From: a virus
Direction: 5' to 3' (one strand)
Length of the DNA: 43,459 nucleotides
Virus record (IMG/VR): IMGVR_UViG_3300027302_000010
Location: 1-43,459 of that record
Position numbers and translations under genes: made by a program. Of this stretch, positions 1 through 43,459 are shown one piece after another (positions within the stretch are counted from its first letter, which is position 1; every line of letters starts with the position of its first letter). The notes beneath the pieces were generated by a model that saw only the letters and a list, made by a program, of their open reading frames with translations, was not told where the DNA came from and searched no databases.

Positions 1-85
1 CCCTTATGGGTCCCACACCGGCCGGGCTGCATCCATCACCAGGCGCGCAGCCATCCGTCGGCAACCTACGTTGCATCCTGGTCGG

Positions 86-124
86 CATACCTCGCATCGC
101 AAGGTATGATAATGCATATTATCA
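86..124. repeat. Two adjacent inverted repeats downstream of the leftward gene
   Basis: CATACCT at 86-92 pairs with AGGTATG at 102-108, and TGATAAT at 107-113 pairs with ATTATCA at 118-124 around GCAT. Both stems are perfect 7-mers and they abut each other just beyond the stop codon (127-129) of the leftward gene. They could form an RNA 3' end or a protein-binding site. No U tract follows on either strand, so a standard intrinsic terminator is not supported. Bases 1-85 hold no gene I can support. Confidence 0.45.
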
Positions 125-126
125 GA

Positions 127-468
127 CTATGGGTCCAAGTCTGGCAGGCCGGCTCCGGGGGAGACATCGACCAGGACCTGGGCGCGTTTGTTACCAGGTG
201 AGGAGGCTGGGCGCTTGGTCCATCCGATCAGGTCCAACAGTTGGGCTTGGACTGAGACCAGAGCTTTGGCAGCTGAGATCCGGTCGGCCGCAGGCGCGCC
301 GGCATCCTGCGCCAGCTCCGACATTTCGACAGCACAGCGTCGCAGTCGGAGCGCCATCGCGCCAGGCTCGACGGCCCGAGCTAGAGCAATAACCACCTGC
401 CCCCTCCTCGCTCTCCTGGTCAGCGACTTTCCATCCTCATCAGGAACCCGGTTTTCCAGCGACGGCAT
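127..468 (-). CDS. Small helical protein, possibly terminase small subunit
   Basis: 113 residues from the ATG at 466-468. The protein is Arg-rich at its N-terminus (KSLTRRARRGQ), then helical, with a segment (DRISAAKALVSVQAQLLDLI) that resembles the helical oligomerisation part of small terminase subunits. That assignment is inferred from pattern only: no helix-turn-helix is clear and TerL is far away at 28.5 kb. A GTG at 511-513 would give 128 residues, but the extra N-terminal part looks unlike a protein and crosses a tandem repeat, so I prefer the ATG. No Shine-Dalgarno sequence precedes it. It is transcribed away from the rightward cluster that starts at 609, so the two share one upstream region. 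Confidence 0.5.
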   Translation of the reverse strand: MPSLENRVPDEDGKSLTRRARRGQVVIALARAVEPGAMALRLRRCAVEMSELAQDAGAPAADRISAAKALVSVQAQLLDLIGWTKRPASSPGNKRAQVLVDVSPGAGLPDLDP

Positions 469-487
469 GACTGACAGTGACTGACAC
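468..487. repeat. Tandem 10-bp repeat, operator candidate
   Basis: Two head-to-tail copies, TGACTGACAG and TGACTGACAC, directly abut the start codon of the leftward gene. Read on the minus strand the core is GTCAGTCA, which also occurs at 8940-8947 in the promoter region of the recT-like gene. A regulator binding here would lie within the translation-start region of the leftward gene. Confidence 0.4.
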
Positions 488-540
488 AACCACGATTTCA
501 ACCCCAGAAACACTGGGTTTTCTTAAAGAACTGCGCGCCA

Positions 541-600
541 GGCTTGACACGGAAAGCGGTTTATGAGACCTTGACGGCTCGGTCGCAGTTAATCTTAAAA
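541..600 (+). promoter_or_regulatory. Candidate promoter region for the rightward early cluster
   Basis: Two -35-like hexamers lie in this gap: TTGACA at 544-549, inside GCTTGACACG, and TTGACG at 571-576, inside TTGACGGC. AT-rich sequence (TTAATCTTAAAA) follows before the first start codon at 609. The -10 match is weak at standard spacing: TCTTAA lies 16 bp after the second hexamer. GCTTGACACG recurs at 41051-41060 before the other rightward operon. A weak hairpin (CCCAG 503-507 / CTGGG 513-517 followed by TTTT) lies just upstream and could end transcription entering from the left. Confidence 0.4.
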
Positions 601-608
601 AAAACACG

Positions 609-824
609 ATGAAAACCGAATGGATCGCAAGGCTCAAAGCCATCGCAAACGAGAACTATGGCAAAGGCTACGGCTGGCAAGTCCTGGTCGAATGCTACGA
701 CACCACCGACTGGCTCAACCTGGTCGGATGCTGTGACACCTGGGCCGACGCCCTGAATCTGATGATCCGCACCGCTGAGATCCAGACCGACCGCCACGAC
801 GACGCCTGCGCTGAGATCTTTTAA
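609..824 (+). CDS. Hypothetical protein, 71 residues, first gene of early cluster
   Basis: Small acidic protein rich in Trp, Cys and Asp (WLNLVGCCDTWADALNLM). It starts with MKTEW at 609, after an A-rich stretch that may aid translation. I do not recognise a family. No membrane segment or DNA-binding motif is visible. It is the first gene downstream of the candidate promoters at 544 and 571, and the next start codon follows its stop after one base, so it probably heads a polycistronic message. Confidence 0.7.
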   Translation: MKTEWIARLKAIANENYGKGYGWQVLVECYDTTDWLNLVGCCDTWADALNLMIRTAEIQTDRHDDACAEIF

Positions 825-825
825 C

Positions 826-942
826 ATGAAACCCACCACTCTCCGCCGTCTCTTCCAGGTGCTTCTCGCCCTGGCTCTTCTCGCCCTGGTCATCGCTCAA
901 GGCCTCCTCGAATCCTCCCAGGGATTCACACCAAACCACTAA
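826..942 (+). CDS. 38-residue single-pass membrane peptide
   Basis: The reading frame opens one base after the stop of the preceding gene and closes one base before the start of the next (TAA-C-ATG on both sides). This tight fit supports it despite its size. It encodes a short basic N-terminus (MKPTTLRRLF), then an uninterrupted hydrophobic stretch (QVLLALALLALVIAQGLL) long enough to cross the membrane, then a short polar tail. No family is recognised. It could be an early host-takeover or membrane-modifying peptide; that is speculation. Confidence 0.65.
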   Translation: MKPTTLRRLFQVLLALALLALVIAQGLLESSQGFTPNH

Positions 943-943
943 C

Positions 944-1165
944 ATGAAACTCCTGTACACCATCCTTGATTCCCAAGGCCCCACGACCTACCACGGCGGC
1001 CGCGCAGCCGCAGCCGTCGATGTTATCCACCGGCTCAACGGCACTGGCCCCCGCAGCCTAACAGGCTCCGAGATCGTCGAAGCGCTGACCAGGTCGTCGA
1101 GCCTGTGGATCCTGACACCCAGCGGCCGGGAGGTTTCCATCCGATGCGACGAGGTGGACCGATGA
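944..1165 (+). CDS. Hypothetical protein, 73 residues
   Basis: It starts MKLLYTILD and has an alpha/beta-like mix with an Ala-rich helix (GGRAAAAVDVIHRL) and a C-terminal strand-rich part. I do not recognise the family. Its last bases overlap the start of the next gene as ATGA (1162-1165), so the two are likely translationally coupled. Confidence 0.65.
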   Translation: MKLLYTILDSQGPTTYHGGRAAAAVDVIHRLNGTGPRSLTGSEIVEALTRSSSLWILTPSGREVSIRCDEVDR

Positions 1166-1362
1166 GAACTGTCACAGTAAACCGCGATCCTTTCGCCAGG
1201 AGCGAAACGGTCCGACGCGTCGTCCGCGTGAAGGTTGAGTGTGCAGGCTGCGCCAAGCGGGCCCGGTTCCAATACGGGTTGCTAGCCGACGGAATCCGGA
1301 CCCGGGTTTCCTGGTCACCTGTCCTGGTCTGCGGGCTCGCGTGCCTGCGGGGAGTTGAATGA
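1162..1362 (+). CDS. Small Cys-containing protein, 66 residues
   Basis: It starts at the ATG of the ATGA overlap at 1162. The sequence is basic and has CAGC near the middle and CGLAC near the end, spaced like a zinc ribbon (C..C about 31 residues before C...C). Zinc binding is therefore possible but unproven. No other motif is seen. A gap of about 50 bp with no distinct signal follows. Confidence 0.6.
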   Translation: MRTVTVNRDPFARSETVRRVVRVKVECAGCAKRARFQYGLLADGIRTRVSWSPVLVCGLACLRGVE

Positions 1363-1415
1363 CCCGGCGGCGTTCTGTGTGACAGACGGAGCGCCTGCGG
1401 ATCAGTCGATCCAAT

Positions 1416-1625
1416 ATGAAATACCGATACGAATACCGCCGAAACGGCGTCACCCTCCGGACCCAGTGGTCCGACCGAGAAACCGCACGCGAACGCATGG
1501 CCGAGCGCATTGGGCCCTTCCACGAACCCGGCCGCGTTTCCTCCGACGGAGACAGTCGCTTTGATGGCTCACACCCTGGCTGCGCCCGGAACGGTGGTCT
1601 GCTAAGCCTGGAGGTGGTCAAGTGA
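1416..1625 (+). CDS. Hypothetical protein, 69 residues
   Basis: Begins MKYRYEYRRNG, a very basic and Tyr-rich N-terminus, followed by TQWSDRETARERMAERIG, probably helical. Phage cross-talk proteins often start with such a short beta hairpin, but no family is recognised. Its last four bases form a GTGA overlap with the next gene (1622-1625). Confidence 0.65.
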   Translation: MKYRYEYRRNGVTLRTQWSDRETARERMAERIGPFHEPGRVSSDGDSRFDGSHPGCARNGGLLSLEVVK

Positions 1626-1945
1626 CCTGGTTTATCCTCAGCGACCAGCACGGCGCCGAACTCAGCCGGCACCGCACACTGCTGCGCGCAGTCGAAGCCC
1701 AGGGGGCGCTTGACCAGTGCAGCACGATCACCACCACCGGAGAGCCGATTGATCCCCAGGATATCGAGATCGCGGCCGAGATCCTGCGGACCCAGGAGCG
1801 CCGAGGATTCGAGCTCCGGAATTACTTTCACGGAATGAGGTTGGGAACCTACGCAACCCGGGAGGCCGCCGAGGCCGCCCTGGCCGAACAGGTTGAGATG
1901 AACCCAGCGAACCGGATTAACTGCGGGGTGGAGGTGGCACGATGA
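1622..1945 (+). CDS. Hypothetical protein, 107 residues, GTG start
   Basis: The GTG start is set by the GTGA overlap with the upstream stop. Two similar alpha/beta halves are visible: WFILSDQHGAEL with RHRTLLRAVEAQGAL, and YFHGMRLGTYATREAAEAAL with a following helix. Each looks like a short hairpin followed by a helix, so this may be an internal duplication. No catalytic motif is seen and the family is not recognised. It is coupled by ATGA to the next gene. Confidence 0.65.
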   Translation: MTWFILSDQHGAELSRHRTLLRAVEAQGALDQCSTITTTGEPIDPQDIEIAAEILRTQERRGFELRNYFHGMRLGTYATREAAEAALAEQVEMNPANRINCGVEVAR

Positions 1946-2352
1946 AAACCGATATCCTCGAAGCCCTGGCGCGGTTCACAGCTCAGCGCTCCGGAATCGA
2001 CGGCCGGAACTACGGCGGGAGCCGGGAGGCGTTCATGACCGATTACCGCCGAATCCTACGAGACGGCCGAGAAGCGCGCGCGCTCCTCCGAGTGGTGGAA
2101 CTCTCGACGTGCCTGCCTGACTCGATCCTGGTTGACGTCCTGAAGTCCGGCCGGCTCACCTGGGACGGAAAGCGCCTGGAATACTGCGCCGGGCAATACT
2201 TCCCGACCGAATACCGCGCCGCAGCCTGTCGAACGCTGGCGTCTGCGCTGTGGTGTTACTGGTCAGACGGTGGCCGATACACCGCCGACCAGATCCGAGA
2301 GGCCGCACGTCAGAACCTGGGACGAGGAATCGCCAGGCGCTGGTTTAACTGA
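1942..2352 (+). CDS. Hypothetical helical protein, 136 residues
   Basis: Mostly alpha-helical, with few hydrophobic runs. It starts MKTDILEALARFTAQRSG and ends RGIARRWFN. The pattern of YFPTEYRAAACRTLASALWCYW suggests a compact helical domain. No motif or family is recognised. It overlaps its upstream neighbour by ATGA. A 61-bp gap with two hairpins follows. Confidence 0.65.
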   Translation: MKTDILEALARFTAQRSGIDGRNYGGSREAFMTDYRRILRDGREARALLRVVELSTCLPDSILVDVLKSGRLTWDGKRLEYCAGQYFPTEYRAAACRTLASALWCYWSDGGRYTADQIREAARQNLGRGIARRWFN

Positions 2353-2360
2353 TCAGAGCA

Positions 2361-2399
2361 CGGCTCGCCCTGCGGGGCGGGCCCTCTCTGGCCAGAGAG
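2361..2399 (+). promoter_or_regulatory. Paired hairpins in the intergenic gap
   Basis: CGGCTCGCCC (ending 2370) can pair with GGGCGGGCC (to 2382) as a 9-bp stem with one G-U pair. CTCTCTGGCCAGAGAG at 2384-2399 is a perfect 16-bp palindrome. The pair fills most of the only sizeable gap in this part of the operon. No U tract follows, so RNA processing, transcription pausing or a protein-binding site fits better than a simple terminator. Confidence 0.45.
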
Positions 2400-2413
2400 C
2401 CGGAATCAAAACT

Positions 2414-3016
2414 ATGAACAACAAAGCGACCGGATGGGCGATCGACCCATTTACCCGAACCATAACCGCCCAGGCTCACACCTGGGAAAGCGCCAAGGCT
2501 TGGATTGGCTGCGACCTCCTGGAACGCGTCCGCCTGGACAATGGCGAACTCTGGGTGAACGAGGAGGGTTTTCTCCTCGAAGACCACAGGCCTTGGACCC
2601 TGAACCGTCGCCAGATGATCGCTGGCCGGGCGTTCCTAGTCGGTGGCGAATGGACGGATCACGACGGCCAAGACTTGCCCGAAGTGACCTGGCTTCGCAG
2701 TGGTTGCCAGGTGGAACCGCCTAAGGCCCGAGCCTACCCGATGACCCCCGATGGCCTGCGCCAGATGACCCTGGACGCCCGGGAGGAACGCGGGATGGCC
2801 GAGCTGGCCGCTGTCGGGTCCACACCTGCCGACTGGCCAAACGATGGGCCGCGCCAGGCGGTGGCAGCGCCCACCCTGGGGGATTTTGTGACTGTGGCGT
2901 CTGGCCTGACCGGAATGGTGATGGCGATGGGTGACGGATGGCTGGAAGTCCGGTTTGTTGACGGCCGAGTGATCGAGGTGCCCACTCAGAGCGTGGAGGT
3001 GGTCGATGTCGACTGA
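2414..3016 (+). CDS. Hypothetical protein, 201 residues
   Basis: I chose the ATG at 2414 (MNNKATGWAIDPFTRTI) because the frame upstream covers the hairpins and reads as non-protein. The N-terminal half, about residues 1-95, contains strand-rich sequence with VNEEGFLLEDHRPW and FLVGGEWTDHD. The C-terminal part (about 150-200) looks like a small beta-barrel (LGDFVTVASGLTGMVMAMGD, then a VEVRF-like strand), the kind of fold seen in SH3-like or KOW domains. The middle is helical. Function unknown. The stop overlaps the next start by 11 bases. Confidence 0.65.
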   Translation: MNNKATGWAIDPFTRTITAQAHTWESAKAWIGCDLLERVRLDNGELWVNEEGFLLEDHRPWTLNRRQMIAGRAFLVGGEWTDHDGQDLPEVTWLRSGCQVEPPKARAYPMTPDGLRQMTLDAREERGMAELAAVGSTPADWPNDGPRQAVAAPTLGDFVTVASGLTGMVMAMGDGWLEVRFVDGRVIEVPTQSVEVVDVD

Positions 3017-3332
3017 ATCATGGAAGGTCGTCCCGTGCCCCATCCATCACGGAAAGCACCCGTGCCACGATGCCCGGTGGGTGATGACCGCAGACGCCGA
3101 GGTTGAAATGTCCGATCACGTTCCGGATGACTGGCGACTGGCCAGCGGGTCAATCATTTGCCAGATGCGGGATGGCGATCCACGAGACGCTCACCTGGTT
3201 GCGGCCGCGCCTGAGTTGCTGGCCGCGCTGGAAATAGCACTGGAAAGCCTCGACGCCGTTGACGTACCGCAGGAGTGGGACTGCCGATCGAAGGTCCGCG
3301 CTGCCATTGCCAAGGCCCGCGCCTCACGATGA
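3006..3332 (+). CDS. Conserved phage small protein with AAPELLAALE motif
   Basis: 108 residues. The C-terminal half carries AHLVAAAPELLAALEIALES, a signature found in many small phage proteins of unknown function that end with a long helix. The N-terminal half holds Cys and His residues (CPIHHGKHPCHDARW) that could bind metal. It begins inside the last bases of the upstream gene. No enzymatic motif is visible. Confidence 0.7.
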   Translation: MSTESWKVVPCPIHHGKHPCHDARWVMTADAEVEMSDHVPDDWRLASGSIICQMRDGDPRDAHLVAAAPELLAALEIALESLDAVDVPQEWDCRSKVRAAIAKARASR

Positions 3333-3335
3333 GGA

Positions 3336-3364
3336 TTGACGGCGCGAACCGCTTCACGTAGAAC
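3336..3364 (+). promoter_or_regulatory. Candidate sigma70-type promoter, TTGACG-17-TAGAAC
   Basis: -35 TTGACG at 3336-3341, a 17-bp spacer and -10 TAGAAC at 3359-3364. The core ATTGACGGCGCG (3335-3346) is an exact 12-base match to the -35 region of the leftward recT promoter. The expected transcription start, near 3371, falls inside the following terminator stem, so a transcript from here would lack the complete hairpin and could escape it. Target genes would be the transglycosylase through the HU-like gene. Confidence 0.5.
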
Positions 3365-3368
3365 CACA

Positions 3369-3393
3369 GCCCCGGGCGACCGGGGCCTTTTTG
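3369..3393 (+). terminator. Strong intrinsic terminator
   Basis: A perfect 7-bp stem, GCCCCGG (3369-3375) with CCGGGGC (3380-3386), closes a GCGA tetraloop and is followed by CTTTTTG. It would end messages of the 609-3332 cluster. It lies only three bases before the next start codon, replacing any ribosome-binding site there. Confidence 0.85.
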
Positions 3394-3395
3394 TT

Positions 3396-3770
3396 ATGAA
3401 TGCCGAACTACTCGCCGCGCTGATCGCTGTGGAATCAAATGGGAACGACCTGGCCCGGGGACGCCATGGGGAGCTTGGTGCTCTCCAGGTGCGTCCCTGT
3501 GTCGTTCGGGACGTGAACCGCATTGCGGGCACGCACTACCGATGGGCCGAGATGACTAACCGATGGGCCGCGTTGGGGGTATTCAGAATCTACACCGGGC
3601 ACTATTGCACCGAGGCCCGGCTCGGAAGGCCCGTGACCGACCAGGACCGCGCCAGGACCTGGCATGGCGGGCCGGATGGATGGAAGAGGCGCAAGACGGC
3701 AGCGTATTGGAAACGTGTTCGGGCTCGGATGAGTGCTTCCTTGGCAGGCGGCACCGATCCGCGCCAGTAA
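3396..3770 (+). CDS. Lytic transglycosylase-like peptidoglycan hydrolase
   Basis: 124 residues, about one SLT domain. AVESNG near residue 12 holds the expected catalytic Glu; GELGALQVRP matches the conserved strand and turn of the family; WHGGPDGWKRRKTAAYWKRV near the C-terminus matches the usual A-x-W-N-G-G...Y-W-x-K-V ending, with His in place of Asn. It would cleave the glycan strand between MurNAc and GlcNAc. No signal peptide is seen, so it is either an endolysin released by the holin coded far away at 35.8 kb or a virion-associated wall-opening enzyme. The start directly follows the terminator U tract and has no Shine-Dalgarno sequence. Confidence 0.75.
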   Translation: MNAELLAALIAVESNGNDLARGRHGELGALQVRPCVVRDVNRIAGTHYRWAEMTNRWAALGVFRIYTGHYCTEARLGRPVTDQDRARTWHGGPDGWKRRKTAAYWKRVRARMSASLAGGTDPRQ

Positions 3771-3782
3771 CGCGGCATTACT

Positions 3783-4088
3783 ATGGAAGAAAACGAAACA
3801 CCAGTTCAGCCGACCTCAGAGGTCCAGCTTGCAGCATCGACGCTGGGCCGTCGCGCTCGCGGTAAACGCAAAACCATCACTGACGAAGATCGCCAGCGAC
3901 GTTCCGACCAGATGAAGGAGATCAACGAGAAGCGCCGGACGATCCGAGTTCAGGGCGTAGTCGTGAACAGTCCGGGCGGTAACACGCAGGTGAATCAGAT
4001 TGTGAAGAAGATCGAGCCCGTCACTGACCCCCGAGTCGTCGCGGCGATCGGGCGCACCGTGCGTTCACAGGGGAGGGTCGTGCAATGA
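3783..4088 (+). CDS. Basic hypothetical protein, 101 residues
   Basis: A Pro/Glu-rich N-terminus leads into a very basic stretch (RRARGKRKTITDEDRQRRSD), probably a DNA- or RNA-binding helix, followed by a strand-rich part (RTIRVQGVVVNSPGGNTQVN). Family not recognised. It lies between the transglycosylase and an HU-like gene, which fits a nucleoid-associated or packaging role, but this is inference. Its stop overlaps the next start as ATGA. Confidence 0.65.
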   Translation: MEENETPVQPTSEVQLAASTLGRRARGKRKTITDEDRQRRSDQMKEINEKRRTIRVQGVVVNSPGGNTQVNQIVKKIEPVTDPRVVAAIGRTVRSQGRVVQ

Positions 4089-4300
4089 AGCGCAAGGTCG
4101 TGATCGTGTTGGAGGATTCTGACGAAGGATTCAGCCGCCAGATGTACGTCGAGCCCCCGCTACCTGCGGATATGAACGAGACTCAGCCTACACCGGCGCT
4201 GCTCTGCGCGATGGTCGTGCATCGGGCGATTCAGGCGTTCGTGGAAGCGGGGGAACCGGAGGAGAAGCCCACGGAGGAGAAGCCCGATGACAAAAACTGA
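4085..4300 (+). CDS. Acidic hypothetical protein, 71 residues
   Basis: It starts MKRKVVIVLEDSDEG, a beta strand and acidic loop, and has a hydrophobic helix (ALLCAMVVHRAIQAFVEAG) and an acidic Glu/Pro/Lys tail (EEKPTEEKPDDKN). No family recognised. The tail is coded by the bases that overlap the next gene for 14 nt, so the two are probably coupled. Confidence 0.65.
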   Translation: MKRKVVIVLEDSDEGFSRQMYVEPPLPADMNETQPTPALLCAMVVHRAIQAFVEAGEPEEKPTEEKPDDKN

Positions 4301-4589
4301 CCTGATCCATGCGCTTGCTGAAGAGTGCGGTCTGCTGGTTCCTCACGCTCGGCAGATTGTCGATCGGATGTTCGACCTGATGATGGACGCTACATTGGCA
4401 GGTGGGTTTGAGGTGCGCGGATTCGGCGCGCTGGAGACTCGAATGACCAAGCCGATGATCGGACGGAACCCCTTGAAACCCGATGTTGAGATCGTGATCC
4501 CGCCCCGGCCGAAGGTAGTATTCCGTCCGTCGAAAGAATTTCGAGATCGGGCGATCAAAACACTTGCGGTTGTGGGTCGTAAAAAGTAG
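4287..4589 (+). CDS. HU/IHF-family DNA-bending protein
   Basis: 100 residues, the usual size. It has the helical N-terminus (TKTDLIHALAEECGL...ARQIVDRMFDLM), the strand GGFEVRGFGALETR, the arm signature GRNPLKP (family GRNPxTG), and the closing strand PPRPKVVFRPSKEFRDR. These dimers bend DNA by intercalating the arm Pro. In phages such proteins help DNA replication, recombination or packaging. It overlaps its upstream gene by 14 bases and is followed by a strong terminator, so it ends the rightward cluster. Confidence 0.9.
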   Translation: MTKTDLIHALAEECGLLVPHARQIVDRMFDLMMDATLAGGFEVRGFGALETRMTKPMIGRNPLKPDVEIVIPPRPKVVFRPSKEFRDRAIKTLAVVGRKK

Positions 4590-4626
4590 GATACCACCGC
4601 TTGTAGTGCTGTTCATAGTTGTCTAG

Positions 4627-4663
4627 CCCCCTAGGATTGAGAGGTCCTGGGGGGTTTTTTGTT
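4627..4663 (+). terminator. Intrinsic terminator after the HU-like gene
   Basis: A 10-bp stem with one G-U pair, CCCCCTAGGA (4627-4636) with TCCTGGGGGG (4645-4654), is followed by TTTTTTGTT. It ends the rightward early cluster where it meets the leftward accessory operon. Between 4664 and 4755 I see only a weak GGGTGG/CCACCC inverted repeat and no gene. Confidence 0.9.
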
Positions 4664-4755
4664 GGTCACCCCTCCCGGCGTCCGACCGAGAGGGGCACAA
4701 GCCGATACCAGACCGATGGGTGGGAAAAACTATGAAACCACCCCGGCCACGTCGG

Positions 4756-4965
4756 TTACCCAAAAGTGGCTGATAGCACGCCTGGAACCCTCCGGAGGTT
4801 CGCCAGGAGCGTGTCTGGATTCTGCGAGTTGGCCACGCAGATGCCAATGAGATCCTTGCGAGCGCGATCGCTGAGATCCTTGGTGTCGATCACGACAACC
4901 CGGTTACCGGAGAGAGCGATCCGATGGATGCCGGTGGATTGCTTCGATGATGCGGGCGTCTTCAC
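4756..4965 (-). CDS. Hypothetical protein at the end of the leftward accessory operon
   Basis: Up to 69 residues from a GTG start. The core GNRVVVIDTKDLSDRARKDL followed by a helix and VPGVLSATFG reads like a small alpha/beta protein. The start is uncertain because this frame overlaps the upstream gene by 62 bases; an internal start is possible. No family recognised. It is the last gene of the leftward operon and has no obvious terminator. Confidence 0.45.
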   Translation of the reverse strand: MKTPASSKQSTGIHRIALSGNRVVVIDTKDLSDRARKDLIGICVANSQNPDTLLANLRRVPGVLSATFG

Positions 4966-5107
4966 GGGTCATGGCGAGGTAACGTCTGGAGACCTGCTGG
5001 CAGGTCCAGCATGGGTTTGGATGACAGCCACAGGCGATCCGTTCATGCAGCTGGCGGGCTATCGCTTTGAATTTGGAGAGTTCGTCGTTTTCGTGGTTGG
5101 AGTCCAT
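4904..5107 (-). CDS. Cys-rich hypothetical protein, 67 residues
   Basis: ACGCHPNPCWTC near the middle gives four cysteines in a zinc-knuckle-like spacing, flanked by basic helices (KFKAIARQLHERI and REDARIIEAIHRH). I take the ATG at 5105-5107; an ATG at 5144-5146 would lengthen the overlap with the upstream helix-turn-helix gene. Zinc binding is inferred. Function unknown. Confidence 0.5.
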   Translation of the reverse strand: MDSNHENDELSKFKAIARQLHERIACGCHPNPCWTCQQVSRRYLAMTREDARIIEAIHRHPSDRSLR

Positions 5108-5285
5108 CGTGGTGGCGGTAGCGGTTGATGGTTGTGTAGGAGACATCGAGAATACGTGCTAGCTCGATGTCGGTCACGTGCGGCGGGGCGCCTTTGATTG
5201 CCAGTCGCTTCTCCATCGGAATGCGTGGTCGGCCTGATGGCTTGATGATTCCGAGGAGCTTCTTGATGCGGTGGATGAGGTTCAT
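5043..5285 (-). CDS. Helix-turn-helix protein, 80 residues
   Basis: A basic N-terminal helix (MNLIHRIKKLLGIIK) is followed by a winged or simple HTH: VTDIELARILDVSYTTINRY, where DIELARIL is the first helix, DVS the turn and YTTINRYRH the recognition helix. The C-terminus is basic. It probably binds DNA as a regulator or replication-associated factor. The start is fixed by the ATGA overlap with the 180-residue upstream gene. Confidence 0.7.
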   Translation of the reverse strand: MNLIHRIKKLLGIIKPSGRPRIPMEKRLAIKGAPPHVTDIELARILDVSYTTINRYRHHDGLQPRKRRTLQIQSDSPPAA

Positions 5286-5824
5286 TCGCAGCTGTAGATT
5301 TCGGTTGTGGTTTTGAGATCCGTCGGCCACTCGGGGGTGACGAAGGAGAGGTCGTGGAATAGGACTTTGTCCGTCGGCTGGATCGTGAGCCGGCCGTTGT
5401 CCAGCTGGATAAAGCAGAACTCCTTGGCCTGTTCGGGATACCGAGAAAAACCGTCGTCGATGGGTGCGGCTGTGAAGAGGTACTGGCCTTTGCGAAGCAG
5501 GCTACCAGCCTTCGCCTCGGCGGTGACGCCGCGCAGATAGGCGTACTCGATGGTCGTGAACTCCCGGCCGTAGCAGTCCCACCGTTGCGCGTGCTCGATA
5601 CGCCAGTCAGGTTCCGGGTTCTCATTAAATGCTAGCGCGTGCGGTGGCACCGCCCGGTAGATCGCGCCGCATTCCAGCATGACCGTGCAACCCCAGGCGC
5701 GTCCAGGAATCGAGACCAATCCGAACCAGACGCAGGGCATGAGGCCGATTTTGTCGGAGATGAACGAGGCATCGACGTAGCAGTATTGGTGGTGTGGCAG
5801 CTGGCCAGATTGGGAGAAGGTCAT
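5282..5824 (-). CDS. Conserved phage protein of unknown function, 180 residues
   Basis: Beta-rich protein with many aromatic and Cys residues. It contains GLMPCVWFGLVSIPGRAWGC, AQRWDCYGREFTTIEYAYL and EQAKEFCFIQLDNGRLTIQP. I believe this pattern recurs in uncultivated phage genomes, but I know no function and no catalytic motif stands out. It is coupled by ATGA to genes on both sides within the leftward operon. Confidence 0.75.
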   Translation of the reverse strand: MTFSQSGQLPHHQYCYVDASFISDKIGLMPCVWFGLVSIPGRAWGCTVMLECGAIYRAVPPHALAFNENPEPDWRIEHAQRWDCYGREFTTIEYAYLRGVTAEAKAGSLLRKGQYLFTAAPIDDGFSRYPEQAKEFCFIQLDNGRLTIQPTDKVLFHDLSFVTPEWPTDLKTTTEIYSCE

Positions 5825-6024
5825 GGGTTGGGTTTGGTGTAGAGGTAGATACCTGTTTCCAGAAGCCGGTGAATCAGACTGCCTTGGTAGCTGAGAACCC
5901 AGGCCGCTGGCGTCGGCTTGCGGTGGATCATGCCAACGGTCACGGCTTTCTTCGCTTGGGCGGCTTGGTAGAGTTCTGAGAGGGTGTTGAGTCGGGTTGG
6001 TGGAATAGGTGCGTCCGTCGGCAT
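5821..6024 (-). CDS. Hypothetical protein, 67 residues
   Basis: From the ATG at 6022-6024 it reads as a helical first half (LSELYQAAQAKKAVTVGMIH) and strand-rich second half (AWVLSYQGSLIHRLLETG). No family recognised. It overlaps the upstream small zinc protein by 85 bases in another frame. If that much overlap is not real, a downstream ATG at 5929-5931 would give a 36-residue product. It is coupled by ATGA to the next gene. Confidence 0.55.
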   Translation of the reverse strand: MPTDAPIPPTRLNTLSELYQAAQAKKAVTVGMIHRKPTPAAWVLSYQGSLIHRLLETGIYLYTKPNP

Positions 6025-6116
6025 GAGATGCAGGTTACTTTGGATTTGTCTTCGGTGATGTTTGGAAGGAATCGACCGCACGCGGTGCGCAGGTATCCGT
6101 AGTAGTGGGTGGTCAT
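5940..6116 (-). CDS. Small zinc-binding protein with TACGR and CISC motifs
   Basis: 58 residues, starting at the ATGA overlap at 6113-6116. It contains YYGYLRTACGRFLPNI, then VTCISCRRT: one Cys early and a CxxC later, with conserved Asn-Ile-Thr-like spacing between them. I recognise this as a type of short phage zinc-ribbon protein of unknown function, but without a search this is pattern memory. The C-terminus is basic and may be disordered. It overlaps the next gene by 85 bases. Confidence 0.6.
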   Translation of the reverse strand: MTTHYYGYLRTACGRFLPNITEDKSKVTCISCRRTHLFHQPDSTPSQNSTKPPKRRKP

Positions 6117-6355
6117 GGCTTCAACGCCTCGACGGCGATCTGGGATTCAGTCGAGCGGTTTCCTCGGTAGTCTTGGTTGACTATCTCTCGGAGGGCGGAT
6201 TCAAGTCGGGCGATACGGTCTTGAAGCTGCGATGCATACCTGCAAGCCATGGACGGAATCTGAGTGTCTGATCCGCAATAAAAAACGCGCGTGTTGATTT
6301 GAGTAAAATACAAGAACGGAGCATTGCACCGAGGGCAGTTGTGTTCGTTGCTCAC
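6113..6355 (-). CDS. Zinc-ribbon and coiled-coil small protein, 80 residues
   Basis: N-terminal CPRCNAPFLYF and later VFYCGSD form a likely half zinc ribbon, followed by a coiled coil (QLQDRIARLESALREIV). The coil repeats the RxARLExAL pattern common in small phage proteins. GTG start, given by the GTGA overlap with the upstream gene. Function unknown; such proteins may dimerise through the coil. Confidence 0.65.
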   Translation of the reverse strand: MSNEHNCPRCNAPFLYFTQINTRVFYCGSDTQIPSMACRYASQLQDRIARLESALREIVNQDYRGNRSTESQIAVEALKP

Positions 6356-6546
6356 AGCTTGGCCTCCTTGGCTTTGCGCCAGTCGATAAACGTAAACGGG
6401 TTGTGATTGTTGGCGAGTGCATCCCCCGCCTCCTCCAGCCGCTTGATCCGCTCATTGGCCGCGTTGAGTTCGCGTTCGAGTTTGCGGGCGAATGATGCGG
6501 TAACCCAATCGAATTCGTTTTCATCCGTCCTCGGTGTATCGCTCAC
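6352..6546 (-). CDS. SDTPRTD-type coiled-coil phage protein, 64 residues
   Basis: It begins SDTPRTDENEF, a signature of many small phage and prophage proteins, followed by a coiled coil (FARKLERELNAANERIKRLE). It uses GTG, fixed by GTGA overlaps at both ends. The role of the family is unknown. I have seen this type mainly in phages of Proteobacteria and Verrucomicrobiota, so it is only weak host evidence. Confidence 0.7.
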   Translation of the reverse strand: MSDTPRTDENEFDWVTASFARKLERELNAANERIKRLEEAGDALANNHNPFTFIDWRKAKEAKL

Positions 6547-6731
6547 GGCTCGTCCTCCACTTTCACCATCGGAACAAAATCCAGCCGGTTGCTCTCGTCG
6601 ATTGCGATTCCCCAGTTGTTCCTTCGGCAGCACAGCTCGGTTGCATTGTAGACCTCAATCATCGTCTTTTCGGGCAGATAGAGAGATAGAAGCCCTTGGA
6701 ACGTGATGCGGATTGTGTCTTGGTCGCTCAC
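6543..6731 (-). CDS. Hypothetical protein, 62 residues
   Basis: A strand-helix pattern with RITFQGLLSLYLPEKT followed by EVYNATELCCRRNNWG and a C-terminal acidic end. GTG start inside a GTGA overlap. I recognise no family. Its position between the coiled-coil and HTH proteins, with stop-start coupling on both sides, supports it as a gene. Confidence 0.6.
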   Translation of the reverse strand: MSDQDTIRITFQGLLSLYLPEKTMIEVYNATELCCRRNNWGIAIDESNRLDFVPMVKVEDEP

Positions 6732-6937
6732 GGCCGTCCCTCCTTAATGATCGCCCAGACGGCTCGCTTCTTCACGCCGATAGCCTTCGCCACGTAGGCC
6801 AAACTCTGACCTTCGTTCCACAATTTCCAGGCGCGTCTGGCATTGAATACCGGAACCGGTGCCCGTGCTGGCACCGCAACTGGATCGGGGAAACTGATCC
6901 ACCCACGGGCGACTGCGTTTGAGATGAGTGCATTCAC
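6728..6937 (-). CDS. Helix-turn-helix protein, 69 residues
   Basis: The C-terminal half is a clear HTH: NEGQSLAYVAKAIGVKKRAV, with a helix from QSLAYVAKAI, a turn at GVK and a recognition helix KRAVWAIIKEG. The N-terminus is Pro/Ala-rich. Likely a small DNA-binding regulator. It uses GTG within a GTGA overlap. It lies next to another HTH protein coded just upstream, a pair that could bind related sites. Confidence 0.65.
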   Translation of the reverse strand: MNALISNAVARGWISFPDPVAVPARAPVPVFNARRAWKLWNEGQSLAYVAKAIGVKKRAVWAIIKEGRP

Positions 6938-7161
6938 GATTTACCTCCATTGATTACGTTCCAGATTACACTGTGCGACCGTTTGAATTTCTTCGCCAAC
7001 TCACGATAGGTGTACGTCGGATTCTTGCGCTTGGCCTCGATGATCGCTTTGCATTCGGCATCGGTCATCTGTCTCCAGGTGCCGCTGGGTTGCACTTCGA
7101 TAATCGGAACCGGTGGCTGCTTCCCGAGCACACGCTCGATGGCTTCACGGGAGAGTTTCAT
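6934..7161 (-). CDS. Helix-turn-helix protein, 75 residues
   Basis: It starts MKLSREAIERVLG. The C-terminal part reads DAECKAIIEAKRKNPTYTYR then ELAKKFKRSHSVIWNVING, a classic HTH with a long first helix and a recognition helix around RSHSVIWNVI. It starts 17 bases inside the upstream exonuclease gene. Probably DNA-binding; possibly a local regulator of the recombination operon. Confidence 0.7.
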   Translation of the reverse strand: MKLSREAIERVLGKQPPVPIIEVQPSGTWRQMTDAECKAIIEAKRKNPTYTYRELAKKFKRSHSVIWNVINGGKS

Positions 7162-7939
7162 CTTTGAGGATCCAGCCGGGGGATTGAATGATCTGAATGG
7201 AATCGCCGTTGTAACCCGGCCAACTGTCGGTGTCTTCGCAGACCATCCACTGGCGGATCCACGACTGCCACGTGCTGGAACCCTTGTCCAAGGATTCGGT
7301 GTCCAGCTGGTACACAGCGACCGCGTAGGGCGCCTGGTCTTCGACGCAAATCCACTGCCAGGCGCGGGTCTCGCCAGTGATATCCCGGTAGAGGTCGCGG
7401 TAGTACGCCGCCTGCACGTCGTAGCGCAGCTGGCCAATCTGGCGCCGGAACCCGGCCTTGCTAGCATCGCGGCATTTCTTCAAGTCCACGATTACCGGGG
7501 TCGTGTTGGGCAACCAGTCGATCAGGCCCTTGCGTTCGCAGGACTCGAACTCGCCGAACATCCCGACCTGCGCTTTGCCCGGTTCCGCCAGTAGGCGGCC
7601 GGCAACCGGGTGTTCGCGAACGGCCTCGACCATGCGCTCGACGGTTTCGATTGCGTCCTGCTTGAACACGGTGACGCCTCGGGCCTCCTGCTCGTCTCTC
7701 CAGCTGCGTGCCTCCTTGGTCCGGTAGTCATCGAATGGCGACGTGGTCCAGAGGTACGGCGTGCCGAGAACCTTGTGGTCCAGCAGGCTGCCGATGTTCA
7801 TGGCGTCCGTGGTTTCCTTCTCTTCCTCAAAGCCGACCATGGCGTGCGCCGGTGAGCGGGAGAATGCCTTGAGACTGGAGATGTTGATCGCCGGGTGTTG
7901 GCGATACGTGTGTACGTCGATGGGGTGGATTAGCTTCAC
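7145..7939 (-). CDS. PDDEXK-family exonuclease, RecE-like
   Basis: 264 residues. NIGSLLDHKVLG near residue 50 matches the early motif (G...H) of RecE/exodeoxyribonuclease VIII-type PDDEXK nucleases. GLIDWLPNTTPVIVDLKKCR has the D...(D/E)xK core with Asp in GLIDW and VDLKK as the second acid and Lys; QLRYDVQAAYYRDLY gives the Q...Y motif of lambda-exonuclease-like folds. It would degrade one strand from double-strand ends to expose DNA for the annealing protein coded immediately upstream. GTG start within a GTGA overlap with recT. Confidence 0.8.
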   Translation of the reverse strand: MKLIHPIDVHTYRQHPAINISSLKAFSRSPAHAMVGFEEEKETTDAMNIGSLLDHKVLGTPYLWTTSPFDDYRTKEARSWRDEQEARGVTVFKQDAIETVERMVEAVREHPVAGRLLAEPGKAQVGMFGEFESCERKGLIDWLPNTTPVIVDLKKCRDASKAGFRRQIGQLRYDVQAAYYRDLYRDITGETRAWQWICVEDQAPYAVAVYQLDTESLDKGSSTWQSWIRQWMVCEDTDSWPGYNGDSIQIIQSPGWILKDETLP

Positions 7940-8937
7940 AGGGCACCTCCCGCCTTCATCATTGCCCGACCGATACCGCGCTTGTTGCGGATCACCCACT
8001 TCTTCAGGTCTTCAGTCAGATCATTCGCCGTCGGGTACGCCTCGGGCGTCGGCCACCAGTTCAGTTCGGTGGCGAGTTTCACCAGCTGCTCGTAGGTCGC
8101 ACCAACCGATGCCAGCGTGGACTCGACGGTTTCTTCAACCAACTCGGGCAGCGGGGCCGGTGTGGCAGGAGCCTCGACCGGTGCGGGCTCAGGCTCGGGA
8201 GCCGGCGCAGGTTCAGGTTCAGGCACAGGCACAGGCTCAGCGACCGCGATGGCTTCGGGCTCGACCTTCTTCTTGCGCGGCTTGGGCTCAGGCGGCGTCG
8301 GGGTCACGTCCACAACGGAACTGGTCACGGTGGTAGCGACAGACGGCTGCACGACCTGCTGGGCCACCTGAGTGTCGTGGATCTCTTCCGAGGTGTGCAT
8401 ACCCAGCGCGATCTCCGGCGCATAGGCGCGGCACCAGAACGCAGCTGCGCGGTACTGAAGCATCTGCTCCGGCATGGTCTTCCATTTACTGCCAGACTTG
8501 CCATACCAACCCTCGGCCTTGGCCATGGCGATCGTCACCAGAGCGCCGACAAGCTCGAGGTTTCCCTCGCGCTCGACAGCGAAAGCGCGGCAGCCCCAGT
8601 CATCTGTCCCCTCTTTTCCGACCCAACGGAAACGCATCGGGGAGAACCGACCGCAGCTGTTGACCGTGGCAATAAGGAACGAGGCGGACCACGTGGGCTT
8701 GCCGTGGATTGGAACCATCGACTGCATCACGGCCATGACCGAGGCGCCGATGCGCTGACTGAGTTCCAGAGCGATGATGCAGTTTCCGAGGTTGGCTTCG
8801 CCCCGATACGAATCGGGAACGAGAGTGCTAGACGCCAAGGCCTTGGCCATGCGTTGGACTGAGACGAACGCGTTCTCCGAAGAGAAGGCGCTCAGGGGTT
8901 GCGATTGCTGTGTGGCTACTTGCAGTTGGTTGCTCAT
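7936..8937 (-). CDS. recT: RecT-like single-strand annealing recombinase
   Basis: 333 residues. The core, residues about 25-195, shows RecT-type motifs: NCIIALELSQRIGASVMAVM, GKPTWSASFLIATVNSCGRF, and KWKTMPEQMLQYRAAAFWCR, where WKTMP...ML is a family signature. A low-complexity Pro/Glu/Ala linker (about 220-265) leads to a C-terminal helical domain (about 270-333). It would coat single strands made by the exonuclease and anneal them. The linker and extra domain are longer than in classical RecT and may bind SSB or another partner. It opens the leftward recombination operon, with its own promoter-like region and almost no leader. Confidence 0.75.
   Translation of the reverse strand: MSNQLQVATQQSQPLSAFSSENAFVSVQRMAKALASSTLVPDSYRGEANLGNCIIALELSQRIGASVMAVMQSMVPIHGKPTWSASFLIATVNSCGRFSPMRFRWVGKEGTDDWGCRAFAVEREGNLELVGALVTIAMAKAEGWYGKSGSKWKTMPEQMLQYRAAAFWCRAYAPEIALGMHTSEEIHDTQVAQQVVQPSVATTVTSSVVDVTPTPPEPKPRKKKVEPEAIAVAEPVPVPEPEPAPAPEPEPAPVEAPATPAPLPELVEETVESTLASVGATYEQLVKLATELNWWPTPEAYPTANDLTEDLKKWVIRNKRGIGRAMMKAGGAL
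8183..8240 (-). repeat. Low-complexity linker repeat within recT
   Basis: Near-tandem 6-base units (GGCTCA, GGTTCA, GGCACA and variants) code for an alternating Pro/Glu/Ala/Val linker. The units differ mostly at wobble positions. Such DNA can slip in replication, so linker length may vary among relatives. Confidence 0.6.
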
Positions 8938-8938
8938 A

Positions 8939-8975
8939 CGTCAGTCAACGTATGGCAACTGACGCGCGCCGTCAA
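8939..8975 (-). promoter_or_regulatory. recT promoter with an inverted repeat over its -10
   Basis: On the minus strand TTGACG (8970-8975), a 17-bp spacer, and TACGTT (8947-8952) form a good sigma70-type promoter. The perfect inverted repeat CGTCAGT (8939-8945) and ACTGACG (8958-8964) is centred on the -10, so a bound repressor would block polymerase. Predicted transcription start falls about two to four bases before the ATG, which suggests a nearly leaderless message. Confidence 0.6.
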
Positions 8976-8982
8976 TACAGGA

Positions 8983-11900
8983 TTATCGAATTCCCACAGC
9001 TTTTTTCGCTTTTGCGTTCGCGATGTCTTCGATGCGGTCCAGTTGCCGTTTGGTGGCGGTCTGAGGATCCAGCTGCGAGATCCGCGTCTTGAGTTCGACC
9101 GCTCGAACCTCTTGCATCCTGGTCAACTCCTCCGGGGTAGCCTGCCGTTGCACGCGGCCGAACTGGAAGAACTTGTTGTTCTGCGGAGTCGCTGGTGTCC
9201 ATCCAGTCTTGGCCAGCACCTGGTAGGCGCGGTCAGGATCTTCGCCTCCAACGATCGCGGTGCCGCCAGTCAGGATCGACATGATGCGCTCCTGGGCACG
9301 CGGTGTACCAACTGGGTCCCCAAGGAAGTTGCGGTCCACCTTGCCGCTCCAGGGCGTCGGGACCAGGAGGTTGATGAATGTTTGATCCTTGGGGTTGAAC
9401 TCCGCGCCGGACATGGCGGTGGCCTCGCGCAGAAGAGGCTGGAACGGAATCAGCGGGCTCACGGTAGCGGCCGTGATCTTGCCCACATCTGGCGCTCCAC
9501 GATATGTGCCGGCGCCGATCATTCCAGATGCGGTGCGCCCCTGGGCGATAGCTGAGTAGGCGCCCCAGACCAACGCCCAGCCAACATCCTTCGCAGTGAG
9601 TTCGCGAGGCTCAAAGGTGAGCCCCTTCTTCTTGGCAGCAGCAGCGGCTTTATCGTTCAGCCGCTTGCGCCTGGCGATGGTGTACTGAAGCTCACCGACA
9701 GCGGCCAGCGCTGGGCGGATGAACTGAAACGGTCCAGTGTTCAGTGAAACACGCAGCATCTTCCCGTCGGGAAGATCCAACTCCATCGTGTTAGGCTTGT
9801 GGCCCTCACGCTCCATTCGATCAGCCTCCTCCTTATCGTCGGGCCATCTGGTGAAGACTCGCAGCGCGCCTGAGAGAACCAATCCAACAAACAACCCAGA
9901 AAGCCCCAGTCCCGCCGCAGCCTCGATCTTGCGCTGCACCTTGTCGGTCTCGCTCTTGTACCAGGCGGATCCCTCGAACGCGCCTGGAACGAAACCTCCA
10001 CCGGCAAACGTAAGCCCTCGGTTGATTCCGATTGCAACGGCGTTCGAGAACATCCCCAGGAGATCCGGAATTCCGATGCGCGACAGGATTTTCCCGCTGG
10101 ATTTCATTGCCTGCCCAATGACGCCGCCAGGGCCTCCCTCTTCTTCGATGTTCCATCCAATCGTAGACCGCAGGTTTTGCGTGATACCCTTGATATCTCC
10201 CGCGTCCAAACCAGCTGCCGCGATGCGTTGGTACTGCCGTGCGCGCACTACGTTCCATGCAGCAGCACTGCGATCCTTGGGTGCGATGTTCGGGTTGTCC
10301 CCGATCAGCGCCTGGGCCAACGCGTACTCCGCAATGGAGTCGCCAATGATTGTCTTTGCAGTCTTTCGTGCCTCGGCCTGACCCATGCCCTGGAGGCGCA
10401 GCTGCGATTCAACCCAAGCACCGATCTCCTGCTGCTCGGCCAGGACACCTTGGAATGCGTCGAGGGATGAGGCGAAGCGGTAGGACAACTGCGCGAGCCC
10501 AAGAATGCGAAGCACTGTAGCCTGCGCGTATTTACCGTTCTTGTAGTGCTCCGTCGCCTGCGCGTTGATGCGATCCAGCGCCCGCATTCCACTCTGGAGA
10601 CCCATGATGGTATCCTTTTCAGCGCGGCCTTTGGCGGCTTGGAGCGCAGATTTATACGCCATGTTCAGCGCGTTGAAGCGCGCTCTGTAAGCATCCTCAA
10701 GGGTAGTCGCTGTATCCTTCCAAAGGCGGAGTGTGCGATTTGGGTCCCGACTGGATACGAATCTTTGGATCGCTGTCGCACCTGCACGTGACGGCGTGTA
10801 AACAAACATCTGCGTAGCCACGTCGATCAGCTGCTTGGTGATGAAGCCGAACTTCAAGAGCGTATTTGCTGACCCGTATTCCTTGGCGGCCCTTGCCAGG
10901 TTCTGCTTGTTGCCACGGATCGGCATGGTCATCCGCGCCCAACGCATCTGGAGTTCACGCATAACATCCATGCGCTTGCCCTCGTTCATTGCGGCCTTGA
11001 TGTCGTCCGTGATGCCGGCGTTGATCTCCTCTTCGGTAGCCGTGCTGAGCTCCTGCTCCAGGCGCGCTAAGTCTCGGAAGCGGGAAACCTCCTCATCGGT
11101 CGGAACCTTCCAGCCTGATTTCTTGGCGATGCTTTGCAGGAGTGCCGCCGAGTTCATGCCGCCTGCGTTTACAAACTGCTCGATCTTCTGCCAAAGCGGA
11201 GTGCCTGGTCCGGCCTCCTCGCGTTGTTTGCCGGTGAGCTTCTTGGTCGCCTTGTCTAGCGCCTGAATGCGCGCCCGCTCAAACTTCGCCTCGAACGCTT
11301 TGGCCAGCGCAACTCCAGTCTTGTCGGCCAGCGCCTGGTCAATCGCCAGTTCTGAGAGCAACGCTTCCGAGAACGCTTGAGCCAGCTTGGCTTGCCCGGC
11401 CTGCGGGGTGTTCAGAACCCGCTTCACCAGGTCACTCATCTTGGGAACCAACCGCTGCAACGCGGGGTTCTTGGCAACGCTCTCAGCGATGCGCTGGTCC
11501 AGCAATCCGGCGCGGATACCTCCAGCGAGCCGCTCGACAGCCTTTGCACGATCGGCCGACAGCTGTGCGTCGGTCTTCGGAAGCGCAGGGTCGAAGCTGA
11601 CGTCCTTGGCGCCCACGATCTGGGAAACCACGGAGTTCTCAGCCTCCATCATCCGCTCGGTGAGGTAGGTCCAGACAGCACCCTGCATCCACTCATCGGC
11701 CAGATTCTCGGCTGCGACGATCTGGTTCAGCTTGCCGGTGAGGAACGCGAGCTTCTCGGCCCGAGTCCTGGTCGCCATGCCTGAAAGCTCGTCGGCCGTC
11801 AGGTAGGTCTTAGCGACGCGCTTTAGGAGTTTACGGGTGGGCTCAGATTGGTAGCGCGGGTCGTTTGCAATCCCAGCGTTAATCAACTTACGGAGTCGCT

Positions 11901-14900
11901 CTCCAACTGTTGTCGGTTCCGGCTTTGGTGTTAAATCAAAGAACCTACCCGTAATTTCTTTTTCAGTCTGCTGCAACCGCTCAGTAAGATAGGTCCATAC
12001 CGCCCCTTGCATCCATTCGTCCGTCAGGTTTTCAGTACCAACAATCGCGTTGAACTTAGCGGTAAGGGCCGGAAGTTTTTGAGCCTGATCAGTTGTGGCA
12101 ATTTCTTTGAACTCTTGCGTCGTAATGTATTTTCGGGCAACACGCTTGAGAAGTTCGACAGTTTTCTCACCTTTATAACGCGGGTCTTCGATGATTCCGG
12201 CGTTGATCAACCGCTGGAGACGCTCGCTCGCGCCAATCGGAGCAGCCTTAGCCTTCACGTCCAGGAAGTTATTCAGCACGCGCTGGCGGGCCAGCTGGAT
12301 CTGAGAACCCACATTGGCTGTAACCATCTGCATCACGCGGGCCTTGGCCTCAGGGGACGCGCCGGCTAGGTCCATCACTCCTTCGATGGCGGCCAGCTGC
12401 TCGCCGATCACGCGACTCATCTCGGCGTTGGGCTGTTGAACCAGGCGCGCCAGGTCGATCTTGGCGGGCGCCGGCGGGGCAACTTTCTTCGGCCCGAACT
12501 GCGTTCCCTTGAACCGGCCGCGAATCACGTCCTGGGCGAGCTTCAGGGTGGTCGGCGAGTAGTTCAGGAACCCATCACGAATCGTGCGCCAGTGAGCGTA
12601 CTGCGGCAGGTCGAGGCCCTCCTCGATTGCTTCTGGATCCGGATCTTCTTTGGCATCCATGGCTTCCTGATACTGAGCGCGAAGCTCTTCGTTGCCAACC
12701 GCTCGGGCCATCATGATGTTCCAGCCCGCGTTGAACTCGGCCTGCTTGACGGCATCCTCAGTAGCCTTCTGCACCTTGGCCTGCGTGGCCGGTCGGGTCA
12801 TTAGCCCCAGGCGTTCGTCGGGAGTGAGCTTGCGATTTGCAGGTTTGGCCGGCTCGGTGACGCCAAGCGCCAGTGCGTTCTCGATGATCTGCTCGATGGC
12901 TTCATCCTCAAGTGCGCGTTGCTCTTTCGCCTTCTGGGTGGGCGCCTTCTTAGCCTTCAGGCGCGCCTGGACAGCGCGGTACACGCGGCCGCCGGTGTCG
13001 GCCAGTGCCAAGACTCCAAACCGATTCAGCATCTCCTGTAGGTCGGGCTTCTCGCCAACGATCTTCTGAATCTCGGTTTCGGTGAACTGTCCACGGAACT
13101 CAGTCATGATCTTGTCCATCACGCCCTTGACGCTCTCGCCGTTGAAGTTGTCGTAGATGGCTGAGGTGAGGAATCCACGCACGTTACGAGCCATGGCCAC
13201 GAAGTCCTTCACGGACGCCCTCAGGCTCGCCAGGTTAATACCAAACTGGGACGCCTCAGACTGACCGATCAGGTAGAGTTCATCGCGGGTCTCGGGGCTG
13301 AATGCCTCGGATGCGCCGAAGTGGTTGCGGAGCGACTGGATCAACTCTGCGATGGTATCGCTGCGACCGGCCTCCTTGGCATCTCGGATCTTGTCCTTGG
13401 CAACCTGGATCAGCTTCCTTCCCGCTTCCTCCTGGTCTACTCCATCGACAGGTGCGAACAAGGCGTCGCCCACCTGGCGGAACTTCACCCCTGCCTCATT
13501 GAACGCATCGACTGCCAGCTGGAAGCCAGCGTTCTGCACCTCGGGAGTCCGGGATCGGCGCCCAGCAACCGTATCCTCGTATGCGCCACGTTTGGTGGTC
13601 ACAGGTTGGCCGGGCGTGGTGTAGATCATACCGAAGTCGGTAGCCGCACGCTCAATGAGACCAACCAACCGGTTAGACAACTCGGCATCATTGACAGGGT
13701 CATTTGGGTAACTTTGCCGTGCCTGTACAACCGCCTGGCGAATTGCGCGATCCACAGCCATGCCGGTGCGAATCAACCCCTTGGCGATCTGAAGGGCCAG
13801 CTTCGCCAGCGGCGTTAAAAGCAACGGATCCGAGTATTGATTTTCGTCGATGTTCCTAGTGATCTGATCAATGGCATCAATCGCTGATTTGCCGGCCCGT
13901 TGAATCGGGCTTTCGTCAAAGAGATTCATCTGCGCCTTATCCTGGGCGGCCTTGGCTTCAGCAGCGGCGCGGGCCTCGGCTTGGGCTTTTTCTCGCCTGG
14001 CCTCAACATCAATCCCCTCTTCGCCAGTAAGCGTGATCTGCTCAGCTTGCGTGCTAGCGAGAAGGTCGCCCTGGTTTTCTTTTTCTGTAAGGCGTGGTCT
14101 GCGTGGGCCTGGTCCGGTTTCTCCGGGGCCGCCGCCTGAAGGCCCACCTTGATTAGGTGGTCGATCAACAAACAGCGTGTCGTATTCCGTCAGCTGCTGA
14201 ACGCCGAATTTTTCGCCATCGCGAATCGTGTAGCCTCCCTCTGGAGTGACAGCTGTAACCTCGAATTGCTCACCTTGGACCGAAAACTTGTCTCCCAGCG
14301 CAAGGCTTCCAACTGAGATTTGAACAGGCCCGTCCGGCTCGCCGGCGCGCTGCATCCCTTCTGTCTGGGCATCAACGAAGGCTTCATCCTGCGCCTGCAA
14401 CATCGCTTCTTCGGCTCCAGCGGCTGCGGCTTTGGCTTCCTTCCGCGCCTCGGCAGTGTCGCCTTCGCGCCCGCGTGCTGCCTTCTCTATCTCGGCCCAG
14501 AACTCAGCAACCGTCATATCTCCGTACTTGCCAGGATTTTCCATGGCGAGTTCCTGAAGCAACACGTCGGGCTGGTTCCGGCTGGCGGTTCCACGCGACC
14601 TGCCTGCGAAGATTTTGTTGAAGAACGGCTTCAGCCTCGGAGCGTCATCATAGAGGCTCTTGATCGCATCCAGTCGGCCCTCCTTCTTGGCCTGCGACCT
14701 GGACATGACGCCGCCCAGATTGATGATGTCATCCAGAATGTCGCCTCGGAACGTCCATTCGCGGGCCTTCTTGGTCTTCGGTGCGGCAGCTGGAGCGGGA
14801 GCCGGGGGCGCAACCTTAGGCTCCTCCTTCGTCAGGTCCTTCTTAGCTGCTTCAGCAGCATTAGCCTCCGAGAACGACTCATCCTCGAAATTGAAGTTCT

Positions 14901-17900
14901 TGATGTTGGCAGCAGTAGCGCCGGCTTCTCCTTGAACCAGCGCGCCCATGTCCCTCATGCGGCCACCAACCCGCTGCGCCAATTCCCGCTCGAACGGAAT
15001 GTTGTCAGCAAAGAGCCACATCATCTGAGCTTTGCTCTTGAGGCCGTATCGGGCGGAACGCAGTGATACCTGCTCAACCTGGGTGGCAGTCCACGGCAGG
15101 TTGACATTGATCTGGGTTGTCGGATGAGTGCCGGTCTTGTCGTGCAGTGACAAGCCGGTGCCTCCCTTAGCCATGGTGGCGACCAGGACCATAGGTTGCT
15201 TTCCGCGCCATTCTTCGAGGTTCTTCTGGGCTTGGGAATCTGGAATGGAGCCAGTGAAGATCGCGACGTTCTGTGCCCCAATCTCGCGTTTAATGACATC
15301 TTCAGCAGACGGTATCTCGATAGCCGAGACGCCAACCTTGTCCATCGTGGACTCCAGAAGGTTGATCAGTCCGTCTGACAGCAAACCAGGGTAATCGCTT
15401 CTCCTAGGCGATTCACCGCCCATCATTTTAGCCAGCGCCTTGGCGCGCTTAAATTCCTGCTGGAGACGGCGCTGTTCGTTGATGTCGATGGTTCTCTCCG
15501 CCTTGGTCTCAACGAAGATGATCGGCCAACGGCCAGCATTCAAAGCTCGCCATGCCTCGTTGATCGCGTTTCCAACCTTCGACGCTTCCAGCAGGCGCTT
15601 CTTGTAGTTGATCACCCACATCTTGTCCGTACCGTCTAGCGAGCCCTTTTGGTTTTCCGCTTCGTCGGAGAACGCGTTGTAGATGTCGGTCCATTTCTGG
15701 TTACCCTTGATAGCCACCAGACGCGAATCAACTTGATCCGCCGGCAGCCGGGTCTTTCGGGCCGTGAAGATGCCCTCCTTTCGGAAGAAGTTTCTCGCCG
15801 CAATTTGATCCTGCTCGTTGGTCTTGGTCGGAAGCCAAACGGTTCTCACTACCTGACCGTCTTTTTTGATCGGGGTCGCTCCGTATGCCGCAGCGAACTG
15901 TTTGTAGTCACCGTTGAACGAATCAAAGATTCCAGTGTTCAGCAGGTAGGCTGTCTGAGTCGGGTTCTCGAACGGCGTTGCAGTCGAGAAGATTGGGAAC
16001 TTGGTTTGCTGGATCCACTCCTGAGCCTTCTTGGCCTGCTCTGATCCGCTTCCAGCCAGGTTCTTGATCGCGTGCGCTTCGTCGAAGATTATCACGTCTG
16101 AGTCTTCCGCTGGGAGATCCTTCATCTCCGAGTAGGTGATGAACTTTACGGGTCCGAGATTGTAGGCCTTGAGATCCTGCTGGATCTGTTTGATCAGACC
16201 CCGGTTGAGGGTAACGTAGATGATCTTGCGGGCGAAACGGTCCTGCATCTCGCGAATACCAGCCCCAAGCACGAAGGTCTTTCCGGTTCCAGGTGCGCTG
16301 GAAAGCATGAAGAATGGGCGCTTGGTTGCAAACGCTTGGACCATGAGGGCTGCATCTTCAATCTGCTCATCCCCAACTTCCCTTGGGATCCCAAAGTCTT
16401 CACCCTGTCGGATAAGCTCCTGGGTTTCTACGCTAAGATAGTTGTCAACGCCTCCATCCAATCCGCTTCGGTCGGGCCGGTTGTCCGCATCCTCTCGGAG
16501 TTTTCGGAGTTCAACATCACGGGAATAAGCCGGGCTACCACTTCTTTGTCCGCCAGCAACCCCTGAATCAGCTCTTGATCGCTCGATAAACTGCCCAAGA
16601 CCGGCGGCAGAGATGGTGTAGGTGCGGCTGTCTTTGGAATACCGTCCACCAGCGGCGCGGAGGTCGTCCTGGCGGTCGTAAGTTTTGCCCCGGAGGGTGA
16701 TGCTGCCATCCGGGTTCTGCTGAGCGGTGATCTTAAGGCCAGTGAGGAAGGATTGGTTTTCATCGGTGAGGATTGCTTCAGCTTTCGCTTTCTCTTCTGT
16801 GACCGCGTTCTGGTATTCCGGCAGTGAATTGATGTAGTCGCCAACTTGCCGAGTGCGTGATCCTGGCGCGGCGCTCCTGGTGCTTCTGACCAGCCATGCG
16901 GCGTAGTCTGGCTGCTGCGCAAGGAGGTCTTTGACCAGGAGGTTGGAATGTTTTCCGAATCCAACGGTTTGGTTGGCGATCGGGTTTTGAGGTGACGGGG
17001 CGGGCGCGGGCCGAGGTGCGGGGGTTGGTTTGGGTGCAGCTGGCGCAGCGGCCGGCGCCGGTGTCACTGGACCCGGCTCATTAAAATCCAGCGTCACGCC
17101 CTTGCCAGCGTTCCTGAACACGCGAACCGGTGCGCCGCTGGAAATCTTCTGAAGAGCGTTGTCGAGCGCCTTCTCAGAAGACGCGTCTATCGTGACATCC
17201 TGGTCAACCTTGATGGTGTACTTAGGCGATGATCCGCGCTCGTCAGGCGTTCCAACTATCGATTTAGCGAACGCGATGATGTCCCCAGTATCGCGATCAA
17301 TCATGCCATCCACCTTGCGATCCTGGAACGGGAAGGTGCGTGAGGTTACAGGAGCGACTGGTGCGGCAGCAGGAGTAGGGGTAGCAGGCGCAACCGGGGT
17401 TTCTGCCGGCGTAGCTGGAACCTCAGCTGGCGTAGCAGCGAACGCTGGTTGCACCCCAGCAGTCGTGTCAATTTTGACCCATCCGTTTACCTCATCGAAC
17501 TGGAACCCAGCATTTTGCAGCTGGCGAATACGGCGAACATAATCCTCGAAACGGGTTATTTCTTCTTCATTGAGAATATCGGTAGCATCACCCTCTCCGA
17601 TAGCATTAACCATTGCAAGGTACTCCTGCGTATCCTCAATGCTTAGCGGCTGGACTTCGGTGGGAGCGGCGGGAGTTGACGTTTCAGAGGCAGCAACCGT
17701 CTCGGGCGCAACAGCAGTAACCTCGACCGGAGTCTCCTCATCAACAACATCCGTCTCCAGAGCTATGTCTGGAATCTTGGCTTCTTCCCCAGGAGCGCCA
17801 CCGGTCACGGTCGGCGGAACGATGTTAATCGGCCCGGAAGGAGCGCCGCCTGAGTTGATGCCGGCGAGAGTGGCTGTCGCGTTGGGGAGGAGTTCCGCGT

Positions 17901-19059
17901 TATTTCCTCCGACTGAGGAGCGCGCAGCTGGGTCTTCGTTAAGGAGGTCCAGAATGCTTCCTGGCTCAGGTTCCGTAAACGGCTGCCCTGCGACTATCCT
18001 GTTATTGATTTCGTTGATCTGTTGATCCGAAAGCGGTCCTTCAGCCAATCTGGTGTCTCGGAATTCCTGAAGCCTATCCAGTCGATTCTTCCGCAACTTG
18101 GATCCAAGCAACGCCAAAGGAATCGAGGTAATGGCTCCAACGGTTCCACCAACCCCAGATGCGTCCAGAACTCCGGCCGTGAACTCTGCCTCTGGATTGT
18201 AAGCCATCTCACTGACGTTTCCACCTACCTGTTCCAGTCCCTCTTGGGCAAATTCCCCGACTGTAGGCTTCACGCCCTGCTTGGCGAAATACCCGGCAAG
18301 CTTCTTGGTGTTCTCAACAGTCTGTCCAGCGGCGAGCTTGGGGATAAGTTTTCCGCCACCCTGGGTGATTTGCTTGAGACCAGGAACTACGCCTAGGAAT
18401 CGCTCGGTTGCATAACCCAGCGGTGCGTTGAGTCCGAACTGAAGCGCCTGTTGGTACTTCTTCTCCTCCTGCAACCGGCTTGCCTCAGCGCCATTTCCAG
18501 CTGCCATCGCCTCCGCGATCTTGTTGTCGTAGAAACGCCCCGCTTTTTCCGCAGCATCCTCAGCAGTGCTACCTGCGTAGATTGCTGGTCCGAGATAAGG
18601 GATGAACGAGGTTGCCGACGATCCGATTCCGGAACCCACCTGAGTAAGAAAATCCTGCTCACGCAATGGGCTGACCGGAAACATCTTCTCGGCGCCGCGT
18701 TGAAGGGACTCGCCCGCCTGATACAGACCTGTCTGCTCAACTGGAACAGGTGCAGGTTTCTCGACTGGTGTAACAGTTTCTGGACCAAGGAAAGTCGATT
18801 CGGCTTGCTGCCAAATTGGAATTCCCGTTTCAGGGTTTACATCGGGAGGCTGAAGCCAATCGGTGAGGCGCGCCGCCGCTTTCATGGCTTTGCCGATTGT
18901 ACGTGGAGGCTCACGCACTGTCGCTGCGCCAGCGGCCCCTAAAGCACCCTGCTTAGACTGCTCGTAGAAATTCCTCGTTGCTTCCAGGACCGCATCGTCA
19001 CTGAGGTCGTCCGGAAACGAGAGGCGAGCTACATCTGGAATCTCAACGATGCGTGGCAT
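8983..19059 (-). CDS. Giant polyvalent protein with internal SF2/SNF2-type helicase
   Basis: 3358 residues, 23% of the window. Order: N-terminal Gly/Ala-rich hydrophobic segments (about 140-330); Pro-rich linkers (about 445-700); a stretch like the exonuclease X C-terminal domain (GFGKHSNLLVKDLL, about 702); an AAGGRYS segment (about 804); then a full helicase with APGTGKT (922-928), DEAH (993-996), STATP and EQVSLRSARYG (to about 1339). A 108-residue tandem repeat follows (about 2270-2485). Near 3050 a hydrophobic segment (GLSGLFVGLVLSGALRVF) precedes a basic C-terminus. Polyvalent proteins of this type are known to enter the cell with phage DNA. Its place after two ejection-type proteins supports virion location; an ATP-driven role in DNA entry or defence evasion is inference. 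Confidence 0.85.
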   Translation of the reverse strand: MPRIVEIPDVARLSFPDDLSDDAVLEATRNFYEQSKQGALGAAGAATVREPPRTIGKAMKAAARLTDWLQPPDVNPETGIPIWQQAESTFLGPETVTPVEKPAPVPVEQTGLYQAGESLQRGAEKMFPVSPLREQDFLTQVGSGIGSSATSFIPYLGPAIYAGSTAEDAAEKAGRFYDNKIAEAMAAGNGAEASRLQEEKKYQQALQFGLNAPLGYATERFLGVVPGLKQITQGGGKLIPKLAAGQTVENTKKLAGYFAKQGVKPTVGEFAQEGLEQVGGNVSEMAYNPEAEFTAGVLDASGVGGTVGAITSIPLALLGSKLRKNRLDRLQEFRDTRLAEGPLSDQQINEINNRIVAGQPFTEPEPGSILDLLNEDPAARSSVGGNNAELLPNATATLAGINSGGAPSGPINIVPPTVTGGAPGEEAKIPDIALETDVVDEETPVEVTAVAPETVAASETSTPAAPTEVQPLSIEDTQEYLAMVNAIGEGDATDILNEEEITRFEDYVRRIRQLQNAGFQFDEVNGWVKIDTTAGVQPAFAATPAEVPATPAETPVAPATPTPAAAPVAPVTSRTFPFQDRKVDGMIDRDTGDIIAFAKSIVGTPDERGSSPKYTIKVDQDVTIDASSEKALDNALQKISSGAPVRVFRNAGKGVTLDFNEPGPVTPAPAAAPAAPKPTPAPRPAPAPSPQNPIANQTVGFGKHSNLLVKDLLAQQPDYAAWLVRSTRSAAPGSRTRQVGDYINSLPEYQNAVTEEKAKAEAILTDENQSFLTGLKITAQQNPDGSITLRGKTYDRQDDLRAAGGRYSKDSRTYTISAAGLGQFIERSRADSGVAGGQRSGSPAYSRDVELRKLREDADNRPDRSGLDGGVDNYLSVETQELIRQGEDFGIPREVGDEQIEDAALMVQAFATKRPFFMLSSAPGTGKTFVLGAGIREMQDRFARKIIYVTLNRGLIKQIQQDLKAYNLGPVKFITYSEMKDLPAEDSDVIIFDEAHAIKNLAGSGSEQAKKAQEWIQQTKFPIFSTATPFENPTQTAYLLNTGIFDSFNGDYKQFAAAYGATPIKKDGQVVRTVWLPTKTNEQDQIAARNFFRKEGIFTARKTRLPADQVDSRLVAIKGNQKWTDIYNAFSDEAENQKGSLDGTDKMWVINYKKRLLEASKVGNAINEAWRALNAGRWPIIFVETKAERTIDINEQRRLQQEFKRAKALAKMMGGESPRRSDYPGLLSDGLINLLESTMDKVGVSAIEIPSAEDVIKREIGAQNVAIFTGSIPDSQAQKNLEEWRGKQPMVLVATMAKGGTGLSLHDKTGTHPTTQINVNLPWTATQVEQVSLRSARYGLKSKAQMMWLFADNIPFERELAQRVGGRMRDMGALVQGEAGATAANIKNFNFEDESFSEANAAEAAKKDLTKEEPKVAPPAPAPAAAPKTKKAREWTFRGDILDDIINLGGVMSRSQAKKEGRLDAIKSLYDDAPRLKPFFNKIFAGRSRGTASRNQPDVLLQELAMENPGKYGDMTVAEFWAEIEKAARGREGDTAEARKEAKAAAAGAEEAMLQAQDEAFVDAQTEGMQRAGEPDGPVQISVGSLALGDKFSVQGEQFEVTAVTPEGGYTIRDGEKFGVQQLTEYDTLFVDRPPNQGGPSGGGPGETGPGPRRPRLTEKENQGDLLASTQAEQITLTGEEGIDVEARREKAQAEARAAAEAKAAQDKAQMNLFDESPIQRAGKSAIDAIDQITRNIDENQYSDPLLLTPLAKLALQIAKGLIRTGMAVDRAIRQAVVQARQSYPNDPVNDAELSNRLVGLIERAATDFGMIYTTPGQPVTTKRGAYEDTVAGRRSRTPEVQNAGFQLAVDAFNEAGVKFRQVGDALFAPVDGVDQEEAGRKLIQVAKDKIRDAKEAGRSDTIAELIQSLRNHFGASEAFSPETRDELYLIGQSEASQFGINLASLRASVKDFVAMARNVRGFLTSAIYDNFNGESVKGVMDKIMTEFRGQFTETEIQKIVGEKPDLQEMLNRFGVLALADTGGRVYRAVQARLKAKKAPTQKAKEQRALEDEAIEQIIENALALGVTEPAKPANRKLTPDERLGLMTRPATQAKVQKATEDAVKQAEFNAGWNIMMARAVGNEELRAQYQEAMDAKEDPDPEAIEEGLDLPQYAHWRTIRDGFLNYSPTTLKLAQDVIRGRFKGTQFGPKKVAPPAPAKIDLARLVQQPNAEMSRVIGEQLAAIEGVMDLAGASPEAKARVMQMVTANVGSQIQLARQRVLNNFLDVKAKAAPIGASERLQRLINAGIIEDPRYKGEKTVELLKRVARKYITTQEFKEIATTDQAQKLPALTAKFNAIVGTENLTDEWMQGAVWTYLTERLQQTEKEITGRFFDLTPKPEPTTVGERLRKLINAGIANDPRYQSEPTRKLLKRVAKTYLTADELSGMATRTRAEKLAFLTGKLNQIVAAENLADEWMQGAVWTYLTERMMEAENSVVSQIVGAKDVSFDPALPKTDAQLSADRAKAVERLAGGIRAGLLDQRIAESVAKNPALQRLVPKMSDLVKRVLNTPQAGQAKLAQAFSEALLSELAIDQALADKTGVALAKAFEAKFERARIQALDKATKKLTGKQREEAGPGTPLWQKIEQFVNAGGMNSAALLQSIAKKSGWKVPTDEEVSRFRDLARLEQELSTATEEEINAGITDDIKAAMNEGKRMDVMRELQMRWARMTMPIRGNKQNLARAAKEYGSANTLLKFGFITKQLIDVATQMFVYTPSRAGATAIQRFVSSRDPNRTLRLWKDTATTLEDAYRARFNALNMAYKSALQAAKGRAEKDTIMGLQSGMRALDRINAQATEHYKNGKYAQATVLRILGLAQLSYRFASSLDAFQGVLAEQQEIGAWVESQLRLQGMGQAEARKTAKTIIGDSIAEYALAQALIGDNPNIAPKDRSAAAWNVVRARQYQRIAAAGLDAGDIKGITQNLRSTIGWNIEEEGGPGGVIGQAMKSSGKILSRIGIPDLLGMFSNAVAIGINRGLTFAGGGFVPGAFEGSAWYKSETDKVQRKIEAAAGLGLSGLFVGLVLSGALRVFTRWPDDKEEADRMEREGHKPNTMELDLPDGKMLRVSLNTGPFQFIRPALAAVGELQYTIARRKRLNDKAAAAAKKKGLTFEPRELTAKDVGWALVWGAYSAIAQGRTASGMIGAGTYRGAPDVGKITAATVSPLIPFQPLLREATAMSGAEFNPKDQTFINLLVPTPWSGKVDRNFLGDPVGTPRAQERIMSILTGGTAIVGGEDPDRAYQVLAKTGWTPATPQNNKFFQFGRVQRQATPEELTRMQEVRAVELKTRISQLDPQTATKRQLDRIEDIANAKAKKAVGIR
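11600..12255 (-). repeat. Tandem 108-residue repeat inside the giant gene
   Basis: Two adjacent copies with a period of 324 bp (LINAG is coded at 12196-12210 and again at 11872-11886). Both carry ERL..LINAG, DPRY, LLKRVA and DEWMQGAVWTYLTER. The frame is kept across the junction. Copy 1 and the copy 1/2 boundary are AT-rich compared with the rest of the gene. Confidence 0.85.
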
Positions 19060-19064
19060 AAGCG

Positions 19065-20021
19065 TTACCGAGACGGTATCCAGTTCAGTGTCGATTTATC
19101 AAAGGTGAAGTTCGGAAGTGTGGGCGCTGCGTTGGTAGCGCCGGTGGCAGACGCTCCGCCAGGCGGCTGCGTCGCTTCCCACGCGGCAAACGCTTCATCG
19201 GTCAGCTTGCGGGTCGCAACGACTTTTCCCATTTCATCGAGAATGTTGACCGTGTTCGGCCGATCGGCCTTAACCACCTGGGTTTTTGGTAATTTCCGAA
19301 AGTACGTATCAGGCCCGATCTTGATCGCCTCCATTCCAACCGGAGGTTTGACTTCAATCGTTCGGTCTGGTGCCTGAGCCAAAGTTTCTGGAGTGACTTG
19401 CCCCGGCGACCTGCCCGCCAAAATATCCAAAGTCGTCTCTTCGGCTGGCATACCTCCTGTAGGCCCAAGCATCATGTCGCGCTGGTCGCCAGCAATGTAG
19501 TTATTAACAGCATCTGGAAGTGCCCCAGTGCGGGCGCCACCTGGAATCAGCCCCTGCGAAGCCATGATGCGTTTGAACTGAAAATCATCTTGGGTCTTCT
19601 GGATGATCCCTTTGGTCTTTCCTCGCAGGTAAGACTTGGATTTTCGATCTTCTTCAGAAAGCGTTACATCAGGAAGTGGTGCTCCCATTGTTTCTGCAAA
19701 CCCAACCGTTTCAAGCAACTGATCCTTATCTCCGCCTTCAGCCTGCGCTGTGGCCGAACCGACAATGTCAATTTCTCCTTCGGGAGTTCGTTTTAAGAAC
19801 CTGCCGAACTTGGTCGCCAGTCCCTCTTCGCGAAGTTTTGCGTTCAGCACCGCCGCCTCCCGCCGCTGCTCAACCAAATCCTGGTAATACTGCCCTCGCA
19901 CCCGCGCCTCTTCCTGGCGCTGCGCAATGGCTTCCTCACGCGCCTGGCGCTGATTCGCCAGCTGCACGCCTTGAAGGTACGACTGCCCGATGTTTTCGAG
20001 TCCTGAGAAGGGGTTTGCCAT
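19065..20021 (-). CDS. Probable ejection (internal virion) protein, 318 residues
   Basis: It starts MANPFSGLENIGQSYLQG, then has a long charged helix with a high content of Gln, Glu and Arg (ANQRQAREEAIAQRQEE and onward, about residues 20-75), then a mixed region, with Pro/Gly/Ala-rich C-terminus. T7-type gp15/gp16 partners often show such helices. It lies between the small hydrophobic ejection-like protein and the giant protein, five bases before the latter, which is the usual gene order in podophages. Exact homology is not established. Confidence 0.65.
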   Translation of the reverse strand: MANPFSGLENIGQSYLQGVQLANQRQAREEAIAQRQEEARVRGQYYQDLVEQRREAAVLNAKLREEGLATKFGRFLKRTPEGEIDIVGSATAQAEGGDKDQLLETVGFAETMGAPLPDVTLSEEDRKSKSYLRGKTKGIIQKTQDDFQFKRIMASQGLIPGGARTGALPDAVNNYIAGDQRDMMLGPTGGMPAEETTLDILAGRSPGQVTPETLAQAPDRTIEVKPPVGMEAIKIGPDTYFRKLPKTQVVKADRPNTVNILDEMGKVVATRKLTDEAFAAWEATQPPGGASATGATNAAPTLPNFTFDKSTLNWIPSR

Positions 20022-20025
20022 AAAA

Positions 20026-20763
20026 TTAGCCCATGAGCTTGCGTTGAGTGGAGACCAGATCGCTTTCGCCACCGCTACCGGCGCGACTCTGCGCTCCCAG
20101 CTGCGCAAATCCAAGGTTCGTCAATCCGGATCCAAGTGATCCAAATGCTTGCCCGGCAATTCCAGTTGCGCTCGGCATACCTGCAACACCAAGGAGCGCC
20201 TGCTGTTGTGCGCTGCGTTCACCACCGCGCAATGCGGCAATCTGCTGTGGCGTGAACTCGTAGTTTGCCAGCGGAGCCAGTGGTGTGGTTCCAAGGATGT
20301 TGGCGAACTGTTGTTCACCAAGTCTTGCGGCGTCATAGGAGCCTCGACCTAGGTCTCGAAGAACCAAGTTTCTTCCAGCTGCGCTTCCGGCAAACCCCTT
20401 TTCAAGAGCTTGGCCCGCCGCTCTGCGTTGAATTTGCGCCGCGACATCAGGCGGGAGTTCACCGCGAAGGAGTGCTAGCGCGTTCTGAGTGCGCTGTGCT
20501 TGGCCTTCTTGATAACCAGGAATCTGGATGCCAAGCGACTCCAACAGCTGGGCGCGGTTGAACGCGTTGCGCTCGGCCTCCATCTCGCGAGCGCGGGGAG
20601 CATTCAAGGAGGACTCTCCAAGAACGGACCCGATGTTAATGCCAGGAAGATTTGCGGCGTCACGCGCTTGTTTGCGTGCGGCGCTCGCAGACGATGCCTG
20701 CATTCCTGCGCCCGCCGCTGATCCGACGAGCCCAACTCCTATTGCTGTTCCTACCCAAGACAT
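20026..20763 (-). CDS. Probable internal virion protein with N-terminal membrane helix
   Basis: 245 residues from the ATG at 20761-20763 (MSWVGTAIGVGLVGSAAGAG). The Gly/Ala-rich hydrophobic N-terminus can insert in a membrane and is typical of the smallest T7-like ejection protein, which forms the outer-membrane pore. A helical core rich in Ala, Gln and Arg (AREMEAERNAFNRAQLLESL; RAAGQALEKGFAGSAAGRNL) follows. It lies four bases upstream of the next ejection-like gene. Confidence 0.65.
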   Translation of the reverse strand: MSWVGTAIGVGLVGSAAGAGMQASSASAARKQARDAANLPGINIGSVLGESSLNAPRAREMEAERNAFNRAQLLESLGIQIPGYQEGQAQRTQNALALLRGELPPDVAAQIQRRAAGQALEKGFAGSAAGRNLVLRDLGRGSYDAARLGEQQFANILGTTPLAPLANYEFTPQQIAALRGGERSAQQQALLGVAGMPSATGIAGQAFGSLGSGLTNLGFAQLGAQSRAGSGGESDLVSTQRKLMG

Positions 20764-21215
20764 AGTAAGTATTTGTTGTCCCTCATGTAAGTGAGGTCGT
20801 TGCGTATCTCTTCGTGATTTTTTTTGTTCAGCGGGTTGGGATGAACAGTCACCCAAACCGTGTCCTCTTGAATCAAAATCGCCCTTCGCGTCTGCGGCAG
20901 GGTAATTCCGTACATCGGCGCCGTGTAGGTCACAAGTCCCTCGGTTTCACTGATCACCGTGAGCTTTCCTTGAAGCAGGAAAAACGGGTGATCGAACTTG
21001 TGAATACGACTGGTGATGATTGATCCAGCTGGCGCAAAGATTTCCCGCACGTACAACCCCTCTGGGTAAGTATGGTTGAGCGGGCACTCGATCTGCGGCT
21101 TGTCCGAGACAAACGCTTCCCAACGATCCAGTCGATCGTCGAGCGGAACGTCTGCGTCAGTCAGAAATTCCAACCACGTCACCGGCTGCACTACAACTGG
21201 AAGCTCTTCGGTCAT
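20751..21215 (-). CDS. Cupin-like virion-region protein, 154 residues
   Basis: A beta-barrel pattern with EGLYVREIFAPAGSIITSRI, FDHPFFLLQGKLTVI and a following strand-rich part (VTYTAPMYGITLP ... VWVTVHPNP) fits a cupin fold. The His in DHPFF and the H in TSRIHKF could form part of a metal site. Cupin-type proteins appear in tail modules of some podophages, but their role is unknown. Start and stop overlap both neighbours: TGATG with the upstream gene and 13 bases with the downstream gene. Confidence 0.7.
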   Translation of the reverse strand: MTEELPVVVQPVTWLEFLTDADVPLDDRLDRWEAFVSDKPQIECPLNHTYPEGLYVREIFAPAGSIITSRIHKFDHPFFLLQGKLTVISETEGLVTYTAPMYGITLPQTRRAILIQEDTVWVTVHPNPLNKKNHEEIRNDLTYMRDNKYLLCLG

Positions 21216-22300
21216 CAGATAAATCCACCGAAAATGAATTCAGTCTTGGCCGATCCGAACGGCTGCACGTTGATCACGCTGCGCTCGTTGGGGCTGTAGG
21301 CCTCGAGTTCGTTTCGCAAGCTCCGCAGGGACAACTGGATCTCGCGCTCAGCCTCGGTGTATTGATTCCGGTCCTCCTTCTGGATGGCCTTCATCATGTG
21401 CTTGATCGCCTGGAGATTGCCGATGAACAGCCAATCGGAGTCAACGATGGCCGGGATGAACTCCAGACGCACGATCGCCTCGACTACCGTGTTGGTGCAT
21501 TCCTCATCTGGAGGTACGCATCCGTCGCCGTGGTCGATGCAGTCATTTTCCGCTTGCGCGTTGCAGCCGGAGGTTCCGCCGCAAACCTCGGGCATCCCGA
21601 TCAGGTACGTGCGACGGTACTCAGGGTTTTCTTCGCTGGGACCCCAGAGTGCGACTTCCGTGGTCACAGTACCGTTGTAGGTCGAAATGCGCAGCCTTCC
21701 CTGCGTCAACGGCTTCTGGGCGCCGGTGAGTCCAGGCTTCTTGAACTGCTTCGTTGTCCGGACAAACGGAGTGATGTTGGGGTTTGGCAGAGTGACGTAT
21801 TCACCCCACACATACTCGCCGGAAACGGTGTCGTAGGTCCGAATGGCCTCATTGGTTACCGGATCAATCCCTTGAAGCAGGACACGTTTGCCAGCATCAG
21901 CTGCTAGCTCTGGTGCCACCTGAAAATAGCAGGTCTCGATCGAATCCCGATACTGCGTGACCATACCGCGATCCAGCAGCTGGTCTTGCTCGCAGCCCTC
22001 ACGGCCGCAACCAGTGCGCGGCGCCCGTTCGTCGGTCTGGAACTCGTACCACTGGTTCTGGATCGGGATGTTGTACCCGCAGACGTTCATCGCCTCGATC
22101 GTCTTAACCTCGCGAGGCCAAGTAATGCAGCCGGCAGTGACGCAGATGCGCAACTTCTTGTATGTGCCCCACCACTTGCCCATGTCGGCAAGCCGCGCCT
22201 GAGCCTCGTTGAGCAGCTGGACGAAACGCTCGTCGCAGGTGGCCAGTCCGACTGCCTGCGCGATCGTGGAGTTCTTGGCTTGGGCGAGGGTTTTTCTCAT
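21215..22300 (-). CDS. Probable tail/neck adaptor protein, 361 residues
   Basis: The N-terminal part is helical (AVGLATCDERFVQLLNEAQA; LADMGKWWGTYKKLRI) and the remainder is strand-rich with many cysteines (TGCGREGCEQDQ, GGTSGCNAQAENDC), which is unusual for a cytoplasmic protein and may support metal or disulfide stabilisation of a virion. A C-terminal helix (EREIQLSLRSLRNELEAY) ends in FIFGGFI. Podophage head-tail adaptors have this size and layout, but homology was not searched. Confidence 0.6.
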   Translation of the reverse strand: MRKTLAQAKNSTIAQAVGLATCDERFVQLLNEAQARLADMGKWWGTYKKLRICVTAGCITWPREVKTIEAMNVCGYNIPIQNQWYEFQTDERAPRTGCGREGCEQDQLLDRGMVTQYRDSIETCYFQVAPELAADAGKRVLLQGIDPVTNEAIRTYDTVSGEYVWGEYVTLPNPNITPFVRTTKQFKKPGLTGAQKPLTQGRLRISTYNGTVTTEVALWGPSEENPEYRRTYLIGMPEVCGGTSGCNAQAENDCIDHGDGCVPPDEECTNTVVEAIVRLEFIPAIVDSDWLFIGNLQAIKHMMKAIQKEDRNQYTEAEREIQLSLRSLRNELEAYSPNERSVINVQPFGSAKTEFIFGGFI

Positions 22301-23292
22301 GGCGGGGTGTAGAGAGGGTTGAGCGCGGTCGCGTAGACTTTGATGCCGTAGTCAGCGGGAACCATCAAAGCGGACACAAAGAAGAGTGTCGGAAAGAGAT
22401 CGTTTGCCGGTGGAGCTAACGTCGGAAGCTGGCACCAAACATTGACGTTGCTGGCATTGGCAACGGTGAGAAAATTCGGAGCACCATTCGGAACGCCGCC
22501 CTGATGAACCATCATTGCAGCGTCAATTTCTTCTCCTGAGTACCAAGTGAAAACCTTTCCTGACGAACTGGTCCAAGCAACATTTCCGGCCGCAGTTCGC
22601 TTGATTACGGTGCGAACCATGAACGGAATGATTCCAAGTCCTGTCGAAGGATTTGAAAACCCATGAGGAAACAGTAACGCCGTGCCATCTGCTGGTATCG
22701 CTTGGATTGCCGACTCATACGTCAAAAACTGCCGCAAGCTCTGCCGAGTCAAGTCCCGCTTCTGCGTGATCAACTGGAAATTCACGCCATCAAACAGCAC
22801 GGTAACTACCTGACCGACCAAGATGTCGTTGGCGGTCAACGCTGATAATCCGTCTTTGGTTATGGTCTTAGCTCCCTTTCCATCCACATTCAGCGTGCAA
22901 GCGCCAGCATTGGTGTGGTTTGCGAGGAAGGTGTAAATCTGGCCGGTTCGGTAAGCTGAAGCAGCGTTGGGGTAGGCCGGAGAATTGGTGACCGCATAGT
23001 TTCCACCTGCACCTGTTGCCGTGCCTGAAAACACCACTTCGCTGCTGGATCGAATCCACGCCAGATCGGTGGGATTTCCAGACCACTTCATCACGTCGAT
23101 CGGTCGATCAGACGAATCGGTACGCAGCCAATAGAGTGCAGTGTTTCCGGGTGCGGTTTGCGATGTCACCCATTCCGCGCCGGTATTCAGGTTTCCAATC
23201 AGCGCGGCCGCGTAAGCGTCCAGGCGATCCTGTTCGCTCGCGTAGCATTGGGGAGGGGGAAGCTCTCCAGCTGTGATGTCAATCGTTGGCAT
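22297..23292 (-). CDS. Tail structural protein, 331 residues
   Basis: It has a beta-rich tail-type segment in the middle: TGQIYTFLANHTNAGACTLN, then VDGKGAKTITKDGLSAL and VVTVLFDGVNFQLI, a pattern common in short tail fibres and baseplate proteins. The N-terminus (LPPPQCYASEQDRLDAYAAA) is helical. Probably a fibre or a connector between nozzle and spike. It overlaps the next gene by ATGA. Confidence 0.65.
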   Translation of the reverse strand: MPTIDITAGELPPPQCYASEQDRLDAYAAALIGNLNTGAEWVTSQTAPGNTALYWLRTDSSDRPIDVMKWSGNPTDLAWIRSSSEVVFSGTATGAGGNYAVTNSPAYPNAASAYRTGQIYTFLANHTNAGACTLNVDGKGAKTITKDGLSALTANDILVGQVVTVLFDGVNFQLITQKRDLTRQSLRQFLTYESAIQAIPADGTALLFPHGFSNPSTGLGIIPFMVRTVIKRTAAGNVAWTSSSGKVFTWYSGEEIDAAMMVHQGGVPNGAPNFLTVANASNVNVWCQLPTLAPPANDLFPTLFFVSALMVPADYGIKVYATALNPLYTPP

Positions 23293-23294
23293 GG

Positions 23295-26200
23295 CTAGAT
23301 TCGGTAGCTGTAATCGTCTGGCTTACACGGGCCGGGGTCGCATTGAAGATCGAGACACCCTCCCGGGCAATCGAAATAGAAAAATTGATCCAGCGGCGCA
23401 ACGCACCGGTCTGGCCGTCCAGCCAGGAACGTTGCTCCAAACCGTCCGCCGTTGTTGCGGACAAGATCTTGCCCGCTCAAACGACGCACGGTGTTGCACG
23501 TAATCTGGACATTGCTGACGTACCGGAAAAAGCTGCCGGTTGCCGATGTAAACGCCACGTCCGGGCCGACATTCGCGCAGGTGAACGTGGTTGGAGTCGG
23601 CGTTCCAGTAACGATGTTTTCGTCGTTGAAGCTGGTGTTGATGAAACCTTCGGTCGTCACGTGATCACCGATGGACAGGTGATGCGCCTTGTTCGTGGTG
23701 AACGTCGCGACGTTTGATGTCCGCTGGTAGGCGATGGGCAGCATTTCCCAGTTGAATTTTACCGGGGTGTTGATGCCAACGAATCCGCCGCTGGATGAAA
23801 CGACAGCGCCGGGATTGGCGACTGTGAACTGATTTGCGGCTGGAACGGTAAGAACCGTAAAAACCCCATTGAATGTTCCGTCAGCAACGCCAACTACGGA
23901 AACCTCCATTCCCACCTGAAGCTCATGCGCAGACGCCGTCGTAAACGTCGAGATGCCGCTGCCGTTTCTCGATGCGCCTGCCGGAGATGCTGACGGAGGG
24001 TTGATCGGAATCTGGTAGTCCGTCGGGTAGTACCACTTACTGCGATCAACGTCGTGATTCAGGACAATAAACGCAGCGTCGAGCGGATCGAAAGCCGTCT
24101 GGTAATACCAAGTTCCCGGCCCTTGAAGTAACACGTCATTGTTTTCAACAACCATGTCGCGGTGTGCTGAAATCAATGTGGAATACGGATTCGGATTCGC
24201 TGTCAACGGCCCGATCAACTCATACCAATCCTGCACGTTTAACGCTATGAACGCACAAATATCCAACGCTGAGTTGTTGTGGATGCGCGTTCCAAAGTGC
24301 TGGTACGAATCAACGTAGAAACAGGTTCCAGTAAACCCGTCGAAATTGTTGTAGCGAACCTCGGCGTTTAACGTCTCTCGAACGGTGATAGCATGAACCG
24401 GGCTCTGCTGGTTGACCTTGTTTGGCCCGCCGCGAACCTCGTTGCGCTCGAAGGTGCATCCAGCTGCAAGGATCCGCTGGCTGCGAAGCATTTCGACGCT
24501 TCCGTCGATGTAAGCTCCTGGGGAGATGTTGTTTCCAGCGATATTTGCAGTGAATCGGTAAGAATCTGGCGTTGATACGACCGTCAACGATCCAGAGAGC
24601 GCCAGATTTACAATACCGTATCCGGTCACCACGATTGCCGGAAAAACATCAACCCCCACCTGGGCAACAGTGAACGTCAAGTCATTGATTACGTTCACGA
24701 CCGCAAAAGATCCGTCGAACGAGTTGTCGCTTACATCAACCGAAACGGTGTTTCCAGGTGCAAGGAAATGCTTTTGCGATGTTGTAAACGTAACGACATT
24801 CGATTGCCGCTGAGCAGAGACAATTCCAAAGACGTAGTTCCCCATCGTCACCGGCACCACGTCCCCAACCCGCAACGTGTGCTTCATGACGCAGGTGTAA
24901 GTCGCCACGCCAGCAGATCTGGAAACCACGTTGATCGGGTTCACAAGGCTCGAAAAGCCGCCGATCGCGCACTGGGTGTTGGCCTCTGCGTTGCCGGGAT
25001 AGAGAACGCTTTGAATCGAGTTTCGGCCTTGGTATCCGAATTTGTTGTTGATCACCCTCGCACCCTGCGTCTCCGTGTTCACCGTCATCGGTAGGAACGA
25101 GAGGGCAATGAACGTCTCGGCATCTGCGATACCAACGCCGAAGTCGTAAAACTGGTTGTCACGGAACACCGCGTTTTCACCGCGATGATTGATTCCCGCA
25201 ACCGTGTAGGAGGAGTTGACTCCTGCGGTCGTTTGCGCGGTGGCAAGAACGTCAGGGTAGTAGGTCGGAGAGTAGACGCGGCCGTTTTGCGCAGGCAGTG
25301 TTATCGGAGCGGTAACGCGAGAACAATAAAACTCCTGACCGCCAGGAAGGAATCCAGCCACGGTTTTTGTGCCATTGAAGGCTGGGTCCGTCATCCCGGT
25401 AATGACAACGCTATCACCGATCGTGAAACCAAAGTTCCAGTCTGGATGCTTTGTGTAAATGTCAGCAAAACCGTTGTTTCTACCGCCGATGATTACAGCA
25501 CGAATATCGCGCTGGAAAGTGGACTGGGTTATGTTCTGAACATTTCCATACCCAGTGAATGACCCATCTGCAACACCGCCTGTTTTTACGTTTACAATGT
25601 ACTGATTGATTTCGCTTACATTGGTGTACGGAGGTGGGACTATTGGCGGAGAATACGATGGAGTTGCCCCCGCAGTTATGAAATGCGGGTAGGCGGTCGT
25701 GTACGTGTTTACTCCAGCGGTCCTTGAAACGGATGAAATCGCGATGTCAGCGACCGAGTTGTTCGTGTAGTTACCGTCGAATGTGATGCCCTGAATCAGC
25801 GTGTTCTTGCAGTTGATCGAATCAACTGGTCTTCCCGGGTACGCTCCAACACCGCCAACCACGCCGCTGCCGGCATAATTGCCCAGCGTCTTGATCATCT
25901 GGATGTTGAATCCATAGGTATCAAGTCGCTTGGTTGACGTATGGTTTGCGAACTTCAGCGTCGTTTGCCCGATGCCTTTGCCGACAAACTCCACGTTGTC
26001 GATCGCGTTGCCGTAGCCGAGAACCAGAGATGAAGTGTAGCCGCCGCCGATCAGGTTGATCCAGCCGTCTTCCGTGACCAAACCAGTGTCAGGACCCGGA
26101 ACCGCTGCCGTGAATCGGGTTGGGTTGATGATGGAAACAACCTGAAACCCAAGCTGGCTGACGCCTGTACCGTTGAAAGTTGAATCGGAAAACCCGTAAA

Positions 26201-26432
26201 GCGTGATCTTTTCGTTGGCAACAAGTCCATGCGGGGTGGACGTGTTGAATGTCGCCACGCCTCCAGTCCGGATTCGATTGATGATCTTCGCCCCCGGACT
26301 CGACCCCAGCAGAAACGTGCCTGCCGGGAAATCGCATCGACCAGCTGTGAGCAAGCATTCGTTGATCGCCCACGCGCTGTTTCGTAGCCCGCAGGGATCC
26401 GCTCCGTAATCAACTGGGTTTGAAGAGGGCAT
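23295..26432 (-). CDS. Tailspike with beta-helix and repeated binding modules
   Basis: 1045 residues from the ATG at 26430-26432. The N-terminus (NPVDYGADPCGLRNSAWAIN) is the head-binding and entry pattern of pectate-lyase-type beta-helix spikes; a solenoid runs through the middle (FVGKGIGQTTLKFANH; FDGNYTNNSVADIAIS; NNDVLLQGPGTWYY). Within it, modules of about 50-60 residues with the pattern ATFTT...H.L..G..V...G..D.FNG recur at least four times. These resemble the E1 FCCH-type module seen in phage tail proteins. It probably binds and cleaves surface polysaccharide; no catalytic residues can be assigned by eye. Confidence 0.75.
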   Translation of the reverse strand: MPSSNPVDYGADPCGLRNSAWAINECLLTAGRCDFPAGTFLLGSSPGAKIINRIRTGGVATFNTSTPHGLVANEKITLYGFSDSTFNGTGVSQLGFQVVSIINPTRFTAAVPGPDTGLVTEDGWINLIGGGYTSSLVLGYGNAIDNVEFVGKGIGQTTLKFANHTSTKRLDTYGFNIQMIKTLGNYAGSGVVGGVGAYPGRPVDSINCKNTLIQGITFDGNYTNNSVADIAISSVSRTAGVNTYTTAYPHFITAGATPSYSPPIVPPPYTNVSEINQYIVNVKTGGVADGSFTGYGNVQNITQSTFQRDIRAVIIGGRNNGFADIYTKHPDWNFGFTIGDSVVITGMTDPAFNGTKTVAGFLPGGQEFYCSRVTAPITLPAQNGRVYSPTYYPDVLATAQTTAGVNSSYTVAGINHRGENAVFRDNQFYDFGVGIADAETFIALSFLPMTVNTETQGARVINNKFGYQGRNSIQSVLYPGNAEANTQCAIGGFSSLVNPINVVSRSAGVATYTCVMKHTLRVGDVVPVTMGNYVFGIVSAQRQSNVVTFTTSQKHFLAPGNTVSVDVSDNSFDGSFAVVNVINDLTFTVAQVGVDVFPAIVVTGYGIVNLALSGSLTVVSTPDSYRFTANIAGNNISPGAYIDGSVEMLRSQRILAAGCTFERNEVRGGPNKVNQQSPVHAITVRETLNAEVRYNNFDGFTGTCFYVDSYQHFGTRIHNNSALDICAFIALNVQDWYELIGPLTANPNPYSTLISAHRDMVVENNDVLLQGPGTWYYQTAFDPLDAAFIVLNHDVDRSKWYYPTDYQIPINPPSASPAGASRNGSGISTFTTASAHELQVGMEVSVVGVADGTFNGVFTVLTVPAANQFTVANPGAVVSSSGGFVGINTPVKFNWEMLPIAYQRTSNVATFTTNKAHHLSIGDHVTTEGFINTSFNDENIVTGTPTPTTFTCANVGPDVAFTSATGSFFRYVSNVQITCNTVRRLSGQDLVRNNGGRFGATFLAGRPDRCVAPLDQFFYFDCPGGCLDLQCDPGPCKPDDYSYRI

Positions 26433-26433
26433 A

Positions 26434-28488
26434 CTAGGCAGAGAGTAACGGGCAGGCCACTCGGCTGAGATCGCCGTAGATGTCCTCCTGGAGACGTTGG
26501 GCAACCATGGCAATTCGCTTCAAGCGAAACCTGCCGGTGTTCACATAACGCAGCTGGAATTCGTAGCCATCGCGAGTGAAACCGCCGGTCTGCACGTCGC
26601 ACTTGTCGGGCGGTTGTGGCAGGGCAATGCGCGATCGGGCGGGCGGCTGGTAGTATTTGACCTCTTGGCAGTTGATCACCGCCGGCGGGCACGCAACCTC
26701 ACCAGGCTCGCAGTTGCGGTACTTGGCGCAGTCTTTGATCTCTGCCCAGGGATGCCAGCACTCACCCTCGTTGGCCTTGAAGTAGACCTTGGCCTCGATG
26801 TTGCCCATGACCTGATCGTACCATTGCTCGGCACTCATCAGGCGCTTCTTGTTGGCGGGCTCGGCAAACGTGAGTGAGCGCGTTTCGATAATCCATTCGA
26901 TCGGTGAATCATCAAACCCATCGAAATCAAACTGGCCAGTGCGGGTGACCTCGTAGAGGCCGATCTTTCCCTGATCCAGGCCGAAAACGAAGCATCTTTC
27001 TGAGTTCCTGACCCGAACCGTCAGCATCTGGAGAATGTCAGCACAGGTCCAGACACCCTCCCAAGCAGGAGGGAGCTTGCGGCCCATTCCGGAAACCAAG
27101 TCGAAATCCATGACCACCAGCCCTCGATGCACAACACCGCGACCGTTCACCTTCTGCGGCTGGATGGTCATCAGCATCCGGTTATCGAAGTTCACGGAGC
27201 TAGCAGCCTTCAGGTAAAACTCCGTGTCGTAGGCCAATGCCCGCACAACCTGCCGGCTGATAGGGGTGTTGCCCCATTCGGTGAAATCGCGCCTGGCGTA
27301 GATCAACGACCGAATGCCGTCCTGCGCACGAAATATCAGATCACCGTTCATTGGAACGATGGATTCGTGGTTGAACGAACCAAAGTTCAGCAATGCGAAT
27401 CGCTGGATCGGATAACTGAGATCCTTCCAAACGTCGCGGTCAACTGGGGCTGCAAACGCGTAGGTGGCGGTCGGCGTGAAAACCAGCAGGTCGCCATCTC
27501 CCAGCGACGTGTCCAAGTTGGCGCCAAACGCCAGTCCGGTGATCGGGCCATTGGAGACGGCGAAGGCACCGCCCTCATTGAGGAATGTGTTCTCGGTAAA
27601 TCGAATGACGGAGTTGCGGCCGTAGGCTGGATCTCCATAGACCAAGTCTCCACCGTAGTATTCCGATCCACTGGCCACCCAGAGGCGCCCTTTACCGTAA
27701 GCCATCGGGCCTCCGACTGGAACTTCTTCACCAGTGGCGCGCCGAAACGTCGTTCCGTCAAACAGGTACGGAGCGTTCAGTTGATCTTGAACAATCAACC
27801 AGTTTTCCGCCTGCTGGAAAAATACATGATCCGCGTTCGGGTTGTTGGCCTGCAACCAGTATCCAGTGAAACTCGGTCCCAGCAATGGTCCTGCATCAAC
27901 GCCAGGGCTGTACGTTGTGAACGTCGTTGGCGTCGGCGTGTTTTGAATCACGAAGTCACCGAAAAAACCTTCAGGAAACGAAGCGCCAACGCGCTCAGGC
28001 AGCCGCACAACCATTCCCGGAAACAAACCATGTGGAACGGAGCAGGTGTAGGTTGCGATGTTGGCAACGCGCCCTCGAGTATCAACCGTGAATGTGCCAC
28101 CTTGAGGTGTTTGGTCTGAGACGAGGAAATTATTTTCGATGTCGATGCGGAACATTTTTCCGCTGATCGAAGCGAACAGATACGGCGTGCCATCATCGTT
28201 CACATAGGCGCCGCAGCCCTGGAAATACCCAGTCTTGAATGCGTCTTGAACGGCCGCGTTGTAGTAACCCGAGTCAGTGACAACGGTCGGATCCGGGAAC
28301 GTCAACCCTTTCAACCAGATCCCTGGCCGCGCCTTGGGAAAACCTCCACGGACAGTCGTATTCACCGCCCAAGCCAGTTGGTTGGGTTGAATCAATGACG
28401 GAGAGAACCCGCTATCTACACCCCCTTCAGAGGTGAGCAGGCCGTCAACCAAACGATTCTTTTCGGCGACCATGACGCTTGAACCCAT
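26434..28488 (-). CDS. Tail nozzle/tube protein, T7 gp12-like
   Basis: 684 residues from the ATG at 28486-28488 (an ATG at 28471-28473 gives 679). Beta-propeller-like repeats (YLFDGTTFRRATGEE; GKGRLWVASGSEYYGGDLVY; DGDLLVFTPTATYAF) fit the nozzle proteins that close podophage tails. It also carries one copy of the FCCH-like module found in the adjacent spike (IATYTCSVPHGLFPGMVVRL). Cys-rich segments near the end (CWHPWAEIKDCAKYRNCEPG) may bind metal or form disulfides. It opens the leftward tail operon and starts within 29 bases of the divergent TerL start. Confidence 0.7.
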   Translation of the reverse strand: MGSSVMVAEKNRLVDGLLTSEGGVDSGFSPSLIQPNQLAWAVNTTVRGGFPKARPGIWLKGLTFPDPTVVTDSGYYNAAVQDAFKTGYFQGCGAYVNDDGTPYLFASISGKMFRIDIENNFLVSDQTPQGGTFTVDTRGRVANIATYTCSVPHGLFPGMVVRLPERVGASFPEGFFGDFVIQNTPTPTTFTTYSPGVDAGPLLGPSFTGYWLQANNPNADHVFFQQAENWLIVQDQLNAPYLFDGTTFRRATGEEVPVGGPMAYGKGRLWVASGSEYYGGDLVYGDPAYGRNSVIRFTENTFLNEGGAFAVSNGPITGLAFGANLDTSLGDGDLLVFTPTATYAFAAPVDRDVWKDLSYPIQRFALLNFGSFNHESIVPMNGDLIFRAQDGIRSLIYARRDFTEWGNTPISRQVVRALAYDTEFYLKAASSVNFDNRMLMTIQPQKVNGRGVVHRGLVVMDFDLVSGMGRKLPPAWEGVWTCADILQMLTVRVRNSERCFVFGLDQGKIGLYEVTRTGQFDFDGFDDSPIEWIIETRSLTFAEPANKKRLMSAEQWYDQVMGNIEAKVYFKANEGECWHPWAEIKDCAKYRNCEPGEVACPPAVINCQEVKYYQPPARSRIALPQPPDKCDVQTGGFTRDGYEFQLRYVNTGRFRLKRIAMVAQRLQEDIYGDLSRVACPLLSA

Positions 28489-28507
28489 TGAAAGGCCATC
28501 GCAGGAT
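28479..28507 (+). promoter_or_regulatory. Candidate late promoter element before TerL
   Basis: TTGAAC at 28479-28484, a 17-bp spacer and CAGGAT at 28502-28507 followed by TCC. The -10 match to sigma70 is poor, but GCAGGATTCC is found 17 bp after TTGACA again upstream of the capsid gene (40832-40860, minus strand). It lies inside the first codons of the divergent tail nozzle gene, so both operons share a very short control region. Confidence 0.3.
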
Positions 28508-28516
28508 TCCCGCAAG

Positions 28517-30289
28517 ATGAATGAAAGCCCCGATTACTTGTCCATACCGTGGCGTACAAAAGACCGCTTCCTGATCGAGGCTGAGATGGTGCGTCGTGGC
28601 GGGTACATTCACAACGCCGGCGTGAAGTACGGTCAGGGCAAGTATTACCACTTCCGCGCTGCCATGACGGCGCTGTGGCCGCACTTCGACTGGCATGAAT
28701 GGTCGGAGCTTCTGATCCAAGCATTCGTCGAGAACCAAGAGGTCGGCATCATGGGGCCGGGTTCATCTGGCAAGACGTACAACTCCGCAGCGTTTGGGCT
28801 GTGTTCGTTCTACATCTGGCCGAAGGGCACCTCGATCATCATGTCGTCAACGACGCGTGAGGGTCTCCAGCTGCGAATCTGGGGCTCGATCAAAGAGCTT
28901 CACAACAAAGCCAAGGAACGTCGCGAGTGGCTCCCGGGCCGCGTGATTGAAAGCCGGTTCATCCTGACCAGTTCGGATGAAGATGCCGAAGCGCAGGACT
29001 TTCGAGACGGCATCATCGGTGTAGCGTGCAAGGTGGGCGGCACCTTTGTCGGCCTCTCGAACTACGTCGGATTGAAAAACGATCGCGTGATGTTGATCGC
29101 GGACGAAGCCTCGCTGATGGGGCGCGGTTTCTTGGATTCGGTGGCTAACCTTCGCAAGAACCCCGAGTTCAAGCTGATCGCGATGGGCAACCCCAAGGAC
29201 CGCAATGATGCGCTTGGCGTGGTGTGCGAACCGCATCCGACATTCGGCGGCTGGGAGGGTCTCGAATACTTGGAGAAAACGCGCACCTGGAGAACGCGGG
29301 CGCCCGGTGGGTTGGCTGTCCAGCTGTGTGGATACGACACGCCGAATGCAAAATTCCCCAAGGGCACGAATCCGTACCGAGGCATCATCACGCCGGAGCA
29401 GATTCAGGCGGACCTCGATTACTACGGGCGGGACTCGTTGCAGTTCTCGATGATGAACCTCGGTCTGCTGCCTCGGGACGGTGGCACCAGGCGCGTGGTC
29501 ACGATGTCGTTGTGCGAGCAGAACCAAGCGTTCGACGATGTCGCGTGGGACCGCGCTGACAAGATCATCCGCGTGATCGGCATCGACGCTGCGTACTCGG
29601 GCGTCGGCGGTGACCGATGCGTTATGACGGACCTCAAGTTCGGACCAGATGCGTCCGGTCGCACGGTGCTAGCATTTGCAGAACCGCCCATCGTGATTCC
29701 GGTCACGGCCGTCAAGGCGCAGCAGGCCGAAGAGCAGATTGCCGAGTACGTGTTGCTGTACTGCAAGCAGCGCAATATCAACCCGGAGCAGGTGGGTTTT
29801 GACTCCACTGGACGCGGCACGCTGATGTCTGCGTTCGCTCGCCTGTGGTCTCCGCAGGTGGTTCCGATTGAGTTCGGCGGCAAGCCACTGGATCGTCCGG
29901 TACGCCAGGGGGACGCGAAGACCGAGCGCGAGGCCTACGGCAAGATGGTGACTGCACTCTGGTATTCGTCTCGCCTACTCATCGAGTCCAAGCAGTTGCG
30001 GAAACTGCCGCGTGAAGTCGCCGAGGAAGGTGCGATGCGCGAGTGGGGTATCGCCCGTACTGGATTGATCGACGTGGAGCCGAAGCACAAGACCAAGGAA
30101 CGCATGGGCCGATCGCCTGACTTGTGGGATTCGTTCGTGGTTGCGCTCGAAATGGCGCGCCGAAACGGTTTTGAGATTGCAGGCGGCCACGGTGTTGGTA
30201 TTGTCAAGCGACAGACACCAAAGTGGCTGACGCGTATGTCTGACAAGCGCCGGTCAGTGGAGTCTCAACATTCGCTAACCTACTCCTAA
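28517..30289 (+). CDS. terL: Terminase large subunit
   Basis: 590 residues, normal size. The ATPase has Walker A GPGSSGKT (about residue 80), Walker B VMLIADEA (about 190) and a coupling segment LIAMGNP. The nuclease has an RNase H-like core: GIDAAYSGVGGDR (about 355) with the first Asp, GFDSTGRGT (about 425) and SPDLWDSFV (about 535) with the last Asp. It cuts and translocates phage DNA into procapsids through the portal coded four genes downstream. No small-subunit gene is adjacent. The start ATG at 28517 is two bases beyond an alternative start of the divergent tail gene. Confidence 0.95.
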   Translation: MNESPDYLSIPWRTKDRFLIEAEMVRRGGYIHNAGVKYGQGKYYHFRAAMTALWPHFDWHEWSELLIQAFVENQEVGIMGPGSSGKTYNSAAFGLCSFYIWPKGTSIIMSSTTREGLQLRIWGSIKELHNKAKERREWLPGRVIESRFILTSSDEDAEAQDFRDGIIGVACKVGGTFVGLSNYVGLKNDRVMLIADEASLMGRGFLDSVANLRKNPEFKLIAMGNPKDRNDALGVVCEPHPTFGGWEGLEYLEKTRTWRTRAPGGLAVQLCGYDTPNAKFPKGTNPYRGIITPEQIQADLDYYGRDSLQFSMMNLGLLPRDGGTRRVVTMSLCEQNQAFDDVAWDRADKIIRVIGIDAAYSGVGGDRCVMTDLKFGPDASGRTVLAFAEPPIVIPVTAVKAQQAEEQIAEYVLLYCKQRNINPEQVGFDSTGRGTLMSAFARLWSPQVVPIEFGGKPLDRPVRQGDAKTEREAYGKMVTALWYSSRLLIESKQLRKLPREVAEEGAMREWGIARTGLIDVEPKHKTKERMGRSPDLWDSFVVALEMARRNGFEIAGGHGVGIVKRQTPKWLTRMSDKRRSVESQHSLTYS

Positions 30290-30293
30290 TCTT

Positions 30294-30719
30294 ATGGCCT
30301 CATTCAACAAAGTCATCCTAGTCGGAAACCTGACCCGCGACGTAGAACTCAAGCACCTGCCGAAGGGAACCGCCGTCTGCAACCTGAGCATGGCAGTCAA
30401 TCGCCGCTGGAAGACTGAGTCCGGTGAAGACAAGGAAGACGTCTACTATGCTGAGTGCAAGGCCTTCGGAAAGCAGGCTGAAACGATCGCCCAGTACGTC
30501 AAGAAGGGGCATCCGTTGTTGGTTGAGGGGCGTCTGACTCGGGAAGAGTGGGACGACAAGAAGACCGGCGAGAAGCGGTCCACCACCCGGATCATGATTG
30601 AGACCTTCCAATTCCTGAAGGGTCGCGATGAAGGCGCTGCGCCGGCACCCCGAGCCCAAGCGGCCGCCCCAGCCGCTCCCAAGCCTGATCTGGACGATTC
30701 AGACGATCTCCCGTTTTAA
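30294..30719 (+). CDS. ssb: Single-stranded DNA-binding protein (SSB)
   Basis: 141 residues with an OB-fold: FNKVILVGNLTRDVELKHLP, GTAVCNLSMAVNRRW, VYYAECKAFGKQAETIAQYV, KKGHPLLVEGRLTREEW and TRIMIETFQFL. A linker of Ala/Pro precedes the acidic tip DDSDDLPF, needed to recruit host replication and repair proteins. The sequence looks close to bacterial SSBs of the Verrucomicrobiota/Planctomycetota type. It lies between TerL and portal rather than near the recombination genes. Likely supports replication and RecT-type recombination. Confidence 0.95.
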   Translation: MASFNKVILVGNLTRDVELKHLPKGTAVCNLSMAVNRRWKTESGEDKEDVYYAECKAFGKQAETIAQYVKKGHPLLVEGRLTREEWDDKKTGEKRSTTRIMIETFQFLKGRDEGAAPAPRAQAAAPAAPKPDLDDSDDLPF

Positions 30720-30728
30720 TGCTGCCGT

Positions 30729-31004
30729 ATGAGCAACATGAATCTGACTTCGTTCCCCAACGGTGGATGGCAATATTACCAGCCCGAAACCAAGTGGAAT
30801 AAACCCAACCCGATGAACGATGATTTCTACGAAACAGCCAGAATCATCGCGCAGCATCGGGCCGCCAACGGTCTGCCAGCTTCACTCGAGAAGGCCCAAC
30901 TGGACCTAGAGAACTACACCAAGGCCCGCTTTCCGTCCACGTACTCAACACCAGGATCCAATGTACAACCAAGGGTTTCAGGCTGTCGCACGTGCGGCCG
31001 CTAA
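30729..31004 (+). CDS. Conserved phage protein with PNGGW motif, 91 residues
   Basis: It begins MNLTSFPNGGWQYYQPETKW (positions after the first three residues) and continues with a helical stretch (FYETARIIAQHRAANGLPAS; EKAQLDLENYTKARFP) and a C-terminal CRTCGR. I recognise the PNGGWxxYQP...I..HR layout as recurring near podophage terminase/portal genes. Function unknown. The C-terminal CxxC might pair with zinc sites in the next protein. It overlaps that gene by 44 bases. Confidence 0.75.
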   Translation: MSNMNLTSFPNGGWQYYQPETKWNKPNPMNDDFYETARIIAQHRAANGLPASLEKAQLDLENYTKARFPSTYSTPGSNVQPRVSGCRTCGR

Positions 31005-31353
31005 ATTGCGCCAGACGGCTCAAGGAGCGCGCATCCTAGCCGAATGGCTTGGTGATGGTGGAACGCCTGTCGATCGCCGGCAGGCGCAGGATCGCATTGA
31101 TACCTGCAACCGCTGTATTCACAACAAACCCACGGATGCACGGTCGGTTACCAAGACCGTGGCCGAGGCTATTCTGGAGCAGGAACAGGCGCGCAATGAC
31201 ATGGCGATGTTTCTGCAAGGTGAGGGGCTTGCTGGCACTTGCGAAGTCTGCGGATGCTACCTGAAGCTGAAGGTCTGGGTCCCTCTTTCGTATCTTGGCA
31301 AGACCGAAATGCCCGATAATTGCTGGATTTCGCACGAACGGAAAGCAATCTGA
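30961..31353 (+). CDS. Zinc-finger protein, 130 residues
   Basis: Two Cys pairs form a likely zinc site: CNRC with a following basic/polar stretch near residue 50, and CEVCGC near 95, followed by CW near the C-terminus. The N-terminus is helical (FQAVARAAAKLRQTAQGARI). It starts within the last codons of the upstream gene and is followed by the portal after seven bases, so it may help assembly or packaging. Family not recognised with certainty. Confidence 0.7.
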   Translation: MYNQGFQAVARAAAKLRQTAQGARILAEWLGDGGTPVDRRQAQDRIDTCNRCIHNKPTDARSVTKTVAEAILEQEQARNDMAMFLQGEGLAGTCEVCGCYLKLKVWVPLSYLGKTEMPDNCWISHERKAI

Positions 31354-31360
31354 CACCGAT

Positions 31361-33634
31361 ATGAGCTTCAAGGAACCCAGCAGAGTCTGGAACGTCGTTA
31401 GCGCCATGCTCGAAGCGGAACAGCCGCGCTCCCGCAACCGAGCGCGCATCAACTCCTGCTTCAACGGCAACCCTCCATACACCCAGGAGGAAGCACGCGA
31501 CAACCGCATCCAGACGAACGTCAACTTCCTGGAAGGCACCCGGATCATCCATGCCTCTCGCCAGCAGTTCACGAACGCGTTCCTGAAGCCTCAAAATTAC
31601 TTCTCGGTTGGTCTCGACATCGGACCCCGCGACAAGCGCACCCAGTGGGGCAACATCATCACGAAGCAGCTGAACCGCGTGATGAAGCGGTCTCCGAAAT
31701 ACTCCACGGTCTTGGAGTCTCAGTTTGCGGCCACGGTGCTTCACGGCATCGGGCCAGTCACTTGGCTTCGTGATCGCGACTGGTGCCCATCGGCTCGCGG
31801 CACTGAGGACATCTTGGTCCCGACCAACACGTTGACCACGATGGAGAACCTGTCGCACTTCGCGATCTACACGTCCTTTACGGCTCAGGACCTGATCCGC
31901 ATGACCCGTGGTGAGAACGTGGACCCCGGCTGGAATCTGAAACTGGTGAACCAGCTGCTGGCAGCAATGATCGAACGCGAGGCTACCAGCCTCCAGGTCA
32001 ACGACTGGTCTGGCCAATACTTCCCTGAGAAGATTGAGGAAGATTTCAAGGAGAACTCCGGTTACTGGGGTTCCGACGCGACACCGGTGCTGCGTTGCTA
32101 CGACTTCTACTTTCTGGACACGACCAGTGACGACCCCTCCTGGCGCCGCCGGATCATCGTTGACCAGTACAACAGCGGCATCGGCAATATGCAGACTGCT
32201 GGACAGTGGCTCTTCGATGCGGGAGATCGGTGTTACGGCCGCGACATCTTTGAACTGATGCACGTACAGTTTGCCGACGGCGCTGTAGTGCCTCCGTTCC
32301 GTTGGCATTCCGTGCGGTCACTCGGATACCTGCTGTACTCCGTCTGCCATCTCCAGAATCGGATGCGCTGCAAATTCACCGACTCGGTGTTCGAGCAGAT
32401 GCTGTGGCTTTTCCGCAACGTCGCTGACGGTGACGCTGAGCGGATGGAGAAGATCGACCTGTTCAACATGGGCGTGATCCCGGAAGGACTCTCCTGGGTT
32501 CCCCAGTCCGAACGTCACGTGCTGGACTACCCGATGCTCTCGGGCGCCATGGCCATGCACCGACAGATCATGGCCGAGTCCAGTGCGGCCTACACGCAGG
32601 ACGTGAACGACGGTTCATCGAAGGAACTCACGGCGACCGAGGTGATGGCCCGCGTGAACAACGCCAATGCGCTCATGGGCTCGATGCTCACCCGCGCCTA
32701 CACTCAGCAGACCTTCCAGTACCGCGAGATCGCTCGCCGGTTCTGCACGATCGACCATCCCGACTGCGTTCAGTTCCGTCGCAAGTGCGAAGCCGAAGGC
32801 GTCGATCCGTCCGTGTTCAACAACCTCGACAGCTGGGACATCATGCCCGAGCGCGTCATGGGCTCCGGCAACAAGATGCTCGAGATCGCGCAGGCTGACC
32901 GCCTCATGGCCATCCGCCCGTTGCTAGCACCGGATTCCCAAGCCGAGGTGGTTCATATGTACGTCGAGGCCAACACTGACGATCCTCTCCTGGCGAATCG
33001 TCTCGCACCGGTGGACAACAAACCCGTCTCGCCGGCCGTCGAGCGCGCTACGATGGCGTGGGGCACGCTCATCGACGGTCAGCCGGTGGTTATCGCGACT
33101 TCGATCAATCGGCCCGAGTACATCCAGACGCTTCTCCAGATGCTTGGTGGCGCTATCGGTCGCATCGAGAAAGAACAGAACGGTATGCCGACCATGGAAC
33201 GCGTGCTTGGCTTGGCCAACGTCATTCAGCACATCCAGGAGCAGATGCAGCTGATCGCTCAGGACCCCGGCCAAGAGCAGAACATGAAGCTCTACAACGA
33301 CGGCATCGCTCAGGCCTCGAACTACATCAAGGGCTACGTGCAGCGTCTTCAGCAGCAAGCTCAGGCTCAGGCCGAAGCAGGCGCAGCTGGAAATGGGATG
33401 GATGCCGAGACCGCTGCGAAGATCCAGTCGATGCTCATCACCGCGCAGTCCAAGGCTCAGATCGCTGCCGCGAACTCCGAGCAGAAGCGCGTCCAGAAGC
33501 AGGTGGCCTTCGAGCAAGATCAACAGCGCAAGAACGCCAACACGATCGCCGAGGCTCAGCGCAAGGGTGCGCTCACTCGGGCGGACATTGCCGCCATGGA
33601 TCTCAAGACTCAGGCCGACATCCTTAACCAATGA
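31361..33634 (+). CDS. Portal protein
   Basis: 757 residues, large as in P22-like and other podophage portals. N-terminal helices (FKEPSRVWNVVSAMLEAEQP) precede PPYTQEEARDNRIQTNVNFL, a classic portal segment. The centre has FADGAVVPPFRWHSVRSLGY and NGVNDGSSKELTATEVMARV-like parts typical of the clip and crown. The C-terminus is a long Gln/Ala/Lys-rich helix (from about 650) that probably forms the barrel. It forms the dodecameric vertex through which DNA is packed and ejected. The start at 31361 was chosen because upstream codons overlap the zinc-finger gene. Confidence 0.9.
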   Translation: MSFKEPSRVWNVVSAMLEAEQPRSRNRARINSCFNGNPPYTQEEARDNRIQTNVNFLEGTRIIHASRQQFTNAFLKPQNYFSVGLDIGPRDKRTQWGNIITKQLNRVMKRSPKYSTVLESQFAATVLHGIGPVTWLRDRDWCPSARGTEDILVPTNTLTTMENLSHFAIYTSFTAQDLIRMTRGENVDPGWNLKLVNQLLAAMIEREATSLQVNDWSGQYFPEKIEEDFKENSGYWGSDATPVLRCYDFYFLDTTSDDPSWRRRIIVDQYNSGIGNMQTAGQWLFDAGDRCYGRDIFELMHVQFADGAVVPPFRWHSVRSLGYLLYSVCHLQNRMRCKFTDSVFEQMLWLFRNVADGDAERMEKIDLFNMGVIPEGLSWVPQSERHVLDYPMLSGAMAMHRQIMAESSAAYTQDVNDGSSKELTATEVMARVNNANALMGSMLTRAYTQQTFQYREIARRFCTIDHPDCVQFRRKCEAEGVDPSVFNNLDSWDIMPERVMGSGNKMLEIAQADRLMAIRPLLAPDSQAEVVHMYVEANTDDPLLANRLAPVDNKPVSPAVERATMAWGTLIDGQPVVIATSINRPEYIQTLLQMLGGAIGRIEKEQNGMPTMERVLGLANVIQHIQEQMQLIAQDPGQEQNMKLYNDGIAQASNYIKGYVQRLQQQAQAQAEAGAAGNGMDAETAAKIQSMLITAQSKAQIAAANSEQKRVQKQVAFEQDQQRKNANTIAEAQRKGALTRADIAAMDLKTQADILNQ

Positions 33635-33894
33635 TACAATCCCCCAAGCAAGAGTTTCAGCGCGACAAGCAGCGCCTCCAATCAGTCGAGCGAATGCTCG
33701 AAACGCCCGAACTCCAAGCCGCGCTCTTGGCGGCCTTCAATAATTTCTGCTGGAACCTTCCGCCCTCGGAGAACCCGCAGCATGGCTGGAATGCCAACTG
33801 CAAGCGCGCCGGTGCGCGTGCGTTCATCGAGGAACTGAATGGTCTGGTGGAAATGCGAAAAGAAAAAACGACTCTTAATCAGAACCTCGAATGA
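33631..33894 (+). CDS. Hypothetical protein between portal and scaffold, 87 residues
   Basis: Helical protein with FQRDKQRLQSVERMLETPE and a conserved-looking HGWNANCKRAGARAFIEELN. It overlaps the portal stop by ATGA and the next start likewise, so it is part of the head operon. I recognise no family. It may be a head-completion or scaffold partner. Confidence 0.7.
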   Translation: MIQSPKQEFQRDKQRLQSVERMLETPELQAALLAAFNNFCWNLPPSENPQHGWNANCKRAGARAFIEELNGLVEMRKEKTTLNQNLE

Positions 33895-35144
33895 ACCCGC
33901 TGCTATCACCAGATGCCCCAACCGAACGGGGCGCAGATTATTCCGAAGCATTTTCCGGCATCGACGCTATCGAAGGGCAAGGTCTGGACAACCCGATGGG
34001 TTCAGCGATGCCTGCGCCTGTTGCTGCACCGACTCCCGCTCCTGCTCCTGAGCCGACCCCAGTTGCTGCCACCATTACCCCGGCTGCCGAAGCTCCGAAG
34101 CCGAAGGTTGAAGACCTGTTCAACCTGGATCGGTTCACTCCGAAGAAGGAAGAGCCCGCACCTGCTGCGAAGACGGAGCCCGCCAAGCCGGAACCGACCT
34201 CGATCAAGCAGTTCCGCGAGCAGTACGAGATGACCAAGAAGGAGCGCGATGATTTCGCGGCCAAGGTCACGGAACTCGAACGCGCCAAGTCTGAAGGTAC
34301 TCGCAAGGAAGTCGAAGAAGCCACCAAGGCCCTAAAGGCTGAGATGGATTCGATCCGCAAGAACGCCGAGGAACTGGACACTGAAGTCCGGTATCTCAAC
34401 TACACGCGATCTGGCGAGTACAAGCAGAAGTACGAAGCGCCGCTGCGTGAAGCGTGGCAGACTGCCCTTGGGGACATCGACGGTATCCGCGTCACTGATG
34501 AAGACGGCACCGAGCGCGATGCCAATCATCAAGACATCATGACTCTCTTGAACGTGCCGGTAGCCAAGGCTGCTATCATTGCCCAGGAGACGTTCGGCCC
34601 AGCTGCGCCCGAGATGATGGCTCACCGCCGGAAGATCCTCGAACTCACTCAGTCTCGAGACAAGTCCATCGCTGAGTGGAAAGAGAAGGGCGCCCAACGC
34701 GAGGTTGAGAAGTCCAAGCTCGTTGAGACCCGCCAGTCCCGGTCACGCGAGTTGTTTGAGTCGCAGTTTGCCGACTACGAGAAGACCCACGCTCAGCTGT
34801 TCGGCCGTGAGGATGGTGATGAAGATGGAAACCGCCTGCTGGATGAAAGCGACCGCTTGATCAAGATCGCTCTGAAGGGGGAAGGCGTCGATGCCGACAT
34901 GGGCTACGACGACAAAGTGGACTTGATCACCAAGGCCCAGGCTCAGGTGGCTCTGCGGGCGCGTGCCTACGGCCGTGAGCGTCTGCGCGTGATCCGCCTC
35001 CAGCAGAAGGTGGCGGAACTGGAGAAGAAGGTTGGCAAGGTCCGGTCGTCTGAACCCGGCCAAGGTGAAGGCACTTCGACCGCTACCCGGGTGGCGCCGA
35101 AGAACGCCGAGGACGCGATCGACGAACTTCCGTCAGCGTACTAA
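33891..35144 (+). CDS. Probable capsid assembly scaffolding protein
   Basis: 417 residues. A Pro/Ala-rich, probably unfolded N-terminus (about 30-110) leads into a long charged coiled coil (about 115-175, with TKKERDDFAAKVTELERAKS) and further helices to the end, with many Arg/Glu/Gln. The acidic, coil-rich layout and place just after portal fit a scaffold. The capsid gene is not next to it but on the other strand at 40.6 kb. Its stop codon overlaps the stop of the convergent gene at 35141. Confidence 0.75.
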   Translation: MNPLLSPDAPTERGADYSEAFSGIDAIEGQGLDNPMGSAMPAPVAAPTPAPAPEPTPVAATITPAAEAPKPKVEDLFNLDRFTPKKEEPAPAAKTEPAKPEPTSIKQFREQYEMTKKERDDFAAKVTELERAKSEGTRKEVEEATKALKAEMDSIRKNAEELDTEVRYLNYTRSGEYKQKYEAPLREAWQTALGDIDGIRVTDEDGTERDANHQDIMTLLNVPVAKAAIIAQETFGPAAPEMMAHRRKILELTQSRDKSIAEWKEKGAQREVEKSKLVETRQSRSRELFESQFADYEKTHAQLFGREDGDEDGNRLLDESDRLIKIALKGEGVDADMGYDDKVDLITKAQAQVALRARAYGRERLRVIRLQQKVAELEKKVGKVRSSEPGQGEGTSTATRVAPKNAEDAIDELPSAY

Positions 35145-35293
35145 CGGGCGGCCTTGCGCCTACCAGCAGCGGCTCGGCGTTGGAACTCTTCCGCGCCGAG
35201 CTTTTTTCTGCCGATGAATGCCGCGAGAGCGCGAGGATCGTCCGCACCTTGATTCTTCAGCTTGCGGACCAGTTTGGCGTATTTGGTTTGCAT
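35141..35293 (-). CDS. Conserved basic small phage protein, 50 residues
   Basis: MQTKYAKLVRKLKNQGADDP, then RALAAFIGRKKLGAEEFQRR and a basic end. The GRKK(L/Y)G segment marks a known type of small phage protein with no assigned function. It starts from the ATG at 35291-35293. Its stop overlaps that of the convergent scaffold gene, and its coding sequence contains the terminator of the opposite operon. It is the last gene of the leftward lysis operon. Confidence 0.65.
   Translation of the reverse strand: MQTKYAKLVRKLKNQGADDPRALAAFIGRKKLGAEEFQRRAAAGRRKAAR
35172..35207 (+). terminator. Intrinsic terminator of the packaging operon, inside an antisense gene
   Basis: GCTCGGCG (35172-35179) pairs with CGCCGAGC (35194-35201), with an inner GGAA/TTCC extension, and is followed by TTTTTT. 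On the plus strand it would end the TerL-to-scaffold message. The same bases code residues 29-41 or so of the 50-residue protein on the minus strand. Confidence 0.85.
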
Positions 35294-35297
35294 AGAG

Positions 35298-35546
35298 TCA
35301 CTTCCAGGATCGGCAACTCCAGAACTTGGCAGACAGCTTCGTTCCCGGGGCATCGCAGCCATGTCGAGCGTTGAAGCTCTTCCGGTTTTTCGCGATGTGC
35401 TTCTTGATCGGCATCTTGGGATCACCGAAGCGCACCAAGCGCACCTTGCCATCTTCCTTGGCCAGCACGGCAGACTTCTTGGACGCGCCTGGCGTAGACT
35501 TAGGTTTGTTGTACCCGGCGAACTTCTGGCCTCGGTAGGTGATCAT
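35298..35546 (-). CDS. DUF6321-like small phage protein, 82 residues
   Basis: It starts MITYRGQKFAGYNKPKSTPG and continues SKKSAVLAKEDGKVRLVRFG, then RKSFNARHGCDAPGTKLSAKFW. This layout (YNKPK.TPG..KKS.VL.K..GKV.L.RFG ... SF.ARH ... S..YW) matches a family of small phage proteins of unknown function. The start is fixed by an ATGA overlap with the upstream lipoprotein gene. Very basic; it may bind nucleic acid or the capsid. Confidence 0.8.
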   Translation of the reverse strand: MITYRGQKFAGYNKPKSTPGASKKSAVLAKEDGKVRLVRFGDPKMPIKKHIAKNRKSFNARHGCDAPGTKLSAKFWSCRSWK

Positions 35547-35758
35547 TTGGCCTTGGGCAGCGCGTACCACCCAGCTGGAATCTTCACAGTCGAAGGGCCG
35601 ACCAGTTTACCGTCGCGGTCAAACGCGTAAACACTAGCTCTCACCGGCTCTGCTAGCATGATCGGATCACCGGAAGGGACCAGGACCACCTTCGTCCGGC
35701 AGCCCAGGCAAATCGGCAATACGAGCAGCCAGATCGTTCTTGAGAGGTTTGGGTGCAT
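35543..35758 (-). CDS. Lipoprotein in the lysis module, possibly outer-membrane spanin-like
   Basis: 71 residues from the ATG at 35756-35758. A signal peptide (LSRTIWLLVLPICLG) ends in a Cys (CLGC), giving a mature CRTKVVLVPSGDPIMLAEPV lipoprotein with an extracytoplasmic, strand-rich body ending in AGWYALP. It sits in the lysis cluster after the holin and a small amphipathic protein and starts inside the upstream gene in another frame, like Rz/Rz1 pairs. The upstream partner lacks an obvious transmembrane segment, so a true spanin pair is uncertain. Confidence 0.6.
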   Translation of the reverse strand: MHPNLSRTIWLLVLPICLGCRTKVVLVPSGDPIMLAEPVRASVYAFDRDGKLVGPSTVKIPAGWYALPKAK

Positions 35759-35837
35759 TTCCGTCTTCAACCGTTGGTGCAGGCGTTTCCCGGAGCCAGT
35801 CCAGGAACGCCTTTACCAGTTGGTAGATCCAGTTCAC
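35667..35837 (-). CDS. Amphipathic small protein of the lysis module, 56 residues
   Basis: The GTG at 35835-35837 forms a GTGA overlap with the holin stop, as usual in this genome. It codes a short amphipathic helix (NWIYQLVKAFLDWLRE) then a Pro/Asp/Leu-rich tail. An upstream ATG at 35892-35894 would run deep into the holin gene and adds Cys-rich, unlikely sequence. It overlaps the lipoprotein gene by 92 bases. It may bind the inner membrane; no spanin coil is evident. Confidence 0.6.
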   Translation of the reverse strand: MNWIYQLVKAFLDWLRETPAPTVEDGNAPKPLKNDLAARIADLPGLPDEGGPGPFR

Positions 35838-36028
35838 GCAGATGGAGCAGCAGGCGGAGTCGGAGGAGTCTTGCGATTCTTCCAGACAGACCATGCAACG
35901 CCCAAGACCGTGATGAAAGCGCCGGCAAGCTCGTTGGCTTGGTCAACGGTCACAAGGCCTTTGGCGACCAGAAAACCGCCACCGAACGAGAGCCCGTGGC
36001 GGACGATAGACTTGATTGAGTCGTTCAT
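35834..36028 (-). CDS. Holin, Pam3 gp28-like
   Basis: 64 residues, two hydrophobic helices (HGLSFGGGFLVAKGL and ELAGAFITVLGVAWSVWKNR) with charged ends: the layout of small holins. It would form membrane lesions that let the transglycosylase coded at 3.4 kb reach the wall. It overlaps the XhlA-like gene by ATGA and lies in a lysis cluster. Confidence 0.75.
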   Translation of the reverse strand: MNDSIKSIVRHGLSFGGGFLVAKGLVTVDQANELAGAFITVLGVAWSVWKNRKTPPTPPAAPSA

Positions 36029-36231
36029 TTCAGGGTCATCCTACCAATGAGTTGTGCTAGCACAACCAAAACCCCGAGGCCACCAAACAGCTTCCATTGG
36101 AACTGCTTGAGGCCTTCGAGGGTGGCTTTGATTCCGTGGATGTCGGAGACCATCCCAGCGTCTTTATCACCGATGATGGTCTCCAGTCTCACGATACGTA
36201 CCTCAAGGTTGTGTAGGCTCTCCTCCGGCAT
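36025..36231 (-). CDS. XhlA-like membrane protein, 68 residues
   Basis: An N-terminal coiled helix (NLEVRIVRLETIIGDKDAG; DIHGIKATLEGLKQFQ) and one C-terminal hydrophobic segment (LFGGLGVLVVLAQLIG) are the layout of XhlA-type phage membrane proteins that work with a holin. It directly precedes the holin gene and overlaps it by ATGA, and overlaps the upstream gene by 29 bases. Confidence 0.7.
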   Translation of the reverse strand: MPEESLHNLEVRIVRLETIIGDKDAGMVSDIHGIKATLEGLKQFQWKLFGGLGVLVVLAQLIGRMTLK

Positions 36232-36415
36232 TGGCGGGGGCGGGTTGGGATGCGTCGTTAGCCTTCTTAGCTACGTCTATGGCCAGTGCGATCTTGTCTT
36301 GAATCGGGAGCCCGATGCGGGCGGCTTGGCCGCCAACTGATTTGATTCCCAATTCAACGAACTGGATGATCGCCTGCGCCTCGATGTCGGTGAGATGAAC
36401 AGTAATAGGATTCAT
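36203..36415 (-). CDS. Hypothetical protein, 70 residues
   Basis: Helical core (DIEAQAIIQFVELGIKSVGG; DKIALAIDVAKKANDAS) with a Pro/Gly/Ala tail. No membrane segment. It may be a small regulator of lysis or a virion accessory; the family is not recognised. It lies at the head of the lysis genes and overlaps the XhlA-like gene. Confidence 0.6.
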   Translation of the reverse strand: MNPITVHLTDIEAQAIIQFVELGIKSVGGQAARIGLPIQDKIALAIDVAKKANDASQPAPANAGGEPTQP

Positions 36416-36437
36416 GCGGCGTCAGCGTATGTCAGCG

Positions 36438-36809
36438 TCAAGCAGCTGGCAACTCTGGGGTAGACATATCAGGAGCGGGAGGCTCCGGCGGCGGAACCGG
36501 CACCCACGGCAGCGGCGGAGCGATGATCGGAGGGTTGATCTGGTTCTCGATCTGGAGCGTGACGTTCGCTTCGATGGCGGTCTGATCGACGCCATTGCTG
36601 AAGCACCAGCCGAGGACTTGCGCTTCGGCCAACTGATCGTAAGGCGTGAAGTTCTCAGTCGGCGGAGCAAACGAGCATGAGCCGTAGCAAGTGCCGCTGT
36701 AGTTATCCTGCGAGCCGTTGCAACGCCAGTCGGCGGTAATCACAACGTCCGTGAGAGTGCCTTCGGTCGGTTTGACCAACAGGCGTTCGATGATCCAAGA
36801 GATGTTCAT
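36438..36809 (-). CDS. DUF7936-type phage virion protein, 123 residues
   Basis: It starts MNISWIIERLLVKPTEGTLT and continues DVVITADWRCNGSQDNYSGT, YGSCSF, QVLGWCFSNGVDQTAIEANV, with a Pro-rich end. I recognise this pattern as a DUF7936-type small protein found near tail or capsid genes of many tailed phages; its role is unknown. It is 12 bases downstream of the fibre gene. Confidence 0.75.
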   Translation of the reverse strand: MNISWIIERLLVKPTEGTLTDVVITADWRCNGSQDNYSGTCYGSCSFAPPTENFTPYDQLAEAQVLGWCFSNGVDQTAIEANVTLQIENQINPPIIAPPLPWVPVPPPEPPAPDMSTPELPAA

Positions 36810-36820
36810 GGTGGTATTGA

Positions 36821-38245
36821 TTAAGCGGCTGCGATGGTAGTGACAGTGCCAGAGCTTCCACGGTACTTCAGCGCACCGGCTTCGACATAAAGTTGACCGC
36901 CAGTGACGTTAGCCGTAGGAGCGGTTCCGTTGGCAATCTGGATGGTTTTGGCAGCGGTGGTTCCGGCTGTGGTTAAACCGACAAGTAAGTTGCCCAGAGC
37001 ATCGAGCGTCATCGCTTGGGTGAAGGTGGCAATCGCTCCAGTACCAGCAACGGCAGTGTACCAAGCATGAGTTCCACTAGACTGCTCGTAGCGCGAAGCA
37101 GTTTGACCGGAGCCAAAGTAAGTCCAGCCACCGGCTCCAGCATTGTAGCAGTTGGCAGCAACACCAGCGACGGTGAATGCTTGGCTGTACAACGATCCAT
37201 AGGTCAACTGAACTGGCTTGAACGCAGCACCCCACGCACTCGGCGTAACGCCTATGCCCACTTGGCCCGTGCCATCAATCTTGAACCGGCTGGTGAACGC
37301 ACTGGCAGCAGCAGAAGCAGCGCGGAAACCAATGTCGAGATATGCAAGAGCGTCGGAACTGTTCTTGTGTTCGATCTTCCATGAAGGACGGGCAACAGTC
37401 TGAACGCCCTCGGTTCCGTTGTTGTTGTAGTAGTTGGTGCCAACAATGTACAGATCAGGTCCGGCTGCGCTTGAAAGGAACAATCCATCGCCACCGCTGT
37501 TGACTCGGGCGACTCCATTCACATCCAATTTGTATGAAGGACTCGCCGCCCCCACGCCCAGCCCCGTGGAGTTCAGGCGCATTTGCTCTGCGCTTCCAAT
37601 AATCCAGTTAAGCGTATCCGCTGCCGGATTTCCCATTCCACTGTTCTGATACCAGAAACCGTAAATAGGAACAGTCGACGAGAATCCGGTTGAAACAGGA
37701 GTTTGAATGTAAGCTGAAGCAACCGCAGCAGTAGGATCAGTGGTCCTAAGAAACAACGCACCAGCACCGGCGGTTCCACGAACATCAAGCGGAAGAATTG
37801 GAGTCGCCGTACCAATGCCGACACCAGTAGTGGTCGTAGTAAGACGAGTCGTCCGCACCGTCAGATCGCCGCTGATGGTGGCGGAGCCATCAATGTCCAG
37901 CTTGTTTAACGCGTCATCCCAAAGAAACTTGGAATCGCCTGCTAGCACTCCGTTGTTGTTGTAAATAACCTCATGATTCGCCCCCGCACCACCCGGAGCC
38001 GGCGGAGCAAACAGGAACTTCATCAACTGGTTCGCGATGATCGACTCGATATCGGACTTAGGCTGCGTGACGATCTGGTAGAACTCATTCCACAGCTGTT
38101 GCGTGGTCAGGTTCGGGTTGAGCGGCGTGCCGGCATTGGCGTTAGCCAATGTTGCAGCGACGACCGAACGAACGGCGGAAATGGAATCGAGGTTCAGCAC
38201 CTGCTGAGCGTCATTCCTTAGTGTTTGAATGGATGGGGTAGGCAT
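36821..38245 (-). CDS. Tail fibre protein, 474 residues
   Basis: Helical N-terminus ([20 protein letters not shown]) likely anchors to the virion. A beta-rich fibre follows with [20 protein letters not shown] and [12 protein letters not shown], repeats typical of tail fibres of triple-beta-helix type, and a C-terminal head ([20 protein letters not shown]). No intramolecular chaperone (peptidase S74) end is present. It may mediate receptor contact in addition to the spike coded at 24 kb. Confidence 0.75.
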
Positions 38246-38250
38246 AACTG

Positions 38251-38658
38251 TTAAACAAATTCCGAAAACACGTATGAAACTGTCCCGGACGCAGACGCAA
38301 CACTTATTGCACCCACGTATCCGTTGGTTTCAATCGGAGATGAAATAGTGCCACCGGAAGGGTTGTGCTTGTTTAATTCCAAATGGTAATCAGAGACCGT
38401 GGCGCCGGTTCCAAACTTCATGTACAGCAATTCGTTCTTCTGGTTCTGAAGAATGAACCGTTTACGCAACGAATTAACCGCAGATACGGCCAATGTGGTC
38501 TGCAAACCGCCTGGGCTGGTCGTGGTCAACGAAGCGCCCGGCTGCCCCGCCTGAATCTGCTGGAGCAAGGTCACCATGTAGGTGTCTTTTACACCCGGCG
38601 ACAGGCAGTCGAAGCACCCGCTGAGCGAGGCGATCTCTTGGGAAGTCAGTGCTGGCAT
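38251..38658 (-). CDS. Virion-associated protein, 135 residues
   Basis: N-terminus [20 protein letters not shown] with a helix, then a beta-rich C-terminal part ([40 protein letters not shown]) that resembles decoration or head-fibre modules. It lies between the capsid-linked 90-residue gene and the tail fibre gene, which suits a head or fibre-attachment role. The start ATG is at 38656-38658. Family not known to me. Confidence 0.65.
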
Positions 38659-38659
38659 A

Positions 38660-38932
38660 TCAGGCTTCCTCCTCCATGCCTTCCATCTCCATCTCGGGCT
38701 TTTCCATTTCCATTTCTTCGACGTCTTGCCGGCCGGACTCACCTAAGGTGATGCCGTCGAATCCGATGATCTCGATGGTGCCACGCGGCGTAGTGCGCCA
38801 GTCAACCATGGCGGTGCCAGAGTCACCTTCGAGCCGCAATTCTTTGGGCGGAGTAAACTCGACCGTCTCGACTTCGGCGCCCATGCGGCCCATGCCGTCC
38901 ATCTTTCGTTTCCGCATCATTTGTCCGTACAT
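38660..38932 (-). CDS. Met/Glu-rich small protein after capsid gene, 90 residues
   Basis: It starts MYGQMMRKRKMDGMGRMGAE after a good ribosome-binding site (AAAGGA). A strand-rich centre (VETVEFTPPKELRLEGDSG; AMVDWRTTPRGTIEIIGFDG) ends in an acidic Met/Glu repeat (EMEMEKPEMEMEGMEEEA). It may decorate the capsid or bind metal. It is the first gene downstream of the capsid gene and is separated from it by a leader with hairpins. Confidence 0.65.
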   Translation of the reverse strand: MYGQMMRKRKMDGMGRMGAEVETVEFTPPKELRLEGDSGTAMVDWRTTPRGTIEIIGFDGITLGESGRQDVEEMEMEKPEMEMEGMEEEA

Positions 38933-38952
38933 CGTAAAATCCTTTTCTTGAG

Positions 38953-39021
38953 AGGCTGCCAGCATCCCGGACGCTCCGGAAGGCTGCCAGCACCTCGGGG
39001 GCTCCCCCGAAAGAGAGCCCC
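38953..39021 (-). repeat. Direct repeats and hairpin after the capsid gene
   Basis: AGGCTGCCAGCA occurs at 38953-38964 and 38981-38992. Next to these GGGGCTC (38998-39004) can pair with GAGCCCC (39015-39021). Read on the minus strand, the hairpin lies about 14 bases after the capsid stop. No U tract follows, so it may act as a partial attenuator or RNA-stability element that sets capsid above downstream expression. Confidence 0.5.
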
Positions 39022-39034
39022 GTTTGGTGGCGGT

Positions 39035-40627
39035 TTAGATCGAGAACTCCAGGGTCACGTTGGTGCAGCTGCTGCCGGCCAGCTGGATCAAGTTGCCAGA
39101 AACAACGCTCCAGGTTCCCTGACCGGCACCGAACTCGGCGTCCCAGGCGGCTTGCAAGGCGACAACAAGAGCAGCCACGCTGGCCGCGCTGATGCCAGCA
39201 TTGGCAACGATGTTGTCGTCGCACATGATTCCGGTGGTTCCGATGACATAACGAGCCGGGTCGGCATCGTTTATGACAGCAGTGAACTGAATCACACTCG
39301 GGCAAACCGGATCCGCAGAGTTGTAGCTCTGAGCAGGATCGCCAGGATCAGTTTCGCAGACCGGCAGGATTTCCAAGCAACCACGATCGACCTTGTGGAA
39401 GATAGCTTCAAGCCATTCCGGATGCTCGGCCTTCACGGCCAACTGGAAGTCGGCAATGAACTTGCCCTTGTTGCCGCGACTGTTGTCGATCGGCTTACCG
39501 GCACAGTCCGCGCCCAGGTCGTTGGTCGCGAACTTCCAACGCCCACCGTAATCCCGAACCATGAACGGCATATTTGGGTTCACGGCCTCGGGACGGAACG
39601 GCATCACTCGCAAAGCGCGAGGATTGTTGATGTAGCTGACCTGGAACTGAGAGCGGTCGTAGTCTTCGTTGAAGACAGACTTGATGCCCTCGGTAGCAGC
39701 CACGTTCTTGTACGGCAGGACCAGGGTGTATTCACCAGGAGTAGTCGTCGCGTTGAAGCGCAACGGGAACTGGAGCACTTTCACCATGAAGTCGCCGACA
39801 AAGCCCATGAAGCCGTACTTGTAGAATTCCTTGGCGGCCGGGGCGAAAACGCCAAAGCGCCAGGCATCATACAGGGTAGCGTTGGTCTTCTGAAGATACC
39901 GGAAGGTATCCTTGTCAGTGTGCAGCTGGAGGGAATCGTACCCTTCCTTGCCGGCCTGGATAGCACCCAGGAAGTACTGACGGGTGACACGCGACTGGAG
40001 GATTTCCGGAGTCAAGCGTCCCAACGAAGCGGCGGTGATCGGAGCGAGGGCGGCGTTCGTCACGCGCAAACGGGTGTAACCGGCACCAACCCAGGAATAA
40101 ATCACCGGAGGCAGACCGGCGGCGCAAGCAAAGGCGTTGCCGCTGATGCCAGACGCGCTGTAGCTGGACAACTCCATCGCCTTGCGCTGGAGGTAGTACG
40201 TGGTGATCCAGTTCGTCGCAGGGCGAAGAACGTCGTCGATGATCTGACGGAAGTGCTCCTTGGCCTTCGTCTTCGTCATGATCTGGTCGAAGCACAGGAT
40301 GTCAGAACCCCAAGACTGCTTTTCCAGATTGTAAGTGCTACGGGTCCAGCCCCAACCGATCTTGTTCTCGGTCGGGTCGCACGGCTGGCCAGTGCAGGAC
40401 GCGCCAGTCGGGTTTTCCCACGAACCGGTCACGTTCGGGAACACGCTGTTAAAGCGGTCGAACGTGTGGGTCGTGCCGGAATACGCGTCGAACGATCCGG
40501 TGTTGTAGTATCCGATCATCCCGTCAAACGGGCGGATGTCCTTGAGAACTTCCTTGTCGTACACAGGTTCCTGCGAGACGAGGAAGGAAGCAAACTGCTT
40601 ACAGCTGATTACATTTCCTGTTGCCAT
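39035..40627 (-). CDS. Probable major capsid protein
   Basis: 530 residues with a Shine-Dalgarno (AGGAGAG) seven bases before the ATG. Beta-rich and aromatic with few charges, starting MATGNVISCKQFASFLVSQE. WGWTRSTYNLEKQSWGSDIL and the central helix (TKTKAKEHFRQIIDDVLRPA) fit a HK97-type fold with a spine helix, but no clear family match is possible by eye. Several cysteines (NPTGASCTGQPC; ETDPGDPA) occur in loops. Its size, strong start and following small virion gene support capsid. It is coded opposite to TerL, portal and scaffold, which is unusual. Confidence 0.75.
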   Translation of the reverse strand: MATGNVISCKQFASFLVSQEPVYDKEVLKDIRPFDGMIGYYNTGSFDAYSGTTHTFDRFNSVFPNVTGSWENPTGASCTGQPCDPTENKIGWGWTRSTYNLEKQSWGSDILCFDQIMTKTKAKEHFRQIIDDVLRPATNWITTYYLQRKAMELSSYSASGISGNAFACAAGLPPVIYSWVGAGYTRLRVTNAALAPITAASLGRLTPEILQSRVTRQYFLGAIQAGKEGYDSLQLHTDKDTFRYLQKTNATLYDAWRFGVFAPAAKEFYKYGFMGFVGDFMVKVLQFPLRFNATTTPGEYTLVLPYKNVAATEGIKSVFNEDYDRSQFQVSYINNPRALRVMPFRPEAVNPNMPFMVRDYGGRWKFATNDLGADCAGKPIDNSRGNKGKFIADFQLAVKAEHPEWLEAIFHKVDRGCLEILPVCETDPGDPAQSYNSADPVCPSVIQFTAVINDADPARYVIGTTGIMCDDNIVANAGISAASVAALVVALQAAWDAEFGAGQGTWSVVSGNLIQLAGSSCTNVTLEFSI

Positions 40628-40837
40628 ATTGGCTCTCCTGCCCCGGGGTTTTCTTCACCTACCCCTCCGAGACAACGAGGCAGATTGCAGGTCTGTTAAG
40701 ACCATCAATCCAACCTCGGTGGCGAGCCCGAGCCGTGGAACCGGCGAATGCCCTTCGGCACTCTTGGCCAACTGGATTAACGCGCCCAGTTCGCGCTTGG
40801 TTGACGAAACCAAGCTATGCGTCGTGTCGGAATCCTG
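40628..40837 (-). promoter_or_regulatory. Long leader of the capsid gene
   Basis: No gene is seen in these 210 bases. The perfect stem CTTGGTT/AACCAAG (40796-40814, five-base loop) and shorter hairpins would structure the 5' end of the capsid message. A candidate promoter (minus strand) starts inside the RHH gene: TTGACA at 40855-40860 and CAGGAT at 40832-40837 with a 17-bp spacer. Confidence 0.4.
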
Positions 40838-41029
40838 CTAGCGCGACTTCCGAGTGTCAACGGGTTTCTTGATCACCTCTGGAAGATCGTCTTCGCCCCG
40901 CAGGACATGGTCCTCAATCGCGATGATCAACACCGCCGTCTTCGTGCGCCGGGATCGAATCGCTTCATCTTCCAGCATCTGGGCGACCTCAATCGGCAGC
41001 CGGTAGCTCACTCGAATTGTGTTACTCAT
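40838..41029 (-). CDS. Ribbon-helix-helix regulator, 63 residues
   Basis: SNTIRVSYRLPIEVAQMLED is the N-terminal beta ribbon and first helix and EAIRSRRTKTAVLIIAIEDH the second helix of the MetJ/Arc/CopG fold, with a GEDDLPEVIKKPVDTR tail. It would bind DNA as a dimer. It starts 59 bases from the divergent helicase gene, across an inverted repeat, and may control both it and the capsid operon. Confidence 0.75.
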   Translation of the reverse strand: MSNTIRVSYRLPIEVAQMLEDEAIRSRRTKTAVLIIAIEDHVLRGEDDLPEVIKKPVDTRKSR

Positions 41030-41050
41030 GCCGGCGAGTGTGCAGCTTGT

Positions 41051-41065
41051 GCTTGACACGTCAAG
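41051..41065. promoter_or_regulatory. Inverted repeat CTTGACACGTCAAG between divergent genes
   Basis: CTTGAC (41052-41057) and GTCAAG (41060-41065) form a perfect 6-bp dyad around AC. It also offers outward TTGACA/TTGACG -35 hexamers on both strands. It is a likely operator for the adjacent ribbon-helix-helix protein. The GCTTGACACG part recurs at 541-552. Confidence 0.5.
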
Positions 41066-41088
41066 CCGCAGAACGCAGCCTACGGCTC

Positions 41089-42528
41089 ATGATGGAACTG
41101 CGAACCTACCAAGAACGTCTGGCAAACGATATCCGATGCGCCTTCGTGTCTGGGGCAAAACGGCCACTTGTAGTCAGCCCTACTGGATCCGGAAAGACAG
41201 TCCTCTTCAGCTACATCACATCTCGGATCCTTCAGCGAGGCTCTCGGGTTGTTATCGTCGCCCACCGCCGCGAGATCCTCGATCAAATCAGTGCAACCCT
41301 GTCCAGAGTCTCGGTCCCGCACGGATTCATTCAAGCCGACAAACCCATGTCTAAGCAGCCCGCTATGGTTGCATCGATTCAAACTCTTCGTCGACGCCTG
41401 GATCAGATTGAGCAACCCGACCTGGTCATCATCGACGAGGCGCATCACTCAATCTCCAAGTCCTACGTGAATATGTTTGCTCACTGGCCTGATGCTTTGT
41501 TCATCGGCGTTACAGCGACCCCTGAGCGCCTGGATGGCAGGGGCTTGGGCATCATGTTCGATCGCATGGTCATAGGGCCGACGGTTCAATGGCTCATTGA
41601 CAATGGATTCCTCGCTCGACCGGTCTACTACGCGCCCCGGGATACCGTGGACCTCTCAGGTATCTCCAAGGTGGCCGGCGATTACAATCTCGGTGAGGCG
41701 GCCGAGGTAATCGACACTCCAAAAATAACCGGCGACGTGGTAACGCACTACCGGCGCTTTTGCCCAAATCAGCGAGCGGTGGCCTTCTGCATCTCCGTCG
41801 CTCACGCGCAGCACGTTGCGGCACAGTTTGAGGCTGCCGGCATACCGGCTGCATCGATTGACGGCCAGCTGGATGAGGAAACTCGCAAGAAGCGCGTGGA
41901 AGACCTGACGGCCGGCCGGATTCTGGTTCTGACCAGCTGCGAGTTGATCTCCGAGGGGTTCGATCTTCCCACGGTCAACGCGGCGATTCTTCTTCGCCCG
42001 ACTATGTCGCTTTCGATGCACTTGCAGCAGCTGGGTCGCGCTCTCAGACCTTACCCCGGCAAGACCCGCGCCGTCATCCTCGATCACGTAGGGAACTGCC
42101 TACGTCACGGCCTGGCCGAGCAGGACCGCAAGTGGGACCTCAAAGGCCGCGTCAAACGAAACAAAAATTCCAAGCCCGTCGAGACCAAGCAGTGCTCGAA
42201 GTGCTTCGCCATCTTCGCCGGCACGGCCTGCCCGCAGTGTGGTACCGCACGTGAGATCGCTCCTCGGGAGATCGAAGAGGTCGATGGCGAGCTTCAGCGC
42301 CTGTCCATCGAGGACATCCAAAAGAAACGAGATGAACGCCGCGAGGAAGGAAAGTGTAAAACCTTGGACGATTTTCGTTCCCTCGCAGCGAAACGTGGCT
42401 ACAAACCGGGATGGGCTTTCTTCCGTTGGAAGGCGAGGCAGCGTAAATCTACCGTCATCGACCCCTATCCACCGATTAAGGTGAAGGGTAAATTATACGC
42501 TACTGGTTACCCACCCCTCATCACATGA
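41089..42528 (+). CDS. SF2 DEAD/DEAH-type helicase with zinc ribbon
   Basis: 479 residues. Motif I SPTGSGKT (about residue 30), motif II DEAH (about 115), motif III TATPER (about 145), motifs V/VI TSCELISEGFDLP and HLQQLGRALRPYPG (about 310). A zinc ribbon follows (CSKCF ... CPQCG, about 370-385), then a basic helical tail. This is the XPB/UvrB-like type of phage DNA helicase; it probably drives replication, repair or recombination. The start could also be the ATG three bases later. It heads a rightward operon with a VRR-NUC nuclease. Confidence 0.85.
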   Translation: MMELRTYQERLANDIRCAFVSGAKRPLVVSPTGSGKTVLFSYITSRILQRGSRVVIVAHRREILDQISATLSRVSVPHGFIQADKPMSKQPAMVASIQTLRRRLDQIEQPDLVIIDEAHHSISKSYVNMFAHWPDALFIGVTATPERLDGRGLGIMFDRMVIGPTVQWLIDNGFLARPVYYAPRDTVDLSGISKVAGDYNLGEAAEVIDTPKITGDVVTHYRRFCPNQRAVAFCISVAHAQHVAAQFEAAGIPAASIDGQLDEETRKKRVEDLTAGRILVLTSCELISEGFDLPTVNAAILLRPTMSLSMHLQQLGRALRPYPGKTRAVILDHVGNCLRHGLAEQDRKWDLKGRVKRNKNSKPVETKQCSKCFAIFAGTACPQCGTAREIAPREIEEVDGELQRLSIEDIQKKRDERREEGKCKTLDDFRSLAAKRGYKPGWAFFRWKARQRKSTVIDPYPPIKVKGKLYATGYPPLIT

Positions 42529-42896
42529 CCGAATCCGAACTCCAAGCCCTGATTCTGCGCGCAGCTGGATCGAAATCCCACGTCCGCGTCTTCCGCAACC
42601 AAGTGGGCGAAGGATACGTTGGCAAGGCTCTCCGAGATCCCGAAGGCGTCTTCCTGACCGATGCCCGCCACGTCCGCATGGGATTATTCCCGGGCTCTGG
42701 TGACCTGATCGGCTGGCGCACGGTTACAGTCACGTCCGACATGGTCGGCAAACCCATCGCCCAGTTTCTCTCCATTGAAGTAAAAACACCAACCGGTAAG
42801 GTCCGGCCTGATCAGCGCAACTGGGCCGATCAGATCAACGCCGCCGGCGGTCTCGCCATCATTGCACGATCCGTTAGCGATACAGACAACCTATGA
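42525..42896 (+). CDS. VRR-NUC nuclease
   Basis: 123 residues, typical single-domain size. RNQVGEGYV...G.L...G.GDLIGW is followed by FLSIEVKTPTGKVRPDQRNW and IINAAGGLAIIARS: the D...ExK core and Q helix of VRR-NUC/PDDEXK nucleases. It probably cuts branched DNA or resolves structures. Its start overlaps the helicase stop as ATGA, so both likely act together. Confidence 0.85.
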   Translation: MTESELQALILRAAGSKSHVRVFRNQVGEGYVGKALRDPEGVFLTDARHVRMGLFPGSGDLIGWRTVTVTSDMVGKPIAQFLSIEVKTPTGKVRPDQRNWADQINAAGGLAIIARSVSDTDNL

Positions 42897-43075
42897 GTGA
42901 CACAGCAACTACAACCCAAGCCCTACTCCAAACAGCCCCCGAAAACCTCTCAGCGGAAGCCAAGTACCGTTTCTACGAACGCCTCGGAATCCTGTGTGGC
43001 AACGCGGTAGCAACACCTGAACAACTCCGGATCGCGCAGCTGGAAGCGGTCGAGTACGATATGAATCACGACTGA
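42893..43075 (+). CDS. Hypothetical protein, 60 residues
   Basis: Helical (ALLQTAPENLSAEAKYRFYE; IAQLEAVEYDMNHD) with no motif I know. ATGA overlap with the nuclease gene supports expression. Its stop coincides with the first copy of a 17-bp repeat. Confidence 0.6.
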   Translation: MSDTATTTQALLQTAPENLSAEAKYRFYERLGILCGNAVATPEQLRIAQLEAVEYDMNHD

Positions 43076-43165
43076 AAGTGTCCCCTCTTTTGACTGCAAG
43101 TTAATGCACCCATTTCCGAGCAGTTGAAAGTGTCCCCTCTTTTCGTTCAAAGTGTCCCCTCTTTT
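43075..43165 (+). repeat. Three copies of AAAGTGTCCCCTCTTTT
   Basis: Exact 17-base copies start at 43075, 43127 and 43149, spaced 52 and 22 bases apart. They fill the intergenic gap before the next start codon at 43170. They may be iterons for replication, operator sites or repeated weak terminators. The half-dyad AAAG...CTTT gives each copy only weak pairing potential. Confidence 0.7.
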
Positions 43166-43169
43166 TCCT

Positions 43170-43418
43170 ATGACCCGTGATCAAATCGCAGACATCAATC
43201 CGGACCTTGTGGTCATGGATGGCTTCGACGACTGCATCCTCGGGATCGGAACTCGATTCGGCAGTGAGCAATTCGTGATCTACGACTACGACAAAGTCAT
43301 CGCTCAGCTGGAATCCTACGGCATGACCTACGAAGAAGCCGTCGAATACCACGAATTCAACCAACTCGGCGCCTATGTGGGAGACCACACGCCAGCCTTT
43401 ATGACAACCTCTCTCTAA
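43170..43418 (+). CDS. Widespread small phage protein with MDGFDDCILG motif
   Basis: 82 residues. VVMDGFDDCILGIGTRFGSE, YDYDKVIAQL, MTYEEAVEYHEFNQLGAYVG make up a highly conserved layout of small phage proteins (DGFDDAILG...MTYEEAVEYFEFN..GA..G) with unknown function. It starts five bases after the third repeat copy. High confidence in the type, none in the role. Confidence 0.85.
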   Translation: MTRDQIADINPDLVVMDGFDDCILGIGTRFGSEQFVIYDYDKVIAQLESYGMTYEEAVEYHEFNQLGAYVGDHTPAFMTTSL

Positions 43419-43441
43419 CTCACCTCTCAGCAACTACAAGC

Positions 43442-43459
43442 ATGACCCTCACCGAACTC
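43442..43459 (+). CDS. Start of a truncated gene at the window edge
   Basis: An ATG 23 bases after the previous stop opens a frame (MTLTEL) that runs off the right edge. Spacing fits the preceding operon, but only six codons are visible. Confidence 0.25.

Follow-up and report, generated by a model that had tools for sequence, protein, structure and literature searches.

The hairpin and U tract at positions 3369-3392 of the window (the whole stretch analysed here, 43,459 bases, positions 1 to 43,459 of the virus record IMGVR_UViG_3300027302_000010, from an uncultured phage) are best read, and with somewhat better than even confidence on our part, as an ordinary intrinsic terminator that closes a variable module of small genes and abuts the ATG of a lysozyme-like gene, the promoter-like hexamers in front of it being what is left of a gene end. 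The terminator would end the upstream small-gene module, and transcripts of the lysozyme-like, 101-aa, 71-aa and HU-like genes beyond it would come from leak-through or from a weak promoter within the 60 bases before them. The pair TTGACG-N17-TAGAAC probably did not arise as a device for starting transcription inside a stem; it would be the 3' end that remained when an 87-aa gene was deleted, and its nominal start would fall on the stem because the leftover tail happens to adjoin the terminator.

On the plus strand, small genes run up to 4589, and past the strong terminator that follows them longer frames, to ~6.6 kb, lie on the other strand (Table 1). The TGA stop of the 108-aa gene (3330-3332) overlaps an ATG at 3329-3331, and the ten-codon frame that opens there takes in the -35-like hexamer and spacer and ends in the TAG with which the -10-like hexamer begins. 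A tRNA scan of the window found none. Elsewhere in the window, one part of a 3358-aa frame (8983-19059, minus strand) matches a helicase (phrog_16, E 7.5e-8).

Table 1. Features around the terminator and in the distal gene cassette (window positions)
Feature	Position	Strand	Remarks
Upstream small gene	3006-3332	+	108 aa; phrog_1273 family (unknown function), E 1.6e-10
Ten-codon frame ATG..TAG (MRIDGANRFT)	3329-3361	+	Probable 3' remnant of an 87-aa gene found intact in some relatives
-35-like TTGACG	3336-3341	+	5/6 consensus match
-10-like TAGAAC	3359-3364	+	4/6 match, without the last T; missing from the scanner list
Terminator stem-loop	3369-3386	+	7 GC pairs, GCGA loop
Terminator U tract	3388-3392	+	T5
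SLT/lysozyme-like gene	3396-3770	+	124 aa; weak Pfam SLT match, E 0.0099, below the curated cut-off
101-aa gene of distal cassette	3783-4088	+
71-aa gene of distal cassette	4085-4300	+
HU-like DNA-binding protein gene	4287-4589	+	Bac_DNA_binding, E 2.1e-16
Strong terminator after HU-like gene	4625-4656	+	-24.4 kcal/mol, z -4.03, 0/200 shuffles as good

As a sequence, the terminator looks real. A stable, all-GC stem of seven pairs (GCCCCGG and CCGGGGC around the loop) is followed directly, after a lone C at 3387, by a T tract that ends three bases before the lysozyme-like ATG (3396-3398). The fold of 3360-3400 reaches -16.9 kcal/mol (z -2.37, with 7 of 200 shuffles as good), and among the terminator-like matches of three window scans only this hairpin and the one after the HU-like gene have seven GC pairs. 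A score of the d'Aubenton-Carafa form is 35.8, rising to 62.9 if C3387 is disregarded, and was not used in the assessment. The initial annotation had placed an intrinsic terminator here, separating the upstream gene cluster from the lysozyme/HU genes, and on both counts the analysis bears it out.

The comparison with relatives draws on 85 loci: the window; the best 80 of 232 viral-contig stretches coding for relatives of the lysozyme-like protein (L002-L081); and four of the eight loci from a scan of genome contigs (L099-L102), the other four being weak matches. Three loci have too little sequence upstream of the ATG, leaving 82 that can be evaluated. The genome-contig matches are spread over Akkermansiaceae, Nitrospiraceae, Actinomycetota, Pirellula, Rhizobium and Rhizobiales, among others, and a protein search of phage records returned a single distant match, in Microcystis phage Mel-JY01 (30.7%).

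The hairpin is kept in two of these relatives in a manner that preserves its pairing. L009 and L008 each carry one 5'-arm C-to-U change, at different pairs, and both are retained as U-G; the three distinct stem sequences (window, L009 and L008), few as they are, thus offer two C-G to U-G changes and no two-sided change. The loop changes from GCGA to GCAA among the three, being a GNRA loop in L009 and L008, and the T run varies from 5 to 7, longer in these two loci. Different hairpins followed by T stand at the same spot in L014, L023 and L018. Terminator-like matches no more than 45 nt from the ATG were counted at 9 of the 82 loci (best 80 of 232 included), as against 137 of 16,400 random places, by a criterion that overlooked similar hairpins in L018 (folded) and L020 (read in the sequence); L004, L006 and L007, with the tail GATTTT, are the weak ones among the nine. 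With no such match at the remaining loci, the terminator is a local feature rather than the fixed companion of the lysozyme gene.

What the terminator accompanies is instead the replaceable upstream side, for a nearly identical HU cassette occurs both with and without it. L019 and L020 carry the distal cassette of the window, with HU proteins of 99% and 98% amino acid identity, and DNA homology to them begins at 3394/3395, just past the U tract (L020 has in addition a 42-nt match at 3191-3232). L020 has another hairpin at the spot. In L019 no terminator was called there, and the 40 bases leading up to its ATG are almost the same as in L021, where a frame stops 7 nt short of the gene. Because L019, with its 99% identical HU, lacks a terminator at this position, insulation of the HU cassette is apparently unneeded. 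An HU gene is present in 29 of 84 loci of the set (again with the best 80 of 232).

The promoter-like hexamers fare less well than the terminator. TTGACG and TAGAAC, 17 nt apart, match 9 of 12 positions of the sigma-70 consensus, which may not be that of the host. TAGAAC has the A at position 2 and ends in C where T is expected at position 6; the pair is unlisted by the promoter scan because the scan requires that last T. Of the promoter proposed at 3336-3364, then, hexamers and spacer are present, and the last base of the -10 and a place on the scanner list are not. A site of at least 9/12 is locally uncommon: 0.86% of 5000 dinucleotide-shuffled versions of 3329-3395 hold one, as do 88 of the 8680 overlapping 67-nt segments taken from both strands of the window (~1%), a rarity that favors a promoter. 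Against it, promoter-like sites are not enriched window-wide (13, versus a shuffle mean of 13.7; 3+6+4 versus 1.5+6.1+6.1 in three scans). Of 23 looser sites, 16 fall inside predicted genes, as called by a rough greedy procedure, and the pair is itself among the 16 because the procedure began the frame 3336-3770 at the pair's TTG. With scanner sites at the shuffle mean and so many looser ones intragenic, a 9/12 match was rejected as sole proof of a promoter.

Nor does the pair look well kept. Window, L002 and L009 retain the hexamers in the same arrangement, which speaks for a promoter that starts RNA in the stem; L008, on the other hand, has the same terminator but CAGCCT at the -10 (7/12), beside a 9-column gap, and L003 and L005 have the hexamers without a U-tract terminator, their nominal start lying 67 nt before the ATG (L003 reaches 10/12 with TATAAA). 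Pattern scans of the viral collection recovered the promoter-like block only in the contigs of L002, L003, L008 and L009, and block plus terminator only in those of L002 and L009. TTGACG-N17-TAGAAC appears to be a weak and poorly kept promoter match, and the view that it is a kept promoter is not supported, the more so as the hexamers look derived from a gene end.

That derivation is suggested by relatives in which the gene is still whole. In L018, L023 and L026 the frame before the lysozyme gene is ~87 aa long (106 as called in L023) and ends ..VLAVDYCGKRITVY. The leftover frame of the window reads ATG AGG ATT GAC GGC GCG AAC CGC TTC ACG TAG, so that the TTGAC of the -35 spans Ile-Asp codons and the -10 opens with the TAG stop. 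Its block ATT-GAC-GGC-GCG-AAC-CGC-TTC-ACG-TAG can be set beside ATT-GAC-CAC-GGC-AAA-CGA-TTA-ACG-TAC in L009, ATT-GAC-CAC-GCG-AAC-CGC-TTA-CCG-TAT in L003, ATT-GAC-CGA-CCC-GCC-AAG-CGG-TTT-ACG-ATC-CTC-TGA in L004 and, at the end of the 87-aa gene in L018, GTT-GAC-TAC-TGC-GGC-AAG-CGG-ATT-ACG-GTT-TAC-TGA; CTT-GAC and GTT-GAC occupy the same position in L005 and L008, respectively. The gene-end match is anchored by L004, which retains the sequence lying after the gene in L010. In L100, where the upstream frame has an ending like that of L012, the corresponding sequence is GTG-GAC-TAC-CAC-GCT-AAA-CGG (by eye): Val-Asp is retained and TTGAC is not, which is what coding constraint predicts.

In 14 of 18 block-to-gene alignments, which are not independent, the best match falls within the final 39 nt of a gene 264-267 nt long, and in only 4 of the 18 comparisons do 12 or fewer of 500 shuffles do as well. 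Aligned directly with three genes, the window block gives no significant match (472, 226 and 287 of 500 shuffles score as well), and the codon-origin claim therefore rests on a chain through the relatives. All six remnant blocks hold TTGAC, and five of them score 9 or 10 of 12; none of the six gene-end blocks exceeds 8. The presence of TTGAC is here no test, because strings containing it were used to pick the blocks; such scores, in a few cases so picked, are what drift towards a promoter after gene loss would produce. TTGAC seems to go back to Val/Ile-Asp codons in the tail of the 87-aa gene family, and we infer that the change ran from gene tail to promoter-like sequence rather than in reverse.

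Chief among the alternatives is the one that the initial annotation put forward, namely that the 3336-3364 promoter starts its RNA within the stem, so that upstream RNA stops at the hairpin, new RNA escapes it, and the lysozyme/HU genes are insulated without a gap. Its arithmetic is right: seven bases after the -10 lies 3371, the third base of the stem, and the ATG does follow the U tract by three bases, for a predicted leader of 25 nt. The corollary that new messages would lack the 5' arm does not follow, because a start at 3371 removes only two of the seven arm bases, leaving CCCGG/CCGGG with its GCGA loop, a GC hairpin of five pairs at -9.2 kcal/mol; such a transcript would not be hairpin-free. 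From 3372 four pairs remain (-5.9 kcal/mol), and only from 3373 on is the original hairpin nearly gone. The nominal start is, moreover, a C within the C run 3370-3373, which also weighs against the proposal; of the nearest purines, a start at G3369 keeps the whole stem and one at G3374 loses five of the seven arm bases. RNA begun at 3371 would probably terminate less well, given the greater distance from stem to T tract. A nominal start in the stem occurs only in the window, L002 and L009 (2, 2 and 3 bases past the first called stem base), that is, at 3 of 82 loci with the best 80 of 232 among them. We regard this mechanism as unlikely: geometrically half right, and with too little behind it to be claimed.

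A further point in its favor comes from the relatives at large. In the 110 nt before the lysozyme gene, sites of at least 9/12 occur at 13 of the 82 loci (best 80 of 232 included) and in 7 of 24 sequence clusters, against a background of 2.5% both at random places (205/8200) and upstream of other ORFs (17/688). Independent cases number fewer than 13, because some loci share ancestry: five of the 13 have TTGAC-N17-TANAAM in common, and TTGGCA-N18-TAAAAC or TAGAAA precedes the gene in L038, L040, L046, L069, L073 and L074. Given this upstream enrichment, we consider a promoter in the stretch before the lysozyme-like gene a fair possibility. In the TTGGCA group the hexamer seems by eye to lie within the end of an upstream frame, a possible second case of -35-like codons.

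A bolder version would join the two ideas. A deletion that left the gene tail beside the terminator might have made a start-in-stem unit in one shot, the Val/Ile-Asp codons becoming the -35, the stop becoming the start of the -10, and stem-started RNA escaping termination; window, L002 and L009 would then keep the unit, and L008 would have lost it. We hold this to be quite improbable. Were the unit active, it would insulate adjacent phage genes compactly and show clearly how one deletion can turn coding DNA into regulatory DNA. As the evidence stands, the lesson is one of caution, in that promoter-like hexamers next to a terminator may be residue of a gene end, which relatives reveal and a single sequence cannot.

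The region might also work as an attenuator, in which a partial terminator passes a set fraction of transcripts, or passes all of them late in infection under an antitermination factor, with no local promoter. A single-strand cluster with an internal terminator would suit such a scheme, as would L021 and L024, which lack the terminator and whose upstream frame ends 7 nt before the gene in the manner of a plain operon; an Rfam search of the window at the gathering threshold gave no match, however, and we rate the scheme as distinctly unlikely. Least probable by far is a translational role, in which the 3' arm and U tract would form a ribosome standby site and the stem would limit initiation at the lysozyme-like gene: the stem does end 9 nt before the ATG, and none of four Shine-Dalgarno motifs tested (AGGA, GGAG, GAGG, AAGG) is found at this gene, but those motifs are rare at the gene throughout (3 of 83 loci, best 80 of 232 included), also where there is no hairpin, and the U tract would be left unexplained.

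The preferred reading, a terminator closing an exchangeable module, finds its closest parallel in the intrinsic (Rho-independent) terminators between operons, with which this element shares a GC stem, a short loop, a U tract, and a place behind the final gene of a cluster; it differs in that the U tract here lies three bases from the next start codon, with no gap for a separate promoter. The PeSL cassettes of T4-type phages consist of an early promoter and a stem-loop, repeated between genes of one genome. They, too, set a stem-loop and a promoter-like sequence at a boundary of shuffled phage genes, whereas here there would be no strong promoter, the promoter-like part looks coding-derived, and the unit is unrepeated: allowing up to 3 mismatches, the window contains a single copy of the promoter block and a single copy of the 3' stem portion with the T tract. 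The morons of lambdoid phages are likewise genes beside terminator signals, as a passage of PMC1524935 describes; unlike a lone inserted ORF, the lysozyme/HU cassette is common to many relatives. In the literature searched, which includes portions of PMC1524935, PMC12207403 and PMC11347151, we found no description of a phage promoter starting inside a terminator stem, which is weak evidence of absence.

Several further observations concern the sequence on either side of the lysozyme ATG. In L018-L021 and L026, which have a closely related HU cassette, DNA homology begins at that ATG (3394-3396), a sharp mosaic boundary. Two frames of L002 (694 to 63 nt before the L002 ATG) match the 108-aa gene, one with its start and the other with its end; the piece of L002 between the two matches is missing in the window, as would result from a fusion in the window or an insertion in L002. 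L004, L006, L007, L010, L016, L017 and L099 have alike a long pre-lysozyme stretch with a GC-rich inverted sequence and CCTATAGAAAC. Among L029-L081, many carry CGCATCAAATC or a near form of it directly before the lysozyme ATG, where a Shine-Dalgarno sequence would be expected, and in L034 and L036 a sequence of this type is present twice, ~31 nt apart.
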